The position numbers were made by a program, and so were the translations under genes. Shown here piece after piece: positions 1 through 64,000 of a stretch of DNA of 64,000 nt. Each line of letters opens with the position of its first letter. The stretch's first letter is position 1. Below the pieces are notes generated by a model. The model had not been told where the DNA came from. It was given only the letters and a program-made list of their open reading frames with translations, and made no database searches. The stretch is from Rhodoferax sp. (GTDB taxonomy: Bacteria; Pseudomonadota; Gammaproteobacteria; Burkholderiales; Burkholderiaceae_C), in the NCBI RefSeq assembly GCF_028714215.1, contig NZ_JAQTMS010000002.1:62001-126000 (forward strand), given 5' to 3'.

Positions 1-1
1 C

Positions 2-610
2 GACCTGCTCAGCCGGCAACCCGCCACGGCCCGTTTCCTCAGCAACAAACTGGCCATCTTCTTCGTCTCGGACGCGCCGCCGGCGCCGCTGCTGGAACGC
101 ATGTCGCAGACTTATCTGCGCACCGATGGCGACATTGCGGCAACCCTGCGCACGCTGTTCACGTCAGAGGAATTCGCGCAATCGCTGGGCCACAAGTTCA
201 AGGACCCAATGCATTACGTCGTATCCAGCGTGCGCCTGGCTTATGACGACAGAGTTATCCTGAATGCCGGACCAATGCTGAACTGGCTCAACCGCATGGG
301 TGAACCGCTCTATGGCAGACAGACACCCGACGGTTATCCGATGATCGAGACCGCCTGGGCCAGCCCCGGACAAATGAGCACGCGCTTCGAAATCGCCAAG
401 GTCATTGGATCAGGCAGTGCCGGTCTGTTCAAGACCGACGGACCGCAGCCGCTGGAGCGACCGGCGTTTCCGCAACTGGCCAACCCGGTGTATTTCGAAT
501 CCCTGAAGAAAACGTTGAGCCCGGCGACGCAGCTGGCACTGGAGCAGGCCGGCTCGCCACAGGAATGGAATGCCTTCCTGCTGTCGTCGCCCGAAATGAT
601 GTACCGCTGA
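2..610 (+). CDS. DUF1800 family protein, C-terminal part (partial at window edge)
   Basis: The reading frame is open from base 2 to the stop at 608-610, so the gene begins before the window. The first visible residues, DLLSRQPATARFLSNKLAIF, match the DUF1800 region in which a conserved 'hPaTArfla.KL' segment precedes a helical C-terminus. An internal ATG at 101 is not a credible start because the family pattern continues upstream of it. DUF1800 proteins are exported proteins of unknown function and are very often encoded directly before a DUF1501 protein, as here with a 15-base gap. Family assignment is from motif memory. Confidence 0.8.
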   Translation, partial: DLLSRQPATARFLSNKLAIFFVSDAPPAPLLERMSQTYLRTDGDIAATLRTLFTSEEFAQSLGHKFKDPMHYVVSSVRLAYDDRVILNAGPMLNWLNRMGEPLYGRQTPDGYPMIETAWASPGQMSTRFEIAKVIGSGSAGLFKTDGPQPLERPAFPQLANPVYFESLKKTLSPATQLALEQAGSPQEWNAFLLSSPEMMYR

Positions 611-625
611 AGGTGAGGACTCCCC

Positions 626-1810
626 ATGAATCGCCGTGTCCTGCTGCAAACCTGCGCCACACTTGCGCTGACTCCCCTGGCCGGTAGCCTGTGGGCCGCG
701 CCGGCCAGCAACACGCGCTTGCTGCTGGTTTTTCTGCGCGGCGGCTATGACGCAGCCAACCTGTTGGTTCCGACCTCCAGCCCGTTCTATTACGAAGCGC
801 GGCCCACCATCGCCGTGGCGCGGCCCGGCACCGAGCCCAATTCAGCGCTGGCGCTGGATGGCGATTGGGGACTGCATCCGGCGCTGCGCGACAGCGTCTA
901 CCCCTTGTTCACCAAGGGTCAGGCTGCCTTTGTTCCGTTTGCCGGAACGGGGGACACCTCGCGCAGTCATTTTGAAACGCAGGACAGCATCGAGCTGGGC
1001 CAGCCCCTGGAGCGCAGCCGGAATTACCGCTCGGGCTTTCTCAACCGGCTGGCGGCGACGCTGGGCGACGGCGGCGCCATGTCCTTCACCGATCAGCTGC
1101 CGCTGATATTGCAGGGTGACTTGATGGTGCCGAACACGGCGTTGCGTTCCCTCGCAAAACCATCCCTGGATGCACGGCAAAGCCGCCTCATTGCATCCAT
1201 GTACCAGGGTACGACCCTGGCGCCGCAGGTAACCGAAGGCTTCGTCGTGCGCGACGATGTGATGCGGGAAATGGCCAGCGAAATGGACGCCGCCAACCGC
1301 AATGCGGTCAGCGCCAAAGGGTTCGCGCTGGAGGCGCGGCGGATCGCCAGGCTGATGAAAGACAAGTACCGCATCGGCTTTGTCGATGTCGGCGGCTGGG
1401 ATACCCATGTCGGAGAAGGTGGCGCCACCGGCTACCTGGCGGGACGCCTGGATGAGCTGGGCCGCGGTCTGGCCGCGTTCGCCACCGAGATGGGGGCCGA
1501 ATGGCGCGACACCGTGACGATCGTGGTCAGCGAATTCGGCCGCACCCTGCGCGAAAACGGCAACCGTGGCACCGACCATGGACACGGCACCGTGTATTGG
1601 CTATTGGGCGGGGCGGTGCGCGGCGGGAAAATCCTGGGTGAACAAACGCGCATCGACCCGGCCAGCCTGTTTCAGAATCGCGACTTCCCGGTGCTGAACG
1701 AATACCGGGCCATTCTTGGGGGCCTGTTTGCACGCCTGTACGGACTCAATGCGGGACAAATCGATCGCATCTTCCCCGGCGCAAAGGGGCGGGAGATGGG
1801 CCTCGTTTAG
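626..1810 (+). CDS. DUF1501 domain-containing protein
   Basis: A 394-residue protein, normal for DUF1501. The N-terminus MNRRVLLQTCATLAL followed by a hydrophobic run and AAPAS resembles a Tat or Sec signal peptide with a twin arginine, so export is likely. Family landmarks are visible: VDVGGWDTH near residue 250, then VVSEFGRTLRENG and GTDHGHG near 290-320, then a GG..rGGKILG segment. DUF1501 proteins are related to the alkaline-phosphatase/sulfatase fold, but their substrate is unknown. GGTGAGGA upstream gives a good ribosome site. It is probably co-transcribed with the preceding DUF1800 gene, and the two are thought to act together at or outside the inner membrane. Confidence 0.88.
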   Translation: MNRRVLLQTCATLALTPLAGSLWAAPASNTRLLLVFLRGGYDAANLLVPTSSPFYYEARPTIAVARPGTEPNSALALDGDWGLHPALRDSVYPLFTKGQAAFVPFAGTGDTSRSHFETQDSIELGQPLERSRNYRSGFLNRLAATLGDGGAMSFTDQLPLILQGDLMVPNTALRSLAKPSLDARQSRLIASMYQGTTLAPQVTEGFVVRDDVMREMASEMDAANRNAVSAKGFALEARRIARLMKDKYRIGFVDVGGWDTHVGEGGATGYLAGRLDELGRGLAAFATEMGAEWRDTVTIVVSEFGRTLRENGNRGTDHGHGTVYWLLGGAVRGGKILGEQTRIDPASLFQNRDFPVLNEYRAILGGLFARLYGLNAGQIDRIFPGAKGREMGLV

Positions 1811-1910
1811 GGCCGCCGGTAGTCACCAAGGCAACCCATCGGTTGCATTTTTGGGCGAGTTGCCTCATACTCCAACATGCAACCATTTTGTTGCCCAATT
1901 GGGGCTTCTC

Positions 1911-2098
1911 ATGAACCACTACCAACAGAGTTTGATTGTCAAGGCGAACCCCGCCGCGACCTATGCCGCGCTCACCACGGATCTACCCTCGAATGTTACG
2001 AGTTGTGCAACAACGGCTGGCGGCATTTCCTGGGCAGTCTGCAACAATTCGCCGAGAGCGGCCGCGGCACGCCCCATCAACGCGGCGACAAGTGCTAA
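1911..2098 (+). pseudogene. SRPBCC (AHSA1-like) gene with internal deletion and frame change
   Basis: The ATG at 1911 opens MNHYQQSLIVKANPAATYAA, a typical first strand of an SRPBCC/START-like ligand-binding protein. About 22 codons in, the frame fails. The next frame resumes with STLECYELCNNGWRHFLGSL and ends SGRGTPHQRGDKC with a stop at 2096-2098, which is the usual C-terminal helix of the same family (Trp, a short helix, then G.G.P). The middle of about 100 residues is missing. Both ends survive in order and orientation, so this is an internal deletion with a frame change near 1976-1990. An intact SRPBCC gene follows immediately. Confidence 0.7.
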
Positions 2099-2128
2099 GT
2101 GAAATCAGAAGCCAGGAGCGAACACAAC

Positions 2129-2596
2129 ATGAATACCAACCCGGACACCGACCGCATCGAACGCAGCGTCGTCATCAATGCTCCCAGGGCGCGCGTCTGG
2201 CGCGCGCTCTCGAACGCCGAGGACTTCGGCACCTGGTTCGGCGCCAACCTGAAAGGCCAGACCTTTGCACCCGGGCAGCGCGCGCGTGGACAGATCACCC
2301 ATTGCGGTCACGAACACGTCTGGTTCGACGTGGTCATCGAGCGCATCGAAGCACCAGAACTGCTCTCGTACCGCTGGCATCCCTATGCCATCGATCCGAG
2401 CGTCGACTACACCAAGGAGCAGCCGACACGGGTGACCTTCACGCTGAAGGACGCGCCCGGCAACGCTACGCTGCTGACGGTGGTCGAATCCGGTTTCGAC
2501 AAGGTAGCGCCGCAGCGCCGCCTGGAAGCGTTCCGCATGAACGGCCGCGGCTGGGCAGTGCAGTTAGACAACGTCGCGCGCCATGTCAGCGCGTAA
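2129..2596 (+). CDS. SRPBCC domain (AHSA1/ATPase activator-like) protein
   Basis: A 155-residue single-domain protein: RSVVINAPRARVWRALSNAE at the N-terminus, AEDFGTWFGANL, then PELLSYRWHP and a C-terminal helix with RRLEAFRMNGRGWAVQLDNV. This is the SRPBCC/AHSA1 layout. I prefer the ATG at 2129 over an upstream GTG at 2099 because AGGAG lies ten bases before it. Its end overlaps the ArsR gene by 14 bases, a common pairing in which an ArsR repressor and an SRPBCC protein share a transcript. The ligand is unknown, and a cytosolic location is inferred from the lack of a signal peptide. Confidence 0.85.
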   Translation: MNTNPDTDRIERSVVINAPRARVWRALSNAEDFGTWFGANLKGQTFAPGQRARGQITHCGHEHVWFDVVIERIEAPELLSYRWHPYAIDPSVDYTKEQPTRVTFTLKDAPGNATLLTVVESGFDKVAPQRRLEAFRMNGRGWAVQLDNVARHVSA

Positions 2597-2969
2597 CCGC
2601 AAGGCGGTGGGCACAGGCCCGCGCGACACCGGCCTGTCCGCGATCATGCGCTCCAGCGAAACGCTGGCGAGCGTCTTCGCGGCACTGGGCGACCCGACGC
2701 GCCTGAAGCTGGTGGCGCTGCTCTGCGCGGGCGGTGCGTTCTCGATCGCGCAACTGACGGCCAGCACCGAAATCAGCCGGCAGGGCGTCACCAAGCATCT
2801 GCAGGTGCTGGCCGACGCCGGCGTGGTGCGCGACCTGAAGCAGGGACGGGAACGACTGTGGCAACTCGATCCGGGGCAGATCGAAGAGGCCAAGCGAACG
2901 CTGGAGGTCATCGGCAGGGAGTGGGACGTGGCGCTGGGGAAACTCAAGCTGTTTGCCGAGTCACTTTGA
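2583..2969 (+). CDS. ArsR-family winged-helix transcriptional regulator
   Basis: 128 residues. The core ASVFAALGDPTRLKLVALL is the ArsR family signature. It is followed by an HTH segment (SIAQLTASTEISRQGVTKHL) and a wing (VVRDLKQGRERLWQLDP). No Cys-rich metal box (ELCVCDL-like) is visible, so it belongs to the non-metal subgroup paired with SRPBCC proteins. It overlaps the SRPBCC gene by 14 bases, implying translational coupling and possible autoregulation. The first 25 residues are basic and less conserved, and an internal ATG (MRSSETLASVF) could be the true start. Confidence 0.88.
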   Translation: MSARNRKAVGTGPRDTGLSAIMRSSETLASVFAALGDPTRLKLVALLCAGGAFSIAQLTASTEISRQGVTKHLQVLADAGVVRDLKQGRERLWQLDPGQIEEAKRTLEVIGREWDVALGKLKLFAESL

Positions 2970-3096
2970 CCACGCTCGCCTGGTGGACCCGGTTGGACTT
3001 TGGCTGGAATTCGTGGGTCCGCCATCGGGCCTCAAGATCTGCCGCTTCCGAAAATCACCGCCTGGCCAATCCCTTGAACAGCTCTTGCGGGCGGCG

Positions 3097-4287
3097 TCAG
3101 GCGGGCCGCTGGTCGGCCGGCCGCAAGGTCACAAAAACCAGCATGGCAGCCAGCGAGAGTGTCGCCGCCACGGCAAATGCCAGGTTCGGCGAGGAAACCC
3201 ACAGGGCCCCGGCCACCAGGGAGGCTGGCAGATACAGCAGGCCGGTGACAAAGTTGTAGATGCCCACCGCGCTGGCGCGCCGCTCGGGCTCAAGGTCGGC
3301 GATGAAAGCTTTGCTCTGCGACTCGTCGATCGCATAGAACAGCCCGTAGATCGCGAACACAGCCACCATCTCCCATCGACTGCTGGCGACCACCAGCCAA
3401 AGGTTGATCGCCGCGTAGAGCGCATACCCCAGCAGCAGGATGCGGCTGCGACCGACCCGGTCGCCCAGCTTGCCCACCAGGGGCGCGGCCACGACACAGG
3501 TGGTATTGAACAGTGCGTAGAGCAGCACGATGTCGGTCACGCCAAAGCCCACGGCGTGGGCCTTGAGCAAGATGAAGCCGAGGCTGAAATAGGCCAGCGC
3601 GAACAATCCCGCCGGCAGCAGGAAGCGTTTGAACCCGGGGCTGAGTCGCTGCCAGTTCTGCCGCACGCTCTCGCGCTCATGCGCGGCGCCCGGTTGGTCC
3701 GGGATGCGCGTCAGTACCGCCACGCTGATCGCCGCGGGCACAAAGGCCACCAGAAACAAAGTGCTGTAGGTGCGGGTCGACTCTCCCAGCCACGACAGCA
3801 GTCCATAAGCCACCAGCGGCCCGAGTACCGCTCCGGCCTTGTCCAGCGCCTTGTGCACACCGAACGCATAGCCGCGCGTGTCTTTCCCACCGATCGATGA
3901 CAGCCAGGCATCACGAGGTGGCCCGCGAAAACCCTTGCCCAGCCGCTCAACGACGCGAAACAGGCTTAAACCGACGACCGATGACGATACCAGCAGAATC
4001 AGCTTGGCCAGTGTGGAGAAGGCGTAACCGGCGGTGGCGAACCACTTGCGCCGACCGCTGCGGTCCGACAGCCAGCCGGCCAGGTAGTTGAGCGACGAAG
4101 CCGAGAAATCTGCCAGCCCTTCGATCAGCCCCAGCAAAGCGCTGGAAGCGCCAGCCACGGTGGTGAAGAAGATCGCGAACACCGAAAAGATCATCTCCGA
4201 ACTGAGGTCGGTGAGAAAGCTCACCCAACCGAGCTTCAAGACGTCGGGGTGGAGTCGCCGGCGCGGGTCGCCGCTGGGCGCGGACAT
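3097..4287 (-). CDS. MFS transporter
   Basis: A 396-residue integral membrane protein with about twelve hydrophobic segments. The loop between TM2 and TM3 reads GWLSDRSGRRKWF, the classic MFS motif A (G...D..GRR), and a related GKLGDRVGRSRIL follows in the second half. The start at 4287 is chosen because GGAAAG lies just upstream; an extension to 4332 lacks a ribosome site. A central soluble loop (RIPDQPGAAHERESVRQNWQ) separates the two six-helix bundles. The substrate cannot be told, since this subgroup includes efflux pumps. It is convergent with the ArsR gene and divergent from the Hsp70 gene. Confidence 0.85.
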   Translation of the reverse strand: MSAPSGDPRRRLHPDVLKLGWVSFLTDLSSEMIFSVFAIFFTTVAGASSALLGLIEGLADFSASSLNYLAGWLSDRSGRRKWFATAGYAFSTLAKLILLVSSSVVGLSLFRVVERLGKGFRGPPRDAWLSSIGGKDTRGYAFGVHKALDKAGAVLGPLVAYGLLSWLGESTRTYSTLFLVAFVPAAISVAVLTRIPDQPGAAHERESVRQNWQRLSPGFKRFLLPAGLFALAYFSLGFILLKAHAVGFGVTDIVLLYALFNTTCVVAAPLVGKLGDRVGRSRILLLGYALYAAINLWLVVASSRWEMVAVFAIYGLFYAIDESQSKAFIADLEPERRASAVGIYNFVTGLLYLPASLVAGALWVSSPNLAFAVAATLSLAAMLVFVTLRPADQRPA

Positions 4288-4562
4288 GGAAGCTTTCCGG
4301 GTCACAGTCTCGGGTGGGTTTCGCACCGCCACATCCTACTCTGGTGAGACACTTGAGTTCTCGCTAGCCGCACTGCGACCGGACCAAAGTGAAAGAAGAC
4401 TCTTCGGGGTCCTTTGTTGGCTCAAGCCGATTGCCGTTCATGCGGCCGCAGCTCACGAAACCGGCAACCGGCTCGGGATGACGGAAATGTCGATGCCGCG
4501 TGACCGCAACTTTTTTGCCAGTTGAACGGTCAGAAGAACCGCCCACTACAATCGCCCGCCTC

Positions 4563-5873
4563 ATGAGCTATTGCGCAATCGACTTCGGCACCTCCAACTC
4601 AAGCGTGGTGGTTGCCAACACCCCGTGCGGCACGCGGCTGGTGCCACTGGAGGACCAGCAGCCGACCATGCCCACGGCGGTGTTCTTTTTTACCGACGAG
4701 CACGAGGCCGCCCAAGCCCACGGCGTGCACCGTCCCGAGGGTGCCCTGCCGCGCGCCTACGGCCGGGCTGCCGTGGCGGCCTACGTCGACGGGTATGCGG
4801 GCCGTTTGATGCGCTCGCTCAAATCCATCCTGGGCTCGAACCTTGCGGAGCAGACCACGGACCTTGGTAACGGCTACGCCGTGCGCTACCTGGACGTGAT
4901 CACCGGCTACCTGCGCCACCTCAGAAACGCAGGCGAGGCCTCTGCCAGGCAGCCGCTCGATCGCGTGGTACTGGGACGCCCGGTGTTTTTCGTCGACGAC
5001 GACCCGGAGCGCGACGCGCGTGCCCAAGCCACGCTGGCAACCGCTGCGCAGGCCGCCGGCTTTACCGATGTGCGGTTCCAGTTCGAGCCGATTGCAGCAG
5101 CGTTTGACTATGAACAGCAGGTGTCGCAGGAGCAGCTCGTGCTGGTGGCGGATATCGGCGGCGGTACCAGCGACTTCAGCGTCGTGCGCGTGGGCCCCAT
5201 GCGCCGGTTGCGCGCCGACCGTCGCGGCGACATCCTGGCCAACCACGGCGTGCATATCGCCGGCACCGACTTCGACCGACAGATCGAGCTGGCTGCGCTG
5301 CTGCCGCTGGTCGGCTTGGGTGCTTATGGACCTGGCGGGCCAGGCGCACGCCAAGTACCAAGCACGATCTACCACGACCTCGCCACCTGGCATCTGATCA
5401 ACACCTGCTACCGCCCACGGCGCGTAGCGGAGTGGCGCGCCATGGCCGACTGGTTCGCCGACCCCGAGCTGCACCGCCGACTGATGCGCGTGCTGGAGCT
5501 TCGCCTGGGCCACGAACTGGCCGCCAAGAGCGAGGCCGCCAAGATCAGCGCTGCTGCCGGCACGCCGGCTCAGGTGGCGCTCGACGCGCTGGCTCCGGGT
5601 CTGCTCGTCACGGTAGACCAGGCGCTGGCGGTGGACGCGATCCGCACCGACCTCGATCGCATCGCCCGGGCAGCGGTGCAGACCGTGCGTGCCGCCGGTC
5701 TGGCACCCGAGCGCATAGACGCGCTGTACTTCACCGGCGGATCCACCGGCTTGGCGCCGCTGACCGAACGTTTGTCTGCCCGCTTTGCCACTGCACGCCC
5801 CGTGCATGGCGATCGCCTGGCCAGCGTCGCTACGGGTCTGGGGGTGCATGCGTCACGGGTGTTCGGCAGTTAG
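4563..5873 (+). CDS. yegD: Hsp70 family protein, YegD-like
   Basis: 436 residues, close to E. coli YegD (about 450). The N-terminal ATPase motif is CAIDFGTSNSSVVVAN, phosphate-2 is VADIGGGTSDFSVVRVG near residue 195, and the adenosine motif is YFTGGSTGLAPL near residue 390. The protein ends after the nucleotide-binding domain, so the DnaK substrate-binding lid is missing, as in YegD. The start is set at ATG 4563, directly before SYCAIDFGT; an extension to 4500 would add an unconserved leader. The client and role of YegD proteins are not established. It stands alone, divergent from the MFS gene and convergent with nnrS. Confidence 0.88.
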   Translation: MSYCAIDFGTSNSSVVVANTPCGTRLVPLEDQQPTMPTAVFFFTDEHEAAQAHGVHRPEGALPRAYGRAAVAAYVDGYAGRLMRSLKSILGSNLAEQTTDLGNGYAVRYLDVITGYLRHLRNAGEASARQPLDRVVLGRPVFFVDDDPERDARAQATLATAAQAAGFTDVRFQFEPIAAAFDYEQQVSQEQLVLVADIGGGTSDFSVVRVGPMRRLRADRRGDILANHGVHIAGTDFDRQIELAALLPLVGLGAYGPGGPGARQVPSTIYHDLATWHLINTCYRPRRVAEWRAMADWFADPELHRRLMRVLELRLGHELAAKSEAAKISAAAGTPAQVALDALAPGLLVTVDQALAVDAIRTDLDRIARAAVQTVRAAGLAPERIDALYFTGGSTGLAPLTERLSARFATARPVHGDRLASVATGLGVHASRVFGS

Positions 5874-5888
5874 CCCGAATATTTCACA

Positions 5889-7199
5889 CTAACCGGGTCG
5901 GCCGTCCAGGCGGGGGCGACCAAACCAGCGGCCATACCGGAGAGCCCAGCCTAGCGTGGCCGCTGTCCATGCTGCAATCGCCAGCAGCGTGAACGGTATG
6001 CCAGCTGCGGGCCAAATTGCCGCGACGACACGCAACAGCACGGCGGCCTGCAGTATCCAGTACAAGGTCCACGCTATGTTGTCGGCGGCGACAGGTCGGC
6101 CACCGCGTCCACTGCTTACCCGCGTGGTCATCGCGAACATGGTGGCGCCTAGATAGCCCATGGTCATGGCATGCAAAGGAGCCAGTCCCAAAGAGAGTTC
6201 TCCACCCGTCAGCGCCATCAGTGCGTGGGACAAGGCATTCAGCGCGAAAGAAATTCCAAGCCACGCGAAGCCGCCGTGAAGCATGGCGAGTAGTCGGATT
6301 TTCAGGCTCTGCACCAGACCCCAGCGCACGGCCAACCAGAGCAGCAAAAGGGAGGCTGGTAATTCGACGGTGACCTGACACCACCGCACTGCGGCTGACA
6401 AAGGCCAGTACCACAATTCCGCTGCGCTAAACACCGCCTCCAGCCACAGCATAGCCACCGTCGCCCACAGCAACCACAGCGGCCGCCAGGCATCAAGAAA
6501 CGGAACTGCGCTGGCGCCGAAAAATGGAATCATGCGATGCGATACCACCGCGAATATCGTCGCAATAAATCCCCATAGACCCACCTGTGTGGCGGTTCGC
6601 AAGAGTAGCTCTGAATTGCTGGCCAGTGATGCAGTGATGGACCACAACGCCATGGCACCTATGCCGCACGCGAATGCCACCACGCGGGCGTGGACACGGT
6701 CCGGCAGATTGCTTCGTCGCACCATCGTGAAGAACTTCACGCTCAAAATTGTCCAGCCGGTAGCGACCGATGTCATGCCTGCGCAGGACACGAGAGCGTA
6801 GGTATGAAAGCCGATCAGGACGCTGACCCAGCCCACCAGCATAAGCATCAAGCCGGGCAACAAACTGCGCGCTGTGACCTCCCGAAGGCCCAGCCACTTG
6901 GGTCCGGCCGTAAAAAGAAAACCGGCGAAAAACAGTGGCATGAACGCCATCGTCATCAGCAACCCATGCGCCGCCGAAACCGGCACGGTCCAGAACAATG
7001 CCGTGCCGAGAACTCGCGTCATCAATACGATTGCCCACCATATGGAACTCATCACCAGCATGAGCGCAGCCATGAAGAAAGCCAGGCGGTGGGGTGCGGC
7101 CAGTAGCCAGATCGGCCTCCAGGGTGGAGTTACACGGTTGCAATTCACTGCACGTGAAGTGTTGGTTAGGGCCGCTGGCTTGCTGGGGATCGGTTTCAA
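5889..7199 (-). CDS. nnrS: NnrS family heme/copper membrane protein
   Basis: 436 residues with about twelve hydrophobic segments. Family hallmarks are PHRLAFF near residue 36, SAAHGLLMTMAFMPLFFAGF near 85-105 and LFTAGPKWLGL. NnrS proteins occur with denitrification or nitrosative-stress genes and protect against nitric oxide. The start is a TTG at 7199 preceded by GAGG at a seven-base distance; no ATG fits better. The conserved histidines thought to bind heme/Cu are present in several membrane segments. The neighbouring ygbA, also read leftwards 220 bases upstream, supports a role in NO defence. Confidence 0.9.
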   Translation of the reverse strand: MKPIPSKPAALTNTSRAVNCNRVTPPWRPIWLLAAPHRLAFFMAALMLVMSSIWWAIVLMTRVLGTALFWTVPVSAAHGLLMTMAFMPLFFAGFLFTAGPKWLGLREVTARSLLPGLMLMLVGWVSVLIGFHTYALVSCAGMTSVATGWTILSVKFFTMVRRSNLPDRVHARVVAFACGIGAMALWSITASLASNSELLLRTATQVGLWGFIATIFAVVSHRMIPFFGASAVPFLDAWRPLWLLWATVAMLWLEAVFSAAELWYWPLSAAVRWCQVTVELPASLLLLWLAVRWGLVQSLKIRLLAMLHGGFAWLGISFALNALSHALMALTGGELSLGLAPLHAMTMGYLGATMFAMTTRVSSGRGGRPVAADNIAWTLYWILQAAVLLRVVAAIWPAAGIPFTLLAIAAWTAATLGWALRYGRWFGRPRLDGRPG

Positions 7200-7419
7200 T
7201 GCTTTTCCTCTCCCATCGATGCGGAGTCATTCATCAAAATGCTTGCGTCGGGCGTCATATGGACCTCACATCTCCCTATATCGAAGCCGGCTGAGATTAG
7301 ATACATTCACGCTGCCGGCCGCAGCGGTCATTCTGTTTCATACTTTGAATGGGTTTTTTACGCGCACTGCGGACTTCGACGCAAAAACGGTGAGGCATCA
7401 ATCCTATTGCAGTTAACTG

Positions 7420-7839
7420 CTATGGTGCAACAGACTGATCGTTGCTGGATTGTTTCGCAGTTGCGGCTTTCAATTGGCGCTTGGCCGGCAGCACCGGTAT
7501 GGGTCTACGGTCGGCAAGCAAGTGCAAGATGCCGAGGATGGGGTGTCTTAGCAGCATGCGTGGCCCGGCCCACCGCATCACGATCCTTATTTTTTCACGC
7601 ATGTCCGTGCTGTAGCAATGCACGACGCACTTGGCGCAGTTCGGCTTGGCATCGCCGAACACACAGCGTTGCAGACGGCGCTGGGCATAGTCAAGCAGTG
7701 CGGTGCAGTCGGCGCACAACGGCCTGCTCCCATGGTGATGGCGGCAGTACATACGGACCATGATTTCGATGGTCTTTAGTTCGCGCACGCGCCGGATAAA
7801 GTGCTTGTCGGTGGTGAATTCAATCAGTTGCTTGGACAT
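7420..7839 (-). CDS. ygbA: YgbA-type 'nitrous oxide-stimulated promoter' family protein
   Basis: 139 residues. The family core is clear: RRVRELKTIEIMVRMYCRHH, then PLCADCTALLDYAQRRLQ, then KPNCAKCVVHCY and MRWAGPRMLLRHPILGIL. The conserved cysteines (C.DC, C..C..HC) suggest metal or Fe-S chemistry. E. coli YgbA belongs to the NsrR regulon and responds to nitrosative stress. Its place between nnrS and the DUF2249/fdxA genes fits that role. A perfect 12-base palindrome (GCAGTTAACTGC, 7409-7420) straddles the stop codon, and its function is unknown. The start at 7839 has only a weak ribosome site. Confidence 0.88.
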   Translation of the reverse strand: MSKQLIEFTTDKHFIRRVRELKTIEIMVRMYCRHHHGSRPLCADCTALLDYAQRRLQRCVFGDAKPNCAKCVVHCYSTDMREKIRIVMRWAGPRMLLRHPILGILHLLADRRPIPVLPAKRQLKAATAKQSSNDQSVAP

Positions 7840-8249
7840 TGGGCGTTCTCATGCTGTTTTTGCGGTCACGCTCAACCCGTGCGAGCCTTCTCCCTTGGCG
7901 GGGGTTCGATCAAATATAGCCTGCATTTACACCCACGACAAGCAAAAGCAAGGACGAAAAACCTTCCTCGCCTGACGTCTCTTCTGTTTCCTTGGGTTGG
8001 CGCATGCCAAAGGTCTGTTTGCTCTCAATCGTGCCCGGCGCGATGCTGGTCATGTGCATGTGCCGCGCCGTGTGCGGCCTTCCATAGCCGTTCCATCTAA
8101 TGGACATAAGGCACATGGGCCTCGACGTATGCACTACCCGCTTCGACGTCATTCGGGTCGAATTTTCGGCGGCTCAGGGCGGCGTCGAAATAGATGACGG
8201 AACACGTATCCCATCATTGGCTGAGGGGTTAAGGGTTGATCTCCGCTAT
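7840..8249. other. Long intergenic stretch between ygbA and DUF2249 gene
   Basis: About 600 bases separate ygbA (leftward) from the DUF2249 gene (rightward), so promoters for both must lie here. I see no convincing gene. A 55-codon frame (8100-8267) has no ribosome site or recognised similarity. The half-motif CTGCATTT near 7920, upstream of ygbA, resembles one arm of an NsrR site but lacks a second arm. The better operator is listed separately at 8250-8272. Confidence 0.5.
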
Positions 8250-8272
8250 AAGCAGTATTTAAAATGAATCTT
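8250..8272. promoter_or_regulatory. NsrR-like operator palindrome
   Basis: Two 11-base arms, AAGCAGTATTT and AAATGAATCTT, flank a central A. The known NsrR site has arms AAGATGCATTT and AAATGCATCTT around one base; the match here is close, especially the inner ATTT/AAAT and outer AAG/CTT. A possible -35 TTGATC (8238-8243) and an AT-rich -10 overlap it, the expected position for repression by an NO-sensing Rrf2 regulator. It lies about 165 bases before the DUF2249 start. No nsrR gene is in the window. Confidence 0.55.
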
Positions 8273-8437
8273 ATAAACAATTCAAGTACGGGAGCATGTC
8301 TTCCGATTGTCTGTTCCATCCGCTTGCGCGCATTGCGCAGGCGGCTGCTCAAACGAGAACGCTTTCGCCAGCAACACCTCCTGTCAGACCAAGAATGACA
8401 GGGCTATTTCTTTTTACCAACGACAAGAGGTTTCACT

Positions 8438-8698
8438 ATGAGTTCCTGCGCTACCAACCACGTTACCCCCGAAGCCATCTACCCATTCGATGCGCGCGGC
8501 GTTGCCAAGCGTTTCCGTCATGCCGCCATTTTTGGCGCGCTCGATTCGCTACAGCCCGGTGAGACCATGCGCTTTTGCAACGACCACGATCCGATTCCCC
8601 TGTTAAACCAACTCACCGCCCGCTACGGCGACGCTGTCTCCATTGAGTACGTGCAACGGGAGTCGGGCGCCATCGTGATTGACTTCGCTTGCCGTTGA
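8438..8698 (+). CDS. DUF2249 domain-containing protein
   Basis: 86 residues. The DUF2249 pattern is visible: YPFDARGVAKRFRHAAIFGA, then LQPGETMRFCNDHDPIPLL, then a short C-terminal strand ending VIDFACR. DUF2249 proteins are small TusA-like alpha/beta proteins, frequently encoded with denitrification and NO-stress genes; their biochemical role is not settled. An ACAAGAGG-type ribosome site precedes the ATG. The NsrR-like operator upstream and the nnrS/ygbA neighbourhood suggest expression under nitrosative stress. Its stop overlaps a TTG that opens the next, truncated frame. Confidence 0.85.
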   Translation: MSSCATNHVTPEAIYPFDARGVAKRFRHAAIFGALDSLQPGETMRFCNDHDPIPLLNQLTARYGDAVSIEYVQRESGAIVIDFACR

Positions 8699-8814
8699 TC
8701 GATTCGGTGAACTTTCCCGACTTTTTCGACGAGGTGCCGCGCATCACACTGCGCGATCCGCACGCCACACACGAACAATGCGTTGAAAGCGGATTCGGCA
8801 ACGAGTCATCTTGA
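8695..8814 (+). pseudogene. Stub of a conserved hypothetical gene linked to DUF2249
   Basis: A TTG overlapping the DUF2249 stop starts LIDSVNFPDFFDEVPRITLR followed by DPHATHEQCV and a stop after 39 codons. The segment FPDFF..VP.I.LRDP resembles the beginning of a hypothetical protein that often sits next to DUF2249 genes in Betaproteobacteria and normally continues for more than 150 residues. After LRDP the similarity stops, so I read this as a truncated remnant. A genuine 39-residue protein cannot be excluded. The assignment rests on memory of the family's N-terminus. Confidence 0.4.
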
Positions 8815-8866
8815 CCAACAACAGTTACTCCGCAGGAGTTTGCTGCTTGAACAAAATGGGTAAATC

Positions 8867-9190
8867 ATGACGTTCGTTGTAACCGAGTCGTGCATCAGTT
8901 GCAAATATACCGACTGTGTCGATGTGTGCCCGGTGGATGCCTTTCGTGAAGGTTCCAACTTCCTGGTAATTGATCCAGACGAATGCATTGACTGCGCGGT
9001 CTGTGTTCCAGAGTGCCCAGTCAACGCGATCTTTGCAGAAGAAGACGTACCCGCCGACCAGCAGGACTTCATCGCACTGAATGCAGAACTGGCGCCAAAG
9101 TGGAAAGTCATCACCCGAACCAAGGCGGCTCTTCCCGATGCTGACGAATGGGCCTGCGTGACGGTCAAACGAGCAGAGCTCAAGCGTTGA
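8867..9190 (+). CDS. fdxA: 7Fe ferredoxin FdxA
   Basis: 107 residues, the standard FdxA length. The first cluster region [19 protein letters not shown] carries the altered Cys spacing of a [3Fe-4S] site. The second, [16 protein letters not shown], is a classic [4Fe-4S] C..C..C...CP box. The C-terminal tail ([17 protein letters not shown]) is also typical. It is a small cytosolic electron carrier; its partner is often an FAD/NAD(P) oxidoreductase encoded next to it, of which only a stub remains here (9220-9267). Its position downstream of the DUF2249 gene may place it in the same stress-responsive transcript. Confidence 0.93.
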
Positions 9191-9219
9191 TGCAGGCACA
9201 AGCCGCAGACCTCACCGAT

Positions 9220-9267
9220 ATGCAATTCAAAGTTGCCATACTGGGTAGCAAGACGCCTCGTTCATGA
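9220..9267 (+). pseudogene. Stub of an FAD/NAD(P)-dependent oxidoreductase
   Basis: Immediately after fdxA an ATG at 9220 opens MQFKVAILGS and then diverges into KTPRS and a stop. MQFKVAILGSGPAG is how I remember the N-terminus of the pyridine-nucleotide oxidoreductase commonly paired with FdxA. The frame here breaks exactly inside the GxGxxG dinucleotide-binding loop. The rest of the gene (normally over 400 codons) is absent before the phosphoesterase gene at 9413, so this looks like a deletion scar. The match is short, hence modest confidence. Confidence 0.4.
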
Positions 9268-9412
9268 CGGCGAACACTCTATGACGATCGGTCGGAAAGG
9301 AACCAGCACGTTTCCCATCATCTTTCATGGCTAATGCATCACAGCATGATATAAATGGATAAACTGGGCAGGGTTCAGCCAGGTCGGTTATCTGGCTGGC
9401 AGATGTCCCCCT

Positions 9413-10204
9413 ATGAAACTCAATATTCTGTCTGACCTGCATCTCAGCTGCGGTGCATTGGAGATACCCCGCAATGACGCCGATGTGGTCATTCTGGCAG
9501 GTGATGTCGCCCGCCCGAAGGAGGCGGCTTCCTGGGCCCTGGGCTTTGCCAAACCAGTGCTTTACGTTCCCGGCAACCACGAGTTCTACGGCGGCAGCAT
9601 TGCGGGTGCCGTAGATGAGCTCAAACAACTGTGCGCCGGAACGAATGTTCGCATTCTCGACAATGACCAAGTGATTATCAAAGGGGTACGTTTTCTGGGG
9701 ACCACCCTATGGACTGATTTCATGCTTTGGACTGACAACGAGCAACGGTCGCTGGCGATGCGTGAGGCGCAACGTTTCATGCGTGATTTCAGCATCATCC
9801 ATGTGGACGAGCCCATGGCAAGACTGTTCGCGCCCGATGACGCCGCCGCCCTGTGCCGCATTGACGCCCAGTGGCTTGAAAGCCGGCTGGCCGAGCCCCA
9901 TGCGGGGCCGACGGTCGTCATCACGCACCATGCACCTTCGCGCCAAAGTATTCATTCGCGGTTTGCCGGCTCATGGCTCAATGGCTGCTTTGTATCCGAT
10001 CTGCAGCATCTGGCTGACGGTCAGCGCGCGCAATTGTGGGTGCACGGTCATACCCATGACAGTTTTGACTACATGCTCAACGGCACACGGGTGGTGTGCA
10101 ACCCGCGAGGCTATGCAAAGGAAGGGGTGAACGAGAACCCCTTGTTCGACAGTCATTTCATGGTTCAAATCGGGTCTTGGAAGCAAGGCGCGACGCAGGA
10201 GTAA
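9413..10204 (+). CDS. Metallophosphoesterase (calcineurin-like)
   Basis: 263 residues. All metal-binding blocks are present: ILSDLHLS (D.H), VILAGDVAR (GD), VPGNHEFYGG (GNHE), VITHHAPS (H) and WVHGHTHDSFDY (GH.H). This is a complete binuclear-metal phosphoesterase of the calcineurin superfamily; whether it acts on a nucleotide, phosphodiester or protein cannot be read from sequence. No signal peptide is seen, so it is probably cytosolic. It is the first gene of a run with five-base or overlapping junctions leading into the P450 gene. Confidence 0.9.
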   Translation: MKLNILSDLHLSCGALEIPRNDADVVILAGDVARPKEAASWALGFAKPVLYVPGNHEFYGGSIAGAVDELKQLCAGTNVRILDNDQVIIKGVRFLGTTLWTDFMLWTDNEQRSLAMREAQRFMRDFSIIHVDEPMARLFAPDDAAALCRIDAQWLESRLAEPHAGPTVVITHHAPSRQSIHSRFAGSWLNGCFVSDLQHLADGQRAQLWVHGHTHDSFDYMLNGTRVVCNPRGYAKEGVNENPLFDSHFMVQIGSWKQGATQE

Positions 10205-10209
10205 ATCGT

Positions 10210-10521
10210 ATGCACACATGGTTCGCAAAGCAGCTCGGCGATGGGGTTCTGGCTTACGCGCCGAAGGCTCAGATCCAGGACCTGTTCCCGGCTCTGTTTG
10301 CGGCTGCTGGCCGACCGGCGGCGATGGCCGTTTTTACGCGGCATGAATTGGAGGGACGCCTGCAATGCGAGGTGGTGGCCTATTTCTCGCCGGCGGCCGA
10401 AGTCATTGCCCGGCAGATGGACGCCCAAGCGTGTGAAAAACCTTTCCGCGCCGAACTTGACTTGCTGGCCGGCGAGCCGGGCTGCTGGGCAGTTTTGTTT
10501 CCTGAAGGGCAATCGCCATGA
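10210..10521 (+). CDS. Hypothetical protein in P450 operon
   Basis: 103 residues beginning MHTWFAKQLGDGVLAYAP, with a good AGGAG ribosome site five bases after the phosphoesterase stop. The stop overlaps the P450 start by four bases (ATGA), which argues for a real, co-translated gene. No signal peptide, membrane segment, Cys cluster or recognised motif is visible. The sequence is mixed alpha/beta with a central stretch RHELEGRLQCEVVAYFSP. Function is unknown; its location suggests a role linked to the P450 or to the phosphoesterase. Confidence 0.75.
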   Translation: MHTWFAKQLGDGVLAYAPKAQIQDLFPALFAAAGRPAAMAVFTRHELEGRLQCEVVAYFSPAAEVIARQMDAQACEKPFRAELDLLAGEPGCWAVLFPEGQSP

Positions 10522-11702
10522 GCCATACGCGTTCCCAGGACTGGGATCCGAAGTCGGCTGCGGTGCTGCGCGATCAGCGCGCCGCCTTCGACGAGATGCG
10601 TGAACGCTGTCCGGTCGCGTACAGTGACTTACTGGGATGGTCGCTGTTTCGGCACGAGGACATTGTCCGCGTCCTGAACGACCACGTCACGTTCAGCAGC
10701 GTGGTTTCGAAAAATCTCTCGGTTCCCAACGGCATGGATCCCCCCGAACACGGCTCATACCGCCGCGTCATCGAGCGCTATTTCGCGCCGCAAACCATGC
10801 AGGAGTTCGAGCCACAATGCCGCAGCCTCGCAGCCGACCTGGTGCGCTCCCTGTACGGTCGCGCGGAGCTGGAACTGATGGGTGATTTTGCCCATCCATT
10901 TGCGGCTCGGGTGCAATGCGCGTTTCTCGGTTGGCCAGCCAGCATGCACGAACCGCTGCGCCGGTGGACGCAGAAGAACCACGCCGCCACCCTGGTCCAG
11001 GATCGGCAAGCGATGGCGGAGATCGCCCAAGAGTTCGCCGGTTACGTCACGAAGCTGCTGCAGCTGCGCCGCGCCGCTGACATCCAGAGCACCCAGGATG
11101 TCACGACCGGTTTGACCAGCCAACAGGTCAAGGGGCGACCGTTGAACGACCAAGAGATCACCAGCATCTTGCGCAACTGGACGGTGGGTGAGATCAGCAC
11201 GATCTCGGCGGCGGTCGGCGTTGTGGCCCAGTACCTGGCGGAACACACCGATTTGCAGCAACAAGTGCGCACGCAGCGAGGCCTGCTGCCCGATGCCATT
11301 GAGGAGATTTTGCGGCTGTACGGTCCGCTGCTGGCGAACCGGCGCGTGACCACCCGCGCCGTCGAGATCGGCGGGCGCTCCATCGGTGCCGGCGAGCGAA
11401 TTTCCCTGAACTGGGTCGCAGCCAATCGGGATGGCCGTGTCTTCACCGATCCGCAGTCATTCCGGCTGGACCGCGATGCAAGCGCCAATCTGCTGTACGG
11501 CGCGGGTATCCACGTCTGTCCCGGGGCGCCACTGGCGCGCATGGAGTTGCGAGTAGCAGTGCAAGCACTGCTTGACGGCACCACCCGCATCGACCCGATG
11601 ACGCAGCGCCCGCCAAGCCACGCGCTGTTCCCCGCTTCGGGCTATGCCACCGTGCCCGTGCAAATCACGTTTGCGTCGCAGCCCGTCGTCCACCATCAAT
11701 GA
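10518..11702 (+). CDS. Cytochrome P450
   Basis: 394 residues, typical of a soluble bacterial P450. The K-helix ExxR is in AIEEILRLYGPLL near residue 260. The heme-ligand loop is LLYGAGIHVCPGAPLARME near residue 325, with Cys as thiolate ligand; the first position is Tyr rather than the usual Phe. The I-helix region (WTVGEISTISAAVGVVAQYL) lacks the classic AG.(D/E)T: ISTIS stands where the oxygen-activating acid/Thr pair is expected. The start overlaps the preceding gene and the stop overlaps the SLAC1 gene (ATGA). The substrate is unknown, and no dedicated redox partner is adjacent except fdxA 1.3 kb upstream. Confidence 0.92.
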   Translation: MSHTRSQDWDPKSAAVLRDQRAAFDEMRERCPVAYSDLLGWSLFRHEDIVRVLNDHVTFSSVVSKNLSVPNGMDPPEHGSYRRVIERYFAPQTMQEFEPQCRSLAADLVRSLYGRAELELMGDFAHPFAARVQCAFLGWPASMHEPLRRWTQKNHAATLVQDRQAMAEIAQEFAGYVTKLLQLRRAADIQSTQDVTTGLTSQQVKGRPLNDQEITSILRNWTVGEISTISAAVGVVAQYLAEHTDLQQQVRTQRGLLPDAIEEILRLYGPLLANRRVTTRAVEIGGRSIGAGERISLNWVAANRDGRVFTDPQSFRLDRDASANLLYGAGIHVCPGAPLARMELRVAVQALLDGTTRIDPMTQRPPSHALFPASGYATVPVQITFASQPVVHHQ

Positions 11703-12823
11703 CTTCGCCAAGCACCGATAGCGCAACGGGCGAGCGCCCGGTCAAGCCCGCACTGCAGACGCGCCTGCGGACTGATCTGGCCGGCCTGGCACCGGCGTAT
11801 TTCGGCCTGGTGATGGCCACCGGCATCGTCTCCATTGCCGCCCATCTGCAGGGCTGGTCACAGCTTGCGCGCACGCTGTTCTACCTGAACAACGTGATGT
11901 ATGCGGTCTTGTGGCTGCTGACGCTGGGACGCCTGCTGTGGTTTCCCCGGCGTCTTTTCAGTGACTTGATCGATCATCTGCGCGGTCCCGGATTTTTTAC
12001 CATGGTGGCCGGGACCGGCGTGCTGGGGGCGCAGTATGTGTTGTTGCTTGCCGACTATCGCATCGGACTGCTGCTGTGGATTGTGGCGCTGGTGTTGTGG
12101 CTTGGGCTGACCTATGCGATCTTTACGGCCTTCACCGTCAAGGAACACAAGCCAACGCTGGACCAAGGCATCAGCGGCGCCTGGCTGCTGGCGGTGGTGG
12201 CGACGCAATCGGTTGCCGTGCTGTCTGCGATGCTGGCGGCGCATGTGGCCCAGCCCTACCGGCTGGAGATGAACTTTCTGGCGCTGTCGATGTGGCTGTG
12301 GGGCGGCATGCTGTACATCTGGATGATGTCGCTGATTTTCTACCGCTACACCTTCTTCCGGTTCGCGCCGGGGGACCTGTCTCCGCCCTACTGGATCAAC
12401 ATGGGTGCCATGTCGATCTCGACGCTGGCCGGGTCGCTGCTGATCATCAATGCGCACGATGCGCCGTTCCTGTTGTCGTTGTTGCCTTTTCTCAAGGGGT
12501 TCACGGTGTTCTATTGGGCCACCGGTACCTGGTGGATTCCGATGCTGGTGTTGCTGAGCATCTGGCGCCACGTCTACAAGCGCTTTCCGATGCACTATGA
12601 CCCGCTGTACTGGGGGGCGGTGTTCCCACTTGGCATGTACGCAACCTGCACGCACCAAATGTTGCACGCGATGGAATTTGAACTTCTGGAATTTTTGCCG
12701 AAACTTTTCTTGATCGTGGCGCTGGTGACCTGGAGCCTTGCATTTATAGGCCTGCTGCTCGATCTGCTGCGGCGTTTTGACTTGCTACCGGCGCTTGCCC
12801 CTTTCACCGAAAAGCATTTGTGA
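11699..12823 (+). CDS. SLAC1/TehA family anion (C4-dicarboxylate/tellurite) channel-transporter
   Basis: 374 residues with about ten hydrophobic helices, as in TehA/SLAC1/Mae1. The N-terminal signature LAPAYFGLVMATGIVSIAAH matches this family. The central phenylalanine-rich and glycine-rich helices (ALSMWLWGGMLYIWMMSLIF, PPYWINMGAMSISTLAG) are also family-like. Members move anions such as malate, sulfite, chloride or nitrate, or confer tellurite resistance when overexpressed, so the substrate is uncertain. The gene is translationally coupled to the P450 gene by a four-base overlap. Confidence 0.85.
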   Translation: MTSPSTDSATGERPVKPALQTRLRTDLAGLAPAYFGLVMATGIVSIAAHLQGWSQLARTLFYLNNVMYAVLWLLTLGRLLWFPRRLFSDLIDHLRGPGFFTMVAGTGVLGAQYVLLLADYRIGLLLWIVALVLWLGLTYAIFTAFTVKEHKPTLDQGISGAWLLAVVATQSVAVLSAMLAAHVAQPYRLEMNFLALSMWLWGGMLYIWMMSLIFYRYTFFRFAPGDLSPPYWINMGAMSISTLAGSLLIINAHDAPFLLSLLPFLKGFTVFYWATGTWWIPMLVLLSIWRHVYKRFPMHYDPLYWGAVFPLGMYATCTHQMLHAMEFELLEFLPKLFLIVALVTWSLAFIGLLLDLLRRFDLLPALAPFTEKHL

Positions 12824-12839
12824 ATCCTGGAGCTCACTG

Positions 12840-13739
12840 ATGACTCACTTTCGCACCCGCGCCGTCCATGCCGGGCAGCACCCTGACCCGGGCACCGGCG
12901 CCATCGCCACGCCCATCAACCAGACGACCGCCTTTGGCTACGGCACGCTGGAGCAGGGCGCCGCCATCTTCGCCGGCGAGACGCCGGGCTACCGTTACAG
13001 CCGCTTTGCCAACCCCACCGTGGCGGCGCTGGAGGCCAAGATGGCGAACCTGGAAGGCGCGCCGGCGGCAGTGGCTTTTGGGAGCGGCACGGCGGCCATG
13101 TGTTCTGTGCTGTTGGGGCTATTGAATCCGGGGGATGAAATAGCGTTCCTCGGGCCGTTGTATGGCGGCACCGAGGGGTTTTTTCGCCAATTGGGCGAGC
13201 GTTTTGGCATCCGGGTTGTCGACGCCACGCAGCAGGGCTTGGCTGCCAGCCTCACACCGGATACACGCATGGTCTGGGTAGAGACGCTGACCAACCCCAG
13301 CCTGCGCCCGCATGATCTGGCTGAGGTGGCCGCCCTTGCCAAGGCGCGTGGCGTGCTCACGGTGGCCCATTTCCTGGCGAGCCACCCTGCGGTGCGGGTG
13401 GTGCATTACCCGGGTCTTGTCTGTCATCCGCAGCATGCGCTGGCGCGGCGCCTGTTGCAGGGCGGCTTTGGCGGCATGGTGGCTTTCGAGCTGGTGCGCA
13501 ACGAGCGCTCTGCGGCTGCGGCCGTGTTGAACCAGCTCCAGCTATTCACCCAGGCGGTCTCATTGGGTGATGTGGACAGCCTGGCCTGCCATCCGGCGAG
13601 TACCACGCACAGCTTTGTCACGGCTGCGGTGCGGGCCCAAAACGGAATTGCCGAAGGGCTGATCCGGCTCAGCGTGGGCATAGAGCATCCGGACGACCTG
13701 ATCGCTGACCTCGAGCATGCGTTAAGACATGCTGCTTAA
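12840..13739 (+). pseudogene. Cys/Met-metabolism PLP enzyme with in-frame loss of the catalytic core
   Basis: The frame is open (299 residues) and starts after GGAG with MTHFRTRAVHAGQHPDPGTG. It continues as a trans-sulfuration enzyme through YRYSRFANPTVAALE, AVAFGSGTAAMC and WVETLTNPSLRPHDLAEVAA. At ARGVLTVA (about 13368) it jumps to HFLASHPAVRVVHYPGL, a segment that normally lies about 95-100 residues later. The missing part contains the 'VDNTFA' turn and the 'HSATKY' loop whose Lys forms the PLP Schiff base. The product therefore cannot be a normal cystathionine gamma-synthase, O-acetylhomoserine sulfhydrylase or methionine gamma-lyase. The C-terminal domain (GLIRLSVGIEHPDDLIADLE) is intact. 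It is listed as a pseudogene although no stop codon interrupts it. Confidence 0.8.
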
Positions 13740-13881
13740 ACGCGGAAGACGGAACGGCGTTGTTGAGGAAATCATAGGTTGGTCGAAGCGGCCCAATTGT
13801 TCGCGATTTCCCAGGTTTTTCCTTTCGCCATTTCACTGTGACGTTTTTTTGATGGTGCCATTCAGGGTGGATTGACCTAGT

Positions 13882-14322
13882 CTATGCGGAGTCAAAAGCC
13901 CTTACATCCGGTACAACGAAACGGCCACGCAAGGACAGCAACTCGGTCCGGTGCAGACGCGCCAGTTTATTGAGTACTTTTTCACCGTTCTTGAGCAGAT
14001 GAATTTCAATCCGTCGCCGATCCTCTGAGGAACGACGACGCTCGACAAAACCCAGCTTCTCGCAGCGCGAAATCAGCGCGACAACACCATGCTGTTGCGC
14101 CTGCAGGCGTTCCGCGAGTTCGCCGACGGTTGCCCAGTCGCGACCGGGATACCCCTTGACATGCAGCAACAGCAAATACTGCAAAGGCGTTACACCATGC
14201 TGGCGTGTCACTTCCTCGCTGAAGCGCACGAACTTCCGTATCTGATAACGAAAATCGGACAGTACTTCAAAATCGTGTTTATCGAGGGGCAGCGCTTTAA
14301 GCTTCGGCACGGCAGCATCCAT
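13882..14322 (-). CDS. MarR-family transcriptional regulator
   Basis: 146 residues from the ATG at 14322; a TTG at 14364 would add 14 residues and cannot be excluded. The winged-helix core shows GVTPLQYLLLLHVKGYPGRD, TVGELAERLQAQQHGVVALI as recognition region, and the wing GFVERRRSSEDRRRIEIHLL with its DRR basic tip. It is a cytosolic DNA-binding repressor, usually ligand-responsive. It faces the P450/SLAC1/PLP operon convergently, so there is no shared promoter; its operator and target are not visible. The last residues (VVPDVRAFDSA) are unconserved. Confidence 0.85.
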   Translation of the reverse strand: MDAAVPKLKALPLDKHDFEVLSDFRYQIRKFVRFSEEVTRQHGVTPLQYLLLLHVKGYPGRDWATVGELAERLQAQQHGVVALISRCEKLGFVERRRSSEDRRRIEIHLLKNGEKVLNKLARLHRTELLSLRGRFVVPDVRAFDSA

Positions 14323-14413
14323 CCCAAAATCGTTGTGAGCAGTTATTCTCTCATCCAGACCCAATCGATGCCTGGCTGCAGACCAATTGCGCAGCGTGCT
14401 TCACGGTGCTGTG

Positions 14414-14799
14414 TCATCGGTGGATTAGGACGATCTGCATGAGTATCAACCACATGAACAGTCCAGCGCCAGCAATCACCGTTGCCATTTGCAGCGCCTT
14501 GATATCCTCGCGCATGTAAAACAACGCATGCACGCCGCGATAGATCAGTCCAACTGAACACAACAGCGCGAGCCCCCGATGACAACACCGACGAACAGAT
14601 TCGGCACGAACAGCGTCAGCGAAGAGAGCCACAGCGGTATCGGAGCAATCACCGCCAGGGTGAAACCTGCGTGGTAGTCGGTTGCCGCATTATTGATTCT
14701 GGAAACCAGGTGAATCAACCACACCATGATGGGAACGGTAAGTAACTCGGCCAAAGAGAAACGAAGATGTGTGGCCGCGAATGCAATACGGACATTGGG
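14414..14799 (-). pseudogene. Yip1-type membrane protein gene, 5'-truncated and frameshifted
   Basis: Read leftwards, one frame gives FSLAELLTVPIMVWLIHLVS and NAATDYHAGFTLAVIAPIPL, then WLSSLTLFVPNLFVGVVIGG before running into a stop at 14545. A second frame continues exactly where expected with LALLCSVGLIYRGVHALFYM and ends IAGAGLFMWLILMQIVLIHR. The change of frame falls in a G5 run (14573-14577), so a single-base slip, real or a sequencing error, explains it. The combined sequence resembles the second half of Yip1/DUF1282-type membrane proteins with four helices. The N-terminal half is missing, and the frame is closed by a stop at 14800-14802. Confidence 0.6.
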
Positions 14800-14960
14800 T
14801 CACGTGCGCCACCGCCACCGCGATCAACTGCCTGGTCTTGCCCGGCGGCGGCGCGATCCTTATATCGCACCAAACTGCGGTAAGGCATACAGGTGGTGCG
14901 CCGCATGATCACGCAGCAGGGGTATTGAAGGTCTATCTCATGGCGGCCGTGGACTGAGTT
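14762..14960 (-). pseudogene. AhpD-like carboxymuconolactone decarboxylase remnant
   Basis: On the minus strand one frame reads GKTRQLIAVAVAHVTQCPYC followed by IRGHTSS. That is the CMD/AhpD core with its redox CxxC and the following His. Just upstream a different frame contains DHAAHHLYALPQFGAI and a stop, plausibly the preceding helix of the same protein. After GHTSS the similarity ends and the adjacent Yip1 remnant begins. The gene is therefore broken by at least one frameshift and a 3' deletion. AhpD-like proteins reduce peroxiredoxins or act on carboxymuconolactone; here no functional product is expected. Confidence 0.5.
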
Positions 14961-15005
14961 GCCAGCACTTACTTCTTCTTCAAGGGTGTTGCACACAAGT
15001 GTGCA

Positions 15006-15593
15006 CTACGTGGCACAGGCCGGAGTCTTGAAAACACCTAGTTCCGTGACCACGTAATCCATCCGAATGTCGAATTCTTGCGGGTGAATTGTTTGAACAC
15101 GCGAGATCTCAAACGCAACGCCAATCGTGAGCGGCCTGGGGGCAAGTGCCGCCAAGGTCCGGTCGTAAAAGCCCCCACCATACCCAAGGCGGTAGCCCCT
15201 GCCATCAAATCCCACCGGCGGCATCAAGAAAGCCTGTGGCTCCACGATATCAGTGCCGTCAGGTACTGGTATATCGTATATGCCCTTGGTCATGGATGCG
15301 CCGGGCCACCACTGTCGAAACCGCAGCGCCCCATTTCTTTGCACCACTTCCGGTAGCGCCGCCCGTGCGCCTGTGTCGCGAAAATGACGAATAGCAAAAC
15401 GTGGATCAAACTCACCTTGGTAGGGCCAGTACATTCCAATGGTCATGCTGTTGAGCATTGGAAATGCGTTTATCAGAAGGCGGGAGATTTCATTGCTCCA
15501 TACATGACGTTGCTCAGGGCTGATTGTCAATCTCCTGGCAAGCATTTCTTTTCGCAGGAAAGCTTTCCTTAATTTGATTTCTTCGGAATTCAC
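15006..15593 (-). CDS. 5-formyltetrahydrofolate cyclo-ligase family protein (copy 1)
   Basis: 195 residues. Family features are an N-terminal basic helix (IKLRKAFLRKEMLARR), IGMYWPYQGEFDP for the folate/ATP region, MPPVGFDGRGYRLGYGGGFYDRTL as the C-terminal signature, and IGVAFEISRVQTIHPQEFD. The enzyme converts 5-formyl-THF to 5,10-methenyl-THF using ATP. A second, different copy is at 38382-38981; identity between the two is restricted to motifs, so they are not a recent duplication. It lies downstream of the suf operon on the same strand, but a 77-base gap and lack of overlap suggest it is separate. Confidence 0.88.
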   Translation of the reverse strand: MNSEEIKLRKAFLRKEMLARRLTISPEQRHVWSNEISRLLINAFPMLNSMTIGMYWPYQGEFDPRFAIRHFRDTGARAALPEVVQRNGALRFRQWWPGASMTKGIYDIPVPDGTDIVEPQAFLMPPVGFDGRGYRLGYGGGFYDRTLAALAPRPLTIGVAFEISRVQTIHPQEFDIRMDYVVTELGVFKTPACAT

Positions 15594-15670
15594 AGTTGCA
15601 ATCTTGAACGCTTACCTAAGCCGGAAATTACCAATGGTTGACGCAGGTGATGACGAGTGAATGCGGGGCG

Positions 15671-16231
15671 TCAAGCGGCAACGACCTCGATGTCGGGCTC
15701 AATCATGCGCAGCCGACTCTCAATCCCCTGCAGAGTGCCCGAGATCGCGCTCGGGCAGGTGCCGCAAGCGCCCTGGTAGTGCACGATGAGCTGGTTACCG
15801 CTCAGGCCAAGAACGTGCAGGTCGCCGCCGTCGCTTTGCAGGTAAGGCCTGATTTCCTGCTCCAGTACCAGCTCAATATCGTCCAGACGCTGGCGGTCTT
15901 CTGCACTCAAATCCGCCACACTGGCGCGCGCTTCAAAAACAGCTGCGGCCGACCGTTCACTGGCCGCCGGCGCAGCCCGCAAGGGAACCGCAATTTCGCG
16001 CGCCAATGCGTCCCAGTCGGCCTTGCCGTCCTGCGTCACGGTAAGCCAGCGGTCAATATAGAAAACGTTGGTCACATGATCAATGGCGAACAGCGCGCCG
16101 GCCAGTGCATCGCCTTGGGCCTGCTGGGCGTTTTCATACGAATGCGCGATGCCCCATGTGAGTGGCTCGCGCAAGACAAACTTCCTCGCGTTCGGGTTCG
16201 GCGTGCTTTCTATTTCGGCGATTTTTGGCAT
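15671..16231 (-). CDS. nfuA: Nfu-type Fe-S scaffold/carrier (NifU C-terminal domain)
   Basis: 186 residues in two domains. Residues 1-90 form the Nfu N-terminal domain (IESTPNPNARKFVLREPL). Residues about 115-186 are the NifU-like thioredoxin-fold domain with the cluster-binding pair in YQGACGTCPSAISGTLQGIE (CxxC) and the preceding YLQSDGGDLHVLGL. Nfu proteins receive [4Fe-4S] clusters from the SUF machinery and deliver them to client enzymes. It is the last gene of the suf run, 36 bases after sufU. The gene symbol is assigned by domain order; NfuA of E. coli differs in having a degenerate A-type first domain. Confidence 0.85.
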   Translation of the reverse strand: MPKIAEIESTPNPNARKFVLREPLTWGIAHSYENAQQAQGDALAGALFAIDHVTNVFYIDRWLTVTQDGKADWDALAREIAVPLRAAPAASERSAAAVFEARASVADLSAEDRQRLDDIELVLEQEIRPYLQSDGGDLHVLGLSGNQLIVHYQGACGTCPSAISGTLQGIESRLRMIEPDIEVVAA

Positions 16232-16267
16232 GTCTTTGTCCGCTTGGTCAAGCCACCACGGGTCGCG

Positions 16268-16822
16268 TCAAGCGTCGCCTAGCGGGGCGTGCATCGGATC
16301 CGCTTCGGCCTCGGTCGACGTGCTGGCTTGGGCGTTGAACGCGGCCTGTAGCGTGTGCCACGGCAAGATGGCGCACTTCACGCGCATCGGCAGCTCGCTG
16401 ATGCCAGAGAACACTGCCAGCCGGCCGATGTGGGGGCCCTCTTTGGCGACGATGCGGCCGGTGGCCATGTCGACAAACTCGCGGATCAGCGTCTGCGCGT
16501 CGCTCTGGCTCTTGCCTTTCACCGCTGCCGTCATCATCGACGCCGACGCTTTGCAGATGGCGCACGATTCCCCATGAAAGGCGATGCTGCTGATGGTGTC
16601 GCCCGCAAGCTTGAGCGCCACATGAATGTGGTCGCCGCACAGCGGATTGACCCCTTCGGCATGGTGGCTGGGGTGCTCCAGCTTGCCGTAATTGCGCGGC
16701 TTGCGGTTGTGGTCCAGGATCACTTCCTGGTACAGGGCTTTGGCATCGGTGCTCACTGGAGTACCTTCGTGCTGCGCACTGCGGTGCGAGCTTGCTTGGG
16801 GACGGCCCGGCGCGGTGCTCAT
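16268..16822 (-). CDS. sufU: SufU (NifU/IscU-like) sulfur-transfer protein of the SUF system
   Basis: 184 residues, with a 25-residue basic leader before the conserved start STDAKALYQEVILDHNRKPR. The three U-type cysteines are present: NPLCGDHIHV, HGESCAICKASASMM and MRVKCAILPWHTL. The insertion between the second and third Cys typical of SufU is present (residues about 105-145). SufU takes sulfane sulfur from SufS and hands it to SufBCD. An internal GTG (VSTDAKALY) is an alternative start; I keep the ATG because it overlaps the sufS stop by four bases. The C-terminal tail is unconserved. Confidence 0.88.
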   Translation of the reverse strand: MSTAPGRPQASSHRSAQHEGTPVSTDAKALYQEVILDHNRKPRNYGKLEHPSHHAEGVNPLCGDHIHVALKLAGDTISSIAFHGESCAICKASASMMTAAVKGKSQSDAQTLIREFVDMATGRIVAKEGPHIGRLAVFSGISELPMRVKCAILPWHTLQAAFNAQASTSTEAEADPMHAPLGDA

Positions 16823-18069
16823 GCGAATACCTTTTGAACACTGCGAATGCCAGCCACCAGCGCGTCCACGTCGGCCAGCGTGTTGTAGAACGCAAACGAG
16901 GCGCGCGAGGTGGCGACCACGCCCAGGCGGGCCATCAAGGGCTGCGCGCAGTGGTGGCCGGTGCGCACCGCAACGCCTTCCTGGTTCAGCACGGTTCCCA
17001 CGTCGTGGGGGTGAATACCCTGCACGGCAAATGACAGCACCGCGGCCTTGTCCTGCGCGGTGCCCAGCAGGCGCACACCGGGCAGTGCGCTCAAGTGTTC
17101 AGTTGCATGACGCAGCAATTCGTGCTCGTGCGCTGCAATGGCTGGCATACCAATGCTGCTGAGGTAGTCCACCGCGGCGCCCAGGCCGATGGCGGCGGCG
17201 ATGGGCGGCGTGCCGGCCTCGAACTTGTTCGGAATGGCCGCGTAGGTGGTTTTCTCAAACATGACGGTATGGATCATGTCGCCACCGCCCTTGAACGGCT
17301 GCATCGCTTCGAGCAGCGCGGCGCGGCCATACAGGATGCCGATACCGGTCGGGCCGCACATCTTGTGGCCCGAGAAGGCATAAAAATCACAGTCCATATC
17401 CTGCACGTCCACTACCAGGTGCGGTGCGGCCTGCGCGCCATCGACCAGTACCGGCACGCCGCGCGCATGGGCGAACGCGATCATTTTTTTCACCGGATTG
17501 ATGCTGCCCAGCGCATTCGAGACGTGGCCGACGCTCACCAGGCGGGTGCGTTCGTTGAAGAGTGCTTCATACTCGTGCAGCAGCAGTTCACCGGCGTCGT
17601 TGATGGGCACTACGCGAAGGATTGCGCCTTTCTCGGTCGCCAGCATTTGCCACGGCACAATGTTGGAGTGGTGCTCCAGTACGGTCAAGATAATTTCGTC
17701 GCCAGCGTTGATGTTCTTGCGGCCCCAGCCATGCGCCACCAGGTTGATGCCCTCGGTGGTGCCGCTGGTGAAGATCACCTCGCGCGCTTCACGCGCATGG
17801 ATAAAGCGTTGCAGTCTGGCGCGCGCCGCCTCGTAGGCGATGGTGGCGGTTTCGGACAGGTAATGCACCGCGCGGTGAATGTTGGCGTGCTCCGTGGTCT
17901 GGTAGCGCAGCAGGCGATCGATCACCGGTTGCGGCATCTGGCTCGACGCCGCGTTGTCCAGATAGACCAGCGGCTTGCCCGCCACCGTGAGCTTGAGTAT
18001 CGGAAAGTCAGCGCGAACGCGGGCCACGTCAAAAGCCGGCAGCGTAGGGAAGGCGGGTGTGTTGCTCAT
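16819..18069 (-). CDS. sufS: Cysteine desulfurase SufS
   Basis: 416 residues, class V PLP aminotransferase fold, group II desulfurase. Visible landmarks are YLDNAASSQMPQPVIDRLLR, the GTTEGINLVAHGWG phosphate site, VLVDGAQAAPHLVVDVQDMD, the PLP lysine in FYAFSGHKMCGPTGIGILYG, and RTGHHCAQPLM, which holds the catalytic Cys. The enzyme converts cysteine to alanine and a persulfide that SufU accepts. It is coupled by four-base overlaps to sufD upstream and sufU downstream. Confidence 0.95.
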   Translation of the reverse strand: MSNTPAFPTLPAFDVARVRADFPILKLTVAGKPLVYLDNAASSQMPQPVIDRLLRYQTTEHANIHRAVHYLSETATIAYEAARARLQRFIHAREAREVIFTSGTTEGINLVAHGWGRKNINAGDEIILTVLEHHSNIVPWQMLATEKGAILRVVPINDAGELLLHEYEALFNERTRLVSVGHVSNALGSINPVKKMIAFAHARGVPVLVDGAQAAPHLVVDVQDMDCDFYAFSGHKMCGPTGIGILYGRAALLEAMQPFKGGGDMIHTVMFEKTTYAAIPNKFEAGTPPIAAAIGLGAAVDYLSSIGMPAIAAHEHELLRHATEHLSALPGVRLLGTAQDKAAVLSFAVQGIHPHDVGTVLNQEGVAVRTGHHCAQPLMARLGVVATSRASFAFYNTLADVDALVAGIRSVQKVFA

Positions 18070-19390
18070 GGCTGGCCTGTGGTCTGCTGGAGCACCGTCT
18101 GCTCAAGCTGGCGTCGCAGTGACGCGACGGGAATGCGGTTGATGACTTCAGCACCGAAGGCGTAAGTCAGCAGATTGCGCGCCACCGCCTCTGGCAAGCC
18201 GCGGCTTTGCAGGTAGAAAACCTCCTCGCTGTCGAGCTGGCCGACGGTGGCGCCGTGCGTGCATTTCACGTCGTCGGCAAAAATTTCGAGTTGCGGCTGG
18301 GTATCAACCAGCGCTTGACCAGAGAGCAGCAGGTTGCGGCTGGATTGTGTTGAAACGGTTTTTTGCGCCCCAGGGCGAACCATCACCTTGCCGTTAAAGA
18401 CCGCATGCGCGGCCCCGCCCACAATGCATTTGTGCAACTGGCGGCTGACGCCGTGTGGCTTGGCGTGGTCGACGAAAGTGTGGGTATCGGCCAGTTGTTC
18501 GCCACCAATCAATGCCAATCCGTCCAGCGTGCATTCGGCCACATCGGCGGTCTGCAGCAGCTTGAGGTCGAGCCGCGAAATCTGCCCGCCCTGGGCGATG
18601 CTGACCGAGTGGTAGCGGCTGGCAGCGCCGAGCGACACCGCGCAACTGGCCATGTGAAAGGCTTGTCGGCTTTCACGCTGGATGCGAATATGCGCGACCT
18701 GCGCGTTCGCGCCTAAAGCCAGCTCAGCGACTGAATTGGTGAAATAGGCACCTGGGTGCAAGGCCACATAGTCTTCGATCAAAGTCACTTTGCTTCCCGC
18801 ACCGGCCACCAGCAACAGGCGTGGGTGGCTGGCCACCTCGGGCTGCGTCGAAATAAAGAGCACATGCACGGGTGTGGCAAGTGCTGTGTCGCACGGCATG
18901 ACCAGCACGGCCGCATCCGTCAGAAAAGCGGTGTTGAGTGCCGCAAACAATGCATCTTGAAATACAGCGTGCTGGCCTAGATGCTGCGCAATGCTGGACG
19001 CCTGCGTGGCCATCCTGGATGCCAAGGTGCCCACGACCAAGCTGGCATCGGAGCAGACGCTGGAGAGTTGTGGCGCATGAACGCCGTCCACAAAAACCAG
19101 CCGCGTCGTCGCCTCTTCGATGTGGAGGTGTTCCATATCGTCCGGTTGCAAGGCACTCGGCGTGCCCAGGGGATGAAACGACTGTTGGGTAAAGGCTGCC
19201 AGGCTGGTGAAACGCCAGGCTTCATCGTGCTTGCTGGGCAGCCTGAGTGCGCCCACACGCTCCAGTGCCTGGGCGCGCAGTGTTTTGAGCCACTGCGACT
19301 GCGTTGGCACCGCGCGGCCCGGGGTTTGCGTCAGGCCTGCAAGCAGGCCATCCAGAACCCCTCGCTCAGTGACAAGCGCAGTCCGGCTGT

Positions 19391-19394
<4 letters not shown>
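18066..19394 (-). CDS. sufD: Fe-S cluster assembly protein SufD
   Basis: 442 residues. The N-terminal half is variable helical sequence; the C-terminal beta-helix core includes [40 protein letters not shown] and [20 protein letters not shown], with [20 protein letters not shown] near the end. These match the SufB/SufD family, where the conserved His in KCTHGATVG is important for cluster or iron handling. SufD pairs with SufB in the SufBC2D scaffold in the cytosol. Both junctions in the operon are ATGA overlaps. Confidence 0.94.
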
Positions 19395-20178
<784 letters not shown>

Positions 20179-20182
<4 letters not shown>

Positions 20183-21615
20183 CCGATGCTCCCTTCAAGC
20201 TTGAACCCCAGCAATTTGGTCGCTTCGACCGCGAATTCCATCGGCAACTGGCGAAACACGTCCTTGCAAAAACCGTTGATGATCATCGAGACGGCTTCCT
20301 CGGCGCCGATCCCGCGTTGCGCGAAATAGAACATCTGGTCTTCACCAATTCTTGAGGTGGACGCTTCGTGCTCAACCTGGGCGCTTTGGTTGCGCACCTG
20401 GATATAGGGGAAAGTGTTGGCGCTGCATTGGGCCCCGACCAGCATCGAGTCGCACTGCGAATAGTTGCGCGCACCCGCGGCGCTGGGCATCACCTTGACC
20501 AGGCCGCGGTAGCTGTTGCTCGACTGACCTGCCGAAATGCCCTTGCTGACGATGGTGCTGCGGGTGTTCTTGCCAATGTGGATCATCTTGCTGCCGGTAT
20601 CGGCCTGCTGGTGGTGGTTGGTCACCGCGACCGAGTAAAACTCGCCCACCGAGTGGTCGCCCAGCAGAATGCACGACGGATACTTCCAGGTGATGGCCGA
20701 CCCGGTCTCCACCTGGGTCCATGAAATCCGCGAGTTGACGCCCCGGCACAGGCCACGCTTGGTGACGAAGTTGTAAATACCGCCCACGCCGTTTTCGTCG
20801 CCTGCGTACCAGTTTTGTACCGTTGAGTACTTGATGTCGGCATTGTCCAGCGCCACCAGCTCAACCACCGCGGCGTGCAACTGGTTGGTGTCGAACTTGG
20901 GTGCCGTGCAGCCTTCAAGGTAAGACACCGAGGCGCCTTCCTCGGCCACGATCAAGGTGCGTTCAAACTGGCCGGTGTCCTGGGTGTTGATGCGAAAGTA
21001 GGTGGACAAGTCCATCGGGCACTTGACGCCCTTTGGGATGAAGCAAAACGAACCATCGGTAAACACCGCCGAGTTGAGCGCAGCGTAATAGTTGTCGGCG
21101 GCCGGCACCACGCTGCCGAGGTATTTTTGAACCAGCTCGGGGTGGTTTTGCACCGCCTCGGAGATCGACCCGAAAATAATGCCGACCTCGGCCAGTTTGG
21201 CCTTGTAGGTGGTGGTCACCGAGACGCTGTCAAAAATCACATCAACCGCCACGCCCGCCAGCGCTGCGCGCTCGTGCATCGGCACGCCGAGTTTTTCGAA
21301 GGTGCGCAGCAGTTCGGGATCGACTTCGTCCATGCTCTTTAACTTGGCCTTCGGTTTGGGTGCCGCGTAGTAGCTGATGGCCTGAAAATCGATTTTTGGA
21401 TACTTGACATTGGCCCACTGCGGCTCGGTCATCGTCAGCCAGTGGCGAAACGCCTTCAGGCGGAATTCAAGCAGCCACTCGGGCTCGTTCTTCTTGGCGG
21501 AGATCAACCGGATGGTGTCTTCACTCAGGCCCTTCTCCGCCACATCCGACGCGATGTCAGTGACAAAGCCATGTTTGTAGGGCTGGTTGACCAGGTTTTG
21601 CAGTATGGCACTCAT
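20179..21615 (-). CDS. sufB: Fe-S cluster scaffold SufB
   Basis: 478 residues, full length. Clear SufB segments are [17 protein letters not shown] near residue 45, [20 protein letters not shown] near 190, [20 protein letters not shown] near 235 (with the Cys of the CTAP motif), and the C-terminal [20 protein letters not shown]. SufB accepts persulfide sulfur and holds the nascent cluster with SufD and SufC. The ATG overlaps the stop of the shortened sufA frame by four bases, so sufB translation is coupled to that upstream frame, which may be why the frame persists. Confidence 0.96.
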
Positions 21616-21821
21616 GCCGCACCTGCCTCGCCCGCACCCGCCTTCAGGCTGAGGCTTTCGCCGCAGCCGCAGGTGTTGTCTTCAGCCAATTCATGGGCGC
21701 TGGCATAAGCCGGGCAGCCCACCGGCTTGAGACCAACAGGCAGTTCGATGCCGTTGCCGCGCTGGGCAATTTGTGAGCGAATCTGTCTGGAGGCCGCCTG
21801 ATTTGAGGTGGTTGTGATCAT
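21612..21821 (-). pseudogene. sufA: A-type Fe-S carrier SufA with in-frame internal deletion
   Basis: The 69-residue frame begins MITTTSNQAASRQIRSQIAQ and continues RGNGIELPVGLKPVGCPAYA, the normal first half of an A-type carrier (SufA/IscA: rG.G..LrvG.k..GCsGy.Y). It then passes via SAHELAEDN directly to [10 protein letters not shown], the C-terminal CGCGxS motif. About 50 residues between the first Cys and the CGC pair are missing compared with roughly 107-120 residues in the family. All three cluster-ligand cysteines survive, and so does the four-base overlap with sufB. The start at 21821 matches the family N-terminus; an ATG at 21842 lies inside the operator. It may be a dead carrier kept for coupling, or a functional mini-form. 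Confidence 0.7.
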
Positions 21822-21833
21822 GCTCATTCCAAT

Positions 21834-21856
21834 AAGATGCATTATGTATGTATCTT
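21834..21856. promoter_or_regulatory. NsrR-like palindrome over the suf promoter
   Basis: Plus-strand arms AAGATGCATTA and GTATGTATCTT flank a central T. Against the NsrR consensus arms (AAGATGCATTT, AAATGCATCTT) the left arm differs only in the last base, and the right arm keeps most positions. It ends 13 bases before the sufA start codon, so a bound regulator would block transcription. Other Rrf2-family regulators (for example IscR-like) can read related sites, so the identity of the protein is an inference. Confidence 0.55.
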
Positions 21857-21870
21857 ATATATTTTGCAAA
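21841..21870 (-). promoter_or_regulatory. Probable sigma-70 promoter of the suf operon
   Basis: On the minus strand TTTGCA (21865-21870) and CATAAT (21841-21846) are separated by 18 bases. The -10 box lies inside the NsrR-like palindrome. The predicted start would be near 21834, leaving a leader of about a dozen bases before sufA. The surrounding AT-rich stretch (TATATAAGATAC) stands out from the GC-rich genes. Confidence 0.45.
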
Positions 21871-21932
21871 CCTCACCCTTGTCCAAAGAAAGAGAGCTTG
21901 GCAAACCGAGGGTCTTTCCATGGGACCGATGA

Positions 21933-22193
21933 GTGATGACTTACCACGTTGCGGCGGCGAAAGCACCTCTCTCATCGTTTCAACCTGTCATTTTTACGAG
22001 CCTGCTGCCGTTCGAGGCCAAGGATCTGAAACGGGTGCTACCGGAGGTGGCCCTGGATCGGCGCATCGTCAAGGCTGTCACCATGGCGCGGGCCACGATG
22101 CCGGATGGGCAAACCTTGCGAGCCGTCAATGACCTCTTCATCGGGCCGCGCAGCCACACTCTACCGCAGCTCAAACCGCCTATGCGTCGCTAG
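21933..22193 (+). pseudogene. NAD kinase gene fragment
   Basis: The frame contains RRIVKAVTMARATMPDGQTL followed by RAVNDLFIGPRSHT, which resembles the region before the conserved 'LN(D/E)..(I/V)G..S..SARY' of ATP-NAD kinases of the type with a VNDLFIGPRSH motif. After RSHT it switches to unrelated residues and stops at 22193. The N-terminal diacylglycerol-kinase-like GGDG region and the C-terminal catalytic half are both missing. It therefore cannot be active. It runs directly into the nucleotidyltransferase-fold gene, suggesting a deletion that joined the two. Confidence 0.5.
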
Positions 22194-23163
22194 CAGCGCC
22201 AGCCGATCAGAGGACGTACGGACGGTGGCTGAGTTACCGGGCAGCTTCTCCAAGAAAGTGGTGAAGGGAAGGGAGTATTGGTATTACCAGACACCGGACC
22301 TTACCGGAAGGCAGATGCAGATCTTCTTGGGCTCGGCATCTGACGAACTCACCGAGTTAATGGCGCTCCATCGTAGCGGGGACGACAAGAAGGTGCACCT
22401 GCGCCAACTCACTCGCCAAGCTATCGCAGCGGGTTGCCCCTCCATTGTCGCCGCGCACGCAAAAATCATTGAACGCTTGGCGGACGCGGGTTTCTTCCGG
22501 GCCGGAGGAATACTGATGGGAACACACGTTTATATGGCCTACCAGAACTACCTTGGCATTCGTTGGCAATCTGCGGCACAAACCGTGGATTTGGACTCTG
22601 CGCCTGCAGGGCGCAATGTCTCCGTTGCTATTCCATCGGACGTCACCATGGACATGGGCAGCGAAATCGAAGCCCTAAAGAGGGGATTCGTTCCAGTCAA
22701 GAGTCTGACCACCTACGTGAAATCCGATGAACAGGATTTGCAAATCGATTTCGTGACCTGTAGTCACCGGGGCGGTGACACTCCCGTTCTCATCAAGGCG
22801 TTGAACGCAACAATGCAGCCGTTGAAATTCATGGAGTTCTCCATGGAAGCGCCGATTCAGGTAACTCTGCTCGCGCAGCGCGGACCCATCACGGTCAACG
22901 CGCCACCGCCGGAAAAGTACGCTTTGCACAAGTTGCTGGTCTATGGTGAGAGACCTCAAAACATGCGGGTTAAGGCTACCAAGGATTTGGCCCAGGCGGC
23001 ATCGCTCATCGACTACCTTGCCAAGCATGACTCCGAACTGCTAAGCCAGACATGGGACGGGCTAATCAGTCAAGAGCCTGGGTGGCGGAGCCGGGCAATT
23101 GAGGGCCTAAAAGCATTAAAGGAGCGGTACCCCGGAGTGGACACTTCTGCATTGCTCGAATAG
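22105..23163 (+). CDS. GSU2403-type nucleotidyltransferase-fold protein
   Basis: The conserved part starts at VRTVAELPGSFSKKVVKGRE (about 22213) and continues with YWYYQTPDLTGRQMQIFLG. Then comes the nucleotidyltransferase core: ADAGFFRAGGILMGTHVYMA, an acidic TVDLDSA, and a third acidic strand DLQIDFVTCSHRGGD. These match the GSU2403/NTP_transf_8 family, whose role is undefined. Residues before about 35 overlap the NAD-kinase remnant out of frame and are probably not native. An alternative frame just upstream reads STAAQTAYASLAAPADQ, which looks like the true N-terminus, so a frameshift near 22200-22215 is likely. GTG 22225 is a possible internal start. Confidence 0.65.
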   Translation: MGKPCEPSMTSSSGRAATLYRSSNRLCVASSASRSEDVRTVAELPGSFSKKVVKGREYWYYQTPDLTGRQMQIFLGSASDELTELMALHRSGDDKKVHLRQLTRQAIAAGCPSIVAAHAKIIERLADAGFFRAGGILMGTHVYMAYQNYLGIRWQSAAQTVDLDSAPAGRNVSVAIPSDVTMDMGSEIEALKRGFVPVKSLTTYVKSDEQDLQIDFVTCSHRGGDTPVLIKALNATMQPLKFMEFSMEAPIQVTLLAQRGPITVNAPPPEKYALHKLLVYGERPQNMRVKATKDLAQAASLIDYLAKHDSELLSQTWDGLISQEPGWRSRAIEGLKALKERYPGVDTSALLE

Positions 23164-23377
23164 CAGTTGGGGACTATTCAGAAGAACTCATAGTTGTTGT
23201 GCACCGCGATGCAGATGTCGAGCTTGTTCCGCAGCTTGTCGATGGGCTTCGCCACAGTCCAGGTTTTGCGGGCCGTCGCCGCCATGCCGGCCCTTATCAT
23301 CGCGCACGTGGTTCTGGACTCGCGCTTGAACAAGCCTACACGCATATCGTGCGCCATTCTGCAATCGGCTCGCAATA
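23164..23377. other. Gap with one weak small frame
   Basis: Downstream of the leftward 88-residue gene lies a 59-codon leftward frame (23178-23357) starting MAHDMRVGLFKRESRTTCAM and ending LDICIAVHNNYEFF. It is neatly placed and basic, but has no ribosome site and no family I recognise. No other feature is seen here. Confidence 0.25.
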
Positions 23378-23644
23378 CTACAGCCTGGTGACCCCAGGCA
23401 GATAGCAGAATAGCTTGCCATCGACATACAGCGCGCCTTCCTGGGCGCCGGCTTCGGCGTAGAACTCCAGCATCGGTGCGCGGGCGGCGACAGGTTCGCG
23501 CATCCGCTCGGCGGCAGTCAGTTGGCGCGCCAGGCGGACGAGTACCAAACTCGCAGTGCGCAGCCCTACAGCCAGCAAGCGACGGCCCGAGTAGCTGCGG
23601 GGGCGATACAGCGGCAAAGTTGTGGAGGCCAACCTTTCTGTCAT
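23378..23644 (-). CDS. Small hypothetical protein
   Basis: 88 residues, start supported by AAAGGAG eight bases before the ATG. The N-terminus is basic (TERLASTTLPLYRPRSYSGR), followed by an amphipathic helix (LLAVGLRTASLVLVRLARQL) and a C-terminal beta-like segment LEFYAEAGAQEGALYVDGKL ending LPGVTRL. I do not recognise a named family. It lies just downstream of a strong hairpin and of a promoter with paired operators (23939-23991), which suggests an accessory element gene under tight control. No membrane segment is certain. Confidence 0.55.
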   Translation of the reverse strand: MTERLASTTLPLYRPRSYSGRRLLAVGLRTASLVLVRLARQLTAAERMREPVAARAPMLEFYAEAGAQEGALYVDGKLFCYLPGVTRL

Positions 23645-23684
23645 GACATGCTCCTTTGGTCAAACACTGGCAACACAAATGAAA

Positions 23685-23715
23685 ACGGCCCGGGGCTGGT
23701 TTGCACCCGGGCCGT
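23685..23715 (-). terminator. Strong hairpin before the small gene
   Basis: A perfect ten-base stem (ACGGCCCGGG / CCCGGGCCGT) with an 11-base loop. Read leftwards it is followed by TTTTC, so it resembles a terminator for minus-strand transcription arriving from 23.96 kb. It sits 41 bases before the small gene's start, so it could also act as an attenuator in that gene's leader. Confidence 0.5.
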
Positions 23716-23748
23716 CATGAACAAGAACCTCGCGCTACCGAGGTCAGT

Positions 23749-23961
23749 TCACGATGCCCCGGGCGGGGCGCGAAGATTGATAAAACCCGACCGCTCATGG
23801 CCGTCCTGAATGCCCGGCTGCAACGCGAAGCGGGTGCAGTCGTCAGCAATTTCAGGCACAGGCAAGACCATTAGGCGGAGGGCTTTGAGGTTGATCGGAC
23901 ATGTTGTGATGGGTGGCCGGGGCAGCGACACGACAACAAACTTGCTCAAATGATAAACCAC
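23749..23961 (-). CDS. Possible small protein of the accessory patch
   Basis: A 70-codon leftward frame that starts MVYHLSKFVVVSLPRPPITT and contains VLPVPEIADDCTRFALQPGI, ending FINLRAPPGAS. It begins directly downstream of a well-formed -10 box (TAATAT), and its first codons overlap an operator-like repeat, so a leaderless or very short-leader mRNA would be required. No ribosome site, family match or membrane segment is apparent. It may instead be an untranslated leader for the 88-residue gene. Confidence 0.25.
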   Translation of the reverse strand: MVYHLSKFVVVSLPRPPITTCPINLKALRLMVLPVPEIADDCTRFALQPGIQDGHERSGFINLRAPPGAS

Positions 23962-23991
23962 ATATTATCTTGAGCAAGATATATTTATCAA
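23939..23991 (-). promoter_or_regulatory. Promoter with two operator-like palindromes
   Basis: On the minus strand, TTGATA (23986-23991), an 18-base spacer and TAATAT (23962-23967) make a near-consensus promoter. The spacer contains the palindrome ATCTTGAGCAAGAT (23967-23980). A second copy of its core, CTTGCTCAA, lies at 23941-23949 in inverted orientation. Paired sites over the spacer and just downstream of -10 are typical for repressor control. The regulator encoded at 24005-24583 is the obvious candidate. Confidence 0.55.
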
Positions 23992-24004
23992 AATGGACGA
24001 TGCG

Positions 24005-24583
24005 CTATTTCTTTTGTCGCAGTGGCGCCACACCGGCTTGTGACCGCAACCACAGCGCGTGGGCTTCGGCTGATGTGGGCGCGCGTTTTGCTGGCAGCTC
24101 CGACTCCCCCGCCCTGCCAGGCGACAGCGGTGGCGCGGTGTTCGCGGTGGGCATTAGCACTTCCCCCAACAAATCGAGCAAGCGCGTGCGCGCGCGCTGT
24201 GGGTGGCGTCGGTAGTAGGTCAGCACCAGTCCGACTATGAAACGTTCGTCGTCATCCCTGGGAGCGTGGCTGTCACTGGGCAATTCGGGTGTCGGGACGG
24301 GTTCGGCGGCGCGTGCGCCAGCGCCGTGCTGCTGGTCCATCCAGCCGTGCGGCTTGTGGCAAAGTTGCTCGAACTGTCGCGCCAGCCGTTCACCAATCTG
24401 GCGTGATCGACTCTTGATCTGGCTCCAGTAGCTGGCTTGTATCTGCACCCGTTCTGCAAAACGCCCTTCGAGTCCTCGCAGTGTGGCGGCATCCGGCTGT
24501 TTGATGGTGTTGCGGACAAATTCATCAAACAGCGCAAGGGCGTTGTCGAAGCGAATCTGCGCCAAATCGGGGGCACTGGTCAT
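24005..24583 (-). CDS. Phage-repressor-like HTH protein
   Basis: 192 residues. Residues about 8-80 look like the DNA-binding part: RFDNALALFDEFVRNTIKQP, FAERVQIQASYWSQIKSRSR and QIGERLARQFEQLCHKPHGW followed by MD. The pattern 'l.SqI...r.IG..lAR..E.....p.GWmD' is characteristic of XRE/Cro-like repressors of prophages and mobile elements. The C-terminal half is Pro/Ala-rich and has DERFIVGLVLTYYRRHPQRA; no S24 protease domain is visible. A 15-base palindrome lies 33 bases upstream of its start. It probably controls itself and the promoter at 23962-23991. Confidence 0.6.
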   Translation of the reverse strand: MTSAPDLAQIRFDNALALFDEFVRNTIKQPDAATLRGLEGRFAERVQIQASYWSQIKSRSRQIGERLARQFEQLCHKPHGWMDQQHGAGARAAEPVPTPELPSDSHAPRDDDERFIVGLVLTYYRRHPQRARTRLLDLLGEVLMPTANTAPPLSPGRAGESELPAKRAPTSAEAHALWLRSQAGVAPLRQKK

Positions 24584-24892
24584 ACCCTGATGATAAACCT
24601 GCCTTCACCACGCTTATCAAAGCTTGATACGGCCGCGCTCCTTCAGGAACTGCCAAGCCTTCATCAGAAGTTTGCCCTTGCGCCAACTTCTCGCCGCTTT
24701 GGCGCAACTCCACACCAAATACGTCGCCATCAGCTGGACGTTGTTGCACGGATATTGGTTTCGGCCAAAATCGCCTCCTCGGCTCGCGGTCGTGCCCGCA
24801 GAGCGGCTGGTTCGCCGCGGCTTCGCTAACAAGTTCAATCAGCTCTACAGGTCTGAGCACTCGTAACTCTTTCGCTCCTTGCCAGCGCAGGG
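24584..24892. other. Upstream region of the HTH gene
   Basis: Holds a perfect palindrome, TATCAA-AGC-TTGATA (24616-24630), whose minus-strand TTGATA could be the -35 box for the regulator gene. A 73-codon leftward frame (24617-24838) ending KGKLLMKAWQFLKERGRIKL covers the rest, but lacks a ribosome site and any recognised family, so I do not call it a gene. Confidence 0.4.
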
Positions 24893-25096
24893 CTACCCGT
24901 CCGGAAGCTCGTAGCCACGCTCTTTAAGTGCCTTCGCCCAACGCCAGATGCACGCGCGCATGTCTCGCTTTTTCGCATCGTCCTCCGGCATCCAAACGAC
25001 CATGTCGATTGCCGCCTTGGCCTTCACGTACCCTTGGCGCGGCAGGGCCATGTTGAATTCCCGGTCCTTCTCCCGGTTGGCGACAGTCTTGGCCAT
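24893..25096 (-). CDS. Small basic hypothetical protein
   Basis: 67 residues starting MAKTVANREKDREFNMALPR, rich in Lys/Arg and Trp, with AKAAIDMVVWMPEDDAKKRD and ACIWRWAKALKERGYELPDG. It is compact and helical with no membrane segment. The sequence looks constrained, but I cannot name a family. I prefer the ATG at 25096 over the TTG at 25102. It lies 28 bases downstream of glmS on the same strand and may be transcribed with it. Confidence 0.5.
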   Translation of the reverse strand: MAKTVANREKDREFNMALPRQGYVKAKAAIDMVVWMPEDDAKKRDMRACIWRWAKALKERGYELPDG

Positions 25097-25123
25097 GAAC
25101 AATTAGCAATCTCGCCACCAACA

Positions 25124-26989
25124 CTACTCCACCGTCACGCTCTTGGCCAAATTGCGCGGCTTGTCGACATCCGTGCCCCTGGCGCAGGCGGTGTGATAGG
25201 CCAGCAGCTGCAGGGGAACCACATGCAGCAGGGGCGAAAGTTCGCCGTAGTGCTCGGGCATGCGGATCACGTGCAGGCCTTCGCCATTCTCGATTCTGGT
25301 GTCGGCATCGGCCAGCACGTACAGCACGCCGCCGCGCGCCCGCACCTCGTGCATGTTGCTCTTGAGTTTTTCCAGCAGCGCATCGTTGGGCGCCACCGTC
25401 ACCACCGGCATGGCACTGGTGACCAGCGCCAGCGGGCCGTGCTTGAGTTCGCCGGCCGGATAGGCCTCGGCGTGGATGTAACTGATTTCCTTGAGTTTGA
25501 GCGCGCCTTCCAGTGCGATCGGGTAGTGCAGGCCACGGCCCAGGAACAGCGCATTTTCCATTTTGGCGAAGTCCTCGGCCCAGGCAATCACCTGCGGCTC
25601 CAGCGCCAGCACCGCCTGCAAGGCGGTGGGCAGATGACGCATGGCTTTCAGGTGACGCGCTTCTTCGGCTTCGCTGAGTCTGCCCTTGGCCTGGGCCAGC
25701 GCCAGCGTCAGCAGGAACAGGCCCGCCAGTTGCGCCGTGAAGGCCTTGGTCGAGGCGACACCGATTTCGATCCCGGCGCGCGTGATGTAGGCCAGCTCGC
25801 ACTCCCGCACCATGGCACTGGTGGCCACATTGCAGATGGTCAAGCTGTGCGTCATGCCCAGGCTTTGCGCGTGCCGCAGGGCCGCCAGCGTGTCGGCGGT
25901 CTCGCCCGATTGGGTAATGGTGACCACCAGCGTCCTGGCATTGGGCACCGAATCGCGGTAGCGGTATTCGCTGGCCACTTCGACCTGGGTCGGTATCTTG
26001 GCGATGCTCTCGAGCCAGTATTTGGCGGTGCAACCGGCGTAATAGCTGGTGCCGCAAGCCAGAATCAAAATCGAATCGATCTCCTTGAAGACCCGCGCCG
26101 CACTGACGCTGCCATCAAACAGTTCGGGCACGATGCCGTCCACGCCTTGCAAGGTGTCGGCAATGGCGCGGGGTTGCTCGAAAATCTCTTTTTGCATGTA
26201 GTGGCGGTACGGTCCCAACTCGGCGGCTCCGCTGTGTGCCAGCACCGTCTTCACAGGACGCTGCGCGCCGGCCACCGGCTTGCCGGCTTTGTCGAACAGC
26301 CAGTATTTGCCCAGTTGCAAGTCCACCACGTCACCTTCGTCCAGGTAGACGATCTGATCGGTGACACCGGCCAGGGCCATGGCATCACTGGCCAGAAAAT
26401 GTTCCTGACCGTCTTTGCCGACACCCAGCACCAGCGGTGAGCCGGCGCGTGCGCCAATCAGGCGATGCGGCTCATCCTTGCAGAATACGGCAATGGCATA
26501 GGCACCGTGCAACTGGGGCAACGCCGCCTTGACCGCCTCATACAAGTCGCCGTCGTACAGACTGTCGATCAGGTGAGCGATCACTTCGGTATCGGTCTGA
26601 CTCTGGAACACATAGCCCTTGCGCTCCAGCGCGAGCCGCAATTCGTCGTGGTTTTCGATGATGCCGTTGTGCACCAGCGCGACCCGGCCGGGCCGACCGG
26701 CGGCGTCGGGCCCGGCGCCGTGACTGAAATGCGGGTGCGCGTTGTGCACCAGCGGCGCCCCGTGCGTGGCCCAGCGGGTGTGGGCAATGCCCGTGGTGCC
26801 TTCAAGTTTGCTGGCGCTCACTTGTTCGGCCAGCTCAGCAACCCTTGAGGTGCTGCGGGCACGTTGCAAACCGTTGGCGACCACCGCGACGCCACAGGAA
26901 TCGTAGCCGCGGTACTCCAGCCTTGCCAGACCCTGCACCAGGATGGGAACGATGTTGCGGGTCGAGACCGCAGCGACAATGCCACACAT
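25124..26989 (-). CDS. glmS: Glucosamine-fructose-6-phosphate aminotransferase (isomerizing)
   Basis: 621 residues. The start at 26989 is fixed by the obligatory MCGIVAAVS: Cys1 becomes the N-terminal glutaminase nucleophile after Met removal, and GGAG sits seven bases upstream. Glutaminase domain 1-235 includes [10 protein letters not shown] and [12 protein letters not shown]. Two SIS domains follow ([20 protein letters not shown] and [20 protein letters not shown]). The C-terminus is [11 protein letters not shown], the conserved 'LAKSVTVE' tail. It makes glucosamine-6-phosphate for peptidoglycan and LPS. glmU lies 5.6 kb away, so the pair is not an operon here. Confidence 0.97.
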
Positions 26990-27030
26990 AAATTGCTCCA
27001 ATCAATGAATGGGGCAATGGTAAAAGCACC

Positions 27031-27150
27031 AGAAAGAAATATGTAGTCTAAATTTATTGAAATTTGGTTTTATATTTCTTCATACAAGAGTATTGATAAT
27101 ATATTTCAATCTAACAATAATTATGAAATATAGTTAGCCAATAAATGCAT
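27031..27150. promoter_or_regulatory. AT-rich divergent control region between glmS and the liv operon
   Basis: About 120 bases are strikingly AT-rich against GC-rich neighbours. The 8-mer TATATTTC occurs at 27071-27078 and 27100-27107, and in inverse orientation (GAAATATA) at 27125-27132; the last two form a perfect inverted repeat with a 17-base spacer. This must serve the divergent glmS and/or liv promoters, and the repeated motif is a plausible regulator site. The whole gene-free stretch runs 27002-27329; beyond 27150 I see nothing specific. Confidence 0.45.
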
Positions 27151-27329
27151 GCGGCTGACACAAAGCTGCGATGGCAGCGCCAACAAGTCACTTTTGTCGC
27201 GTCGGGCGACAAGTAAAACTACCTAAGTTCAAACCCGCTATCGTCCCGCCGCGCAACTCGTTAGCATGCCTGATCTTCTGTTGCGGGCCGGCGTGCCCGC
27301 CAATTCAATCGCCGCCACCGGAGCACAAT

Positions 27330-28103
27330 TTGTCATCGGAGTTCATTCTTGAAACGCATGGACTGACCAAGGAATTCAAGGGATTCGTGGCAGTCAACCA
27401 GGTCGACCTGAAGGTCAGGCGCGGCCACATCCATGCGTTGATTGGCCCCAATGGCGCTGGCAAGACCACTTTTTTCAATCTGCTGACCAAGTTTTTGCAC
27501 CCCAGCAAGGGCAGCATCAAGTTCAACGACGTCGACATCACCCTCGAAAAACCGGCGCAAACGGCGCGCCGCGGCATAGTCCGTTCGTTCCAGATTTCGG
27601 CGGTTTTCCCGCACATGACGGTGCTGGAGAACGTGCGTGCCGCGTTGCAGCGCAACCTGGGCACTTCGTTTCACTTCTGGAAAGCCGAAAACACGCTGTT
27701 CCATTTGCATGAGCGCGCCCGCCAGTTGTTGGCGGCGGTCGACCTGCAGGACTTTGCCGACGAACTGACGGTCAACCTGCCCTATGGCCGCAAGCGCGCG
27801 CTGGAACTGGCCACCACGCTGGCGCTGGAGCCTGAATTGATGCTGCTCGATGAGCCGACCCAGGGCATGGGCCATGAGGACGTGGACCGCGTCACGCAAC
27901 TGATCAAAAAAGTCTCTGCCGGGCGCACCATCCTGATGGTGGAACACAATATGAATGTGGTGGCCAAAATCGCCGACCGCATCACGGTGCTGCAACGCGG
28001 CGCCATCATTGCCGATGGCAGCTATGCCGAGGTTTCCAAAAATCCGCAGGTGATCGAAGCCTACATGGGAACTGTCGATACCGAATTACAAGGTGCTCAT
28101 TAA
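27330..28103 (+). CDS. livG: Branched-chain amino acid-type ABC transporter ATP-binding protein LivG
   Basis: 257 residues from the TTG at 27330, which has GGAG six bases upstream; the longer frame from 27171 adds an unlike-family leader. It begins LSSEFILETHGLTKEFKGFV. Walker A is LIGPNGAGKTTFFNLLTKFL. In place of the usual signature it has LTVNLPYGRKRALELATTLA, the LivG variant 'LpYG.qR.lEiAraLa'. Walker B is PELMLLDEPTQGMGHED. It energises uptake with LivF, LivH, LivM and the binding protein encoded next. Confidence 0.93.
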   Translation: MSSEFILETHGLTKEFKGFVAVNQVDLKVRRGHIHALIGPNGAGKTTFFNLLTKFLHPSKGSIKFNDVDITLEKPAQTARRGIVRSFQISAVFPHMTVLENVRAALQRNLGTSFHFWKAENTLFHLHERARQLLAAVDLQDFADELTVNLPYGRKRALELATTLALEPELMLLDEPTQGMGHEDVDRVTQLIKKVSAGRTILMVEHNMNVVAKIADRITVLQRGAIIADGSYAEVSKNPQVIEAYMGTVDTELQGAH

Positions 28104-28808
28104 ATGGTCAAGGAGCTGCTGCGGATTGAAGACCTGCACGCCTGGTATGGCGAATCCCACATCCTGCATGGCGTGAACCTGACGGTGCGCCAGGGCGAAG
28201 TGGTGACGCTGCTGGGACGCAATGGCGCCGGGCGTACCACCACCCTGCGCGCCATCGTGGGCCTGACCGGCGCGCGCAAAGGCAGCATCAAGATCCATGG
28301 CAAAGAGACCGTCACGTTGGCACCGCACAAGGTGGCCCACCTGGGCGTCGGCTACTGCCCGGAAGAGCGCGGCATTTTTGCCAGCCTGACGGCCGAGGAA
28401 AACCTGATGCTGCCGCCCACGCTGGCACCCGGTGGCATGAGCGTCGATGAAATCTACGACATGTTCCCGAACCTCAAGGAACGCGCCAACAGTCCCGGCA
28501 CCCGCCTCTCGGGCGGTGAACAGCAGATGCTGGCAGTGGCGCGCATCTTGCGCACCGGCGCGCGCTTGCTGCTGCTCGACGAAATCTCGGAAGGTCTGGC
28601 ACCGGTGATCGTGCAAAAACTGGCCGAGATGATTCTCACGCTCAAGGCCAAGGGCTACACCATTGTGCTGGTGGAGCAGAACTTCCGCTTTGCGGCTCCG
28701 CTGGCGGAGCGTTTTTACGTGATGGAACACGGCCTCATCGTGAAGCAATTTGCCCAGAATGAATTGACCCAAAACATGGCCATGCTGCAAGAATACCTGG
28801 GCGTTTAG
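28104..28808 (+). CDS. livF: Branched-chain amino acid-type ABC transporter ATP-binding protein LivF
   Basis: 234 residues; the ATG abuts the livG stop. The Walker A loop is LLGRNGAGRTTTLRAIVGLT: the P-loop lysine is replaced by Arg (codon CGT). Otherwise it is a standard LivF, with YCPEERGIFASLTAEENLML, signature TRLSGGEQQMLAVARILRTG and Walker B ARLLLLDEISEGLAPVI. ISEGLAP is typical of LivF. I cannot tell whether the Arg variant still hydrolyses ATP; LivG carries a normal Lys, so one competent site may be enough. Confidence 0.92.
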   Translation: MVKELLRIEDLHAWYGESHILHGVNLTVRQGEVVTLLGRNGAGRTTTLRAIVGLTGARKGSIKIHGKETVTLAPHKVAHLGVGYCPEERGIFASLTAEENLMLPPTLAPGGMSVDEIYDMFPNLKERANSPGTRLSGGEQQMLAVARILRTGARLLLLDEISEGLAPVIVQKLAEMILTLKAKGYTIVLVEQNFRFAAPLAERFYVMEHGLIVKQFAQNELTQNMAMLQEYLGV

Positions 28809-28879
28809 CCTGCTTCCAGCCCTGGCCACTTGTCCATTTCCCCGCGTTTTTCAACCACCACCTTATCAGGAGAGACATC

Positions 28880-30094
28880 ATGAAACTGAAGAAACTGACA
28901 GCGGCCTGCGCGCTGGCCGTGACGGCGATGTTTACCGCCGCAACGCCAGCACAAGCCCAGATCTCTGGCGACGTCATCAAAATCGGCATCATCACCGACA
29001 TGGCTGGCGTGTACGGCGATATCGACGGCATGGGTGGGGTCGAGGCCATCCGCATGGCGATCGCCGACATGGGCGGTACGATCAATGGCAAGAAGATCGA
29101 GGTGCTGTACGCCGAGCACCAGAACAAGGCCGACGTGGCAGCGACCAAGGCGCGCGAGTGGTTCGATACGCAAGGCCTGGACATGCTGATCGGCGGCACC
29201 AACTCGGCCGTGTCCCTGGCCATGTCCAAGGTGGCTGCTGAAAAGAAGAAACCTTTCCTGGTCGTGGGCGCCGCCAGTTCGGCCCTGACCAACGAGCAAT
29301 GCACGCCTTACACGATTCACTGGGCTTACGACACGGTGGCGCTGGCCAAGGGTACGGGCGGCGCGGTGGTGAAATCCGGCGGCAAGAGCTGGTTCTTCCT
29401 GACCGCCGACTATGCCTTCGGCACGGCGCTGCAAAATGACACGGCGGCGGTGGTCAAGGCGGCCGGCGGCACCGTGGTGGGTTCGGTCAGGCACCCGCTG
29501 GCGGCCAGCGACTTTTCGTCCTTCCTGCTCCAGGCGCAGGCCAGCAAGGCGCAGATTCTGGGCATGGCCAATGCCGGCGGCGACACCGTCAATACGATCA
29601 AGGCGGCCAACGAATTCGGCGTCACCAAGACCATGAAGCTGGCCGGCATGCTGGTCTTCATCAACGACATCCACGCGCTGGGGCTCAAGACCACGCAAGG
29701 CATGTACCTGACCGACAGCTGGTACTGGAACCAGAACGCCGAAACGCGTGCCTGGGCGCGCCGTTTCTTCGACAAGATGAAGCGCATGCCCTCCTCGGTG
29801 CAGGCGGGCGACTATTCCGCCGCGCTGCAGTACCTGAACGCGGTCAAGGCCACCGGCAGTGACGACACCGACAAGGTGCTGGCACAGATGCGCAAGACCA
29901 AGATCAACGATGTCTTCGCCAAGGGCGGCTTTATCCGCGGCGACGGCCGCATGGTGCATGACATGTACCTGATGCAGGTCAAGACGCCGGAGCAGTCCAC
30001 TGAGCCCTGGGACTATTACAACGTGGCCCAGGTCATCAAAGGCGAAGCCGCCTGGACCAGCAAGGCCGACAGCAAGTGTGCCCTCTGGAAGTAA
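28880..30094 (+). CDS. Periplasmic binding protein of the HAAT ABC transporter
   Basis: 404 residues. The signal peptide is MKLKKLTAACALAVTAMFTA...AQAQ, with cleavage around residue 26-30. The mature protein starts with VIKIGIITDMAGVYGDIDGM, the type I periplasmic-binding fold of LivJ/amide-binding proteins. AGDYSAALQYLNAVKATGSD is a conserved late helix. An AGGAGAG ribosome site precedes it. The subgroup resembles HAAT receptors for branched-chain amino acids, amides or aromatic acids; which ligand is bound cannot be read. A strong hairpin after the stop should favour accumulation of its mRNA. Confidence 0.9.
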   Translation: MKLKKLTAACALAVTAMFTAATPAQAQISGDVIKIGIITDMAGVYGDIDGMGGVEAIRMAIADMGGTINGKKIEVLYAEHQNKADVAATKAREWFDTQGLDMLIGGTNSAVSLAMSKVAAEKKKPFLVVGAASSALTNEQCTPYTIHWAYDTVALAKGTGGAVVKSGGKSWFFLTADYAFGTALQNDTAAVVKAAGGTVVGSVRHPLAASDFSSFLLQAQASKAQILGMANAGGDTVNTIKAANEFGVTKTMKLAGMLVFINDIHALGLKTTQGMYLTDSWYWNQNAETRAWARRFFDKMKRMPSSVQAGDYSAALQYLNAVKATGSDDTDKVLAQMRKTKINDVFAKGGFIRGDGRMVHDMYLMQVKTPEQSTEPWDYYNVAQVIKGEAAWTSKADSKCALWK

Positions 30095-30101
30095 CGGTGA
30101 T

Positions 30102-30129
30102 GAACTGACCGACCGTGGTCGGTCAGTTC
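30102..30129 (+). terminator. Hairpin between binding-protein gene and livH
   Basis: A perfect 12-base stem (GAACTGACCGAC / GTCGGTCAGTTC) with loop CGTG, followed by TTTGTGT. It lies seven bases after the stop codon and 26 bases before livH. It probably acts as a partial terminator or 3' stabiliser, giving more binding protein than permease, as is common in ABC operons. Confidence 0.75.
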
Positions 30130-30155
30130 TTTGTGTCGCGCCAACCTGATAAGTC

Positions 30156-31043
30156 ATGAACGAAATATTCGGCATTCCCGTCCAGGCCTTTTTGGGCCAA
30201 TTGATGCTGGGGCTCGTCAACGGCGCGTTCTATGCCATGCTCAGCCTCGGACTGGCAGTCATCTTCGGCTTGCTCGACATTGTGAATTTTGCCCACGGCG
30301 CGCTCTACATGCTGGGCGCATTCGCGGCCTGGATCATGCTCGACAAATGGGGCGTTAACTACTGGTTCGCGCTGATCCTGGCACCGCTGGTGGTCGGCAT
30401 TGTTGGCGTTGCCATTGAGCGCCTGTTCCTCAAACACTTGTACGGACTGGACCCCTTGTACAGCTTGCTGCTGACTTTCGGGCTGGCACTGATATTCGAA
30501 GGCCTGTTGCGCGATCAATATGGCGTGTCTGGCCAGTCCTACCCGGTGCCCGAGCTGCTCTCGGGAGCCACCAATCTGGGCTTCATGGTGTTGCCCAACT
30601 ACCGTGCCTGGGTGGTGCTGGCCTCGTTGGCTGTGTGTCTGGGTACCTGGTACCTGATCGAGCGCACCCGGCTCGGCGCTTACTTGCGCGCCGGCACTGA
30701 AAATGCCAAGCTGGTGCAAGCCTTTGGCATCAACGTGCCTCTCATGGTGATGTTGACTTACGGCGCCGGTGCCGCGCTGGCGGCGCTGGCGGGGGTGCTG
30801 GCCGCGCCCATCATCCAGGTCAATCCGCTGATGGGCTCCAACCTGATCATCGTCGTGTTTGCAGTGGTGGTGATCGGCGGCATGGGTTCCATCATGGGTT
30901 CCATTCTGACGGGCCTGGGCCTGGGCGTGGTGGAAGGATTGACACGTGTGTTTTACCCGGAGGCGTCCAACATCGTGGTGTTCGTCATCATGGTCATTGT
31001 GCTGATGATCCGGCCAACCGGCCTGTTTGGCAAAGAGGCTTAA
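30156..31043 (+). CDS. livH: Branched-chain amino acid-type ABC permease LivH
   Basis: 295 residues with about eight hydrophobic segments. It opens LMLGLVNGAFYAMLSLGLAV and continues FGLLDIVNFAHGALYMLGAF, the LivH signature. The cytoplasmic coupling loop is TRLGAYLRAGTENAKLVQAF with GINVPLM. The C-terminal half includes VVIGGMGSIMGSILTGLGLG. It forms the inner-membrane channel together with LivM. Confidence 0.93.
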   Translation: MNEIFGIPVQAFLGQLMLGLVNGAFYAMLSLGLAVIFGLLDIVNFAHGALYMLGAFAAWIMLDKWGVNYWFALILAPLVVGIVGVAIERLFLKHLYGLDPLYSLLLTFGLALIFEGLLRDQYGVSGQSYPVPELLSGATNLGFMVLPNYRAWVVLASLAVCLGTWYLIERTRLGAYLRAGTENAKLVQAFGINVPLMVMLTYGAGAALAALAGVLAAPIIQVNPLMGSNLIIVVFAVVVIGGMGSIMGSILTGLGLGVVEGLTRVFYPEASNIVVFVIMVIVLMIRPTGLFGKEA

Positions 31044-31046
31044 GCC

Positions 31047-32006
31047 ATGAACCAAGCCGCCAAACTGATTCGCCTCACCTACGTCGCGCTGCTGCTGCTG
31101 GCACTGCTGGCGCCGATGCTGGGCTTGTATCCGGTATTTGTGATGAAGCTGCTGTGCTTTGCCATTTTTGCCTGTGCTTTCAACTTGCTGTTGGGCTTTA
31201 CCGGATTACTGTCTTTTGGTCACGCCGCGTTTTTTGGCTCGGCTGCCTATATCACCGGCTGGTTCATCAAGTCGCAAAATTTCACCCCTGAACTTGGCAT
31301 TCTCGCTGGCATGCTGGGCTCCGGCCTGATCGGTTTGCTGGTGGGCCTGGTGGCGATCCGGCGCCAGGGCATTTACTTTGCCATGATCACGCTGGCGATT
31401 GCCCAGATGGTCTATTTTGTTTGTCTGCAAGTGCCTTTCACCGGCGGTGAAGATGGCTTGCAGGGCGTGCCGCGCGGGGCTTTGTTGGGCCTGCTCTCGC
31501 TCAAGTCCGACACCGCCATGTATTACCTGGTGGTGGCCGTGTTTGTAGCCACTTTTCTGGCCATCTCGCGCATCGTCACATCGCCTTTCGGCCAGGTGCT
31601 GAAGATGATCCGGGAAAACGAGCCACGTGCCATTTCACTGGGCTACCAGGTCGATCGCTACAAGTTGCTGGCCTTTGTGTTGTCGGCCGCCCTGGCCGGA
31701 CTGGCGGGCTCGCTGAAAACCCTGATCATGGGTTTTGCCACGCTCTCGGACGTGCACTGGTCGATGTCGGGCGAGGTGATTCTGATGACCTTGCTGGGCG
31801 GTGTCGGCACCTTCTTCGGCCCGGTGATGGGCGCCGGTATTGTGATCTCGCTGCAGGACACGCTGGCCGACAAGGTGGGGGCCTGGGTCACGGTGATCAT
31901 TGGTGTGATATTTGTGCTGTGCGTGCTGGCCTTCCGCAAGGGCGTGGTCGGCGAACTGCAGGCCTTTCTGGAACGCCGCCGCCGTGCTGCCGCCAGCAAA
32001 CCCTGA
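31047..32006 (+). CDS. livM: Branched-chain amino acid-type ABC permease LivM
   Basis: 319 residues with about nine membrane segments. LivM features are FNLLLGFTGLLSFGHAAFFG near residue 50, the coupling loop GQVLKMIRENEPRAISLGYQ near 180-200, and LGGVGTFFGPVMGAGIVISL near 250. It starts three bases after livH. The soluble C-terminus is short and basic (LEAFLERRRRAAASKP-like). Confidence 0.93.
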   Translation: MNQAAKLIRLTYVALLLLALLAPMLGLYPVFVMKLLCFAIFACAFNLLLGFTGLLSFGHAAFFGSAAYITGWFIKSQNFTPELGILAGMLGSGLIGLLVGLVAIRRQGIYFAMITLAIAQMVYFVCLQVPFTGGEDGLQGVPRGALLGLLSLKSDTAMYYLVVAVFVATFLAISRIVTSPFGQVLKMIRENEPRAISLGYQVDRYKLLAFVLSAALAGLAGSLKTLIMGFATLSDVHWSMSGEVILMTLLGGVGTFFGPVMGAGIVISLQDTLADKVGAWVTVIIGVIFVLCVLAFRKGVVGELQAFLERRRRAAASKP

Positions 32007-32043
32007 ACCCGGCGCGTCTGCCTAGGCGAATCGTCATGAAGCC

Positions 32044-32544
32044 ATGGAACCCGCAAGCCTTGATTCGGTAGACCTGCAACTGCTGGAACAGTTGCAGACC
32101 GACGCCTCGCTGAGCAACCAGGCGTTGGCGGCGCGCGTTCATATTTCACCCCCCACCTGCTTGCGGCGCGTCAAACGATTGCACGACGCCGGGCTGATCG
32201 AGCGCGAGATTGCCGTGCTCAGCGTCGACAAGCTGGCGATGCTGGCCGGCCACGGTTTGTGCGCCATCGTTGAAATCACCCTGGACCGCCAGGACAGCGA
32301 CGCCCTGGAAGCGTTCGAGAAGCGCGTCGCCCTCGACGACGCGGTGCAGCAGTGTTACCGGGTTTCACCCGGACCGGACTTTTGCCTGGTGGTGCACGCG
32401 GCCCACATGCCCGATTACCTGGCCCTGGTGCAACGGCTTTTTACCGCGGATGCCAATGTGCGCAATGTGAAGACCTTCTTCAGCGTCAAGCGCAGCAAAT
32501 TCGGCGCCCGCCTGACGCTGCCATCGAAACCGGGTTCAGCCTGA
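32044..32544 (+). CDS. Lrp/AsnC-family transcriptional regulator
   Basis: 166 residues. The N-terminal HTH is LDSVDLQLLEQLQTDASLSN followed by AARVHISPPTCLRRVKRLHD, the classic Lrp recognition helix. The C-terminal RAM domain runs from about residue 70 (GLCAIVEITLDRQD) to VRNVKTFFSVKRSKFGARLT. Lrp-type proteins sense amino acids, so its position 37 bases downstream of the liv transporter operon suggests that it senses the imported amino acid or a related one. It may be part of the same transcript. Confidence 0.9.
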   Translation: MEPASLDSVDLQLLEQLQTDASLSNQALAARVHISPPTCLRRVKRLHDAGLIEREIAVLSVDKLAMLAGHGLCAIVEITLDRQDSDALEAFEKRVALDDAVQQCYRVSPGPDFCLVVHAAHMPDYLALVQRLFTADANVRNVKTFFSVKRSKFGARLTLPSKPGSA

Positions 32545-32613
32545 TTTTTTCGCCGGGCCGCCCCAAGGAAACAAAGTTCGGCGTAAGCCAAAATTAGTCC
32601 CTGCGGGGGGCTA

Positions 32614-34047
32614 CTACTTTGCCGGCCGCTTCCAGTCGGCAATGCTCACTTGCTTGCCGCGCGCCACGCTCAAGGCGCCCGGCGGCGTGTCTTTGGTGAT
32701 GGTGGAGCCGCCGCCCACGGTGCCGCCAGCGCCAATGGTGACCGGAGCCACCAGCACGCAGTTGCTGCCGATGTGAACGTCGGCCTCGATCACGGTACGG
32801 TGCTTGAAGGCGCCATCGTAATTGGCGGTGATGCTGCCGGCCCCATAGTTCACGCGCTCACCCACCGTCGCGTCGCCCAGATAGGCCAGGTGATTGGCTT
32901 TGGCGCCCTTGGCCAGGGTGGAGTTCTTGACCTCGACGAAATTGCCGATGTGGACCTGCTCGCCCAACTTGGCCCCCGGGCGCAAGCGGGCGAACGGACC
33001 GATCAGCGCGCCGGCGCCAACCTCGACGGAGTCCTTGCTCCCCGCCTTGCCGCCCTCGATATGGGTAAACGGGTGGATCACTGCGGCAGTGCCAATGGTG
33101 GCATTGGAGATCACGCAGTTGGCGCCGATCGTCACGCCATCGCCCAGGCGCACCTGACCTTCAAAGACGCAGTTGACATCGATCGAGACGTCTTGCCCAC
33201 ACTGCAAATCACCCCGCACATCCAGCCGCGCCGGGTCGGCCAGGCGCACGCCCTGCTCCATCAACTGCACCGCTGTTCGCATTTGATAGGCCCGCTCCAG
33301 TTCAGCCAATTGCAGCGGACTGTTGACGCCCGCCACCTGCAAGGCGTCGCTGATTCTGTGCGCCACCACCGCCATGCCCTCGGCAACGGCAAATTTCACA
33401 ACGTCGGTGAGGTAATACTCGCCTTGCGCGTTCCGGTTGTCCAGGCGTGCCAGCCAGGCCTTGAGTTGCCTGGCCGGCGCCGCCATGATGCCGCTGTAGA
33501 CCTCGGTAATGGCACGTTGCTGGGGCGTGGCATCTTTTTGCTCCACGATGGCGCGTACCGCCTCGCCGTCACGAACAATACGGCCATAGCCGGCGGGGTC
33601 GGCAAATTCGATCGTCAGCAGCGCCAGGGCGTTGCCGCCGCAGGCCGCAATCAACTGGCGCAAGGTGTCGCTGCGGATCAAGGGCACATCACCCGACAGC
33701 ACCACCACGATGCCGTCATCGCGCAGCACCGGCACTGCCTGCTGCACCGCATGGCCGGTGCCTAACTGCGGCTCCTGGCGCACAAAATCAATCGCCAATC
33801 CAGCCGCCGTGCTGCTGCCCGCTTTAAGCGCCAGTTCCACTTCGGCAGCACCATGGCCGCTGATCACCACCACCTGACGCGCCGCCAATTCAGCCGCGGT
33901 GTCGACCACGTGCTGCAACAGGGCCCGCCCGGCCAAGCGGTGCAGCACTTTGGGCAGCTTGCTTTTCATGCGCGTGCCCTTGCCCGCCGCCATGATCACC
34001 ACGTCCAGCGCGCCCGGCGTTGTGGCGTTTGTTGAATAATCCGTCAT
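32614..34047 (-). CDS. glmU: Bifunctional UDP-GlcNAc pyrophosphorylase / GlcN-1-P acetyltransferase
   Basis: 477 residues from the ATG at 34047, six bases after GGAG. The uridylyltransferase domain starts LDVVIMAAGKGTRMKSKLPK (LAAGxGTRM signature) and includes VVVLSGDVPLIRSDTL. The left-handed beta-helix acetyltransferase domain runs from about residue 260, with hexapeptide repeats such as IGANCVISNATIGTAAVIHP and NYDGAFKHRTVIEADVHIGS. It converts GlcN-1-P to UDP-GlcNAc. Divergent from, and overlapping by two bases, the DUF6279 gene. Confidence 0.96.
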   Translation of the reverse strand: MTDYSTNATTPGALDVVIMAAGKGTRMKSKLPKVLHRLAGRALLQHVVDTAAELAARQVVVISGHGAAEVELALKAGSSTAAGLAIDFVRQEPQLGTGHAVQQAVPVLRDDGIVVVLSGDVPLIRSDTLRQLIAACGGNALALLTIEFADPAGYGRIVRDGEAVRAIVEQKDATPQQRAITEVYSGIMAAPARQLKAWLARLDNRNAQGEYYLTDVVKFAVAEGMAVVAHRISDALQVAGVNSPLQLAELERAYQMRTAVQLMEQGVRLADPARLDVRGDLQCGQDVSIDVNCVFEGQVRLGDGVTIGANCVISNATIGTAAVIHPFTHIEGGKAGSKDSVEVGAGALIGPFARLRPGAKLGEQVHIGNFVEVKNSTLAKGAKANHLAYLGDATVGERVNYGAGSITANYDGAFKHRTVIEADVHIGSNCVLVAPVTIGAGGTVGGGSTITKDTPPGALSVARGKQVSIADWKRPAK

Positions 34048-34951
34048 GCCCATCTCCGTTCGATTGCCAAGTCAGTTCTCTTGCCTGCGCCACATTATCG
34101 GTGCGCTGTTGCTGGTGCTGGCGACGCTGGGCTTGTCGGGCTGTAGCGCCGTCAAGTTGAGCTACAACAACGCCCCCGAGCTGACCTACTGGTGGCTCGA
34201 CAGTTACCTCGACCTGAACGAAACGCAGTCGCTCAAACTGCGCTCCGACCTGACTGCCCTGCAAGCCTGGCATCGGCAAATGGAACTCCCCCAATACGTC
34301 AGCACGCTGGAAAGACTGCAGCGCCTGGCCGCCACTGAGGTGACCCCGCTGCAAGTCTGTACCTTGTATGAGGAACTGCGGCCACGGCTGCAGGTCTTGC
34401 TCGATCGGGCCGAGCCCACGCTGGTAGCTCTGGCGCCCACCCTCACGGCCACGCAACTTGAGCATCTGGCACGCCAGTTCAATAAGCGCAATGGGAAATG
34501 GCGCGCCGAGTGGCTCGACAACTCCGCAGCAGAACAGGCCGCCCGGCGCGCCCAGCAGTTAACGGACCGGGCCGAGCACTTCTACGGACCCCTGGAGGAA
34601 GCCCAACTGGCGATGTTGCGCGCCAGCGTGGCGCGCTCTGTTTTCGATGCAGATGTGAAATACCGGGAAACACTGCGCCGCCAGCAGGACGCGCTGCAAA
34701 CATTGCGCCAGTTGCAGGCCGACCCGGGGCCGGCGGGCCACGTCAAAACAGCCGTCCACGCCCTGCTGGAGCGCACCCTGAACTCGCCCGCTGCGGACTA
34801 TCGAAGTTACGCGGAACGATCGACCCAGGAAAATTGCCGGCTATTGGCCACCCTGCACAACAGCGCCACGCCGGCCCAGCGCCAGCGCTTGCTTGAAACC
34901 TTGCAGGACTATGCAGCCGATGCCCGCTCGCTGATGGCGCCAAGTCGCTAA
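34046..34951 (+). CDS. DUF6279 family lipoprotein
   Basis: 301 residues. A lipoprotein signal peptide ends LVLATLGLSGCSAVKLSYNN, with the lipobox LSGC giving a lipidated Cys near residue 33. The mature part is helical and begins NAPELTYWWLDSYLDLNETQ, the opening that defines DUF6279. It is probably anchored to the outer membrane facing the periplasm. Function is unknown. The start at 34046 overlaps the glmU start codon on the other strand and has no good ribosome site, so translation may begin at a nearby GTG/TTG. Confidence 0.85.
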   Translation: MPISVRLPSQFSCLRHIIGALLLVLATLGLSGCSAVKLSYNNAPELTYWWLDSYLDLNETQSLKLRSDLTALQAWHRQMELPQYVSTLERLQRLAATEVTPLQVCTLYEELRPRLQVLLDRAEPTLVALAPTLTATQLEHLARQFNKRNGKWRAEWLDNSAAEQAARRAQQLTDRAEHFYGPLEEAQLAMLRASVARSVFDADVKYRETLRRQQDALQTLRQLQADPGPAGHVKTAVHALLERTLNSPAADYRSYAERSTQENCRLLATLHNSATPAQRQRLLETLQDYAADARSLMAPSR

Positions 34952-34960
34952 CATCGGGCC

Positions 34961-36361
<1,401 letters not shown>

Positions 36362-36380
36362 GCATCCCAAGGATTTACCC

Positions 36381-36806
36381 ATGGCGGCCCCCCGCAACGA
36401 ATTTGCCCAGTACTGCTGCGACCTGCTGAGCGCGGCCGGTCCCTGTCTGGCACGCCGCATGTTCGGCGGCTACGGCATCAGCAGCGACGGCTTGACGCTG
36501 GCCTTGCTGGTCGATCTGGGTGACGGCGAGAAACTCTGGCTCAAAGCCGACGAATCGTCGCGGCCGGTCTTTGAAGCCGCCGGTTGCGCGCGTTTTACCT
36601 ACCTGGCAAAAGGCCAGGCCAAGAGCATGAACTATTACAGCGCACCCGATGACGCCATGGAGTCGACGCAACTGATGGCACCCTGGGCCCGGCTGGCGCT
36701 GGAAGCGGCACTCAAGGCGCATCAATCGAAACCCGTCGTGCGCCGCGCGGCCAAGACCAAAACCAAGGCTCCGAGCAAATCACGCTCCGGCGTCAAGGCG
36801 GGTTAG
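36381..36806 (+). CDS. TfoX N-terminal domain protein
   Basis: 141 residues. [20 protein letters not shown] and [20 protein letters not shown] followed by [16 protein letters not shown] match the TfoX_N domain (the '[10 protein letters not shown]..g..fali' pattern). The C-terminal TfoX domain is absent and is replaced by a short Lys-rich tail ([19 protein letters not shown]). TfoX/Sxy proteins are linked to competence regulation in gamma-proteobacteria; for single-domain versions the role is not established. Its last 14 bases overlap the DUF2917 gene tail-to-tail. Confidence 0.85.
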
Positions 36807-37287
36807 CTTCACATTTGGACAGCACCCGCCCGCGCCCGGCGACCAGGAACTCGGCGTAACCGGCAAGCCCCAGGGCCAGTCGGCCCAAGGCACTGCCGGC
36901 CATCAACACAGCCTGCCCGGCCTCGTGCAGCGGCTCAATCACCGCCGCATTCCAGCGCGCTGCGGATGCGGTTACCGCTGCGGCAACAGGTGTCCACTCG
37001 AAGTAAACCGGCGCCTCGCCCGAGTCAGGCCAGGGCTCCAGAACCAGGTGCTGCCCGGCGCCTACCGGCAGGCGCTGGCCGCGCTGCAAGAAACGATCGC
37101 CCGATTCGTTGCCTGCCCCCCGCTGCGGGCCGTCCAACGTGGCCCAGACCCGCCCCTGGGTAATACGCAGCATGCCGGCCTGACGCGGGCGCAGGCTGAT
37201 GGCGCGTCCGGCCGCCAGCTGCCAGCGTCCCGCGACGGCGGGGCCGGCGTCGGAGAATTGGAATGGAAGATTATTTTGGCTCGTCAT
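36793..37287 (-). CDS. DUF2917 domain-containing protein
   Basis: 164 residues; AAGGAGG five bases before the ATG at 37287 settles the start, and an extension to 37347 would lie outside the family. The conserved part is residues about 15-85: WQLAAGRAISLRPRQAGMLR, ITQGRVWATLDGPQRG and GDRFLQRGQRLPVGAGQHLV. It resembles a small cupin-like barrel. The tail contains an amphipathic Ala-rich helix. DUF2917 genes are commonly divergent from a GcvA-like LysR regulator in Burkholderiales, exactly as here, and are thought to be its target. Confidence 0.85.
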   Translation of the reverse strand: MTSQNNLPFQFSDAGPAVAGRWQLAAGRAISLRPRQAGMLRITQGRVWATLDGPQRGAGNESGDRFLQRGQRLPVGAGQHLVLEPWPDSGEAPVYFEWTPVAAAVTASAARWNAAVIEPLHEAGQAVLMAGSALGRLALGLAGYAEFLVAGRGRVLSKCEANPP

Positions 37288-37415
37288 GACAGCCTCCTTG
37301 GGTTCAGTTGGGTACCCATGATGGCTTCGACAAGCTTGTTCGTCCAATGAATTCGGGATAAGCTATTGATTCTATTTACGCATCAATTGATTGACCCATT
37401 CGAACCCTCGTACCG

Positions 37416-38375
37416 ATGCCACACTCTGAAAAACAGCAGCGCACGCGACCGATTTCGGTCGGCCAGTTGCGCGCCTTCGAGGCGGTGGCGCGGCACCTCA
37501 ACTTCCGCGCCGCGTCGGAACAGTTGTCGCTGACCCAAAGCGCCATCAGCCGCCAGATTCAAACCCTGGAGGACGAGGTCGGCGTGGCCTTGTTTTTGCG
37601 CCACACGCGGGCGGTCGAGCTGACTGCCGCCGGCGCCCAGTTGCTGCGCGCGGTGGTACCGGCGCTGGAACGCATGGACGGCGCGGTGCGGCAGATCCGG
37701 CGCAGCGCCGGGCGCAAAAATGTGGCCATCAGCACCTGGGCCTCCTTTGCCTCCATGTGGCTGATCCCGCGGCTGGAGGCCTTTCAGCGCGAACACCCCG
37801 ACATCGACATCCGGATTGATGCCACCGATGTGGCGGTCGACCTGGACACCAGCGACGTCGACCTGGCGCTGCGCTACAAACAACCCGGCACCGTGCCGGC
37901 CCATGCGCAACGCCTGTTCGGGGAACAACTGACCGCCGTGGCCAGCCCCTGGCTGCTGAAAAGCGGCCACGCCCTGAAACGTGGGGAGGATCTGGCGCAT
38001 TTCGCTTTGATAGAGGACAGCGTCGCGCACCAGACGCGATCTTTGGAGTGGTTGACCTGGCGGCGCTGGCTGGATCAGCACGATTTAAAAAAACTGGAAC
38101 CCAAGCGCTGGCTCTACTTCAACTACGCCCACCAAATTGCGCAGGCGGCGCTGACTGGGCAAGGCGTGGCGCTGGCGCGCATGCCGCTGGTGGCGGACAG
38201 CCTGGCCAGCGGCGACCTGGTGGAGGTTTTGCCAGGCATGCGCCTGGATTCGCCTTTGGCCTACTGGCTGATCGTCGGCCCGCGCAGTGCCGCCCGGCCC
38301 GAGGTCCGGGCCTTCTGCGAGTGGCTGACGGCGCAGGCGGAGTTGACGCGATTGGCGATCGGCGAGACCCTGTAA
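37416..38375 (+). CDS. LysR-family transcriptional regulator (GcvA-like)
   Basis: 319 residues. The HTH covers residues about 10-68: LRAFEAVARHLNFRAASEQL, SLTQSAISRQIQTLEDEVGV, ALFLRHTRAVELTAAG. The effector domain follows, with ISTWASFASMWLIPRLEAFQ and DIRIDATDVAVDLDTSDVDL, as in GcvA-like proteins. The 128-base gap to the divergent DUF2917 gene should carry the shared operator. The effector is unknown. Confidence 0.9.
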   Translation: MPHSEKQQRTRPISVGQLRAFEAVARHLNFRAASEQLSLTQSAISRQIQTLEDEVGVALFLRHTRAVELTAAGAQLLRAVVPALERMDGAVRQIRRSAGRKNVAISTWASFASMWLIPRLEAFQREHPDIDIRIDATDVAVDLDTSDVDLALRYKQPGTVPAHAQRLFGEQLTAVASPWLLKSGHALKRGEDLAHFALIEDSVAHQTRSLEWLTWRRWLDQHDLKKLEPKRWLYFNYAHQIAQAALTGQGVALARMPLVADSLASGDLVEVLPGMRLDSPLAYWLIVGPRSAARPEVRAFCEWLTAQAELTRLAIGETL

Positions 38376-38381
38376 GCCCGT

Positions 38382-38981
38382 TCAGGCCGGCCAGACCACG
38401 CCGTTGTCGTTCAGGATCGCGTCGAGCGGCAGATCATGCGGCTCGGGCTCGAAATCCGGCAGAAAATCGGTGGCGAAGCCGAGCCCCACGGTGAACGGCC
38501 GCGGCTCCAGTTTGGCCAGCATGCGATCGTAGAAACCACCGCCGTAACCGAGCCGATAACCGCCCGGTGCGTAGCCGACACAGGCGACAAACAACAGGGT
38601 CGGAGTGATCACCTCGGTGTCCTTGGGCTTGGGAATGCCGTAGGCGTCCTCTTCCATCGGGCAGCCCGGATACCAGGCATGAAAAGTCATGCTCTTGTGA
38701 ACCTTGTCGACCACCGGCAAACCGATCCGGCGCGGTTGCGGCTGCTCGATCAGTTCACCATCTTCCTTCCAGCGGTGCAGGGCTGGCAGCGGATCAAACT
38801 CACCCTTGATCGGCCAATAGGCGCCGATCACGCTATCGGGCCGGCCGACCAGCCAGATGCGCAACACGCGCTGCAATAAATCGACCCGTTGTCGGCGATC
38901 CGGGAGGTTCAGACGTTGCTCAATCAGGAGTTTGCGCAGTGCTTTTTTCTCAAGCGCCTTTTTTCCATTCAAGTTGTCCAT
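38382..38981 (-). CDS. 5-formyltetrahydrofolate cyclo-ligase (copy 2)
   Basis: 199 residues, start ATG 38981. Family motifs are ALEKKALRKLLIEQRLNLPD, IGAYWPIKGEFDP, HAWYPGCPMEEDAYGIPKP and the signature YAPGGYRLGYGGGFYDRMLA, then FTVGLGFATDFLPDFEPEPH. It is convergent with the LysR gene and divergent from the lytic transglycosylase, 9 bases away. The longer open frame that extends upstream into the transglycosylase gene is not coding. Copy 1 (15006-15593) shares only the motifs. One copy is probably the housekeeping enzyme and the other may serve a specialised folate or stress role. Confidence 0.9.
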   Translation of the reverse strand: MDNLNGKKALEKKALRKLLIEQRLNLPDRRQRVDLLQRVLRIWLVGRPDSVIGAYWPIKGEFDPLPALHRWKEDGELIEQPQPRRIGLPVVDKVHKSMTFHAWYPGCPMEEDAYGIPKPKDTEVITPTLLFVACVGYAPGGYRLGYGGGFYDRMLAKLEPRPFTVGLGFATDFLPDFEPEPHDLPLDAILNDNGVVWPA

Positions 38982-38990
38982 AATCCCCAC

Positions 38991-40994
38991 ATGCAGTTTC
39001 ACGCCATTTTGACATCGATTGCGCTCCCGATCTGCCTGTTGCTGACAGCCATCTCGCCGGTGCGGGCGCAGCCCCCGGCCGCGACCAAGGTCCATGGCGA
39101 CGAGGCGATTCTGGAAATGAGCCAAGCCTTCAAAAGCGGCAACAGCAAGCGCCTGACGGCGCTGCTGCCGCAAGTCCGCGACCATTTGCTGGAACCTTGG
39201 GCCGCCTACTGGGAACTGCGCGCCCGCCTCGACACTGCTGTCCCCAGTGAAGTGGAGCAATTCTTTGCCCGTTTTGCCGGCAGCTACCAGGAAGACCGCC
39301 TGCGCGACGACTGGCTGCTGCTGCTGGGTCAGCGCCGCTACTGGAGCGACTTTGCCGCCCAGCTGCCGCTGTTTCGCATGAACGACGACCGCGAGGTGCG
39401 CTGCTATGCGCTGGCCCTGGAGCCGCTCCCGGGCGGCGTGGAGCGCGCCGACGAATTGAAGCGCCAGTGGTACGGGCAAAGGGAAGCCGACGACGCTTGT
39501 TTCTTTGCCGCGGCCCACCTGTATGCCGCCCAACAACTGAGCGATGCCGACGTCTGGCGCAAGGCGCGGCTGGCGATGGAGGCCAATCGCCCCAAAGTCG
39601 CCAGATTGGCGGCCGAGATCATCTCGCCGGCAGCGGCCGCACCGATTGACGAGATCAGCAAGGATCCAACCCGTTTCCTGTCCAAGCGCGTCGGTGCGGC
39701 CGGCCGCACCGGCAAGGAAGCGGTCGTGCTGGCCTTGATCCGCCTGGCCCTGAGCGAGCCCGACAAGGCCGCCAGCCTGTTGGAGAACCACTGGAGCGTG
39801 CACCTCAGCCCCGAGCAGCGCTCATGGGTCTGGGGCGTGATCGGCAAACAGGTGGCGCAGCGCCCTGGCAGCGACGCCTTGCAGCACTATGCCAAGGCCA
39901 AAGACAGCGATTTGAGCGACAGCCAGCTCGGCTGGAAAGTTCGCGCCGCCCTGCGCCAGTCCCAATGGAAGGAGGTGCTGGGCGCGACCCGGGCGATGAG
40001 CCTTCCGGTCCGGCAGGAAGCGGTCTGGGTCTACTGGCAAGCCCGGGCCCTGCTGAAGCTGGCCCGGACCGAGCCCGACCGCACCGCGGCCAGGAATCTG
40101 CTGGAGAGCATTGCCGGCGTACGCGGTTTTTACGAACAACTGGCGCTGGAAGAATTGGGCCGGGGCATCACGGTACCGGCCCGCCCGGAACCCCTGCGCC
40201 CCGAGGAGAAGGACGGCGCTGCCCTGAACGCAGGTCTGAAGCGCGGCCTGTACGCGATCCAGATCGGTTTGCGCAGCGACGGCGTGCGCGAGTGGAACTA
40301 CAGCACCAGCCTGCACAGTCGCGGCGGCATGAACGACCGCGAGTTGCTGGCGGCGGCCGATCTGGCCTGCCAGCGCGAGGTTTGGGACCGTTGCATCAAC
40401 ACCAGCGAGCGGACCAAAGCCCAGATCGACTTCGAGCAGCGCTTTCCCATGCCGCACAAGGAAGCGGTGCTGCAACGCGCGGCTCAAACGGGCATCGACC
40501 CGGCCTACGTCTACGGCCTGATCCGGCAGGAAAGCCGCTTCATCATGGACGCCCAGTCGGTGGTCGGCGCCGCCGGTCTGATGCAGGTGATGCCGCCCAC
40601 CGCGCGCTGGACCGCGAAAAAAATCGGCCTGCCCCATTTCAAGCCGTACCAGATCAACGAGCGCGACACCAACATCGCGATCGGCGTGGGCTACCTCAAG
40701 CTGCTGCTGGACGGCTTCGACGGCTCCTTGCCACTGGCCGCTGCTGCCTACAACGCAGGCCCCAGCCGACCCCGCAGCTGGCGCGGCCAAAATGGCGCGC
40801 CGCTGCTGGAAGCCGCCATCTGGATTGAAAACATCCCTTTTACAGAGACCCGCGATTACGTCAAGAAGGTGCTGTCGAACACCAGCAGCTATGCGGCGCT
40901 GATGACCGGTCAGCCGCAGTCGCTGAAAGCGCGTCTGGGACTGGTGGGGCCGCGCGACGCCAGTGCGCCCGAACCGGGCCTGGACCTGCCCTGA
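38991..40994 (+). CDS. slt: Soluble lytic murein transglycosylase
   Basis: 667 residues. The start at 38991 gives a signal peptide, MQFHAILTSIALPICLLLTA...VRAQ, cleaved near residue 28. The large N-terminal part is an alpha-superhelical 'doughnut' (U and L domains). The C-terminal SLT catalytic domain begins near residue 500 with GIDPAYVYGLIRQESRFIMD, where the Glu of QES is catalytic. It continues VVGAAGLMQVMPPTARWTAK, NIAIGVGYLKLLLDGFDGSL and AAAAYNAGPSRPRSWRG. The enzyme cleaves peptidoglycan glycan strands in the periplasm, forming 1,6-anhydro ends. Confidence 0.93.
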   Translation: MQFHAILTSIALPICLLLTAISPVRAQPPAATKVHGDEAILEMSQAFKSGNSKRLTALLPQVRDHLLEPWAAYWELRARLDTAVPSEVEQFFARFAGSYQEDRLRDDWLLLLGQRRYWSDFAAQLPLFRMNDDREVRCYALALEPLPGGVERADELKRQWYGQREADDACFFAAAHLYAAQQLSDADVWRKARLAMEANRPKVARLAAEIISPAAAAPIDEISKDPTRFLSKRVGAAGRTGKEAVVLALIRLALSEPDKAASLLENHWSVHLSPEQRSWVWGVIGKQVAQRPGSDALQHYAKAKDSDLSDSQLGWKVRAALRQSQWKEVLGATRAMSLPVRQEAVWVYWQARALLKLARTEPDRTAARNLLESIAGVRGFYEQLALEELGRGITVPARPEPLRPEEKDGAALNAGLKRGLYAIQIGLRSDGVREWNYSTSLHSRGGMNDRELLAAADLACQREVWDRCINTSERTKAQIDFEQRFPMPHKEAVLQRAAQTGIDPAYVYGLIRQESRFIMDAQSVVGAAGLMQVMPPTARWTAKKIGLPHFKPYQINERDTNIAIGVGYLKLLLDGFDGSLPLAAAAYNAGPSRPRSWRGQNGAPLLEAAIWIENIPFTETRDYVKKVLSNTSSYAALMTGQPQSLKARLGLVGPRDASAPEPGLDLP

Positions 40995-41091
40995 GCGGGC
41001 CTGACGGGTCACTCCGGCCGCCGCGCTTGCGCTTGTGGCGACTCGCGCGGCCGGTTGATCTGAATAGAATTGTGACGTTTTGGAGAAACCC

Positions 41092-41796
41092 ATGCTCAAG
41101 CTCTACATCGGCAACAAGAACTATTCCTCCTGGTCCATGCGCGCCTGGGTGCTGCTGAAGCAGGCCGGCATCCCGTTCGAGGAGGTGATGGTCCGTTTTG
41201 ACTCGTTCGACGAGGACGCCGGCTCCGGTTTCAAGCGCACCATGAAGGCGCTGACTCCCACCGGCAAGGTGCCGGTGCTGGTGGACGGCGAGCTGGTGGT
41301 GTGGGACACGCTGGCGATTGCGGAGTACCTGGCGGAGCAGTTCCCCGACAAAGCGCTGTGGCCGCAGGACAAGGCAGCCCGAGCCCGGGCGCGTAGCCTG
41401 TGCGCCGAGATGCATGCCGGTTTCACCGCCTTGCGCGGCAATTGTCCGATGAACATCGAAGCCGCGCTGGCCGACACCGGGGCGCTGATCTGGCGCGACA
41501 AGCCGGCGGTGCGGACCGACGTGGAACGTCTGGTCGCCATGTGGCGCGAGTTGCTGAGCCAATATGGCGGCCCCCTGCTGTTTGGTGGTTTCAGCATCGC
41601 TGACGCCTACTTCGCCCCGGTCTGCATGCGCCTGAAAAGCTACGCGCTGCCGCTGCCAGCCGACATTTCCGAGTACCTGGAACGCGTTTGCGCGCTGCCC
41701 GGCGTGCAGGCCTGGATCAGTCTGGCGCTGGCCGAGAAAGACTTTCTGGCATTCGAAGAGCCCTACCGTTTGGCAGCCTCGGCCAGCAGCCGCTGA
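41092..41796 (+). CDS. Glutathione S-transferase family protein
   Basis: 234 residues; GGAG precedes the ATG at 41092, which is preferred to 41080. The thioredoxin-like N-domain reads LKLYIGNKNYSSWSMRAWVL, with the catalytic Ser in YSSWS, then TPTGKVPVLVDGELVVWDTL for the glutathione site (VPVL cis-Pro, D-T/S). The C-terminal all-helical domain follows with SIADAYFAPVCMRLKSYALP (N-capping S..D). Cytosolic. The electrophile or disulfide substrate is unknown. Confidence 0.92.
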   Translation: MLKLYIGNKNYSSWSMRAWVLLKQAGIPFEEVMVRFDSFDEDAGSGFKRTMKALTPTGKVPVLVDGELVVWDTLAIAEYLAEQFPDKALWPQDKAARARARSLCAEMHAGFTALRGNCPMNIEAALADTGALIWRDKPAVRTDVERLVAMWRELLSQYGGPLLFGGFSIADAYFAPVCMRLKSYALPLPADISEYLERVCALPGVQAWISLALAEKDFLAFEEPYRLAASASSR

Positions 41797-41820
41797 ACGG
41801 CCCACCTGCCCGGCAGAAAC

Positions 41821-44800
41821 GTGAACGACGCCCTGCCACCGAACGACGAGATGGCGCCTGCTCGACCAGCACCGTTGGAGGCGGTGTTGCCCGAGGGCGA
41901 AGACCGTTACCGCAGCTTGATCGAGTGGTCGCCCGAAGCGTTCAATATTCATCGCGACGGGAAGCTGCTGTACGTCAATCAGGCGGCCGTCAAGCTGTTT
42001 GGCGCACGCTCGGCGCAAGAGCTGGTAGGTAAATCGATCCTCGACCTGGTGCATCCGGACTTTCATCAAATCACCCTGGCCCGTGCCAAGAGCATTCTCG
42101 ACCAGGGCAGCGCAACGACAATGCGCGAACTGAAATATTTCAAGCTCGATGGAACGGCCATCGACGTCGAGGTTCAGGGTATGCCCATCATCTTCGAGGG
42201 AAAACCGGCGGCCCTGGTGGCCATGCGTGACATTACCGGACGCAAGCTGACCGAGATCACGCTGCTGGAGATGAACGCGCAACTGAACGAAAAATCCCAA
42301 CTGCTGCAAACCACCCTGGACAGCATCAGCCAGGGCATTTTCATGACCGATGCCGATGGACGGGTAAGCACCTTCAATCACCGGGTGGCGGAGTTGCTGG
42401 AGCTACCGGAGAGCCTGCTGGCGAGTCGTTCCAGCATCGAGGAGTTGACCCGCTATCAGCTCGAAAGAGGCGACTTCGGTCCGGCCGAGGGTCTGGTCGA
42501 CAGCCACGCGCGCGCTTACGTGGCAGCCGCCGGCAAGGGCGAGATCCCGCAGCGCTATTTGCGGGTGACGCCGGCCGGGCGGACACTGGAAGTCAAGACG
42601 CAAACCCTGCCCAGCGGCGGCATGGTGCGCACCTTCACCGATGTGACCGACTACGTTCAGGCCGAGGCCGACCGGCAGCGGTTGAACCTGCTGATCAATG
42701 CCACCCACGCCATTGCCCGGGTCGGTGGCTGGGATGCCGATATCGCCAATGACCGGCTGTTCTGGACGGAGGGGGTTTACCGCATTCTTGAAACTTCGCC
42801 CGAGCAGTACTCACCGGAGCTGGCCACGACCAGTCAGTTTTTCACACCCGAATCGCGCGTCGTGGTCAAGGCGTCTTACGCGGACGTCGTCAATCAGCCC
42901 AAAACCCATGATTTCGTGATCGAGATGATCACCGCCAAGGGGCGCCACATCTGGGTTCATTCGATGGGCGCAACCACCTGGGAGCAAGGTCGACCGGTGA
43001 AGCGCACGGCGATGCTGCAGGACATTACCGAACGCAAGCAGGCCGAGGCGGCATGGCGCGAGAACGAGCAACGCTGGAAGCTGGCGCTGGAGAGTATCGG
43101 CGACGGTGTGTGGGACTGGCACGTCCAGACCGGCGAGCGGTTTTCTTCGAAACGTCTGAAGGAAATGTACGGCTTTGCCGAGCACGAAGAACTCGATCGC
43201 GACGAAATAGACACGCGCACCCATCCCGATGACCAGGCGCAAGTGCTGCGCGACCGCCAGGCCCATTTTGACGGCCTGACACCGACTTACGTCAATGAAC
43301 ATCGGGTGCGCTGCCGGGACGGCAGCTGGAAATGGGTCTTGACGCGCGGCCTGGTGATCAGCCGCGATGCCCAGGGCAAGCCGCTGCGCATGATAGGCAC
43401 CCACACCGACATCACCGAACGCAAGCACAGTGAGGCCGCCTTGCGCGAAAACGAGCAGCGCTGGAAACTGGCGCTGGAGAGCACCGGAGACGGCATGTGG
43501 GAGTGGTACATCCAAACCGATGAAGAATTTTTCTCCAAGAGTTTGCTGAAAATGTACGGTTATGGCGACGACGATGCAATCGATCCGGTCGACAAATTCG
43601 ACCTGCGCACCCACCCCGATGACCGGGCCCAGCTGCAGCTTGACCGGCAGGCCCATTTCGACGGCCTGACACCTACTTTCAGTAATGAACGCCGCCTGCG
43701 TTGCAAGGATGGGAGCTGGAAATGGGTGCTGTCCCGCGGCATGGTGATCAATCGCGATGCCCAGGGCAAGCCGCTGCGCATGATAGGCACCCACACCGAT
43801 ATCACCGAGCGCAAGAAGTCGGAATCTCTGATCTGGCAGCAAGCCCATATCGACGCACTGACCGGCCTGCCGAATCGCCGCATGCTGCACGAGCGACTGG
43901 AACAGGAGATCAAGAAAGCCAGGCGTGACGGCCAGCAACTGGCCTTGTTGTTCATTGACTTGGACCATTTCAAGGAAGTCAACGATACGCTGGGGCATGA
44001 CAGCGGTGACCTGCTGCTGATCGAAGCCGCCCGGCGCCTGCGCAACTGTGTGCGCGAGTCCGACAGCGTGGCGCGCATGGGTGGCGACGAGTTCACCGTC
44101 ATCCTGACCGAGCTGACCGACGCCAGCAGCGCCGAGGGCATCCTGCAGAAACTGCTGCGTACGCTGGAGACCGTGTTCCGCCTGAACCACGAAACCATCT
44201 TTATCTCAGCCAGCATCGGGGTCACGATCTACCCGCACGATGCCACCGAAATCGAGGACCTTTTCAAAAACGCCGACCAGGCGCTCTATGTCGCCAAAGG
44301 GGCCGGGCGCAATCGCTTCAGCTTCTTCACGCCGGCGCTACAGGAAGCAGCGCAAAACCGGCTGCGTTTGGGCAATGACCTGCGCACGGCGCTGACCGAC
44401 CGGCAATTCCGGATGGTTTACCAGCCCATTGTCGAGCTCGCCACCGGAACCATCCGCAAAGCCGAGGCATTGATCCGCTGGCAGCACCCGACCCGCGGAC
44501 TCGTCAGCCCTGGCGAATTCATCGAGATTGCCGAGACCAGTGGCCTGATCGTCGATATCGGTGAATGGGTATTCCAGCAAGCGGCGCTACAGGCACAGAG
44601 CTGGCGCGCCAGGCTGGACCCCCAATTCCAGATCAGCGTCAACAAATCGCCGGTCCAGTTTCACCACAACTGCAGTATCGACCAGCAATGGTTGCGCCAA
44701 CTCGACGCCCTGGGTCTACCGGGCCAGAGCATGGTGGTGGAAATCACCGAGGGGCTGCTGCTCAACTCCAGCGCCAGCGTGGCCCAGCAACTGCTGGAAC

Positions 44801-45135
44801 TCCATCGTGCCGGCATCGCGGTGTCGCTGGACGACTTCGGTACCGGCTATTCGTCCCTCTCTTATTTGCAGAAATTCGACATCGATTTCATCAAGATCGA
44901 CCAGTCGTTTGTGCGCCACCTGGTGCCCACCTCCACCGATCTGGCCTTGTGCAAGGCCATCATCGTGATGGCGCACGAACTGGGTATGAAAGTGATTGCC
45001 GAGGGCGTCGAGTCGGTGCAGCAACGCGACCTGCTGACGGCAGCCGGTTGCGACTATGGTCAGGGCTACCTGTTCGCGCGGCCGATGTCGGCGAGTGATT
45101 TCGAAACTTTCCTGGCCGCCAAACCGTTCAACTGA
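41821..45135 (+). CDS. Multi-PAS GGDEF-EAL cyclic-di-GMP enzyme
   Basis: 1104 residues, GTG start, no membrane segment. Five PAS domains lie at about 27-145, 160-275, 290-400, 414-536 and 541-663; the last two are near-identical repeats. GGDEF runs about 674-837, with DALTGLPNRRMLHERLEQEI and the intact A-site RMGGDEFTVILTEL near residue 754. EAL runs about 850-1097, with RKAEALIRWQHPTRGLVSPG, VSLDDFGTGYSSLSYLQKFD, KIDQSFVRHLV and VIAEGVESVQQRDLLTAAGC all present. Both synthase and phosphodiesterase motifs look active, so the direction is probably set by PAS input (light, redox or ligand). It overlaps trxC tail-to-tail by eight bases. Confidence 0.93.
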   Translation: MNDALPPNDEMAPARPAPLEAVLPEGEDRYRSLIEWSPEAFNIHRDGKLLYVNQAAVKLFGARSAQELVGKSILDLVHPDFHQITLARAKSILDQGSATTMRELKYFKLDGTAIDVEVQGMPIIFEGKPAALVAMRDITGRKLTEITLLEMNAQLNEKSQLLQTTLDSISQGIFMTDADGRVSTFNHRVAELLELPESLLASRSSIEELTRYQLERGDFGPAEGLVDSHARAYVAAAGKGEIPQRYLRVTPAGRTLEVKTQTLPSGGMVRTFTDVTDYVQAEADRQRLNLLINATHAIARVGGWDADIANDRLFWTEGVYRILETSPEQYSPELATTSQFFTPESRVVVKASYADVVNQPKTHDFVIEMITAKGRHIWVHSMGATTWEQGRPVKRTAMLQDITERKQAEAAWRENEQRWKLALESIGDGVWDWHVQTGERFSSKRLKEMYGFAEHEELDRDEIDTRTHPDDQAQVLRDRQAHFDGLTPTYVNEHRVRCRDGSWKWVLTRGLVISRDAQGKPLRMIGTHTDITERKHSEAALRENEQRWKLALESTGDGMWEWYIQTDEEFFSKSLLKMYGYGDDDAIDPVDKFDLRTHPDDRAQLQLDRQAHFDGLTPTFSNERRLRCKDGSWKWVLSRGMVINRDAQGKPLRMIGTHTDITERKKSESLIWQQAHIDALTGLPNRRMLHERLEQEIKKARRDGQQLALLFIDLDHFKEVNDTLGHDSGDLLLIEAARRLRNCVRESDSVARMGGDEFTVILTELTDASSAEGILQKLLRTLETVFRLNHETIFISASIGVTIYPHDATEIEDLFKNADQALYVAKGAGRNRFSFFTPALQEAAQNRLRLGNDLRTALTDRQFRMVYQPIVELATGTIRKAEALIRWQHPTRGLVSPGEFIEIAETSGLIVDIGEWVFQQAALQAQSWRARLDPQFQISVNKSPVQFHHNCSIDQQWLRQLDALGLPGQSMVVEITEGLLLNSSASVAQQLLELHRAGIAVSLDDFGTGYSSLSYLQKFDIDFIKIDQSFVRHLVPTSTDLALCKAIIVMAHELGMKVIAEGVESVQQRDLLTAAGCDYGQGYLFARPMSASDFETFLAAKPFN
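43060..43810 (+). repeat. Tandem DNA-level duplication of a PAS domain
   Basis: Two adjacent units of about 375 bases (43060-43435 and 43436-43810) encode PAS4 and PAS5 of the GGDEF-EAL protein. They share long nearly identical stretches at the DNA level, such as the segment coding for DAQGKPLRMIGTHTDITERK, and the start ENEQRWKLALES in both. The middle parts have diverged. This points to a fairly recent intragenic duplication. Confidence 0.75.
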
Positions 45136-45571
45136 AGCGTGCTTGTTGCTGCGTCCAGCGCACGATGTCGGCCGCCCCCATGGCGCCCGGCTGGCGCGCC
45201 ACTTCGCGCCCGTTGGAAAACAGGGCCAGTGTCGGAATACTGCGGATGTTGAAGCGCGCACCCAGTTGCGGCGACGCTTCGGTATCGACCTTGACCAGCC
45301 GCACCCGGGGCTCCAGTTGCGCCGCCGCCTGCTCGAACGCCGGCGCCATCTGGCGACAGGGCCCGCACCAGGGCGCCCAAAAATCCACCAGCACCGGAAT
45401 CTGGTTGCGGCTGATGTGACGCTCAAAATTGCTTTCATCGAGTGCCAGCGAATGGGCCACGAACAGCGGCTTGTGGCAGCTACCGCAATCAGGTGCCCGG
45501 GCCAGATCGGTGCCACGCACCCGGTTGGTGGTGTGGCAATGGGGACAGACAAGGTGCAGGAAATCGCTCAT
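45128..45571 (-). CDS. trxC: Thioredoxin 2 (zinc-ribbon thioredoxin)
   Basis: 147 residues. The N-terminal zinc ribbon has two CxxC pairs, LVCPHCHTTN and DCGSCHKPLF. The thioredoxin domain then shows VLVDFWAPWCGPCRQMAPAF with the WCGPC active site near residue 70, and IRSIPTLALFSNGREVARQP with cis-Pro. E. coli TrxC has the same layout and is part of oxidative-stress defence. Cytosolic disulfide reductase. Confidence 0.96.
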   Translation of the reverse strand: MSDFLHLVCPHCHTTNRVRGTDLARAPDCGSCHKPLFVAHSLALDESNFERHISRNQIPVLVDFWAPWCGPCRQMAPAFEQAAAQLEPRVRLVKVDTEASPQLGARFNIRSIPTLALFSNGREVARQPGAMGAADIVRWTQQQARFS

Positions 45572-45649
45572 GGAAGTGCCTTTCAGCCTCTTAGATAGAG
45601 GTTAAACCGGCCGACTTCAAGCCCCGCCTCCAGCCTTTGTGTCGCTCGC

Positions 45650-46807
45650 TTAAAGCGTATGGGTCCGGTCGCCCTGCGCGAAACCGATGGCATCCCACGG
45701 TTCGCCGCGGTACAGGCCAATAACCTTGAACAGTTCGCCCATTTCATGTTCCATGATCAGTTTTTGTGCCTGCACCCGCATCGCCAGAGACGCATTTTCG
45801 AGGTGCCCGGCCAGGCCGCAATTGATCAGGAACCGCGCCTGCGTGCAATACCCCAGCACCCCCAGGCCGGCGTTCTGTGCGGCCAGCGCGATACCGGTGA
45901 AATTGACGTGCGCGGTGATATCTTTCAGTCCCACGTCCGACAGGGGGTCACCGTCGGACTGGTGGGCACGGTGGCACATCACGGTACCCATGTGGCGCTG
46001 CGGGTGGTAGTACTCGTGCTCCGGGAAACCATAGTCGATCAGAAAGACCGCGCCGACGCGCAGCTTGTCGGCCAGTGTCCGAATGAAAGCCTCGCCCTGA
46101 AGATGAACTTCCGTCAGATAGTCGTGCGCGCCGTCAATCTCGACCGGCGGACGCAGATCGGTGAGACGGTCTTGCCAGACAAACGCCGCTGCCGCCTCGG
46201 CTTGCGATGGCTGCGCAGCCGCTGCCAAGGCCACGCCGCGCTCGTACCAGACGCCGCTACTGCGGGCCAGCAGCTTGACCGGCATGGCATCGAGCACCTC
46301 ATTGCCGAGTACCACACCTTGCAAGGCGTCCGGCAACTCGCTGACCCAGTGCACGTTGTGGACGTACTTTTCCAGCGTCTTTTGCTGGCGCGAACGCAAG
46401 CTGCCGGACAGCTCGACAATGCGGTAACGCGGCAACGGCCGACCCATCGCCTGCAGGCTCTCCAGCAATTGCAGCGCCAGCGCGCCGGAGCCGGCGCCAA
46501 ACTCCCAGATCTCGCTGGTTTGCGTCACCTCCAGGGCTTGCGCCACCTGGGCCGCCAGCGTCTGACCAAACAGCGGCGTCATCTCGGGGGCAGTCACGAA
46601 GTCGCTACCCGGCAGCAGCTGGCCGGCCTGACGGCCGTGCGGCAGGGTGCCGAATTTGACGCTGTCGTTGGCGTAGTAACCCAGGCCCGGCGTATACAAG
46701 GCCAGCGCCATGAACTGATCGAAGCCGATCCAGCCGCCGGCCGCGGCAATGGTTTGCGCCACATGGCTGTGCAGGGCGCTCGTTAAACTGTAGGCTGTTG
46801 TCATCAC
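45650..46807 (-). CDS. MidA/NDUFAF7-family SAM-dependent methyltransferase
   Basis: 385 residues. The N-terminus GWIGFDQFMALALYTPGLGY and YYANDSVKFG is the conserved start of this family (i.f..fM..aLY.p..GYY). GSDFVTAPEMTPLFGQTLAA follows, then the SAM-binding EFGAGSGALALQLLESLQAM and VLGNEVLDAMPVKLL. In mitochondria the orthologue NDUFAF7 methylates an arginine in a complex I subunit; the bacterial target is not proven. Divergent from the SDR gene by 18 bases. Confidence 0.9.
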   Translation of the reverse strand: MMTTAYSLTSALHSHVAQTIAAAGGWIGFDQFMALALYTPGLGYYANDSVKFGTLPHGRQAGQLLPGSDFVTAPEMTPLFGQTLAAQVAQALEVTQTSEIWEFGAGSGALALQLLESLQAMGRPLPRYRIVELSGSLRSRQQKTLEKYVHNVHWVSELPDALQGVVLGNEVLDAMPVKLLARSSGVWYERGVALAAAAQPSQAEAAAAFVWQDRLTDLRPPVEIDGAHDYLTEVHLQGEAFIRTLADKLRVGAVFLIDYGFPEHEYYHPQRHMGTVMCHRAHQSDGDPLSDVGLKDITAHVNFTGIALAAQNAGLGVLGYCTQARFLINCGLAGHLENASLAMRVQAQKLIMEHEMGELFKVIGLYRGEPWDAIGFAQGDRTHTL

Positions 46808-46825
46808 AGCCCGAATTGTCCTCGA

Positions 46826-47620
46826 ATGTCCGCACCCGCTCCTGCCCGCACCGTTCTAGTCACTGGCGCCGCCAAAAGATTGGGTCGCGAAATTGCGCTG
46901 GCGCTGGCCAAAGACGGTTGGCAGGTGGCCGTGCACTACCGGGATTCACTGGAAGAAGCCACCAAGACCGTGGCTGACTGCGCCCAATTGGCCGGCCGCA
47001 GTGCCGCTTTTCGGGCCAATCTGACAAATGAGACGGCAGTCCGCAATTTGCTGCCAAAAGTGATCCAGCAATTCGGCCGGGTCGACGCGGTGGTCAACAG
47101 CGCTTCCACTTTTGAACACGACACGGTGGCCAGTTTCAGCTTTGCCGCCATGGACAAGCACTTGCGCAGCAACACCGGGGCCGCCATTATTCTGGCGCAG
47201 GCCCTGCATGCCCATGTGCTGGGCCGCGATGGGTCGGCCAGCGCGCAAGCGCGCCGGCCGCTGGGCGTGGTGGTTAATCTGCTGGACCAGAAACTGTGGA
47301 ACCAGAACCCCGATTTTTTAAGCTACACGCTGTCCAAGGCGGCGCTGGAAGCCGCCACCACCATGCTGGCCATGGGACTGAGCCCGCAGCTTCGGGTCGT
47401 CGGCGTGGCGCCCGGCCTGACCCTCACCAGCCACCTGCTGAGCCAGAAGAAGTTCGAGGCGCTGCACCAGTTGTCGCCCTTGGGCCGTTCCTCAACCGCC
47501 GCCGATGTGGCAGCCACGGTCAAATTTGCGATCGACAACCAATCCATCACCGGCACCACCCTGCTGGTCGATGGCGGCCAGCACCTGATGAAATTCGAAC
47601 GCGATTTCTCCCTGCTGTGA
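46826..47620 (+). CDS. SDR-family oxidoreductase, pteridine-reductase-like
   Basis: 264 residues, Rossmann fold. The cofactor site is VLVTGAAKRLGREIALALAK; the Arg in AAKRLG points to NADPH and to the pteridine reductase/FolM subgroup. NSAS stands for the NNAG motif, and the catalytic pair is in SYTLSKAALEAATTMLAMGL (YxxxK). The C-terminus has TGTTLLVDGGQHL. The dihydroneopterin aldolase gene folB follows after 286 bases, supporting a role in reducing dihydrofolate, dihydromonapterin or biopterin-like substrates. Subfamily assignment is inferred. Confidence 0.85.
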   Translation: MSAPAPARTVLVTGAAKRLGREIALALAKDGWQVAVHYRDSLEEATKTVADCAQLAGRSAAFRANLTNETAVRNLLPKVIQQFGRVDAVVNSASTFEHDTVASFSFAAMDKHLRSNTGAAIILAQALHAHVLGRDGSASAQARRPLGVVVNLLDQKLWNQNPDFLSYTLSKAALEAATTMLAMGLSPQLRVVGVAPGLTLTSHLLSQKKFEALHQLSPLGRSSTAADVAATVKFAIDNQSITGTTLLVDGGQHLMKFERDFSLL

Positions 47621-47628
47621 TGCCCAGG

Positions 47629-47868
47629 TACTCAGACACGGAAATATCGAAACATGAAAGCGCGTCTTCGCACCCATGCCGTCGTTGCAAGCCTTGCAGG
47701 CCGCGCCGTCGCTGAGCTCCGGCCCTTCGGCCCGTCCAAGTCTGCTCAGCAGACTTGGAGCCGCGGGCCTCAGCCTCGCCATAGCTACAGCTATGTCTGC
47801 GGTTTGCGCCTAGGCCTGAGCGCGAATCCATCGCTTTCATTTTGTTCCGACACCTCTGTGTCTGAGTA
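47629..47868. mobile_element. MITE-like element with 34-37 bp terminal inverted repeats
   Basis: The left end TACTCAGACACGG... (47629-47662) and the inverted right end TACTCAGACACAG... (47832-47868) align over their length, sharing the outer TACTCAGACAC and inner ATGAAAGCG blocks. Inside is a perfect 10-base stem CCAAGTCTGC/GCAGACTTGG with loop TCA (47736-47758), and a smaller ATAGCT/AGCTAT hairpin. No transposase frame is present. The element fills the SDR-folB gap. A piece of the same terminal sequence recurs at 56029-56050. No clear target-site duplication is seen. Confidence 0.6.
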
Positions 47869-47906
47869 CTAGCAGCGAACCGATACCTTTTTTACGGTAC
47901 TTCACC

Positions 47907-48278
47907 ATGCCCCATACCCCAGGTCGCCAGACCCTCACGCTTACCGGTTTGCGGTTCAATGCCAGCTTGGGCATTTTGGAGCTGGAAAAATCGGCGCCGC
48001 AACCGATTCAGGTCGATGCCGAACTCAACCTCGGCCAGCAACCCCTGCTGCCGCACGACGACGACATCAAGCGCGTGCTGGATTACCGCATGGTGCGCCA
48101 GATCATCATCAACGAGTGCACCGCCGAACATGTCCATTTGCTGGAAACCCTGATCGGCAAGCTCGCCAACCGTTTGCTGCAATTGCCGGGCGTGCTGGGC
48201 GTGCGGGTGAAAATTGCGAAACTGGAAATTTTCGATGACTGCGAGGTGGCGATTCGGGTGGAGACCGGGGAGTGGTAA
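47907..48278 (+). CDS. folB: Dihydroneopterin aldolase family protein
   Basis: 123 residues, the usual FolB size. It begins RQTLTLTGLRFNASLGILEL, matching the FolB opening in which 'v.GilewE' contains the catalytic region, then QPIQVDAELNLG and VLDYRMVRQIIINECTAEHV (a 'vnYa.v...i' helix), and ends VKIAKLEIFDDCEVAIRVET. FolB converts dihydroneopterin to 6-hydroxymethyl-dihydropterin in folate synthesis. This sequence is somewhat divergent around GIL-ELEKSAPQPI. It is preceded by the MITE-like element. Confidence 0.85.
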   Translation: MPHTPGRQTLTLTGLRFNASLGILELEKSAPQPIQVDAELNLGQQPLLPHDDDIKRVLDYRMVRQIIINECTAEHVHLLETLIGKLANRLLQLPGVLGVRVKIAKLEIFDDCEVAIRVETGEW

Positions 48279-48398
48279 TTCCCCCACTCACTCGGTTTTT
48301 TTCCACTCACACCCCCCGCCAACTACGATTTGCGCGACCCAGGACCGCACATGGCTGAATGCGAATTGAGGTTTGTTCAATGATAGGAGGGGAAAATA

Positions 48399-50294
48399 AT
48401 GGCACGCGATGTATACACAGTCACGGTCACCCACGACGGACTTGGAAAAAGCAGAGTAATAACAGGTTCCAATCAGTTCGTTGTGCGAGAAAAGGCGGGG
48501 GCGCTGGAACAAGAGTGGAACGTGGCATGGTCCCGCAAGCAGGCGGCTCTGCAAGACAGAGAGAAGAAGGAGGCAAATCGTCAGGCTGATCTGCGCAACA
48601 AACAACAGTCTAGAGAAGAGCTGCAGTCCTATAAGGAAGATCAAGCCAAAACGGCCCAGGAGCGCACCCAGGAGGCGGTTGACGCCATTGATGCGGTCAA
48701 GGGCTTGCTGACTCACACCCTTTCGGTAAACGACATGGTGAATTGGGACAGGCTCAAGCGCCGAGAAAAATTTTCTCAACCCAGACCAAGACGGGCGCAG
48801 GTTGCCGAGCCAACTTACATTAACGTTCCACCCAAACCGGACCGCGCAGACAAACGTTTCAATGCCGATCTGGTCGCGTCGTCGAATCTGACATCCGTTC
48901 CACGCCAACCTTCTCCATTTGACCAAGAATTTCGTCCAGTCTTAGGTTTCTTTGCAAGGCTGTTTACCTCCGAAAAGCGCAAGCAGGAGATGGCTGACGC
49001 AGCTTGTCAACTTGCTCTTCCTGACTGGGTTGCGCGCTGCGCACAAGTGAATGTTGAAAATGAGCGACTATTGCAGGCCAAGTTTGATCGGATGACGGAA
49101 TTATGGTGTGAAGCTAAACAAAAAGGAGAAGAGGAAAACGCACGCCTGAAAGCTCAACTGGACACTGAAACTGAGAGGGTGAAACTGTCATTTGAGCAAG
49201 ATTTAAGTCGTTATCAGGCTGCCAAGACTGCTTTTGAGATTCAGCAGGAAGAACACAATCAAAGCATCGACAAACACAAGGCAAATTTTGAAGCGCTGGA
49301 GACCGGCGCTGTGTTTGATTATTTCGACCTGGTACTCAATGCCTCGGAGTATCCGGAGCACTTCCCGCGCGAATGGGAGATTGATTACTTGGCAGACATC
49401 AAAACTCTTGTGGTCAACTTCACGCTACCCGCGCCGTCGCACATGCCAACGCTAAAAGAGGTGAAGTACTTGGTAACTAGGGATGAGCTGAAAGAATCAT
49501 TTTTCGGTGAGCGCGAAACCAATGCTCTTTACGACTCGGCTTTGTATCAAATCACATTAAGAACCGTGCATGAACTATTTGAGTCTGACTATGCCAACGC
49601 GCTGGACGCGATCGTCTTCAATGGCATTGTTCACGGGGTTGACAAGACCAATGGACATAACACCACGGCCTGCGTGTTGTCACTACAGGCGAGCAAAGAG
49701 GAATTCATGGCGATCCAACTCGCCAACATCGACCCCAAGGCATGTTTCAAGAAGCTGAAAGGGGTTGGCAGCAGTCAACTGCATGGTCTGTCGCCGGTTG
49801 CCCCCATTCTGTGGATTGAAAAGTCCGACAGCAGATTCGTTGACGCCTATGCCGTTGCAGACGGCCTGGATGAAGCAACCAACCTGGCAGCGATGGACTG
49901 GGAAGACTTTGAGCACCTGGTACGTGAATTATTTGAAAAAGAGTTTCGCACTACCGGTGGCGAGGTGCGCATTACGCAGGCTAGCCGCGATGGTGGTGTT
50001 GATGCCGTCGCGTTTGATCCAGACCCGATAAGGGGAGGAAAAATTGTCATCCAGGCCAAGCGCTATACCAACGTGGTTGGAGTGTCGGCGGTGCGTGACT
50101 TGTACGGCACTGTCATGAATGAAGGTGCAACAAAAGGCATTCTTGTCACCACAGCAGACTACGGCGCTGATTCCTACGAGTTTGCCAAGGGGAAGCCGCT
50201 GACCTTGCTCAACGGAAGCAACTTGCTCCATTTGCTAGCAAAGCACGGGCATAAAGCGACCATTGATATTCAGGCTGCGCGTGCTAGTCAATGA
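48399..50294 (+). CDS. Coiled-coil Mrr-type restriction endonuclease
   Basis: 631 residues with AGGAGG before the ATG. Residues about 35-115 and 210-300 are charged coiled coils (for example REKKEANRQADLRNKQQSRE). A middle globular region (about 315-500) has no family I recognise. The C-terminal Mrr nuclease domain starts MDWEDFEHLVRELFEKEFRT near residue 495. It carries the PD-(D/E)xK core: ASRDGGVDAVAFDPD, then GKIVIQAKRYTNVVGVSAVR with Q-A-K, then KGILVTTADYGADSYEFAKG. Such proteins cut modified or foreign DNA. No methyltransferase is adjacent, which fits a modification-dependent enzyme. Codon use is more AT-rich than in neighbours, suggesting acquisition. Confidence 0.82.
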   Translation: MARDVYTVTVTHDGLGKSRVITGSNQFVVREKAGALEQEWNVAWSRKQAALQDREKKEANRQADLRNKQQSREELQSYKEDQAKTAQERTQEAVDAIDAVKGLLTHTLSVNDMVNWDRLKRREKFSQPRPRRAQVAEPTYINVPPKPDRADKRFNADLVASSNLTSVPRQPSPFDQEFRPVLGFFARLFTSEKRKQEMADAACQLALPDWVARCAQVNVENERLLQAKFDRMTELWCEAKQKGEEENARLKAQLDTETERVKLSFEQDLSRYQAAKTAFEIQQEEHNQSIDKHKANFEALETGAVFDYFDLVLNASEYPEHFPREWEIDYLADIKTLVVNFTLPAPSHMPTLKEVKYLVTRDELKESFFGERETNALYDSALYQITLRTVHELFESDYANALDAIVFNGIVHGVDKTNGHNTTACVLSLQASKEEFMAIQLANIDPKACFKKLKGVGSSQLHGLSPVAPILWIEKSDSRFVDAYAVADGLDEATNLAAMDWEDFEHLVRELFEKEFRTTGGEVRITQASRDGGVDAVAFDPDPIRGGKIVIQAKRYTNVVGVSAVRDLYGTVMNEGATKGILVTTADYGADSYEFAKGKPLTLLNGSNLLHLLAKHGHKATIDIQAARASQ

Positions 50295-50612
50295 GTCCCC
50301 GAATCGGTTTGTGGCTGAAAAACGCTGGCTTGTCGCGCATCGCCCCCCGCCGAGCGAAGGTTGGAATGCACGCATTGGTATCGACGTGATGGAACGCGCA
50401 AATGACGTTGCATCCCGCCAGCCGTCTTCCGTTTTCGCAGCGTGCTCTGGCACTTCTTTCGTTTAAACACACGGCCAAATACGGCTGTTGGCTCCCTCTT
50501 CCGCCCGGCGGGGCGGGAGAGGGCGGGGGAAGTGAGTGGGGAAAAAATAACGAAAAAATGAACAATCAAAGAGTAAGAGAAAATCGGTACTAATCGAATA
50601 CAAGGAAAATGA
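50295..50612. other. Gap downstream of the Mrr gene
   Basis: Contains no gene I can support. It holds a long GC hairpin (50494-50523, listed separately) and an AT-rich stretch just before ttcA, where its promoter is expected. The base composition is mixed, consistent with a boundary between acquired and resident DNA. Confidence 0.4.
50494..50523. repeat. GC-rich 13-bp hairpin, REP-like
   Basis: CCCTCT-T-CCGCCC pairs with GGGCGG-G-AGAGGG around loop GGCG, a 13-pair stem with one T-G pair. Similar 'CCCTC..CC.CCGGCGGGG.GGAGGG' hairpins are common interspersed repeats in proteobacterial intergenic DNA. It could also stop transcription from the Mrr gene, but no T-run follows. Confidence 0.5.
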
Positions 50613-51542
50613 ATGAGTGCCGTCTGGATTGACAAGGAGGTCACTGATCCTGAGACAGAAATCAGGAAAGAACCGAAGATAGAGCGTGAAATCCACAAGC
50701 TCGAAAAGCGCCTGTGCCGCCAGGTCGGCCAGGCCATCATGGACTTCAACATGATTGAAGCCGGCGACCGCGTCATGGTCTGTGTCTCGGGCGGCAAGGA
50801 CAGCTACGGACTGCTGGACATTTTGCTCAAATTGCAGGCTCGGGCGCCCGTTCGCTTCGAGCTGATCGCGGTCAACCTGGACCAGAAGCAGCCCGGCTTC
50901 CCGGACCACATCCTGCCGGCCTACCTGAAAAGTCTGGGGCTGCCGTTTCACATTGAAACGCAGGACACCTACAGCATCGTGAAGAAGGTCATTCCCGAAG
51001 GCAAGACCATGTGCAGTCTGTGCAGCCGTCTGCGCCGGGGCATTTTGTACCGGGTTGCGGACGAGCTACGGGTCACCAAGATCGCGCTGGGCCACCACCG
51101 CGACGACATGCTGCAAACCTTTTTTCTCAACATGTTCTTTGGCGGCAAGCTCAAGGGCATGCCGCCGAAACTGGTCAGCGACGATGGCGGCCATATCGTC
51201 ATCCGGCCGCTGGCCAACGTGGCCGAGCAAGACCTGACGCGCTGGGCCGCGCATCGCCAGTTTCCGATCATCCCCTGCACCCTGTGCGGCAGCCAGGAAA
51301 ATCTGCAGCGCCAGCAAATCGGCAACATGCTGCGCGACTGGGAAAAGAAATACCCCGGTCGCATCAAGAGCATGTTCACCGCGCTGCACAACGTGGTGCC
51401 TTCGCACCTGATGGACGCGTCGCTGCACAACTTCAAGGACATCCAGACCACCGGCGTGACCAACGCGGACGGCGACAAGATGTTTGACGCGGAAGAATTT
51501 CCGCTGGCCTCCTTGCCCAATCTGCAAGTGCTCAAGCTTTAG
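50613..51542 (+). CDS. ttcA: tRNA 2-thiocytidine(32) synthetase
   Basis: 309 residues. The PP-loop is [20 protein letters not shown] near residue 55. Cluster-binding cysteines lie in [15 protein letters not shown] (CxxC) and [20 protein letters not shown], and [20 protein letters not shown] is the conserved central helix. TtcA thiolates C32 of tRNAs using ATP and a [4Fe-4S] cluster. The start at 50613 follows AAGGAAAATGA. The next gene begins eight bases after the stop. Confidence 0.95.
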
Positions 51543-51550
51543 GTCAAGCC

Positions 51551-52192
51551 ATGCAAGCGACCCGCATCATTGCCATCCGCCACGGCGAGACCGCCTGGAA
51601 CGTGGACACCCGCATCCAGGGACAACTTGATATCGAGCTGAACGAAACCGGGCGCTGGCAGGCGCGCCGGCTGGCACGGGCGCTGGCCGGCGAGGAGATT
51701 GGCGCCATCTACTCCAGCCATTTGCGGCGCGCCTGGGACACGGCGCACGCGATCGCCCGGGTCAGCGGGCCGGCGCCGCAAGCCCACGAGGGTTTGCGCG
51801 AGCGCGGTTTTGGCGTCTTTCAGGGCAAGACCTTTACTGAAATCGAAGCGGTCTGGCCGGAACAAGCCCGCTGCTGGCGCCGGCGCGACCCACATTGGGC
51901 ACCCGAGAACGGCGAGTCGCTGCTGGCGTTGCGCGAACGCATCGTGCAAACCGTCTCCGAATTGGCCCAACGGCACGAAGGCGAACAAATTGTGCTGGTG
52001 GCCCATGGCGGGGTGCTGGACGTGCTGTACCGCGCCGCCACCGGTCAGGACTTGCAGACCCAGCGCAGCTGGAACCTGGGCAACGCCACCATCAACCGCT
52101 TGCTCTGGACGCCCGACGGCCTGACACTGGTGGGCTGGGCCGACAGCCGCCATCTGGAGGACGATGAAGCACTTGACGAAACCACCACCTGA
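51551..52192 (+). CDS. Histidine phosphatase family protein
   Basis: 213 residues. The phosphohistidine motif is RIIAIRHGETAWNVDTRIQG (RHGE), followed by YSSHLRRAWDTAHAIARVSG, an acidic LRERGFGVFQGKTFTEIEAV, and VLVAHGGVLDVLYRAATGQD with the second His. This is the phosphoglycerate-mutase-like/CobC/GpmB branch; the substrate is uncertain. The gene overlaps the YhhN gene by 29 bases. A cytosolic location is expected. Confidence 0.9.
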   Translation: MQATRIIAIRHGETAWNVDTRIQGQLDIELNETGRWQARRLARALAGEEIGAIYSSHLRRAWDTAHAIARVSGPAPQAHEGLRERGFGVFQGKTFTEIEAVWPEQARCWRRRDPHWAPENGESLLALRERIVQTVSELAQRHEGEQIVLVAHGGVLDVLYRAATGQDLQTQRSWNLGNATINRLLWTPDGLTLVGWADSRHLEDDEALDETTT

Positions 52193-52901
52193 GCCGGTGA
52201 ACGCGGCTCTGCCGGGGCGCCTCAGCCGGCTGGAACTGCTGCTGATGGCGGTGGCCGCACTGGCAACCGTCACCAGCGTGCTGGGCCTGCAAACGCTGCA
52301 CTTCATCTTCAAGCCACTCACCATGCTGCTGGCCATTCTGCTGGTCGCTGTGCGAGCCCGCCAATCGCCCACGGCCAGCCGCTTCGACACCTTGCTGCTG
52401 GCGGCGCTGGCGGCCTCGCTGGCCGGCGATGTTTTCCTGATGCTGCCCGGCAACTACTTCATACCGGGCCTGGCCTCATTCCTGGTGGCGCATCTTTTCT
52501 ACATTGCCCTGTTCCGCCGCGGCGTGCCCTGGTTTGCCAGCCGTCGAGCCCTGCTCGGCACGCTGGCGGTAGGTTCCGCCATGTACCTCTGGGTCTGGAG
52601 CGGCCTGGCCGACCCGGTGCTGAAACTGGCGGTGGCCGCCTACGTCAGTGTGATCGCGCTGATGGTGGCGCAGGCCATTGGCCGGGCCGTGGTGCAGCGC
52701 GATGCGGCCGCTAGCGCCGTGGCACTGGGCGCCTGCATCTTCATGCTGAGCGACGCACTGATTGCCATCAACCGCTTCGTGCAGCCGCTACCGTTGGTGT
52801 CTTTATGGGTGCTGACCAGCTATTACCTGGCGCAAATCCTGATGGTCCACAACGCCCGACCGCCCAGCCCGCCAGGTGGCGCCTGTTCAGGCACCAAATA
52901 G
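52164..52901 (+). CDS. YhhN/TMEM86-type lysoplasmalogenase family membrane protein
   Basis: 245 residues with about eight hydrophobic helices. The family core is [37 protein letters not shown] with the conserved Asp, [15 protein letters not shown], and later [20 protein letters not shown] with a second conserved Asp. TMEM86 enzymes hydrolyse lysoplasmalogen vinyl ethers in animals; the function of bacterial YhhN is not established. It overlaps the preceding gene by 29 bases, and an internal start would remove the overlap. Convergent with ruvB, overlapping it by 15 bases. Confidence 0.85.
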
Positions 52902-53945
52902 TTCCGCGTCGCGATTGGGCGGCGCAACGCCCAGGTGCCGGTAGGCGGCCAGCGTAGCGATGCGGCCGCGCGGCGTGCGCTGCAAATAGCCTTGCTGGAT
53001 CAGATAGGGCTCGATCACGTCTTCAATCGTCTCGCGCTCTTCACCGATGCTGGCGGCGATGTTGTCGAGGCCCACCGGGCCACCGTCAAAGCGATGGATC
53101 ACGGCTTCGAGCAATTTGCGGTCCATCAGGTCGAAACCCTGCGGATCGACATCCAGCATCGCCAGCGCGCGGTTGGCGATATCCAGCGTGATCTCGCCTA
53201 TGCCTTTGACGTCGGCATAATCGCGCACCCGGCGCAGCAGCCGGTTCGCGATGCGCGGCGTGCCGCGTGAACGCCGCGCAATTTCGAAGCCGCCTTTGTC
53301 GTCCGTCGAAACCTTGAGCAGACCGGCGCTGCGCCTGACGATCAGCGCCAGCTCTTCGGGGCTGTAAAACTCCAGCCTGGAGACAATGCCGAAGCGATCG
53401 CGCAGCGGATTGGTCAGCATGCCGGCGCGCGTGGTGGCTCCCACCAGTGTAAAAGGCTGCAAATCGAGCTTGATGGAGCGCGCCGCCGGCCCCTCGCCGA
53501 TCATGATGTCGATCTTGTAGTCTTCCAGCGCGGGGTAAAGAATTTCCTCCACCACGGGACTCAGGCGGTGAATCTCGTCAATGAAAAGAACGTCGTTCTT
53601 TTCCAGGTTGGTCAGCAAGGCGGCCAGGTCCTTGGGTTTTTCCAGCACCGGACCGCTGGTCTGGCGCAGGTTCACGCCCAGCTCGTGCGCGATGATGTGC
53701 GACAACGTGGTTTTGCCCAGGCCGGGCGGACCAAACAGCAGGACATGGTCCAGCGCCTCGTCGCGCATCTTGGCGGCGCTGATGAAAATCTCCAGTTGCT
53801 CGCGCACCTTGCCCTGACCCACGTATTCGCTCAGCAGCTTGGGTCGCAGGGCACGCTCCACCGCCTCCTCGTTGGGCGAGGCGGGTGCGCCAGACAGCAT
53901 GCGTTTGGCGGGCGCTGGGGAGAAGTCGTCGGTCTGAATGCTCAC
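52887..53945 (-). CDS. ruvB: Holliday junction branch-migration helicase RuvB
   Basis: 352 residues. Walker A is [20 protein letters not shown], Walker [21 protein letters not shown], and sensor 1 lies in [20 protein letters not shown]. The C-terminal winged-helix domain is [20 protein letters not shown] with [18 protein letters not shown]. The RuvB hexamer pumps DNA at four-way junctions with RuvA. ruvA lies immediately upstream on the same strand. Confidence 0.97.
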
Positions 53946-53998
53946 GGCGGTTGCGGTCTGCTGAAGGAGGCTTGACTATAGCGTGCAGCTTAAGCCGA

Positions 53999-54571
53999 CT
54001 AGCGCGCCAACGCCTTGAGCGCCAACTTGATGCCATCGCTGACACCCACCTCGGCCGGCAGCGCCTTCAGCGACGCCGCCGCTTCCTTGTCGCTGTAACC
54101 CAGTGCCAGCAGGGCTTGCAGGATGTCGACCTGGTCGGCGTTGGCGACGTTGGCCGAGACGCCGATATCCGCTCCGAGCTTGCCTTTGAGTTCCAGCAGC
54201 AGGCGTTCCGCCGTCTTCTTGCCGATGCCCGGCACCTTGATCAGGCGCCCTGCTTCCTGCAGCGTCACGGCCTGCGCCAGTTCGGCCACACTCATGCCGG
54301 ACAGCACCGACAAGGCGGTGCGGGGACCGACGCCGGAGATCTTGATCAGCTGGCGAAAGGCCTCGCGCTCCGGGGCACTGGAAAATCCGTAAAGAATTTG
54401 CGCGTCCTCGCGCACCACGAAGTGCGTCAACAAACTCACCTTGGCGCCCAGCTCCGGCAGGTTGTAAAAGGTGCTCATGGGCACATGCACCTCATAGCCG
54501 ACACCCATGCAATCGACCATCACCTGTGGTGGATTTTTGTCGCACAGGGTGCCCGTTAGTTTGCCTATCAT
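53999..54571 (-). CDS. ruvA: Holliday junction-binding protein RuvA
   Basis: 190 residues, full length. The OB-fold N-domain is [20 protein letters not shown]. Two helix-hairpin-helix motifs lie at [20 protein letters not shown] and [20 protein letters not shown]. The C-terminal RuvB-binding domain is [20 protein letters not shown]. It is followed by ruvB after a 53-base gap. ruvC is not in the window. Divergent from phoH. Confidence 0.97.
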
Positions 54572-54612
54572 TTATTGCCTATCATGGATAACCTATTTCA
54601 GGAATTATCAAC

Positions 54613-55557
54613 TTGATTCTCAGACACTTGTTTTCCCCGCCCAACAACACCCGCCTGTCCCACCTGTGCGGCCCCATGGACGAACACTTGCGCACCATCG
54701 AGGTGGCCTTGCAAGTCAAGATTGCGCACCGCCATGAGCAGTTCAAGGTGGATGGCAACAAGGCCAATGCCAAGCGTGGCATGGAGATGCTGCAAGCCCT
54801 GTACGAGATGGCGGCGCGCCCGATCGAGCCGGCCACCGTGCAGTTGATGCTGGCCGGCGACGCCGACCTGGACGGCGCTGACAGCGTGACCTTGAAAACC
54901 AAGCGCAACGACCTGAAAGCCCGCACCCTGAACCAGGCCACTTACCTGGACAGCATCGCCGGCCACGACATCACCTTCGGCATCGGCCCGGCCGGCACCG
55001 GCAAAACCTATCTGGCCGTAGCGATGGCGGTGGACGCCTTGCAGCGCAGCACCGTGCAGCGCATTGTGCTGACGCGCCCGGCGGTGGAAGCGGGCGAGCG
55101 CCTGGGCTACTTGCCGGGCGACCTGGCGCAAAAAATCGACCCCTATCTGCGCCCCCTGTACGACGCGCTGTACGACTTGATGGGTTTCGAGCAGGTGCAA
55201 AAGGCCCTGGAACGGCAAACCATCGAGATCGCCCCGCTGGCCTTCATGCGCGGACGCACCCTGAACACCGCCTTCGTGATTCTGGACGAGGCGCAAAACA
55301 CCACGCCCGAGCAGATGAAGATGTTCCTGACCCGCATCGGCTTTGGCTCCAAGGCGGTGGTGACAGGCGACGTAAGCCAGATCGACCTGCCCAAAACCCA
55401 GCTCAGCGGCCTGATCGACGCCGAGCGCGTGCTCAAGCGCGTGCCGGGCATTGCCATCTGCCGCTTCACCAGCGCCGATGTGGTGCGCCATCCGCTGGTC
55501 GCGCGCATTGTCGATGCTTACGATTCGTCGCGCAAAAGAGCTGCGTCGCTGCCCTGA
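54613..55557 (+). CDS. PhoH-like ATPase
   Basis: 314 residues from a TTG with AGGAA eight bases upstream. An N-terminal KH-like segment ([20 protein letters not shown]) leads to the PhoH domain: [20 protein letters not shown] as Walker A near residue 125, [20 protein letters not shown], and [20 protein letters not shown] as Walker B, ending [15 protein letters not shown]. PhoH-type ATPases are linked to RNA metabolism. ybeY follows after three bases, the conserved phoH-ybeY pairing involved in 16S rRNA maturation and ribosome quality control. Confidence 0.93.
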
Positions 55558-55560
55558 ATC

Positions 55561-56028
55561 ATGCTCAACCGTCTGACACTGTCATTGCAATTCGGCAAGT
55601 TCCCGGATGCAGCGGCGCACCGCGCCGCACTACCTCGCCACCAGGTGACGCGCTGGATTCGCCATGCCCTGCAAAGTGACGCCGAGATCACGGTGCGCGT
55701 GGTCGATGCGGAGGAAGGCCGGGCCTTGAACCGCGACTACCGGCACAAGGACTACGCCACCAATGTGCTGACCTTCGACTACGCGCAACAGCCCATCGTC
55801 AGCGCCGACCTGGTGTTATGCGCCCCGGTCGTGGCAACCGAGGCCCGGGAGAACGGCAAGACGCTGCAAGCCCACTACGCGCACCTGCTGGTGCACGGGG
55901 TCTTGCACGCGCAAGGCTGGGAGCACGAGAGCAACGTCACTGACGCGCTGGCGATGGAAGCACGCGAGGCGCTGATCCTTGCCGGCTTGGGGTTTGACAA
56001 CCCCTACCAAGAAATGTCCCAGCACTAG
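55561..56028 (+). CDS. ybeY: Endoribonuclease YbeY, 16S rRNA maturation
   Basis: 155 residues. The zinc site is in [17 protein letters not shown] (H...H.....H), the diagnostic H3 motif. [20 protein letters not shown] is the other conserved block (LN..yR..d..TnVLSF). It is a single-strand RNase needed for 3' processing of 16S rRNA and for stress survival. The TAG stop is followed at once by a hairpin related to the MITE-like element. Confidence 0.95.
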
Positions 56029-56050
56029 CTCAGACACCGAGGTATCTGAG
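56029..56050 (+). repeat. Hairpin related to the 47.6-kb element; possible ybeY terminator
   Basis: CTCAGA and TCTGAG enclose CACCGAGGTA. The segment matches the terminal sequence of the 47629-47868 element (TCAGACAC-GAGGT-TC shared with one-base changes). It is either a decayed end of another copy or the same repeat reused as a terminator after ybeY; no T-run follows. Confidence 0.5.
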
Positions 56051-56107
56051 CACTGGCAATCGTCGGGCGTGGCGGGCGGGCGGCGCCAGCCCGACCGCTG
56101 TTGCCTC

Positions 56108-56461
56108 TTACTGGGACAGAATCCAGCCGACCAGATTCTTGATCTCGGCCGCGTCCTTGGTGGCGATGACTTTGTGTTCTTCTTCGGTGCCATCTTGCTG
56201 CTTGACCTTGGGCGCTTTGGTCACGGCGTCTATCAGTTTGGCCTCGGCATCTGCTTTGCCCTTCCATTTCGCCGCTATCTTCTTGAATGAAGCCGCTTTT
56301 TTGTCCTTGTCTATCGCATGGCATTTCAGGCAGTCACTCTTCTTTGCCAACGCCGCAGCGGCGTCGGCATTGACGGCGGCGTAGGAAGCGCTGGAAAACG
56401 CGACCGCCACAACACCCAGGACTGACAAAGCGACCAGTTTTTGAGGAATTGAAAGTTTCAT
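56108..56461 (-). CDS. Small class I cytochrome c
   Basis: 117 residues from the ATG at 56461 with AAGGAAA upstream. A signal peptide (MKLSIPQKLVALSVLGVVAV...ASYAA) leads to a periplasmic domain with one heme site, KKSDCLKCHAIDKDKKAASF (CxxCH). A late KDAAEIKNLVGWILSQ helix lies where the family's C-terminal helix ends in 'i..W.l.l'. No Met ligand is obvious near the expected position: the region reads KQQDGTEEEHKVIATKDA. It resembles cytochrome c551/c552-type carriers. It may carry electrons for the nearby multiheme module, but it is transcribed away from it. Confidence 0.85.
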   Translation of the reverse strand: MKLSIPQKLVALSVLGVVAVAFSSASYAAVNADAAAALAKKSDCLKCHAIDKDKKAASFKKIAAKWKGKADAEAKLIDAVTKAPKVKQQDGTEEEHKVIATKDAAEIKNLVGWILSQ

Positions 56462-56879
56462 TGCAAGGTTTCCTTTTGAGTTCCGTCTCATTGCATTTGA
56501 CGGATGAATACCATCATTGACACCGATAACAGCCTGCGGGTCGGGATGACCAAAACAGGTGCCGCATCATTTTGCGCGGCTTCAAGGCGCTGCTTGACAA
56601 CATCTGAGAGGTCTCTGATCTGGGTCAACGCAAAAGTGGTCAGTCCGGACACCAGGGCCGATCACACCCGAGTGGCTTCGAATTTCACCGCATATAAAAA
56701 ATGTTCCCTGCTTTGCCTCCGTATCCCGTTGATTGCACGGGACTTTCCTGTTTTTACGCGTAAAAATGTATATAAAAATTGTACTTTGATTCACTAAAAA
56801 TCATCAAAAACCAACTTCCACCTTCTGCGAACTCATGTAAGTAATTGATATTTAATAGGATTTAGATAGATTTTGGATG

Positions 56880-56894
56880 TGGCACGGGGCTTGC
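56880..56894 (+). promoter_or_regulatory. Sigma-54 (RpoN) promoter
   Basis: TGGCAC, five bases (GGGGC), then TTGC reproduces the -24/-12 consensus exactly. It lies 42 bases before the first receiver gene, in an AT-rich leader. The nearby NtrC-family activator gene (60251-61675) makes it a credible functional promoter for the downstream receiver and cytochrome genes. The rest of 56462-56879 shows no gene; activator-binding sites are expected there but I could not define one. Confidence 0.8.
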
Positions 56895-56935
56895 GTTCAG
56901 TCTCTCGCAAGCACGAGATGCCGGAGGTAAACCAA

Positions 56936-57355
56936 ATGAATGAGAAAGCCAAGATCCTGGTCGTTGACGACGAGGAGGTCATTCGACTCAGTTATCTCCG
57001 AGCCCTCTCCGGAGAACGGTGCAAGGTGGAGGCGGTAAATAACGGCAGCGATGCCCTGCAAATGATGGGGCAGTATCCGTTCGATGTCGTGCTGCTGGAT
57101 CAGCGCATGCCAGGAATCGACGGCATGTCGGTGTTGAAGACCATCAAGGAAAAGTGGCCCGATAGCGAGGTGATCATGATCACCGGGTACCCCGCGGTTG
57201 AGTCCGCCAAGGAGGCGGTAACCCTGGGCGCCTATGACTACCTGGCCAAGCCGATAGGCCCGGACGACGTCATCAACGCGGCCAACGGCGCCATGCAACA
57301 TAAAAGGTGGGCTTTGCACCATGAACGCCAGGCGCAGTGCGCCAACGTTCGGTAG
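56936..57355 (+). CDS. Single-domain response regulator (receiver only)
   Basis: 139 residues; GGAGG eight bases before ATG 56936. A complete receiver: ILVVDDEEVIRLSYLRAL with the acidic pair, VVLLDQRMPGIDGMSVLKTI with phospho-Asp 55, and EVIMITGYPAVESAKEAVTL and YLAKPIGPDD with the Thr/Lys switch residues. No output domain follows, only a short basic tail. It is the first gene after the sigma-54 promoter. It may act as a phosphate sink or a partner of the kinase at 61672-63306. Confidence 0.9.
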   Translation: MNEKAKILVVDDEEVIRLSYLRALSGERCKVEAVNNGSDALQMMGQYPFDVVLLDQRMPGIDGMSVLKTIKEKWPDSEVIMITGYPAVESAKEAVTLGAYDYLAKPIGPDDVINAANGAMQHKRWALHHERQAQCANVR

Positions 57356-57434
57356 CGATCAAACGATGTGGGAAATGTGTTTCGGACTTGTAGCAATTTT
57401 GCTGCTGAAGCTGTTTTGATGAAGGAGAAATGTC

Positions 57435-58019
57435 ATGGGTGCTCTGCGTAAGGTGCTGGTTGTCGATGACGACCCCGTGGTCGGCAAGAGTTTCAACCGC
57501 GTTCTTTCCGAAGAAAAAGGCTATCGGGTCATCACCGCCCAAAATGCCGCCGAAGCGTTGGAGAGGCTGCGCGAACAAGAATACGACGTCGTCTTTACCG
57601 ACATCAAGATGCCCGGCATGGACGGCGTCGAATTGACGGAACGGGTGAAGGCCAGCCGGCCCTGGACACCCGTGGTCATTGTGACCGGTTATGGCACCAC
57701 CGCCAATGAGGAAAGGGCCAAGGCGGCAGGCGTATCGGACTTTATACACAAACCCCTGTCGCCTGAAATGATTGAGGAAAGCGCCGTTCAAGCGCTGCGC
57801 CACCCGGCGCCAGAAAGTGTTGTCAAGGCAAGCGCGAGCCCGCTCCAAAGTGTCCCGGGCGAGGCGCCTGAAGAGGGTGGCAGGATCAAGAACATCGCCC
57901 TTTTCCTGGCCGCTCCCTTCATCGGTTTGGCTTATGCCGTGATGCTCCCCTTCGTCGGCCTTGGCATGCTGGCCTGGCTTGGCGGGCGGGCCTTGCTGAC
58001 GAAGACTCCTAAAGAATGA
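57435..58019 (+). CDS. Receiver protein with C-terminal membrane tail
   Basis: 194 residues. Residues 1-125 form a canonical receiver: KVLVVDDDPVVGKSFNRVLS, FTDIKMPGMDGVELTERVKA with Asp 56, PVVIVTGYGTTANEERAKAA, and FIHKPLSPEMIEE. A linker (about 126-148) is followed by a hydrophobic region, NIALFLAAPFIGLAYAVMLP and FVGLGMLAWLGGRALL, long enough for one or two membrane spans. That is unusual for a receiver, which is normally cytosolic. The tail could tether the protein to the membrane beside the multiheme cytochrome or the sensor kinase. Confidence 0.85.
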   Translation: MGALRKVLVVDDDPVVGKSFNRVLSEEKGYRVITAQNAAEALERLREQEYDVVFTDIKMPGMDGVELTERVKASRPWTPVVIVTGYGTTANEERAKAAGVSDFIHKPLSPEMIEESAVQALRHPAPESVVKASASPLQSVPGEAPEEGGRIKNIALFLAAPFIGLAYAVMLPFVGLGMLAWLGGRALLTKTPKE

Positions 58020-58145
58020 AGCTTTGAGCTACATCACAAATCCCGCAATGAATTCTCACGCCAGAAATAGGCAAACCGCATCCGGGGGAGACAATCTTCC
58101 GGATGGTTTTGTTGCCGGCAAAAATCAACAGATAGGGGAACCCGA

Positions 58146-59549
58146 ATGAAAAGCTCCCGCACGATGGGCCACCTGCTCCAGTCATCCCGCGCCATGCGTC
58201 TGATGGTGACGAGCCTGCTTGCGCTGGTCCTGACCTTTGTGGGTTTGAACGCCCACGCGGCCCAGGCCGAGTTGTCCAAGGAGGACAAAGCTTGCCTGTC
58301 TTGTCACGACAAGGAGGGTTTGGTCAAAACACTGGAGAGCGGAGAAATTCTCTCCCTGGGTATTTCGACCAAAGCCTACGTCGAGTCGATGCACCTCGGA
58401 ACCAGTTGCGAGGACTGTCATTCGAATCTCGACGGAAAAACCCATGGCAAGGTAAAGAAGCCGATCAGCAGCAAACGCGATTTCTCGCTCACCATGCGTG
58501 AAACCTGCCGCGACTGTCACAAGAAGAAATTCACGCAGTACGAAGACAGCGTCCACGCAGCGTCGATAAAAGCCGGCAGCAAGAAGGCTCCTTTATGTTC
58601 CGATTGCCACAATCCGCATACCGTGCGCTCGGTAAAAATCGTCGCGCCGATCACGGACACCCCTTGCGCCAAATGCCACCAGGATATCTTCAAGGCCTAT
58701 GCCAAGGATGTCCATGGCCAGGAGCGTATTGCCAAAGGCATCAGCGCCCCGCTGTGCGCGGGTTGCCACCAGGCGCATGCCGTCCAGGCCGCCTCCTTGG
58801 GCGATGGCGTGAAAGACGCCTGCCTTGCCTGCCACAAAGAGGCGGTAACTCAGCACAAGGACTGGTTGCCCAATACGGCACTGCACTTTGAGGCGATCTC
58901 CTGCCCGGTCTGTCATGCGCCGGATGCGCAACGCCGGGTCAATCTCAGGCTCTATGACGGCACGGCAAAACGCCAGGTGGCGGAAAAAACCGGTGTGCCG
59001 AAATTCCAAAAACGTACCGATGCCGCCGACAGCAAGGACATGGGTCTGGACGAGCGGGCCTTGTGGAGCTTGCTGAAGGAATTCAATCAGGACGGCGGCG
59101 ACGGCAAAATGGTGTTGCGCGGCCGCCTGGAAGTGCGCTCGGGCGTCGAAGCCCATCAGTTGAGCGACAAGTCCAAAGCCATCAAGGACTGCGATACCTG
59201 CCACAAGGAAGGTGCCGCCGCCTTTCAAAGCGTGACGCTGACGATCGCCGGTCCGGATGGCAGGCCGTTGCGCCATGGCATCCAGAAAGATGTGTTGAAT
59301 TCCTTGACCTCGATGGACTCGGTGCGCGGGTTTTACGCCATCGGCAGCACCCGCATCAAGCTGCTCGACACCTTGCTGGTACTGGTCTTGCTGGGCGCCA
59401 TCAGCGTACCGCTGGGGCACATGACGATCAAGCGCTTGTTCAAGAGCGTAAGGGAAAAACTCGAGGCCGAGAGACTCGCGGCCCTTGCGACTGCCGACCA
59501 GCCAGCGCCAACCGGCCATCGTCAGGCCGATGACAACGTCTCAAAATAG
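58146..59549 (+). CDS. Nine-heme membrane-anchored cytochrome c
   Basis: 467 residues with nine CxxCH motifs: CLSCH, CEDCH, CRDCH, CSDCH, CAKCH, CAGCH, CLACH, CPVCH and CDTCH. An N-terminal hydrophobic signal/anchor (MVTSLLALVLTFVGLNAHAA) and a C-terminal span (LLDTLLVLVLLGAISVPLGH) place the heme domain in the periplasm. The arrangement (eight hemes in the first 265 residues, one near 355) resembles multiheme donors of respiratory chains. A short cytoplasmic tail follows. With the b561 subunit 12 bases downstream it could pass electrons between quinones and periplasmic acceptors. Substrate unknown. Confidence 0.88.
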   Translation: MKSSRTMGHLLQSSRAMRLMVTSLLALVLTFVGLNAHAAQAELSKEDKACLSCHDKEGLVKTLESGEILSLGISTKAYVESMHLGTSCEDCHSNLDGKTHGKVKKPISSKRDFSLTMRETCRDCHKKKFTQYEDSVHAASIKAGSKKAPLCSDCHNPHTVRSVKIVAPITDTPCAKCHQDIFKAYAKDVHGQERIAKGISAPLCAGCHQAHAVQAASLGDGVKDACLACHKEAVTQHKDWLPNTALHFEAISCPVCHAPDAQRRVNLRLYDGTAKRQVAEKTGVPKFQKRTDAADSKDMGLDERALWSLLKEFNQDGGDGKMVLRGRLEVRSGVEAHQLSDKSKAIKDCDTCHKEGAAAFQSVTLTIAGPDGRPLRHGIQKDVLNSLTSMDSVRGFYAIGSTRIKLLDTLLVLVLLGAISVPLGHMTIKRLFKSVREKLEAERLAALATADQPAPTGHRQADDNVSK

Positions 59550-59561
59550 CAGGAAATCGCC

Positions 59562-60206
59562 ATGCAAAAACTCTATATCCATCCCCTCCCGGTCAGGCTC
59601 TGGCACTGGACCAACGCCTTCGGTTTCGTCCTGCTGATCGCCACCGGGCTGCAGATCAGGTACCTGGACCTGGTCCAGGTGCTGTCGTTCAGGACGGCGG
59701 TGGTCGCCCACAACTGGATTGGCTTTGTCCTGATCGCCAATTTTTTTGTCTGGCTGGGCTTCTATCTGTTCACCGACAAGATCAAGGTCTATCACCCTGA
59801 ATTGAGTCCGCGAAAGTACTTCCAGGCCAGCTTCCGGCAGATGCAGTTCTATGGCTATGGCATTTTCAGGGGCGAGCCCAATCCGCATCATCCCAGCGCC
59901 TACCGCAAATTCAATGCCTTGCAAAGCATGATGTACCAGATCATCATGATGCTGCTGGTGCCTATCATGTTCTTCACGGGCTTGCTGATGTGGGACGTGA
60001 CGCGCTTTTCTTCCATGGTGGAACTGTTCGGCGGCGTGCGCGTCGTCGACACCGTGCACGTTCTGCTGTTCATCGTATTCAGCGGCTTCATCATCGTGCA
60101 CGTTTACCTGGCCAGCCTGGGCCACACGCCGACGGCACATTTCAAGGCCATGATCACCGGCTACGAGGAACTCGAAGACGAACCGAAAACTGGTGCCGGC
60201 TCCTGA
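59562..60206 (+). CDS. Cytochrome b561 / hydrogenase-type b subunit
   Basis: 214 residues with four to five membrane helices. The heme-binding histidines are visible: HPLPVRLWHWTNAFGFVLLI with His in helix 1, VVAHNWIGFVLIANFFVWLG in helix 2, and VVDTVHVLLFIVFSGFIIVH with two His in the last helix. This fits the Ni/Fe-hydrogenase b-type/formate dehydrogenase gamma family, which links quinone to periplasmic redox proteins. It lies 12 bases after the nine-heme cytochrome, so the two probably form a membrane electron-transfer pair. Confidence 0.9.
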   Translation: MQKLYIHPLPVRLWHWTNAFGFVLLIATGLQIRYLDLVQVLSFRTAVVAHNWIGFVLIANFFVWLGFYLFTDKIKVYHPELSPRKYFQASFRQMQFYGYGIFRGEPNPHHPSAYRKFNALQSMMYQIIMMLLVPIMFFTGLLMWDVTRFSSMVELFGGVRVVDTVHVLLFIVFSGFIIVHVYLASLGHTPTAHFKAMITGYEELEDEPKTGAGS

Positions 60207-60250
60207 AAAATGGCGGCGCGCCGTTGCGCGCTGCTCAGCGGTACCTCAGT

Positions 60251-61675
60251 TCAGGAGGGCTGGGATTCGTCGGGGCCGTACTCGGTGTCGCGGACCCGAA
60301 TGTTGTACTTCTTCATCAGGGCCTGAAAATTGGAGCGCTGCATGCCGGTTTCTTCCGCGCTTTTGGTGACGTTGGACGCGTTTCGTTTCAGCGTCTCCTG
60401 AATAAACAGTTTTTCAACATCCTCCACCGATTTCTCCCTGGCGATTTTCTTCAATCGCTTGAGGTCCTCACCGGTTCTCGGGACTTCCAGATCAAGCCGC
60501 GGCGAAGAATCGATGATGTTGACCAGGTGCGCCCGGTGAATGACTTTGTCGGAAGCCAGGATCACGGCCCGATGTATCGTGTTTTCCAATTCCCTGACGT
60601 TGCCCGGCCAGTCATAGTTGACCAGCGTGCTCATGGCGGCCTCCGAAATTTCGGACACCGGCTTTTCCAGTTCATTGCAGAACGTCTTGAGGAAGTGAAA
60701 AGCCAGTGCCGGGATGTCGTCGCGGCGTTCTCTCAAGGCCGGCGCGTGGATCGGAAAGACATTGATCCGGTAGTAGAGATCCTCCCGGAAGGTTCCTTCG
60801 GCGACCATCGCCTTGAGATCCTTGTTGGTGGCGGTGATCAGTCTGACATTGGTCTTCTGGGTGACGGTGCTGCCGACCGCCCTGAATTCGCGCTCCTGGA
60901 TGACGCGCAGCAATTTGGCCTGCGTTGCCAGCGGGATATTGCCGAACTCGTCAAGGAAAAGAGTGCCATTGTTGGCGATCTCGAACATGCCGCGCTTGTT
61001 CACCACCGCGCCGGTAAAAGAGCCCTTGGTGTGTCCGAACAATTCGCTTTCCAGCAGATTCTCGCTGAGCGTGTTGCAATCCACGGTGACAAACGGCTGG
61101 TCCTTGCGCAGACTGTTGTAATGAATGGCCCGGGCAATCATTTCCTTGCCGGTTCCGCTCTCCCCGGTGATCAGCACGGTGGTGTTGGTAGGCGCGCACT
61201 TGGCAATCAGTCCATAGACCGCCTGCATCGGCGCACTGGCGCCAATGATGTTCTCAAAACGGTATTTGGAGCCGACTTCGGTCTTCAGATTGCGGTTCTC
61301 CTGCAGCAAGCGGCGTCGCTCCAGCGCGCGATCCACCACGTGCTTGAGTTCATCCGGGTCAAACGGTTTAGGCAGGTAATCAAACGCGCCCAGCTTCATG
61401 GCCTTGACCGCGGTCTGAATCTGGGACAGCCCGGTCACCATGATCACGTCAACGTCAGGATGTCTCTCCTTCACCTGCTGCAACACCTCCAGGCCGTCGA
61501 CGCCAGGCATCATGATGTCGAGAATCATCAGGTCGTACTCGGTCTCGTCGACTTTCCTCAAGGCCTCCTGGCCGTCCAGCGTGGAATCAACGAGATAACT
61601 GCTGTCGCTGAGGATGCGCCGACAACTCCGGATGACAATTTCCTCGTCGTCAACAATCAGAATTCTGGCACTCAT
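60251..61675 (-). CDS. NtrC-family sigma-54-dependent response regulator
   Basis: 474 residues. The receiver (1-120) has ILIVDDEEIVIRSCRRIL and phospho-Asp 53 in DLMILDIMMPGVDGLEVLQQ. The AAA+ domain has Walker A ITGESGTGKEMIARAIHYNS, the sigma-54 contact loop GSFTGAV (GAFTGA with Ser for Ala), and Walker B NGTLFLDEFGNIPL. The C-terminal Fis-type HTH is ETLKRNASNVTKSAEETGMQ with RSNFQALMKKYNI. It overlaps the kinase gene by four bases. It is the obvious activator for the sigma-54 promoter at 56880. Confidence 0.94.
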   Translation of the reverse strand: MSARILIVDDEEIVIRSCRRILSDSSYLVDSTLDGQEALRKVDETEYDLMILDIMMPGVDGLEVLQQVKERHPDVDVIMVTGLSQIQTAVKAMKLGAFDYLPKPFDPDELKHVVDRALERRRLLQENRNLKTEVGSKYRFENIIGASAPMQAVYGLIAKCAPTNTTVLITGESGTGKEMIARAIHYNSLRKDQPFVTVDCNTLSENLLESELFGHTKGSFTGAVVNKRGMFEIANNGTLFLDEFGNIPLATQAKLLRVIQEREFRAVGSTVTQKTNVRLITATNKDLKAMVAEGTFREDLYYRINVFPIHAPALRERRDDIPALAFHFLKTFCNELEKPVSEISEAAMSTLVNYDWPGNVRELENTIHRAVILASDKVIHRAHLVNIIDSSPRLDLEVPRTGEDLKRLKKIAREKSVEDVEKLFIQETLKRNASNVTKSAEETGMQRSNFQALMKKYNIRVRDTEYGPDESQPS

Positions 61676-63306
61676 GGGCTACTCTCATCTGGATGGCGTT
61701 CGGTTTCATTAAAAGGCGGCGTTATCGGCAGATAGACATGAAAAGTAGTACCCGCGCCAACAACGCTTTCAACACTGATCCTGCCGCCGTGGGCTTTGAC
61801 AATGCCATAACTGACCGACAAGCCCAGTCCGGTTCCCTTGCCAACCTCCTTGGAGGTAAAAAACGGATCGAAAATCCGCTGTAGATTGGCTTGCGGAATA
61901 CCGCAACCGGTGTCGCTGACGGCGATTTCAACCATCGGGAAGGATTCGGACTCCGGCTTTTTCGAGCTACCGGCAATCAGGGCACGGCTTTCCACCGAAA
62001 TCTTGCCTTTGCCTTCAATCGCTTGCTGGGCGTTGACCAGCAAGTTCATGACGACCTGTTTCAGCAGATCGGCGTCTCCCCACACCTGGGGCAAATCGGG
62101 ATCGAGCTTGGTCGCGATCTCGATCTGCTTCAAGGAGGCTGGACGCTCGACAAAGCGCACGGTGTCTTCAATCACCTGGTTGAGGTTGAAAAACCCCTTC
62201 ACCGGAACCTTCTCCCGCGCGAAGTCAAGCAGCCGCTTGATGATGCTGGCACAGCGCTTGGTCTCGCGGATCACCAGGTCCAAATCCTCCGCGTCCTCGC
62301 TCCCCTCCGGCGCTTTCTTGCGCATCAAGGAGGTGAAAGTCAGTACGCCGGTCAGCGGGTTATTTAACTCATGGGCAATGCCGGACGCCAGCACGCCGAT
62401 CGAAGCCAGTTTTTCGCCTTGCGCGACCTCGGCCTTGGCGGCCAGAAGCTCCTGCGTCCTCTGCGCAACTTTCTGCTCCAGTGTTTGCACCAATTCCTGC
62501 ATCTCTCGTCGTGATTCATTGAGGGCGCCGGTCATCTGGTTGAAAGAGCCGGCAACGCGCCCAAATTCATCATCACTGCGCACCGGAATATTTTGGTCTA
62601 GGCTGCCGGCAGCGATCTTCTTGGCACCGGACTCCAGGTCTTTCAGGGGCACGTAGATCAGGCGCTGAAGCAAGACGCCGATGCTGATGGAGAAAAGGAG
62701 AATGAAGCCGACCGAGCTGCCAATGACGTGAACGGCGTGCGTCTTCATTGACTGGTCCAGCTCATCCAGGGAGTAGGCAATATCGACGATGCCAAGCACC
62801 GACTGACTGACCGGGTGCTCATGGCATGACGCCGATGAGCAGGAGGGCTCGTTGCGTATCGCGTGCATGGTGCCAAGAACTCGGTGCCCGTCCGCTGTTT
62901 CAATTATTTTCCAGCGCTTGTCGTCGGGGACCTGCTTCAGGGGCTGACTGGTCAGGTGGCAGTTGATGCAGGGCTCGTCTTTTTGTTCAACCGAGTACCC
63001 AACTTCTGATTTGCGGTTTGAATGAATGATCGTGCCGTCCTTGCTGATCACCCGGATACGCTCAATGCCTTTTTGCTTGCTGATGTCCTCGATGATCTTC
63101 TCAACAATGTCACGCTTGTTCACCAACATCGTATAGCGGGTGCTGGCAACCACCATTTCTGCAATTTGGGTGACATGTCTGGAAACCACGCTTTGCAGGT
63201 CTTCCTGCCGGTGTTTCAGAAACAGCAGCGTGAACAGGACCATCGCCATTGAAAGGACAATGATCAGATACAGACTGATTTTGAACCTGAGACTATTTTT
63301 GGGCAT
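61672..63306 (-). CDS. Heme-c-motif sensor histidine kinase
   Basis: 544 residues. TM1 lies at about 8-30 and TM2 at about 187-210, enclosing a periplasmic domain with CINCH (113-117) and CSSASCH (156-162), which are a CxxCH and a CX4CH-like heme-c site. HAMP follows (PLKDLESGAKKIAAGSLDQN), then a coiled coil, HisKA with SGIAHELNNPLTGVLTFTSL (phospho-His), and HATPase with NLLVNAQQAIEGKGK, VSDTGCGIPQANLQRIFDPF and GKGTGLGLSVSYGIVKAHGG. Heme in the sensor suggests sensing of redox state or a gas such as NO, CO or O2. It is coupled to the NtrC gene by an ATGA overlap. Confidence 0.92.
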   Translation of the reverse strand: MPKNSLRFKISLYLIIVLSMAMVLFTLLFLKHRQEDLQSVVSRHVTQIAEMVVASTRYTMLVNKRDIVEKIIEDISKQKGIERIRVISKDGTIIHSNRKSEVGYSVEQKDEPCINCHLTSQPLKQVPDDKRWKIIETADGHRVLGTMHAIRNEPSCSSASCHEHPVSQSVLGIVDIAYSLDELDQSMKTHAVHVIGSSVGFILLFSISIGVLLQRLIYVPLKDLESGAKKIAAGSLDQNIPVRSDDEFGRVAGSFNQMTGALNESRREMQELVQTLEQKVAQRTQELLAAKAEVAQGEKLASIGVLASGIAHELNNPLTGVLTFTSLMRKKAPEGSEDAEDLDLVIRETKRCASIIKRLLDFAREKVPVKGFFNLNQVIEDTVRFVERPASLKQIEIATKLDPDLPQVWGDADLLKQVVMNLLVNAQQAIEGKGKISVESRALIAGSSKKPESESFPMVEIAVSDTGCGIPQANLQRIFDPFFTSKEVGKGTGLGLSVSYGIVKAHGGRISVESVVGAGTTFHVYLPITPPFNETERHPDESSP

Positions 63307-63378
63307 TTAGCAGGCGAACCCCATGCGCGAGAACGATTATGACATCGCCCTGCCAAATCACGGGGGTCAAACTGCCTC

Positions 63379-63849
63379 CTATTGATGTGGCTCAGGTGCC
63401 ATGCGCAAAGGAATCGTCACCGGCCCATCGTTCACCAGATGGACCTGCATATCGGCACCGAATTGCCCGGTCTGCACGTTGGGGTGCACCCGTCTGGCCT
63501 GGGCCACAAAATACTCGTACAGCCGGCGTCCCTGGTCCGGTCTTGCCGCAGCCGTGAAACTCGGTCGGTTGCCACCCGAAGCATCGGCGGCCAGCGTGAA
63601 CTGGCTCACCACCAGCAGGCCTCCCGCGGTGCCGCGACCGTCCATGTCCTGCACGCTGCGATTCATCTTGCCGGCCGCATCGCTGAAAATGCGCAGCTTG
63701 CCGATCTTGGCCAGCATTTTTTCGCACTCGACTTCACTGTCGCCGCACTCGGCGCACAGCAGTACCAGCAGGCCGGCGTCGATCTCTCCCACCACTTGGC
63801 CATCAATCACGACGCGCGCCGTACTGACCCGTTGCAAGAGAGCCATCAT
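63379..63849 (-). CDS. dtd: D-aminoacyl-tRNA deacylase
   Basis: 156 residues from ATG 63849 (the next Met at 63846 is equally possible). The family core is [20 protein letters not shown], with [20 protein letters not shown] containing the SQFTL motif and the [20 protein letters not shown] motif, whose Pro enters the active site ('GNRPSF'). It releases D-amino acids and glycine mischarged on tRNA. It is 72 bases from the kinase gene on the same strand, and probably co-transcribed with the gene entering from the right. Confidence 0.94.
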
Positions 63850-63868
63850 GCCGGGCAACCAGAGAACT

Positions 63869-64000
63869 TCATAGCAGGTCCCGGGCGTCGTCAAAATGCG
63901 CCTCGACGTCGCTGGGCAGCAACTGGATGGTGGCGCGCAAGCCCGGCACCGCGCTCATCAGCGCCTGCTCGACACTGGTGCGCACCGCGGCGGCACGCCC
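63869..64000 (-). CDS. C-terminal part of an unidentified gene (partial at window edge)
   Basis: A leftward frame open to the window edge reads [20 protein letters not shown] then [14 protein letters not shown] and stops at 63869-63871, 19 bases before the dtd start. The short sequence with a ferredoxin-like beta-alpha-beta feel could be the tail of a cation-diffusion-facilitator-type protein, but I cannot confirm that. It is presumably co-transcribed with dtd. Confidence 0.45.

Follow-up and report, generated by a model that had tools for sequence, protein, structure and literature searches.

Metal-respiring bacteria are described as relying on one quinone oxidoreductase or another depending on the acceptor potential, and no sensor behind this choice is named in the literature examined (PMC9129911, PMC12307469, PMC12133095). 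In Geobacter sulfurreducens, CbcBA is encoded by adjacent genes for a PF01292 b561-type protein (GSU0593, cbcB) and a PF09699 multiheme protein (GSU0594, cbcA), and CbcA was reported with seven hemes (PMC7726332); one paper, at variance with the reading proposed below, describes Geobacter CbcA-OmcQ as a conduit of the outer membrane (PMC6246609). CbcL, MtrH and MtoC, proposed as EET quinone oxidoreductases, also combine a multiheme c part with a membrane b domain, in single fused proteins (PMC9129911, PMC6295460), and the mtr cluster of Rhodoferax ferrireducens comprises mtrABC, two cymA genes and mtrH (PMC6295460). With regard to sensing, the sCache_heme domains (DUF3365/Tll0287, PF11845), including GSU0582 and GSU0935, show a periplasmic Cache-type fold with a covalent heme motif and attached signalling modules, and a preprint ascribes NO-sensor properties to single-heme domains of this kind fused to such modules (PMC12889525).

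The window studied here, the whole 64-kb stretch of Rhodoferax sp. DNA, holds a block of about 7 kb in which the genes of a candidate heme sensor and an activator accompany those of the oxidoreductase they would regulate, along with a promoter carrying a conserved putative activator site. Its products probably form a quinone:cytochrome c oxidoreductase of the cytoplasmic membrane, similar to CbcBA, together with a dedicated switch, and related pieces occur in two distant lineages. The block lends itself to studying how redox potential is measured by bacteria, and the presence of candidate sensor, activator, promoter and oxidoreductase together in about 7 kb makes the sensing question directly testable.

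Gene content of the block

The two receiver genes, the nine-heme cytochrome c gene and the b561 gene lie on the plus strand, and the genes of the NtrC-type activator and the kinase on the minus strand. The features are the following:

56108..56491, minus strand: mono-heme cytochrome c (PF00034, E 7.1e-6; one CXXCH; the start may be internal)
56768..56784, plus strand: candidate activator (NtrC-type) palindrome GTATATAAAAATTGTAC (11/14 consensus positions)
56880..56894, plus strand: sigma-54 type promoter box TGGCACGGGGCTTGC (exact TGGCAC-N5-TTGC)
56937..57355, plus strand: RR1, stand-alone receiver (PF00072, E 2.8e-29)
57435..58019, plus strand: RR2, receiver with a C-terminal hydrophobic hairpin at about 57882-58007 (PF00072, E 2.1e-30)
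58146..59549, plus strand: nine-heme cytochrome c, CbcA-like (nine CXXCH; signal peptide and C-terminal anchor predicted)
59562..60206, plus strand: b561-type membrane subunit, CbcB-like (PF01292, E 1.3e-28)
60251..61675, minus strand: NtrC-type sigma-54 activator (PF00072, E 1.6e-33; PF00158, E 1.4e-69)
61672..63306, minus strand: histidine kinase with a periplasmic two-heme-motif Cache-like domain (HAMP-HisKA-HATPase profiles; AlphaFold2, Foldseek)
62821..62841, minus strand: sensor CX4CH heme motif, residues 156-162
62956..62970, minus strand: sensor CXXCH heme motif, residues 113-117

The original prediction had listed two orphan receivers, a nine-heme cytochrome, a b561-type subunit, an NtrC-type activator and a kinase, and profile matches and motif counts located all of them at about the places it gave: both receivers match Response_reg, nine CXXCH motifs were counted in the cytochrome, the subunit matches PF01292, and the activator has a receiver as well as a sigma-54 AAA+ domain. 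For the kinase, the assignment stood but not the several periplasmic CXXCH motifs, as there is one CXXCH and one CX4CH. The block also extends to the left as far as the mono-heme cytochrome c gene, which was absent from that prediction; a homologue is present in 22 of 33 relatives, implying that it travels with the module.

The cytochrome/b561 pair and its Geobacter-family counterparts

The nine-heme cytochrome matches PF09699 (doubled CXXCH), has hydrophobic peaks at 16 and 406, and aligned over residues 119-383 with PDB 28pb (E 1.6e-13), a chain with seven CXXCH motifs. It differs in its nine hemes from CbcA and from the cytochromes of two betaproteobacterial relatives (L019 and L020), which have the seven-heme form. 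In contrast to CbcL, MtrH and MtoC, the c and b parts are two genes, with a stop at 59549 and a start at 59562, ruling out a fused CbcL-type protein; the fused CbcL/MtrH-type gene of this genome sits elsewhere, at C32:17247-19259. The name thiosulfate-reductase b subunit was also rejected, given that the NF011582 score (133 bits) was below the cut-off of 204.

We compared the pair with 13 Geobacter-family loci, a hand-chosen and not random sample consisting of L138 and 12 loci out of the 33 others that had a match. The b561 gene lies directly 3' of the CbcA-like gene in 12 of them, an orthologue of the window's NtrC protein is close to the pair in nine, and a full-length kinase orthologue is found in five. 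The b561 subunits share 32-42% identity with that of the window and the cytochromes only 21-28%. In addition, six loci (L171-L173, L176, L177 and L180) contain a second, less similar NtrC protein (35-41%) and another kinase. Joshi et al. (2021) reportedly described a regulator, BccR, for Geobacter CbcBA, along with its regulated induction, and the second NtrC protein of these six loci, instead of the orthologue of the window's protein, could be BccR.

The remark, made with the original prediction, that no described system with this exact gene set was known needs qualification: the electron-transfer pair resembles Geobacter CbcBA, whereas the two receiver genes, the mono-heme cytochrome and a betaproteobacterial host with MtrAB set the block apart. 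Among the open-access papers listed in our literature searches, none dealt with a betaproteobacterial CbcBA or with this gene set.

Co-occurrence with MtrAB and direction of electron flow

MtrB/PioB was found above the cut-off in 32 of the 37 genomes with the cytochrome vs. 37 of 399 in the order (Fisher tests, ignoring kinship); three of the 37 had no MtrB match and two had one below the cut-off. The module and MtrB share a contig in G103 (about 4 kb apart) and in G322 (about 11 kb apart), and are on different contigs in the window's own genome. The latter contains mtrA, mtrB, two CymA-like genes and one MtrH/CbcL-like gene; the searches for the CymA-like and MtrH/CbcL-like types covered 26 of 38 cytochrome-bearing genomes. 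Its mtr cluster, on contig C32, also encodes several large surface-type multihemes and has the same kinds of genes as that of R. ferrireducens (PMC6295460); the module of the window, in contrast, stands apart from it and brings regulators of its own. The presence of mtrAB and of the CymA-like and MtrH/CbcL-like genes suggests that the module is an extra, separately regulated quinone branch, so that MtrAB-bearing lake betaproteobacteria gain a probable branch of this kind.

We propose that quinones would exchange electrons with the b561 subunit and that these would travel on through the nine-heme cytochrome, anchored in the membrane, to carriers in the periplasm, possibly the adjacent mono-heme cytochrome, and from there to the MtrAB conduit encoded elsewhere, as an inducible branch alongside the CymA-like/MtrH-like route. 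The module could instead run in the uptake direction, with Fe(II) or another outside donor feeding a Mto/Pio-type conduit and the b561 subunit reducing quinone: TIGR03509 spans MtrB and PioB alike, the CymA and CbcL/MtrH/MtoC types are known from both reducers and oxidizers (PMC6295460), and reverse operation of CbcBA was proposed in Seep-SRB2 (PMC10553843). However, the mtr cluster of this genome resembles that of R. ferrireducens, an Fe(III) reducer (PMC6295460), and we consider uptake unlikely.

Conservation of the block

A synteny search, suggested as a check together with the original prediction, recovered the gene set from 33 relatives, most of them betaproteobacterial MAGs from lakes or groundwater, and its outer flanks differ among them. 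This rules out an accidental adjacency, and on sequence comparison the block is a conserved syntenic unit. The cytochrome operon might still merely adjoin the kinase and NtrC genes and be run by another sigma-54 activator, since the two units are convergent and the cytochrome/b561 pair occurs in L017 without a window-type kinase or NtrC protein and in L044 with both regulators missing. Nevertheless, among the relatives that could be assessed, 31 of 32 have the NtrC gene and 28 of 28 the kinase gene while the outer flanks vary, and the same association is repeated under other gene orders in the Geobacter family, so that such independence is very hard to credit.

The promoter region

The consensus sigma-54 promoter that had been predicted was found as an exact box at 56880-56894, the sole exact TGGCAC-N5-TTGC match in the window, and a sigma-54 box precedes RR1 in 21 of the 23 relatives holding this gene. 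Allowing one mismatch gave 13 matches in the window where 10.6 were expected, and the exact match alone therefore carries information. The suggested examination of the DNA upstream of 56880 for conserved activator sites revealed, about 100 bp from the box, the palindrome at 56768-56784, which is conserved among the relatives while the neighbouring DNA has diverged and is therefore a likely NtrC-type activator site. This count was made without L026, with only 114 bp ahead of its box, and without L049 and L051, which lack a box with zero or one mismatch just before RR1; a site at 1139 in L051 was excluded as it was judged to be coding DNA.

The genome containing the window has 31 exact sigma-54 boxes, 29 of which were scored for the palindrome, leaving out L096 (too little upstream DNA) and one box on C91 to which no locus had been assigned. 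The box of the window scored 11/14 and the other 28 all scored 9 or less. A genome-wide search for the palindrome with two mismatches, which missed the window's own site because it carries three, gave 8 matches (4 places) vs. 12 in the reversed control, and hence no wider regulon can be claimed.

The sensor kinase, the NtrC protein and the receivers

AlphaFold2 predicted a Cache fold for the sensor domain, in which two loops carry the heme motifs (pLDDT 74.5, loops of low confidence). Foldseek matched this model to the Cache domain of WalK (E 9.8e-10) and, with poor superposition, to the heme sensor GSU0935 (3b42; E 2.4e-5). A sequence search of the PDB gave no meaningful match (best E 2), and the sensor searched alone in 229 genomes of the class had only one other carrier, a weak match. 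In contrast to the sCache_heme domains, its two heme motifs are in separate loops; at the permissive limit no PF11845 match was listed for the window's sensor domain, and 12 of 21 sensor-domain members matched, all sub-threshold with E 0.0025 or worse.

If the kinase were a nitric-oxide sensor, the operon would answer nitrosative or denitrification conditions and not redox potential. The NO-sensor properties of single-heme sCache_heme domains (PMC12889525) and the presence of GSU0935 among the Foldseek matches are in line with this, but the two heme motifs, the sub-threshold Tll0287-like similarity and the respiratory cytochrome genes neighbouring the kinase in two distant lineages make it distinctly improbable.

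We favor a switch in which the two-heme Cache-like domain would read the periplasmic redox poise (or NO) and the kinase would phosphorylate the adjoining NtrC protein, which in turn would occupy the palindrome around 56776 and promote transcription from the box at 56880. The original prediction had likewise proposed that a heme kinase reading redox state or a gas acts through the NtrC protein on its own electron-transfer chain, with the receivers tuning a phosphorelay. It is partly supported: the synteny, the conserved box and palindrome and the similar gene company in the Geobacter family agree with it, while the kinase-NtrC pairing, the signal and the tuning by the receivers are putative. 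NtrC-family sigma-54 activators are defined by a GAFTGA loop and a Fis-type HTH; in the window's protein the loop is GSFTGA, and HTH_8 scored 18.7 bits (cut-off 22). Tentatively, the two-heme Cache-type kinase might be a redox-potential sensor common to the Geobacter family and these betaproteobacteria and switch on the CbcBA-type branch; its hemes, differing in potential or in ligation, would read the poise of periplasmic cytochromes, and RR2, tethered to the membrane and bearing hairpin repeats, would set the threshold.

The receivers are encoded first in the operon and may act as rivals for phosphate or retain the signal at the membrane. The start of RR1 is most likely the ATG at 56937, which follows a GGAGG, and RR2 has the conserved residues D11, D12, D56 and K106. 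Because the structure prediction for RR2 reached a pLDDT of only 48.9, its hairpin is described from the sequence alone; it forms the C-terminal end of the protein as a hydrophobic repeat, present in one to three copies across the relatives.

Gene content and synteny

ORF listing and family searches recovered all the genes of the original prediction, that is, two receivers (RR1 and RR2), a nine-heme cytochrome, a b561-type subunit, an NtrC-type activator and a histidine kinase:

56108-56491, minus strand: mono-heme cytochrome c
56880-56894: sigma-54 box, left of RR1
56937-57355, plus strand: receiver RR1
57435-58019, plus strand: receiver RR2, with a hydrophobic C-terminal hairpin
58146-59549, plus strand: nine-heme cytochrome with signal peptide and C-terminal anchor
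59562-60206, plus strand: b561-type subunit
60251-61675, minus strand: NtrC-type activator, overlapping the histidine kinase gene
61672-63306, minus strand: histidine kinase

In the NtrC protein, the loop that contacts sigma-54 is GSFTGA in place of GAFTGA.

The synteny search proposed together with the module claim covered 50 loci from a cytochrome scan of named genomes, 33 of which (L024-L056) are close homologues with 55-82% cytochrome identity in the best segment, mostly from MAGs titled beta proteobacterium, Rhodoferax, Polaromonas, Comamonadaceae, Rhodocyclaceae or Burkholderiales. As the scan selects on the cytochrome, this gene is present in every locus by construction. The b561 gene follows it in all 33 relatives, and a convergent NtrC gene is found in 31 of the 32 assessable ones (L044 lacks it; L056, which ends in b561, was left out of this count). 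The kinase lies behind NtrC in 28/28 relatives, L025, L030 and L052 not being assessable since they end inside NtrC; RR1 is present in 23/23 assessable loci and RR2 precedes the cytochrome in 29/31, the exceptions being L036 and L039. A homologue of the mono-heme cytochrome occurs in 22 of the 33, and PhoH/YbeY or DTD flanks in 10, so that the block is found in differing surroundings.

Among 399 sampled genomes of the order, the cytochrome was detected at E 1e-20 in five, our own included. Among the remaining four, the full module is present in L018 and L019; L020 contains the kinase, NtrC, cytochrome and b561 genes, and L017 the cytochrome/b561 pair without this kinase or NtrC. Alongside the module, L018 (10044-16170) has another kinase, this one with a single CXXCH, together with a membrane protein of NrfD type, an Fe-S protein, a five-heme ORF and a GCV_H domain fused to a receiver.

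Heme sensor of the kinase

The periplasmic CxxCH motifs attributed to the kinase were borne out for one CXXCH, but the second motif proved to be CX4CH in an alignment of 32 kinases (CX3CH in L020). The CXXCH, C156, C161, H162, H164, H44, M60 and M147 are invariant in 32/32, and both heme motifs are kept in the five Geobacter-family orthologues. Kinase-less copies of the sensor lie near CbcBA-like genes in Geobacter-family genomes, two of the four lacking CXXCH:

L169, 12393-13199: sensor copy
L178, 13378-14319: sensor copy
L174, 12643-13518: sensor copy without CXXCH
L138, approximately 11528-12232: sensor copy without CXXCH

The heme-free AlphaFold2 model of the sensor (pLDDT 74.5, loops <50) has a Cache-like topology in which the beta2-beta3 and beta4-beta5 loops carry the heme motifs. 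Its Foldseek matches include the Cache domain of WalK (E 9.8e-10) and GSU0935, a heme sensor (E 2.4e-5, rmsd 15.5); Pfam matches were sub-threshold only. Domains named sCache_heme are defined in a 2026 preprint (PMC12889525), which describes those fused to signalling modules as NO-sensor-like. The sCache_heme domains hold a single heme, whereas the window's sensor has two heme motifs, and the terms CX4CH and "two heme" are absent from the preprint.

Promoter and candidate activator site

The box at 56880-56894 is the sole exact sigma-54 match in the window, one-mismatch matches being at chance level; across our genome, 31 exact boxes were counted and the reversed control matched 7 times. In 21 of the 23 relatives holding RR1, a box with at most one mismatch lies 42-57 bp ahead of the RR1 match, none being found just before RR1 in L049 and L051.

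The search for conserved activator sites upstream of 56880, also proposed with the module claim, was productive: 21 of 23 promoters (the window, 20 relatives, L018 and L019) have TGTAC between -112 and -88, the counts for four control segments being 0, 2, 0 and 0. Anchoring the promoters on TGTAC gave the consensus TGTATAAAAAATTTGTACTTTG; the mean ungapped identity over the 80 bp ahead of the box is 35%. Out of 191 sigma-54-like sites in all loci examined, 23 rows (21 distinct sites) scored at least 10/14 at the expected distance, all ahead of RR1 or RR2 save one (L019 at 7330), although the palindrome sites are not independent because they are homologous to each other. A TGTAC half-site is also present in L046-L049, where RR2 has its own box. 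This conserved palindrome fits a candidate NtrC-type enhancer.

The exception, L019 at 7330 (minus strand), is a box with one mismatch that is accompanied by a related palindrome. It lies ahead of a possible additional target gene (6476-7264), whose product has two CXXCH and a Tat-like N-terminus.

Receivers

RR2 keeps D11, D12, D56 and K106 in 14 aligned relatives and RR1 has the usual receiver motifs, judged by eye; therefore both, which lack an output domain, may be phosphorylated. RR2 ends in a hydrophobic hairpin repeat of ~42 residues (57882-58007), over which a Pfam search of RR2 gave no match. Relatives have one to three copies, and stand-alone small proteins with two repeats are encoded behind a one-mismatch sigma-54 box:

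L034, 16924-17307: hairpin protein
L034, 18797-19222: hairpin protein
L035, near 14008: hairpin protein

The variable copy number and the stand-alone forms suggest that the hairpin is a membrane tether.

Resemblance of the pair to CbcBA

The only strong match of the cytochrome in the PDB was 28pb, "Cytochrome c" (E 1.6e-13, residues 119-383), with seven CXXCH counted in the printed alignment; seven-heme versions also occur in the betaproteobacterial relatives L019 and L020. The top hit in Geomesophilobacter sediminis (E 1.4e-24) is a seven-heme ORF, next to which lie a heme kinase (38% over 515 residues) as well as an NtrC protein (49%). The cytochrome is present in 34 of the 48 genomes of this (Geobacter) family. 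Thirteen family loci were inspected, L138 and 12 of the other 33. The b561 gene follows the cytochrome in 12 of these, the NtrC orthologue lies inside the 20-kb locus in nine and the full-length kinase orthologue is found in five; six contain an additional, less similar NtrC protein (35-41%) and a different kinase. Joshi and colleagues reportedly observed in 2021 that cbcBA is induced by BccR, a regulator of sigma-54 type, as potential falls.

In G. sulfurreducens CbcB is assigned to PF01292, and CbcA, a PF09699 protein, has seven hemes (PMC7726332), in contrast to the nine of the window's cytochrome. Published accounts place CbcBA in the inner membrane as a cytochrome required near -0.2 V (PMC9129911, PMC10553843, PMC12307469); a contrasting view presents CbcA-OmcQ as an outer-membrane conduit (PMC6246609).

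Co-occurrence with extracellular electron transfer genes

MtrB/PioB (TIGR03509) was above cut-off in 32 of 37 cytochrome-bearing genomes and matched at E 1e-3 in 34, with no match at this threshold in G646 (0.9 Mb), G648 and G652. In the order sample it was above cut-off in 37/399 genomes, including all five with the cytochrome (Fisher p 5e-6, kinship ignored). Both genes share a contig in G103 (~4 kb apart) and G322 (~11 kb apart), and are on different contigs in our genome. There, contig C32 encodes MtrB, a ten-heme ORF at the contig edge, a ten-heme ORF of MtrA size and three further large ORFs, two of them with 10 motifs each and the third, which runs past the stretch, with at least 8, as well as:

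C32 at 15559: NapC/NirT-type gene
C32 at 16245: NapC/NirT-type gene
C32, 17247-19259: MtrH/CbcL-like frame, 694 aa

R. ferrireducens is described as having two cymA and mtrH alongside mtrABC (PMC6295460). MtrH/CbcL-like genes were found in 24 of 26 genomes tested and NapC/NirT-type genes in 16. As our genome already has MtrAB, NapC/NirT-type and MtrH/CbcL-like genes, the window's cytochrome/b561 pair appears to be an additional branch. For the module's mechanism, the signal, the phosphotransfer steps, activation of the promoter and the direction of electron flow are inferred.

On contig C20 (33000-52000, L113) of our genome, a second MtrB-like frame of ~1150 aa (~8895-12311, minus strand) lies beside diheme-type ORFs, and similar long frames occur in several relatives. 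In L017 (11303-13456) and L043 (9236-13699), fused MtrH/CbcL-like multihemes and cytochromes of NapC/NirT type and mono-heme type directly adjoin the module.
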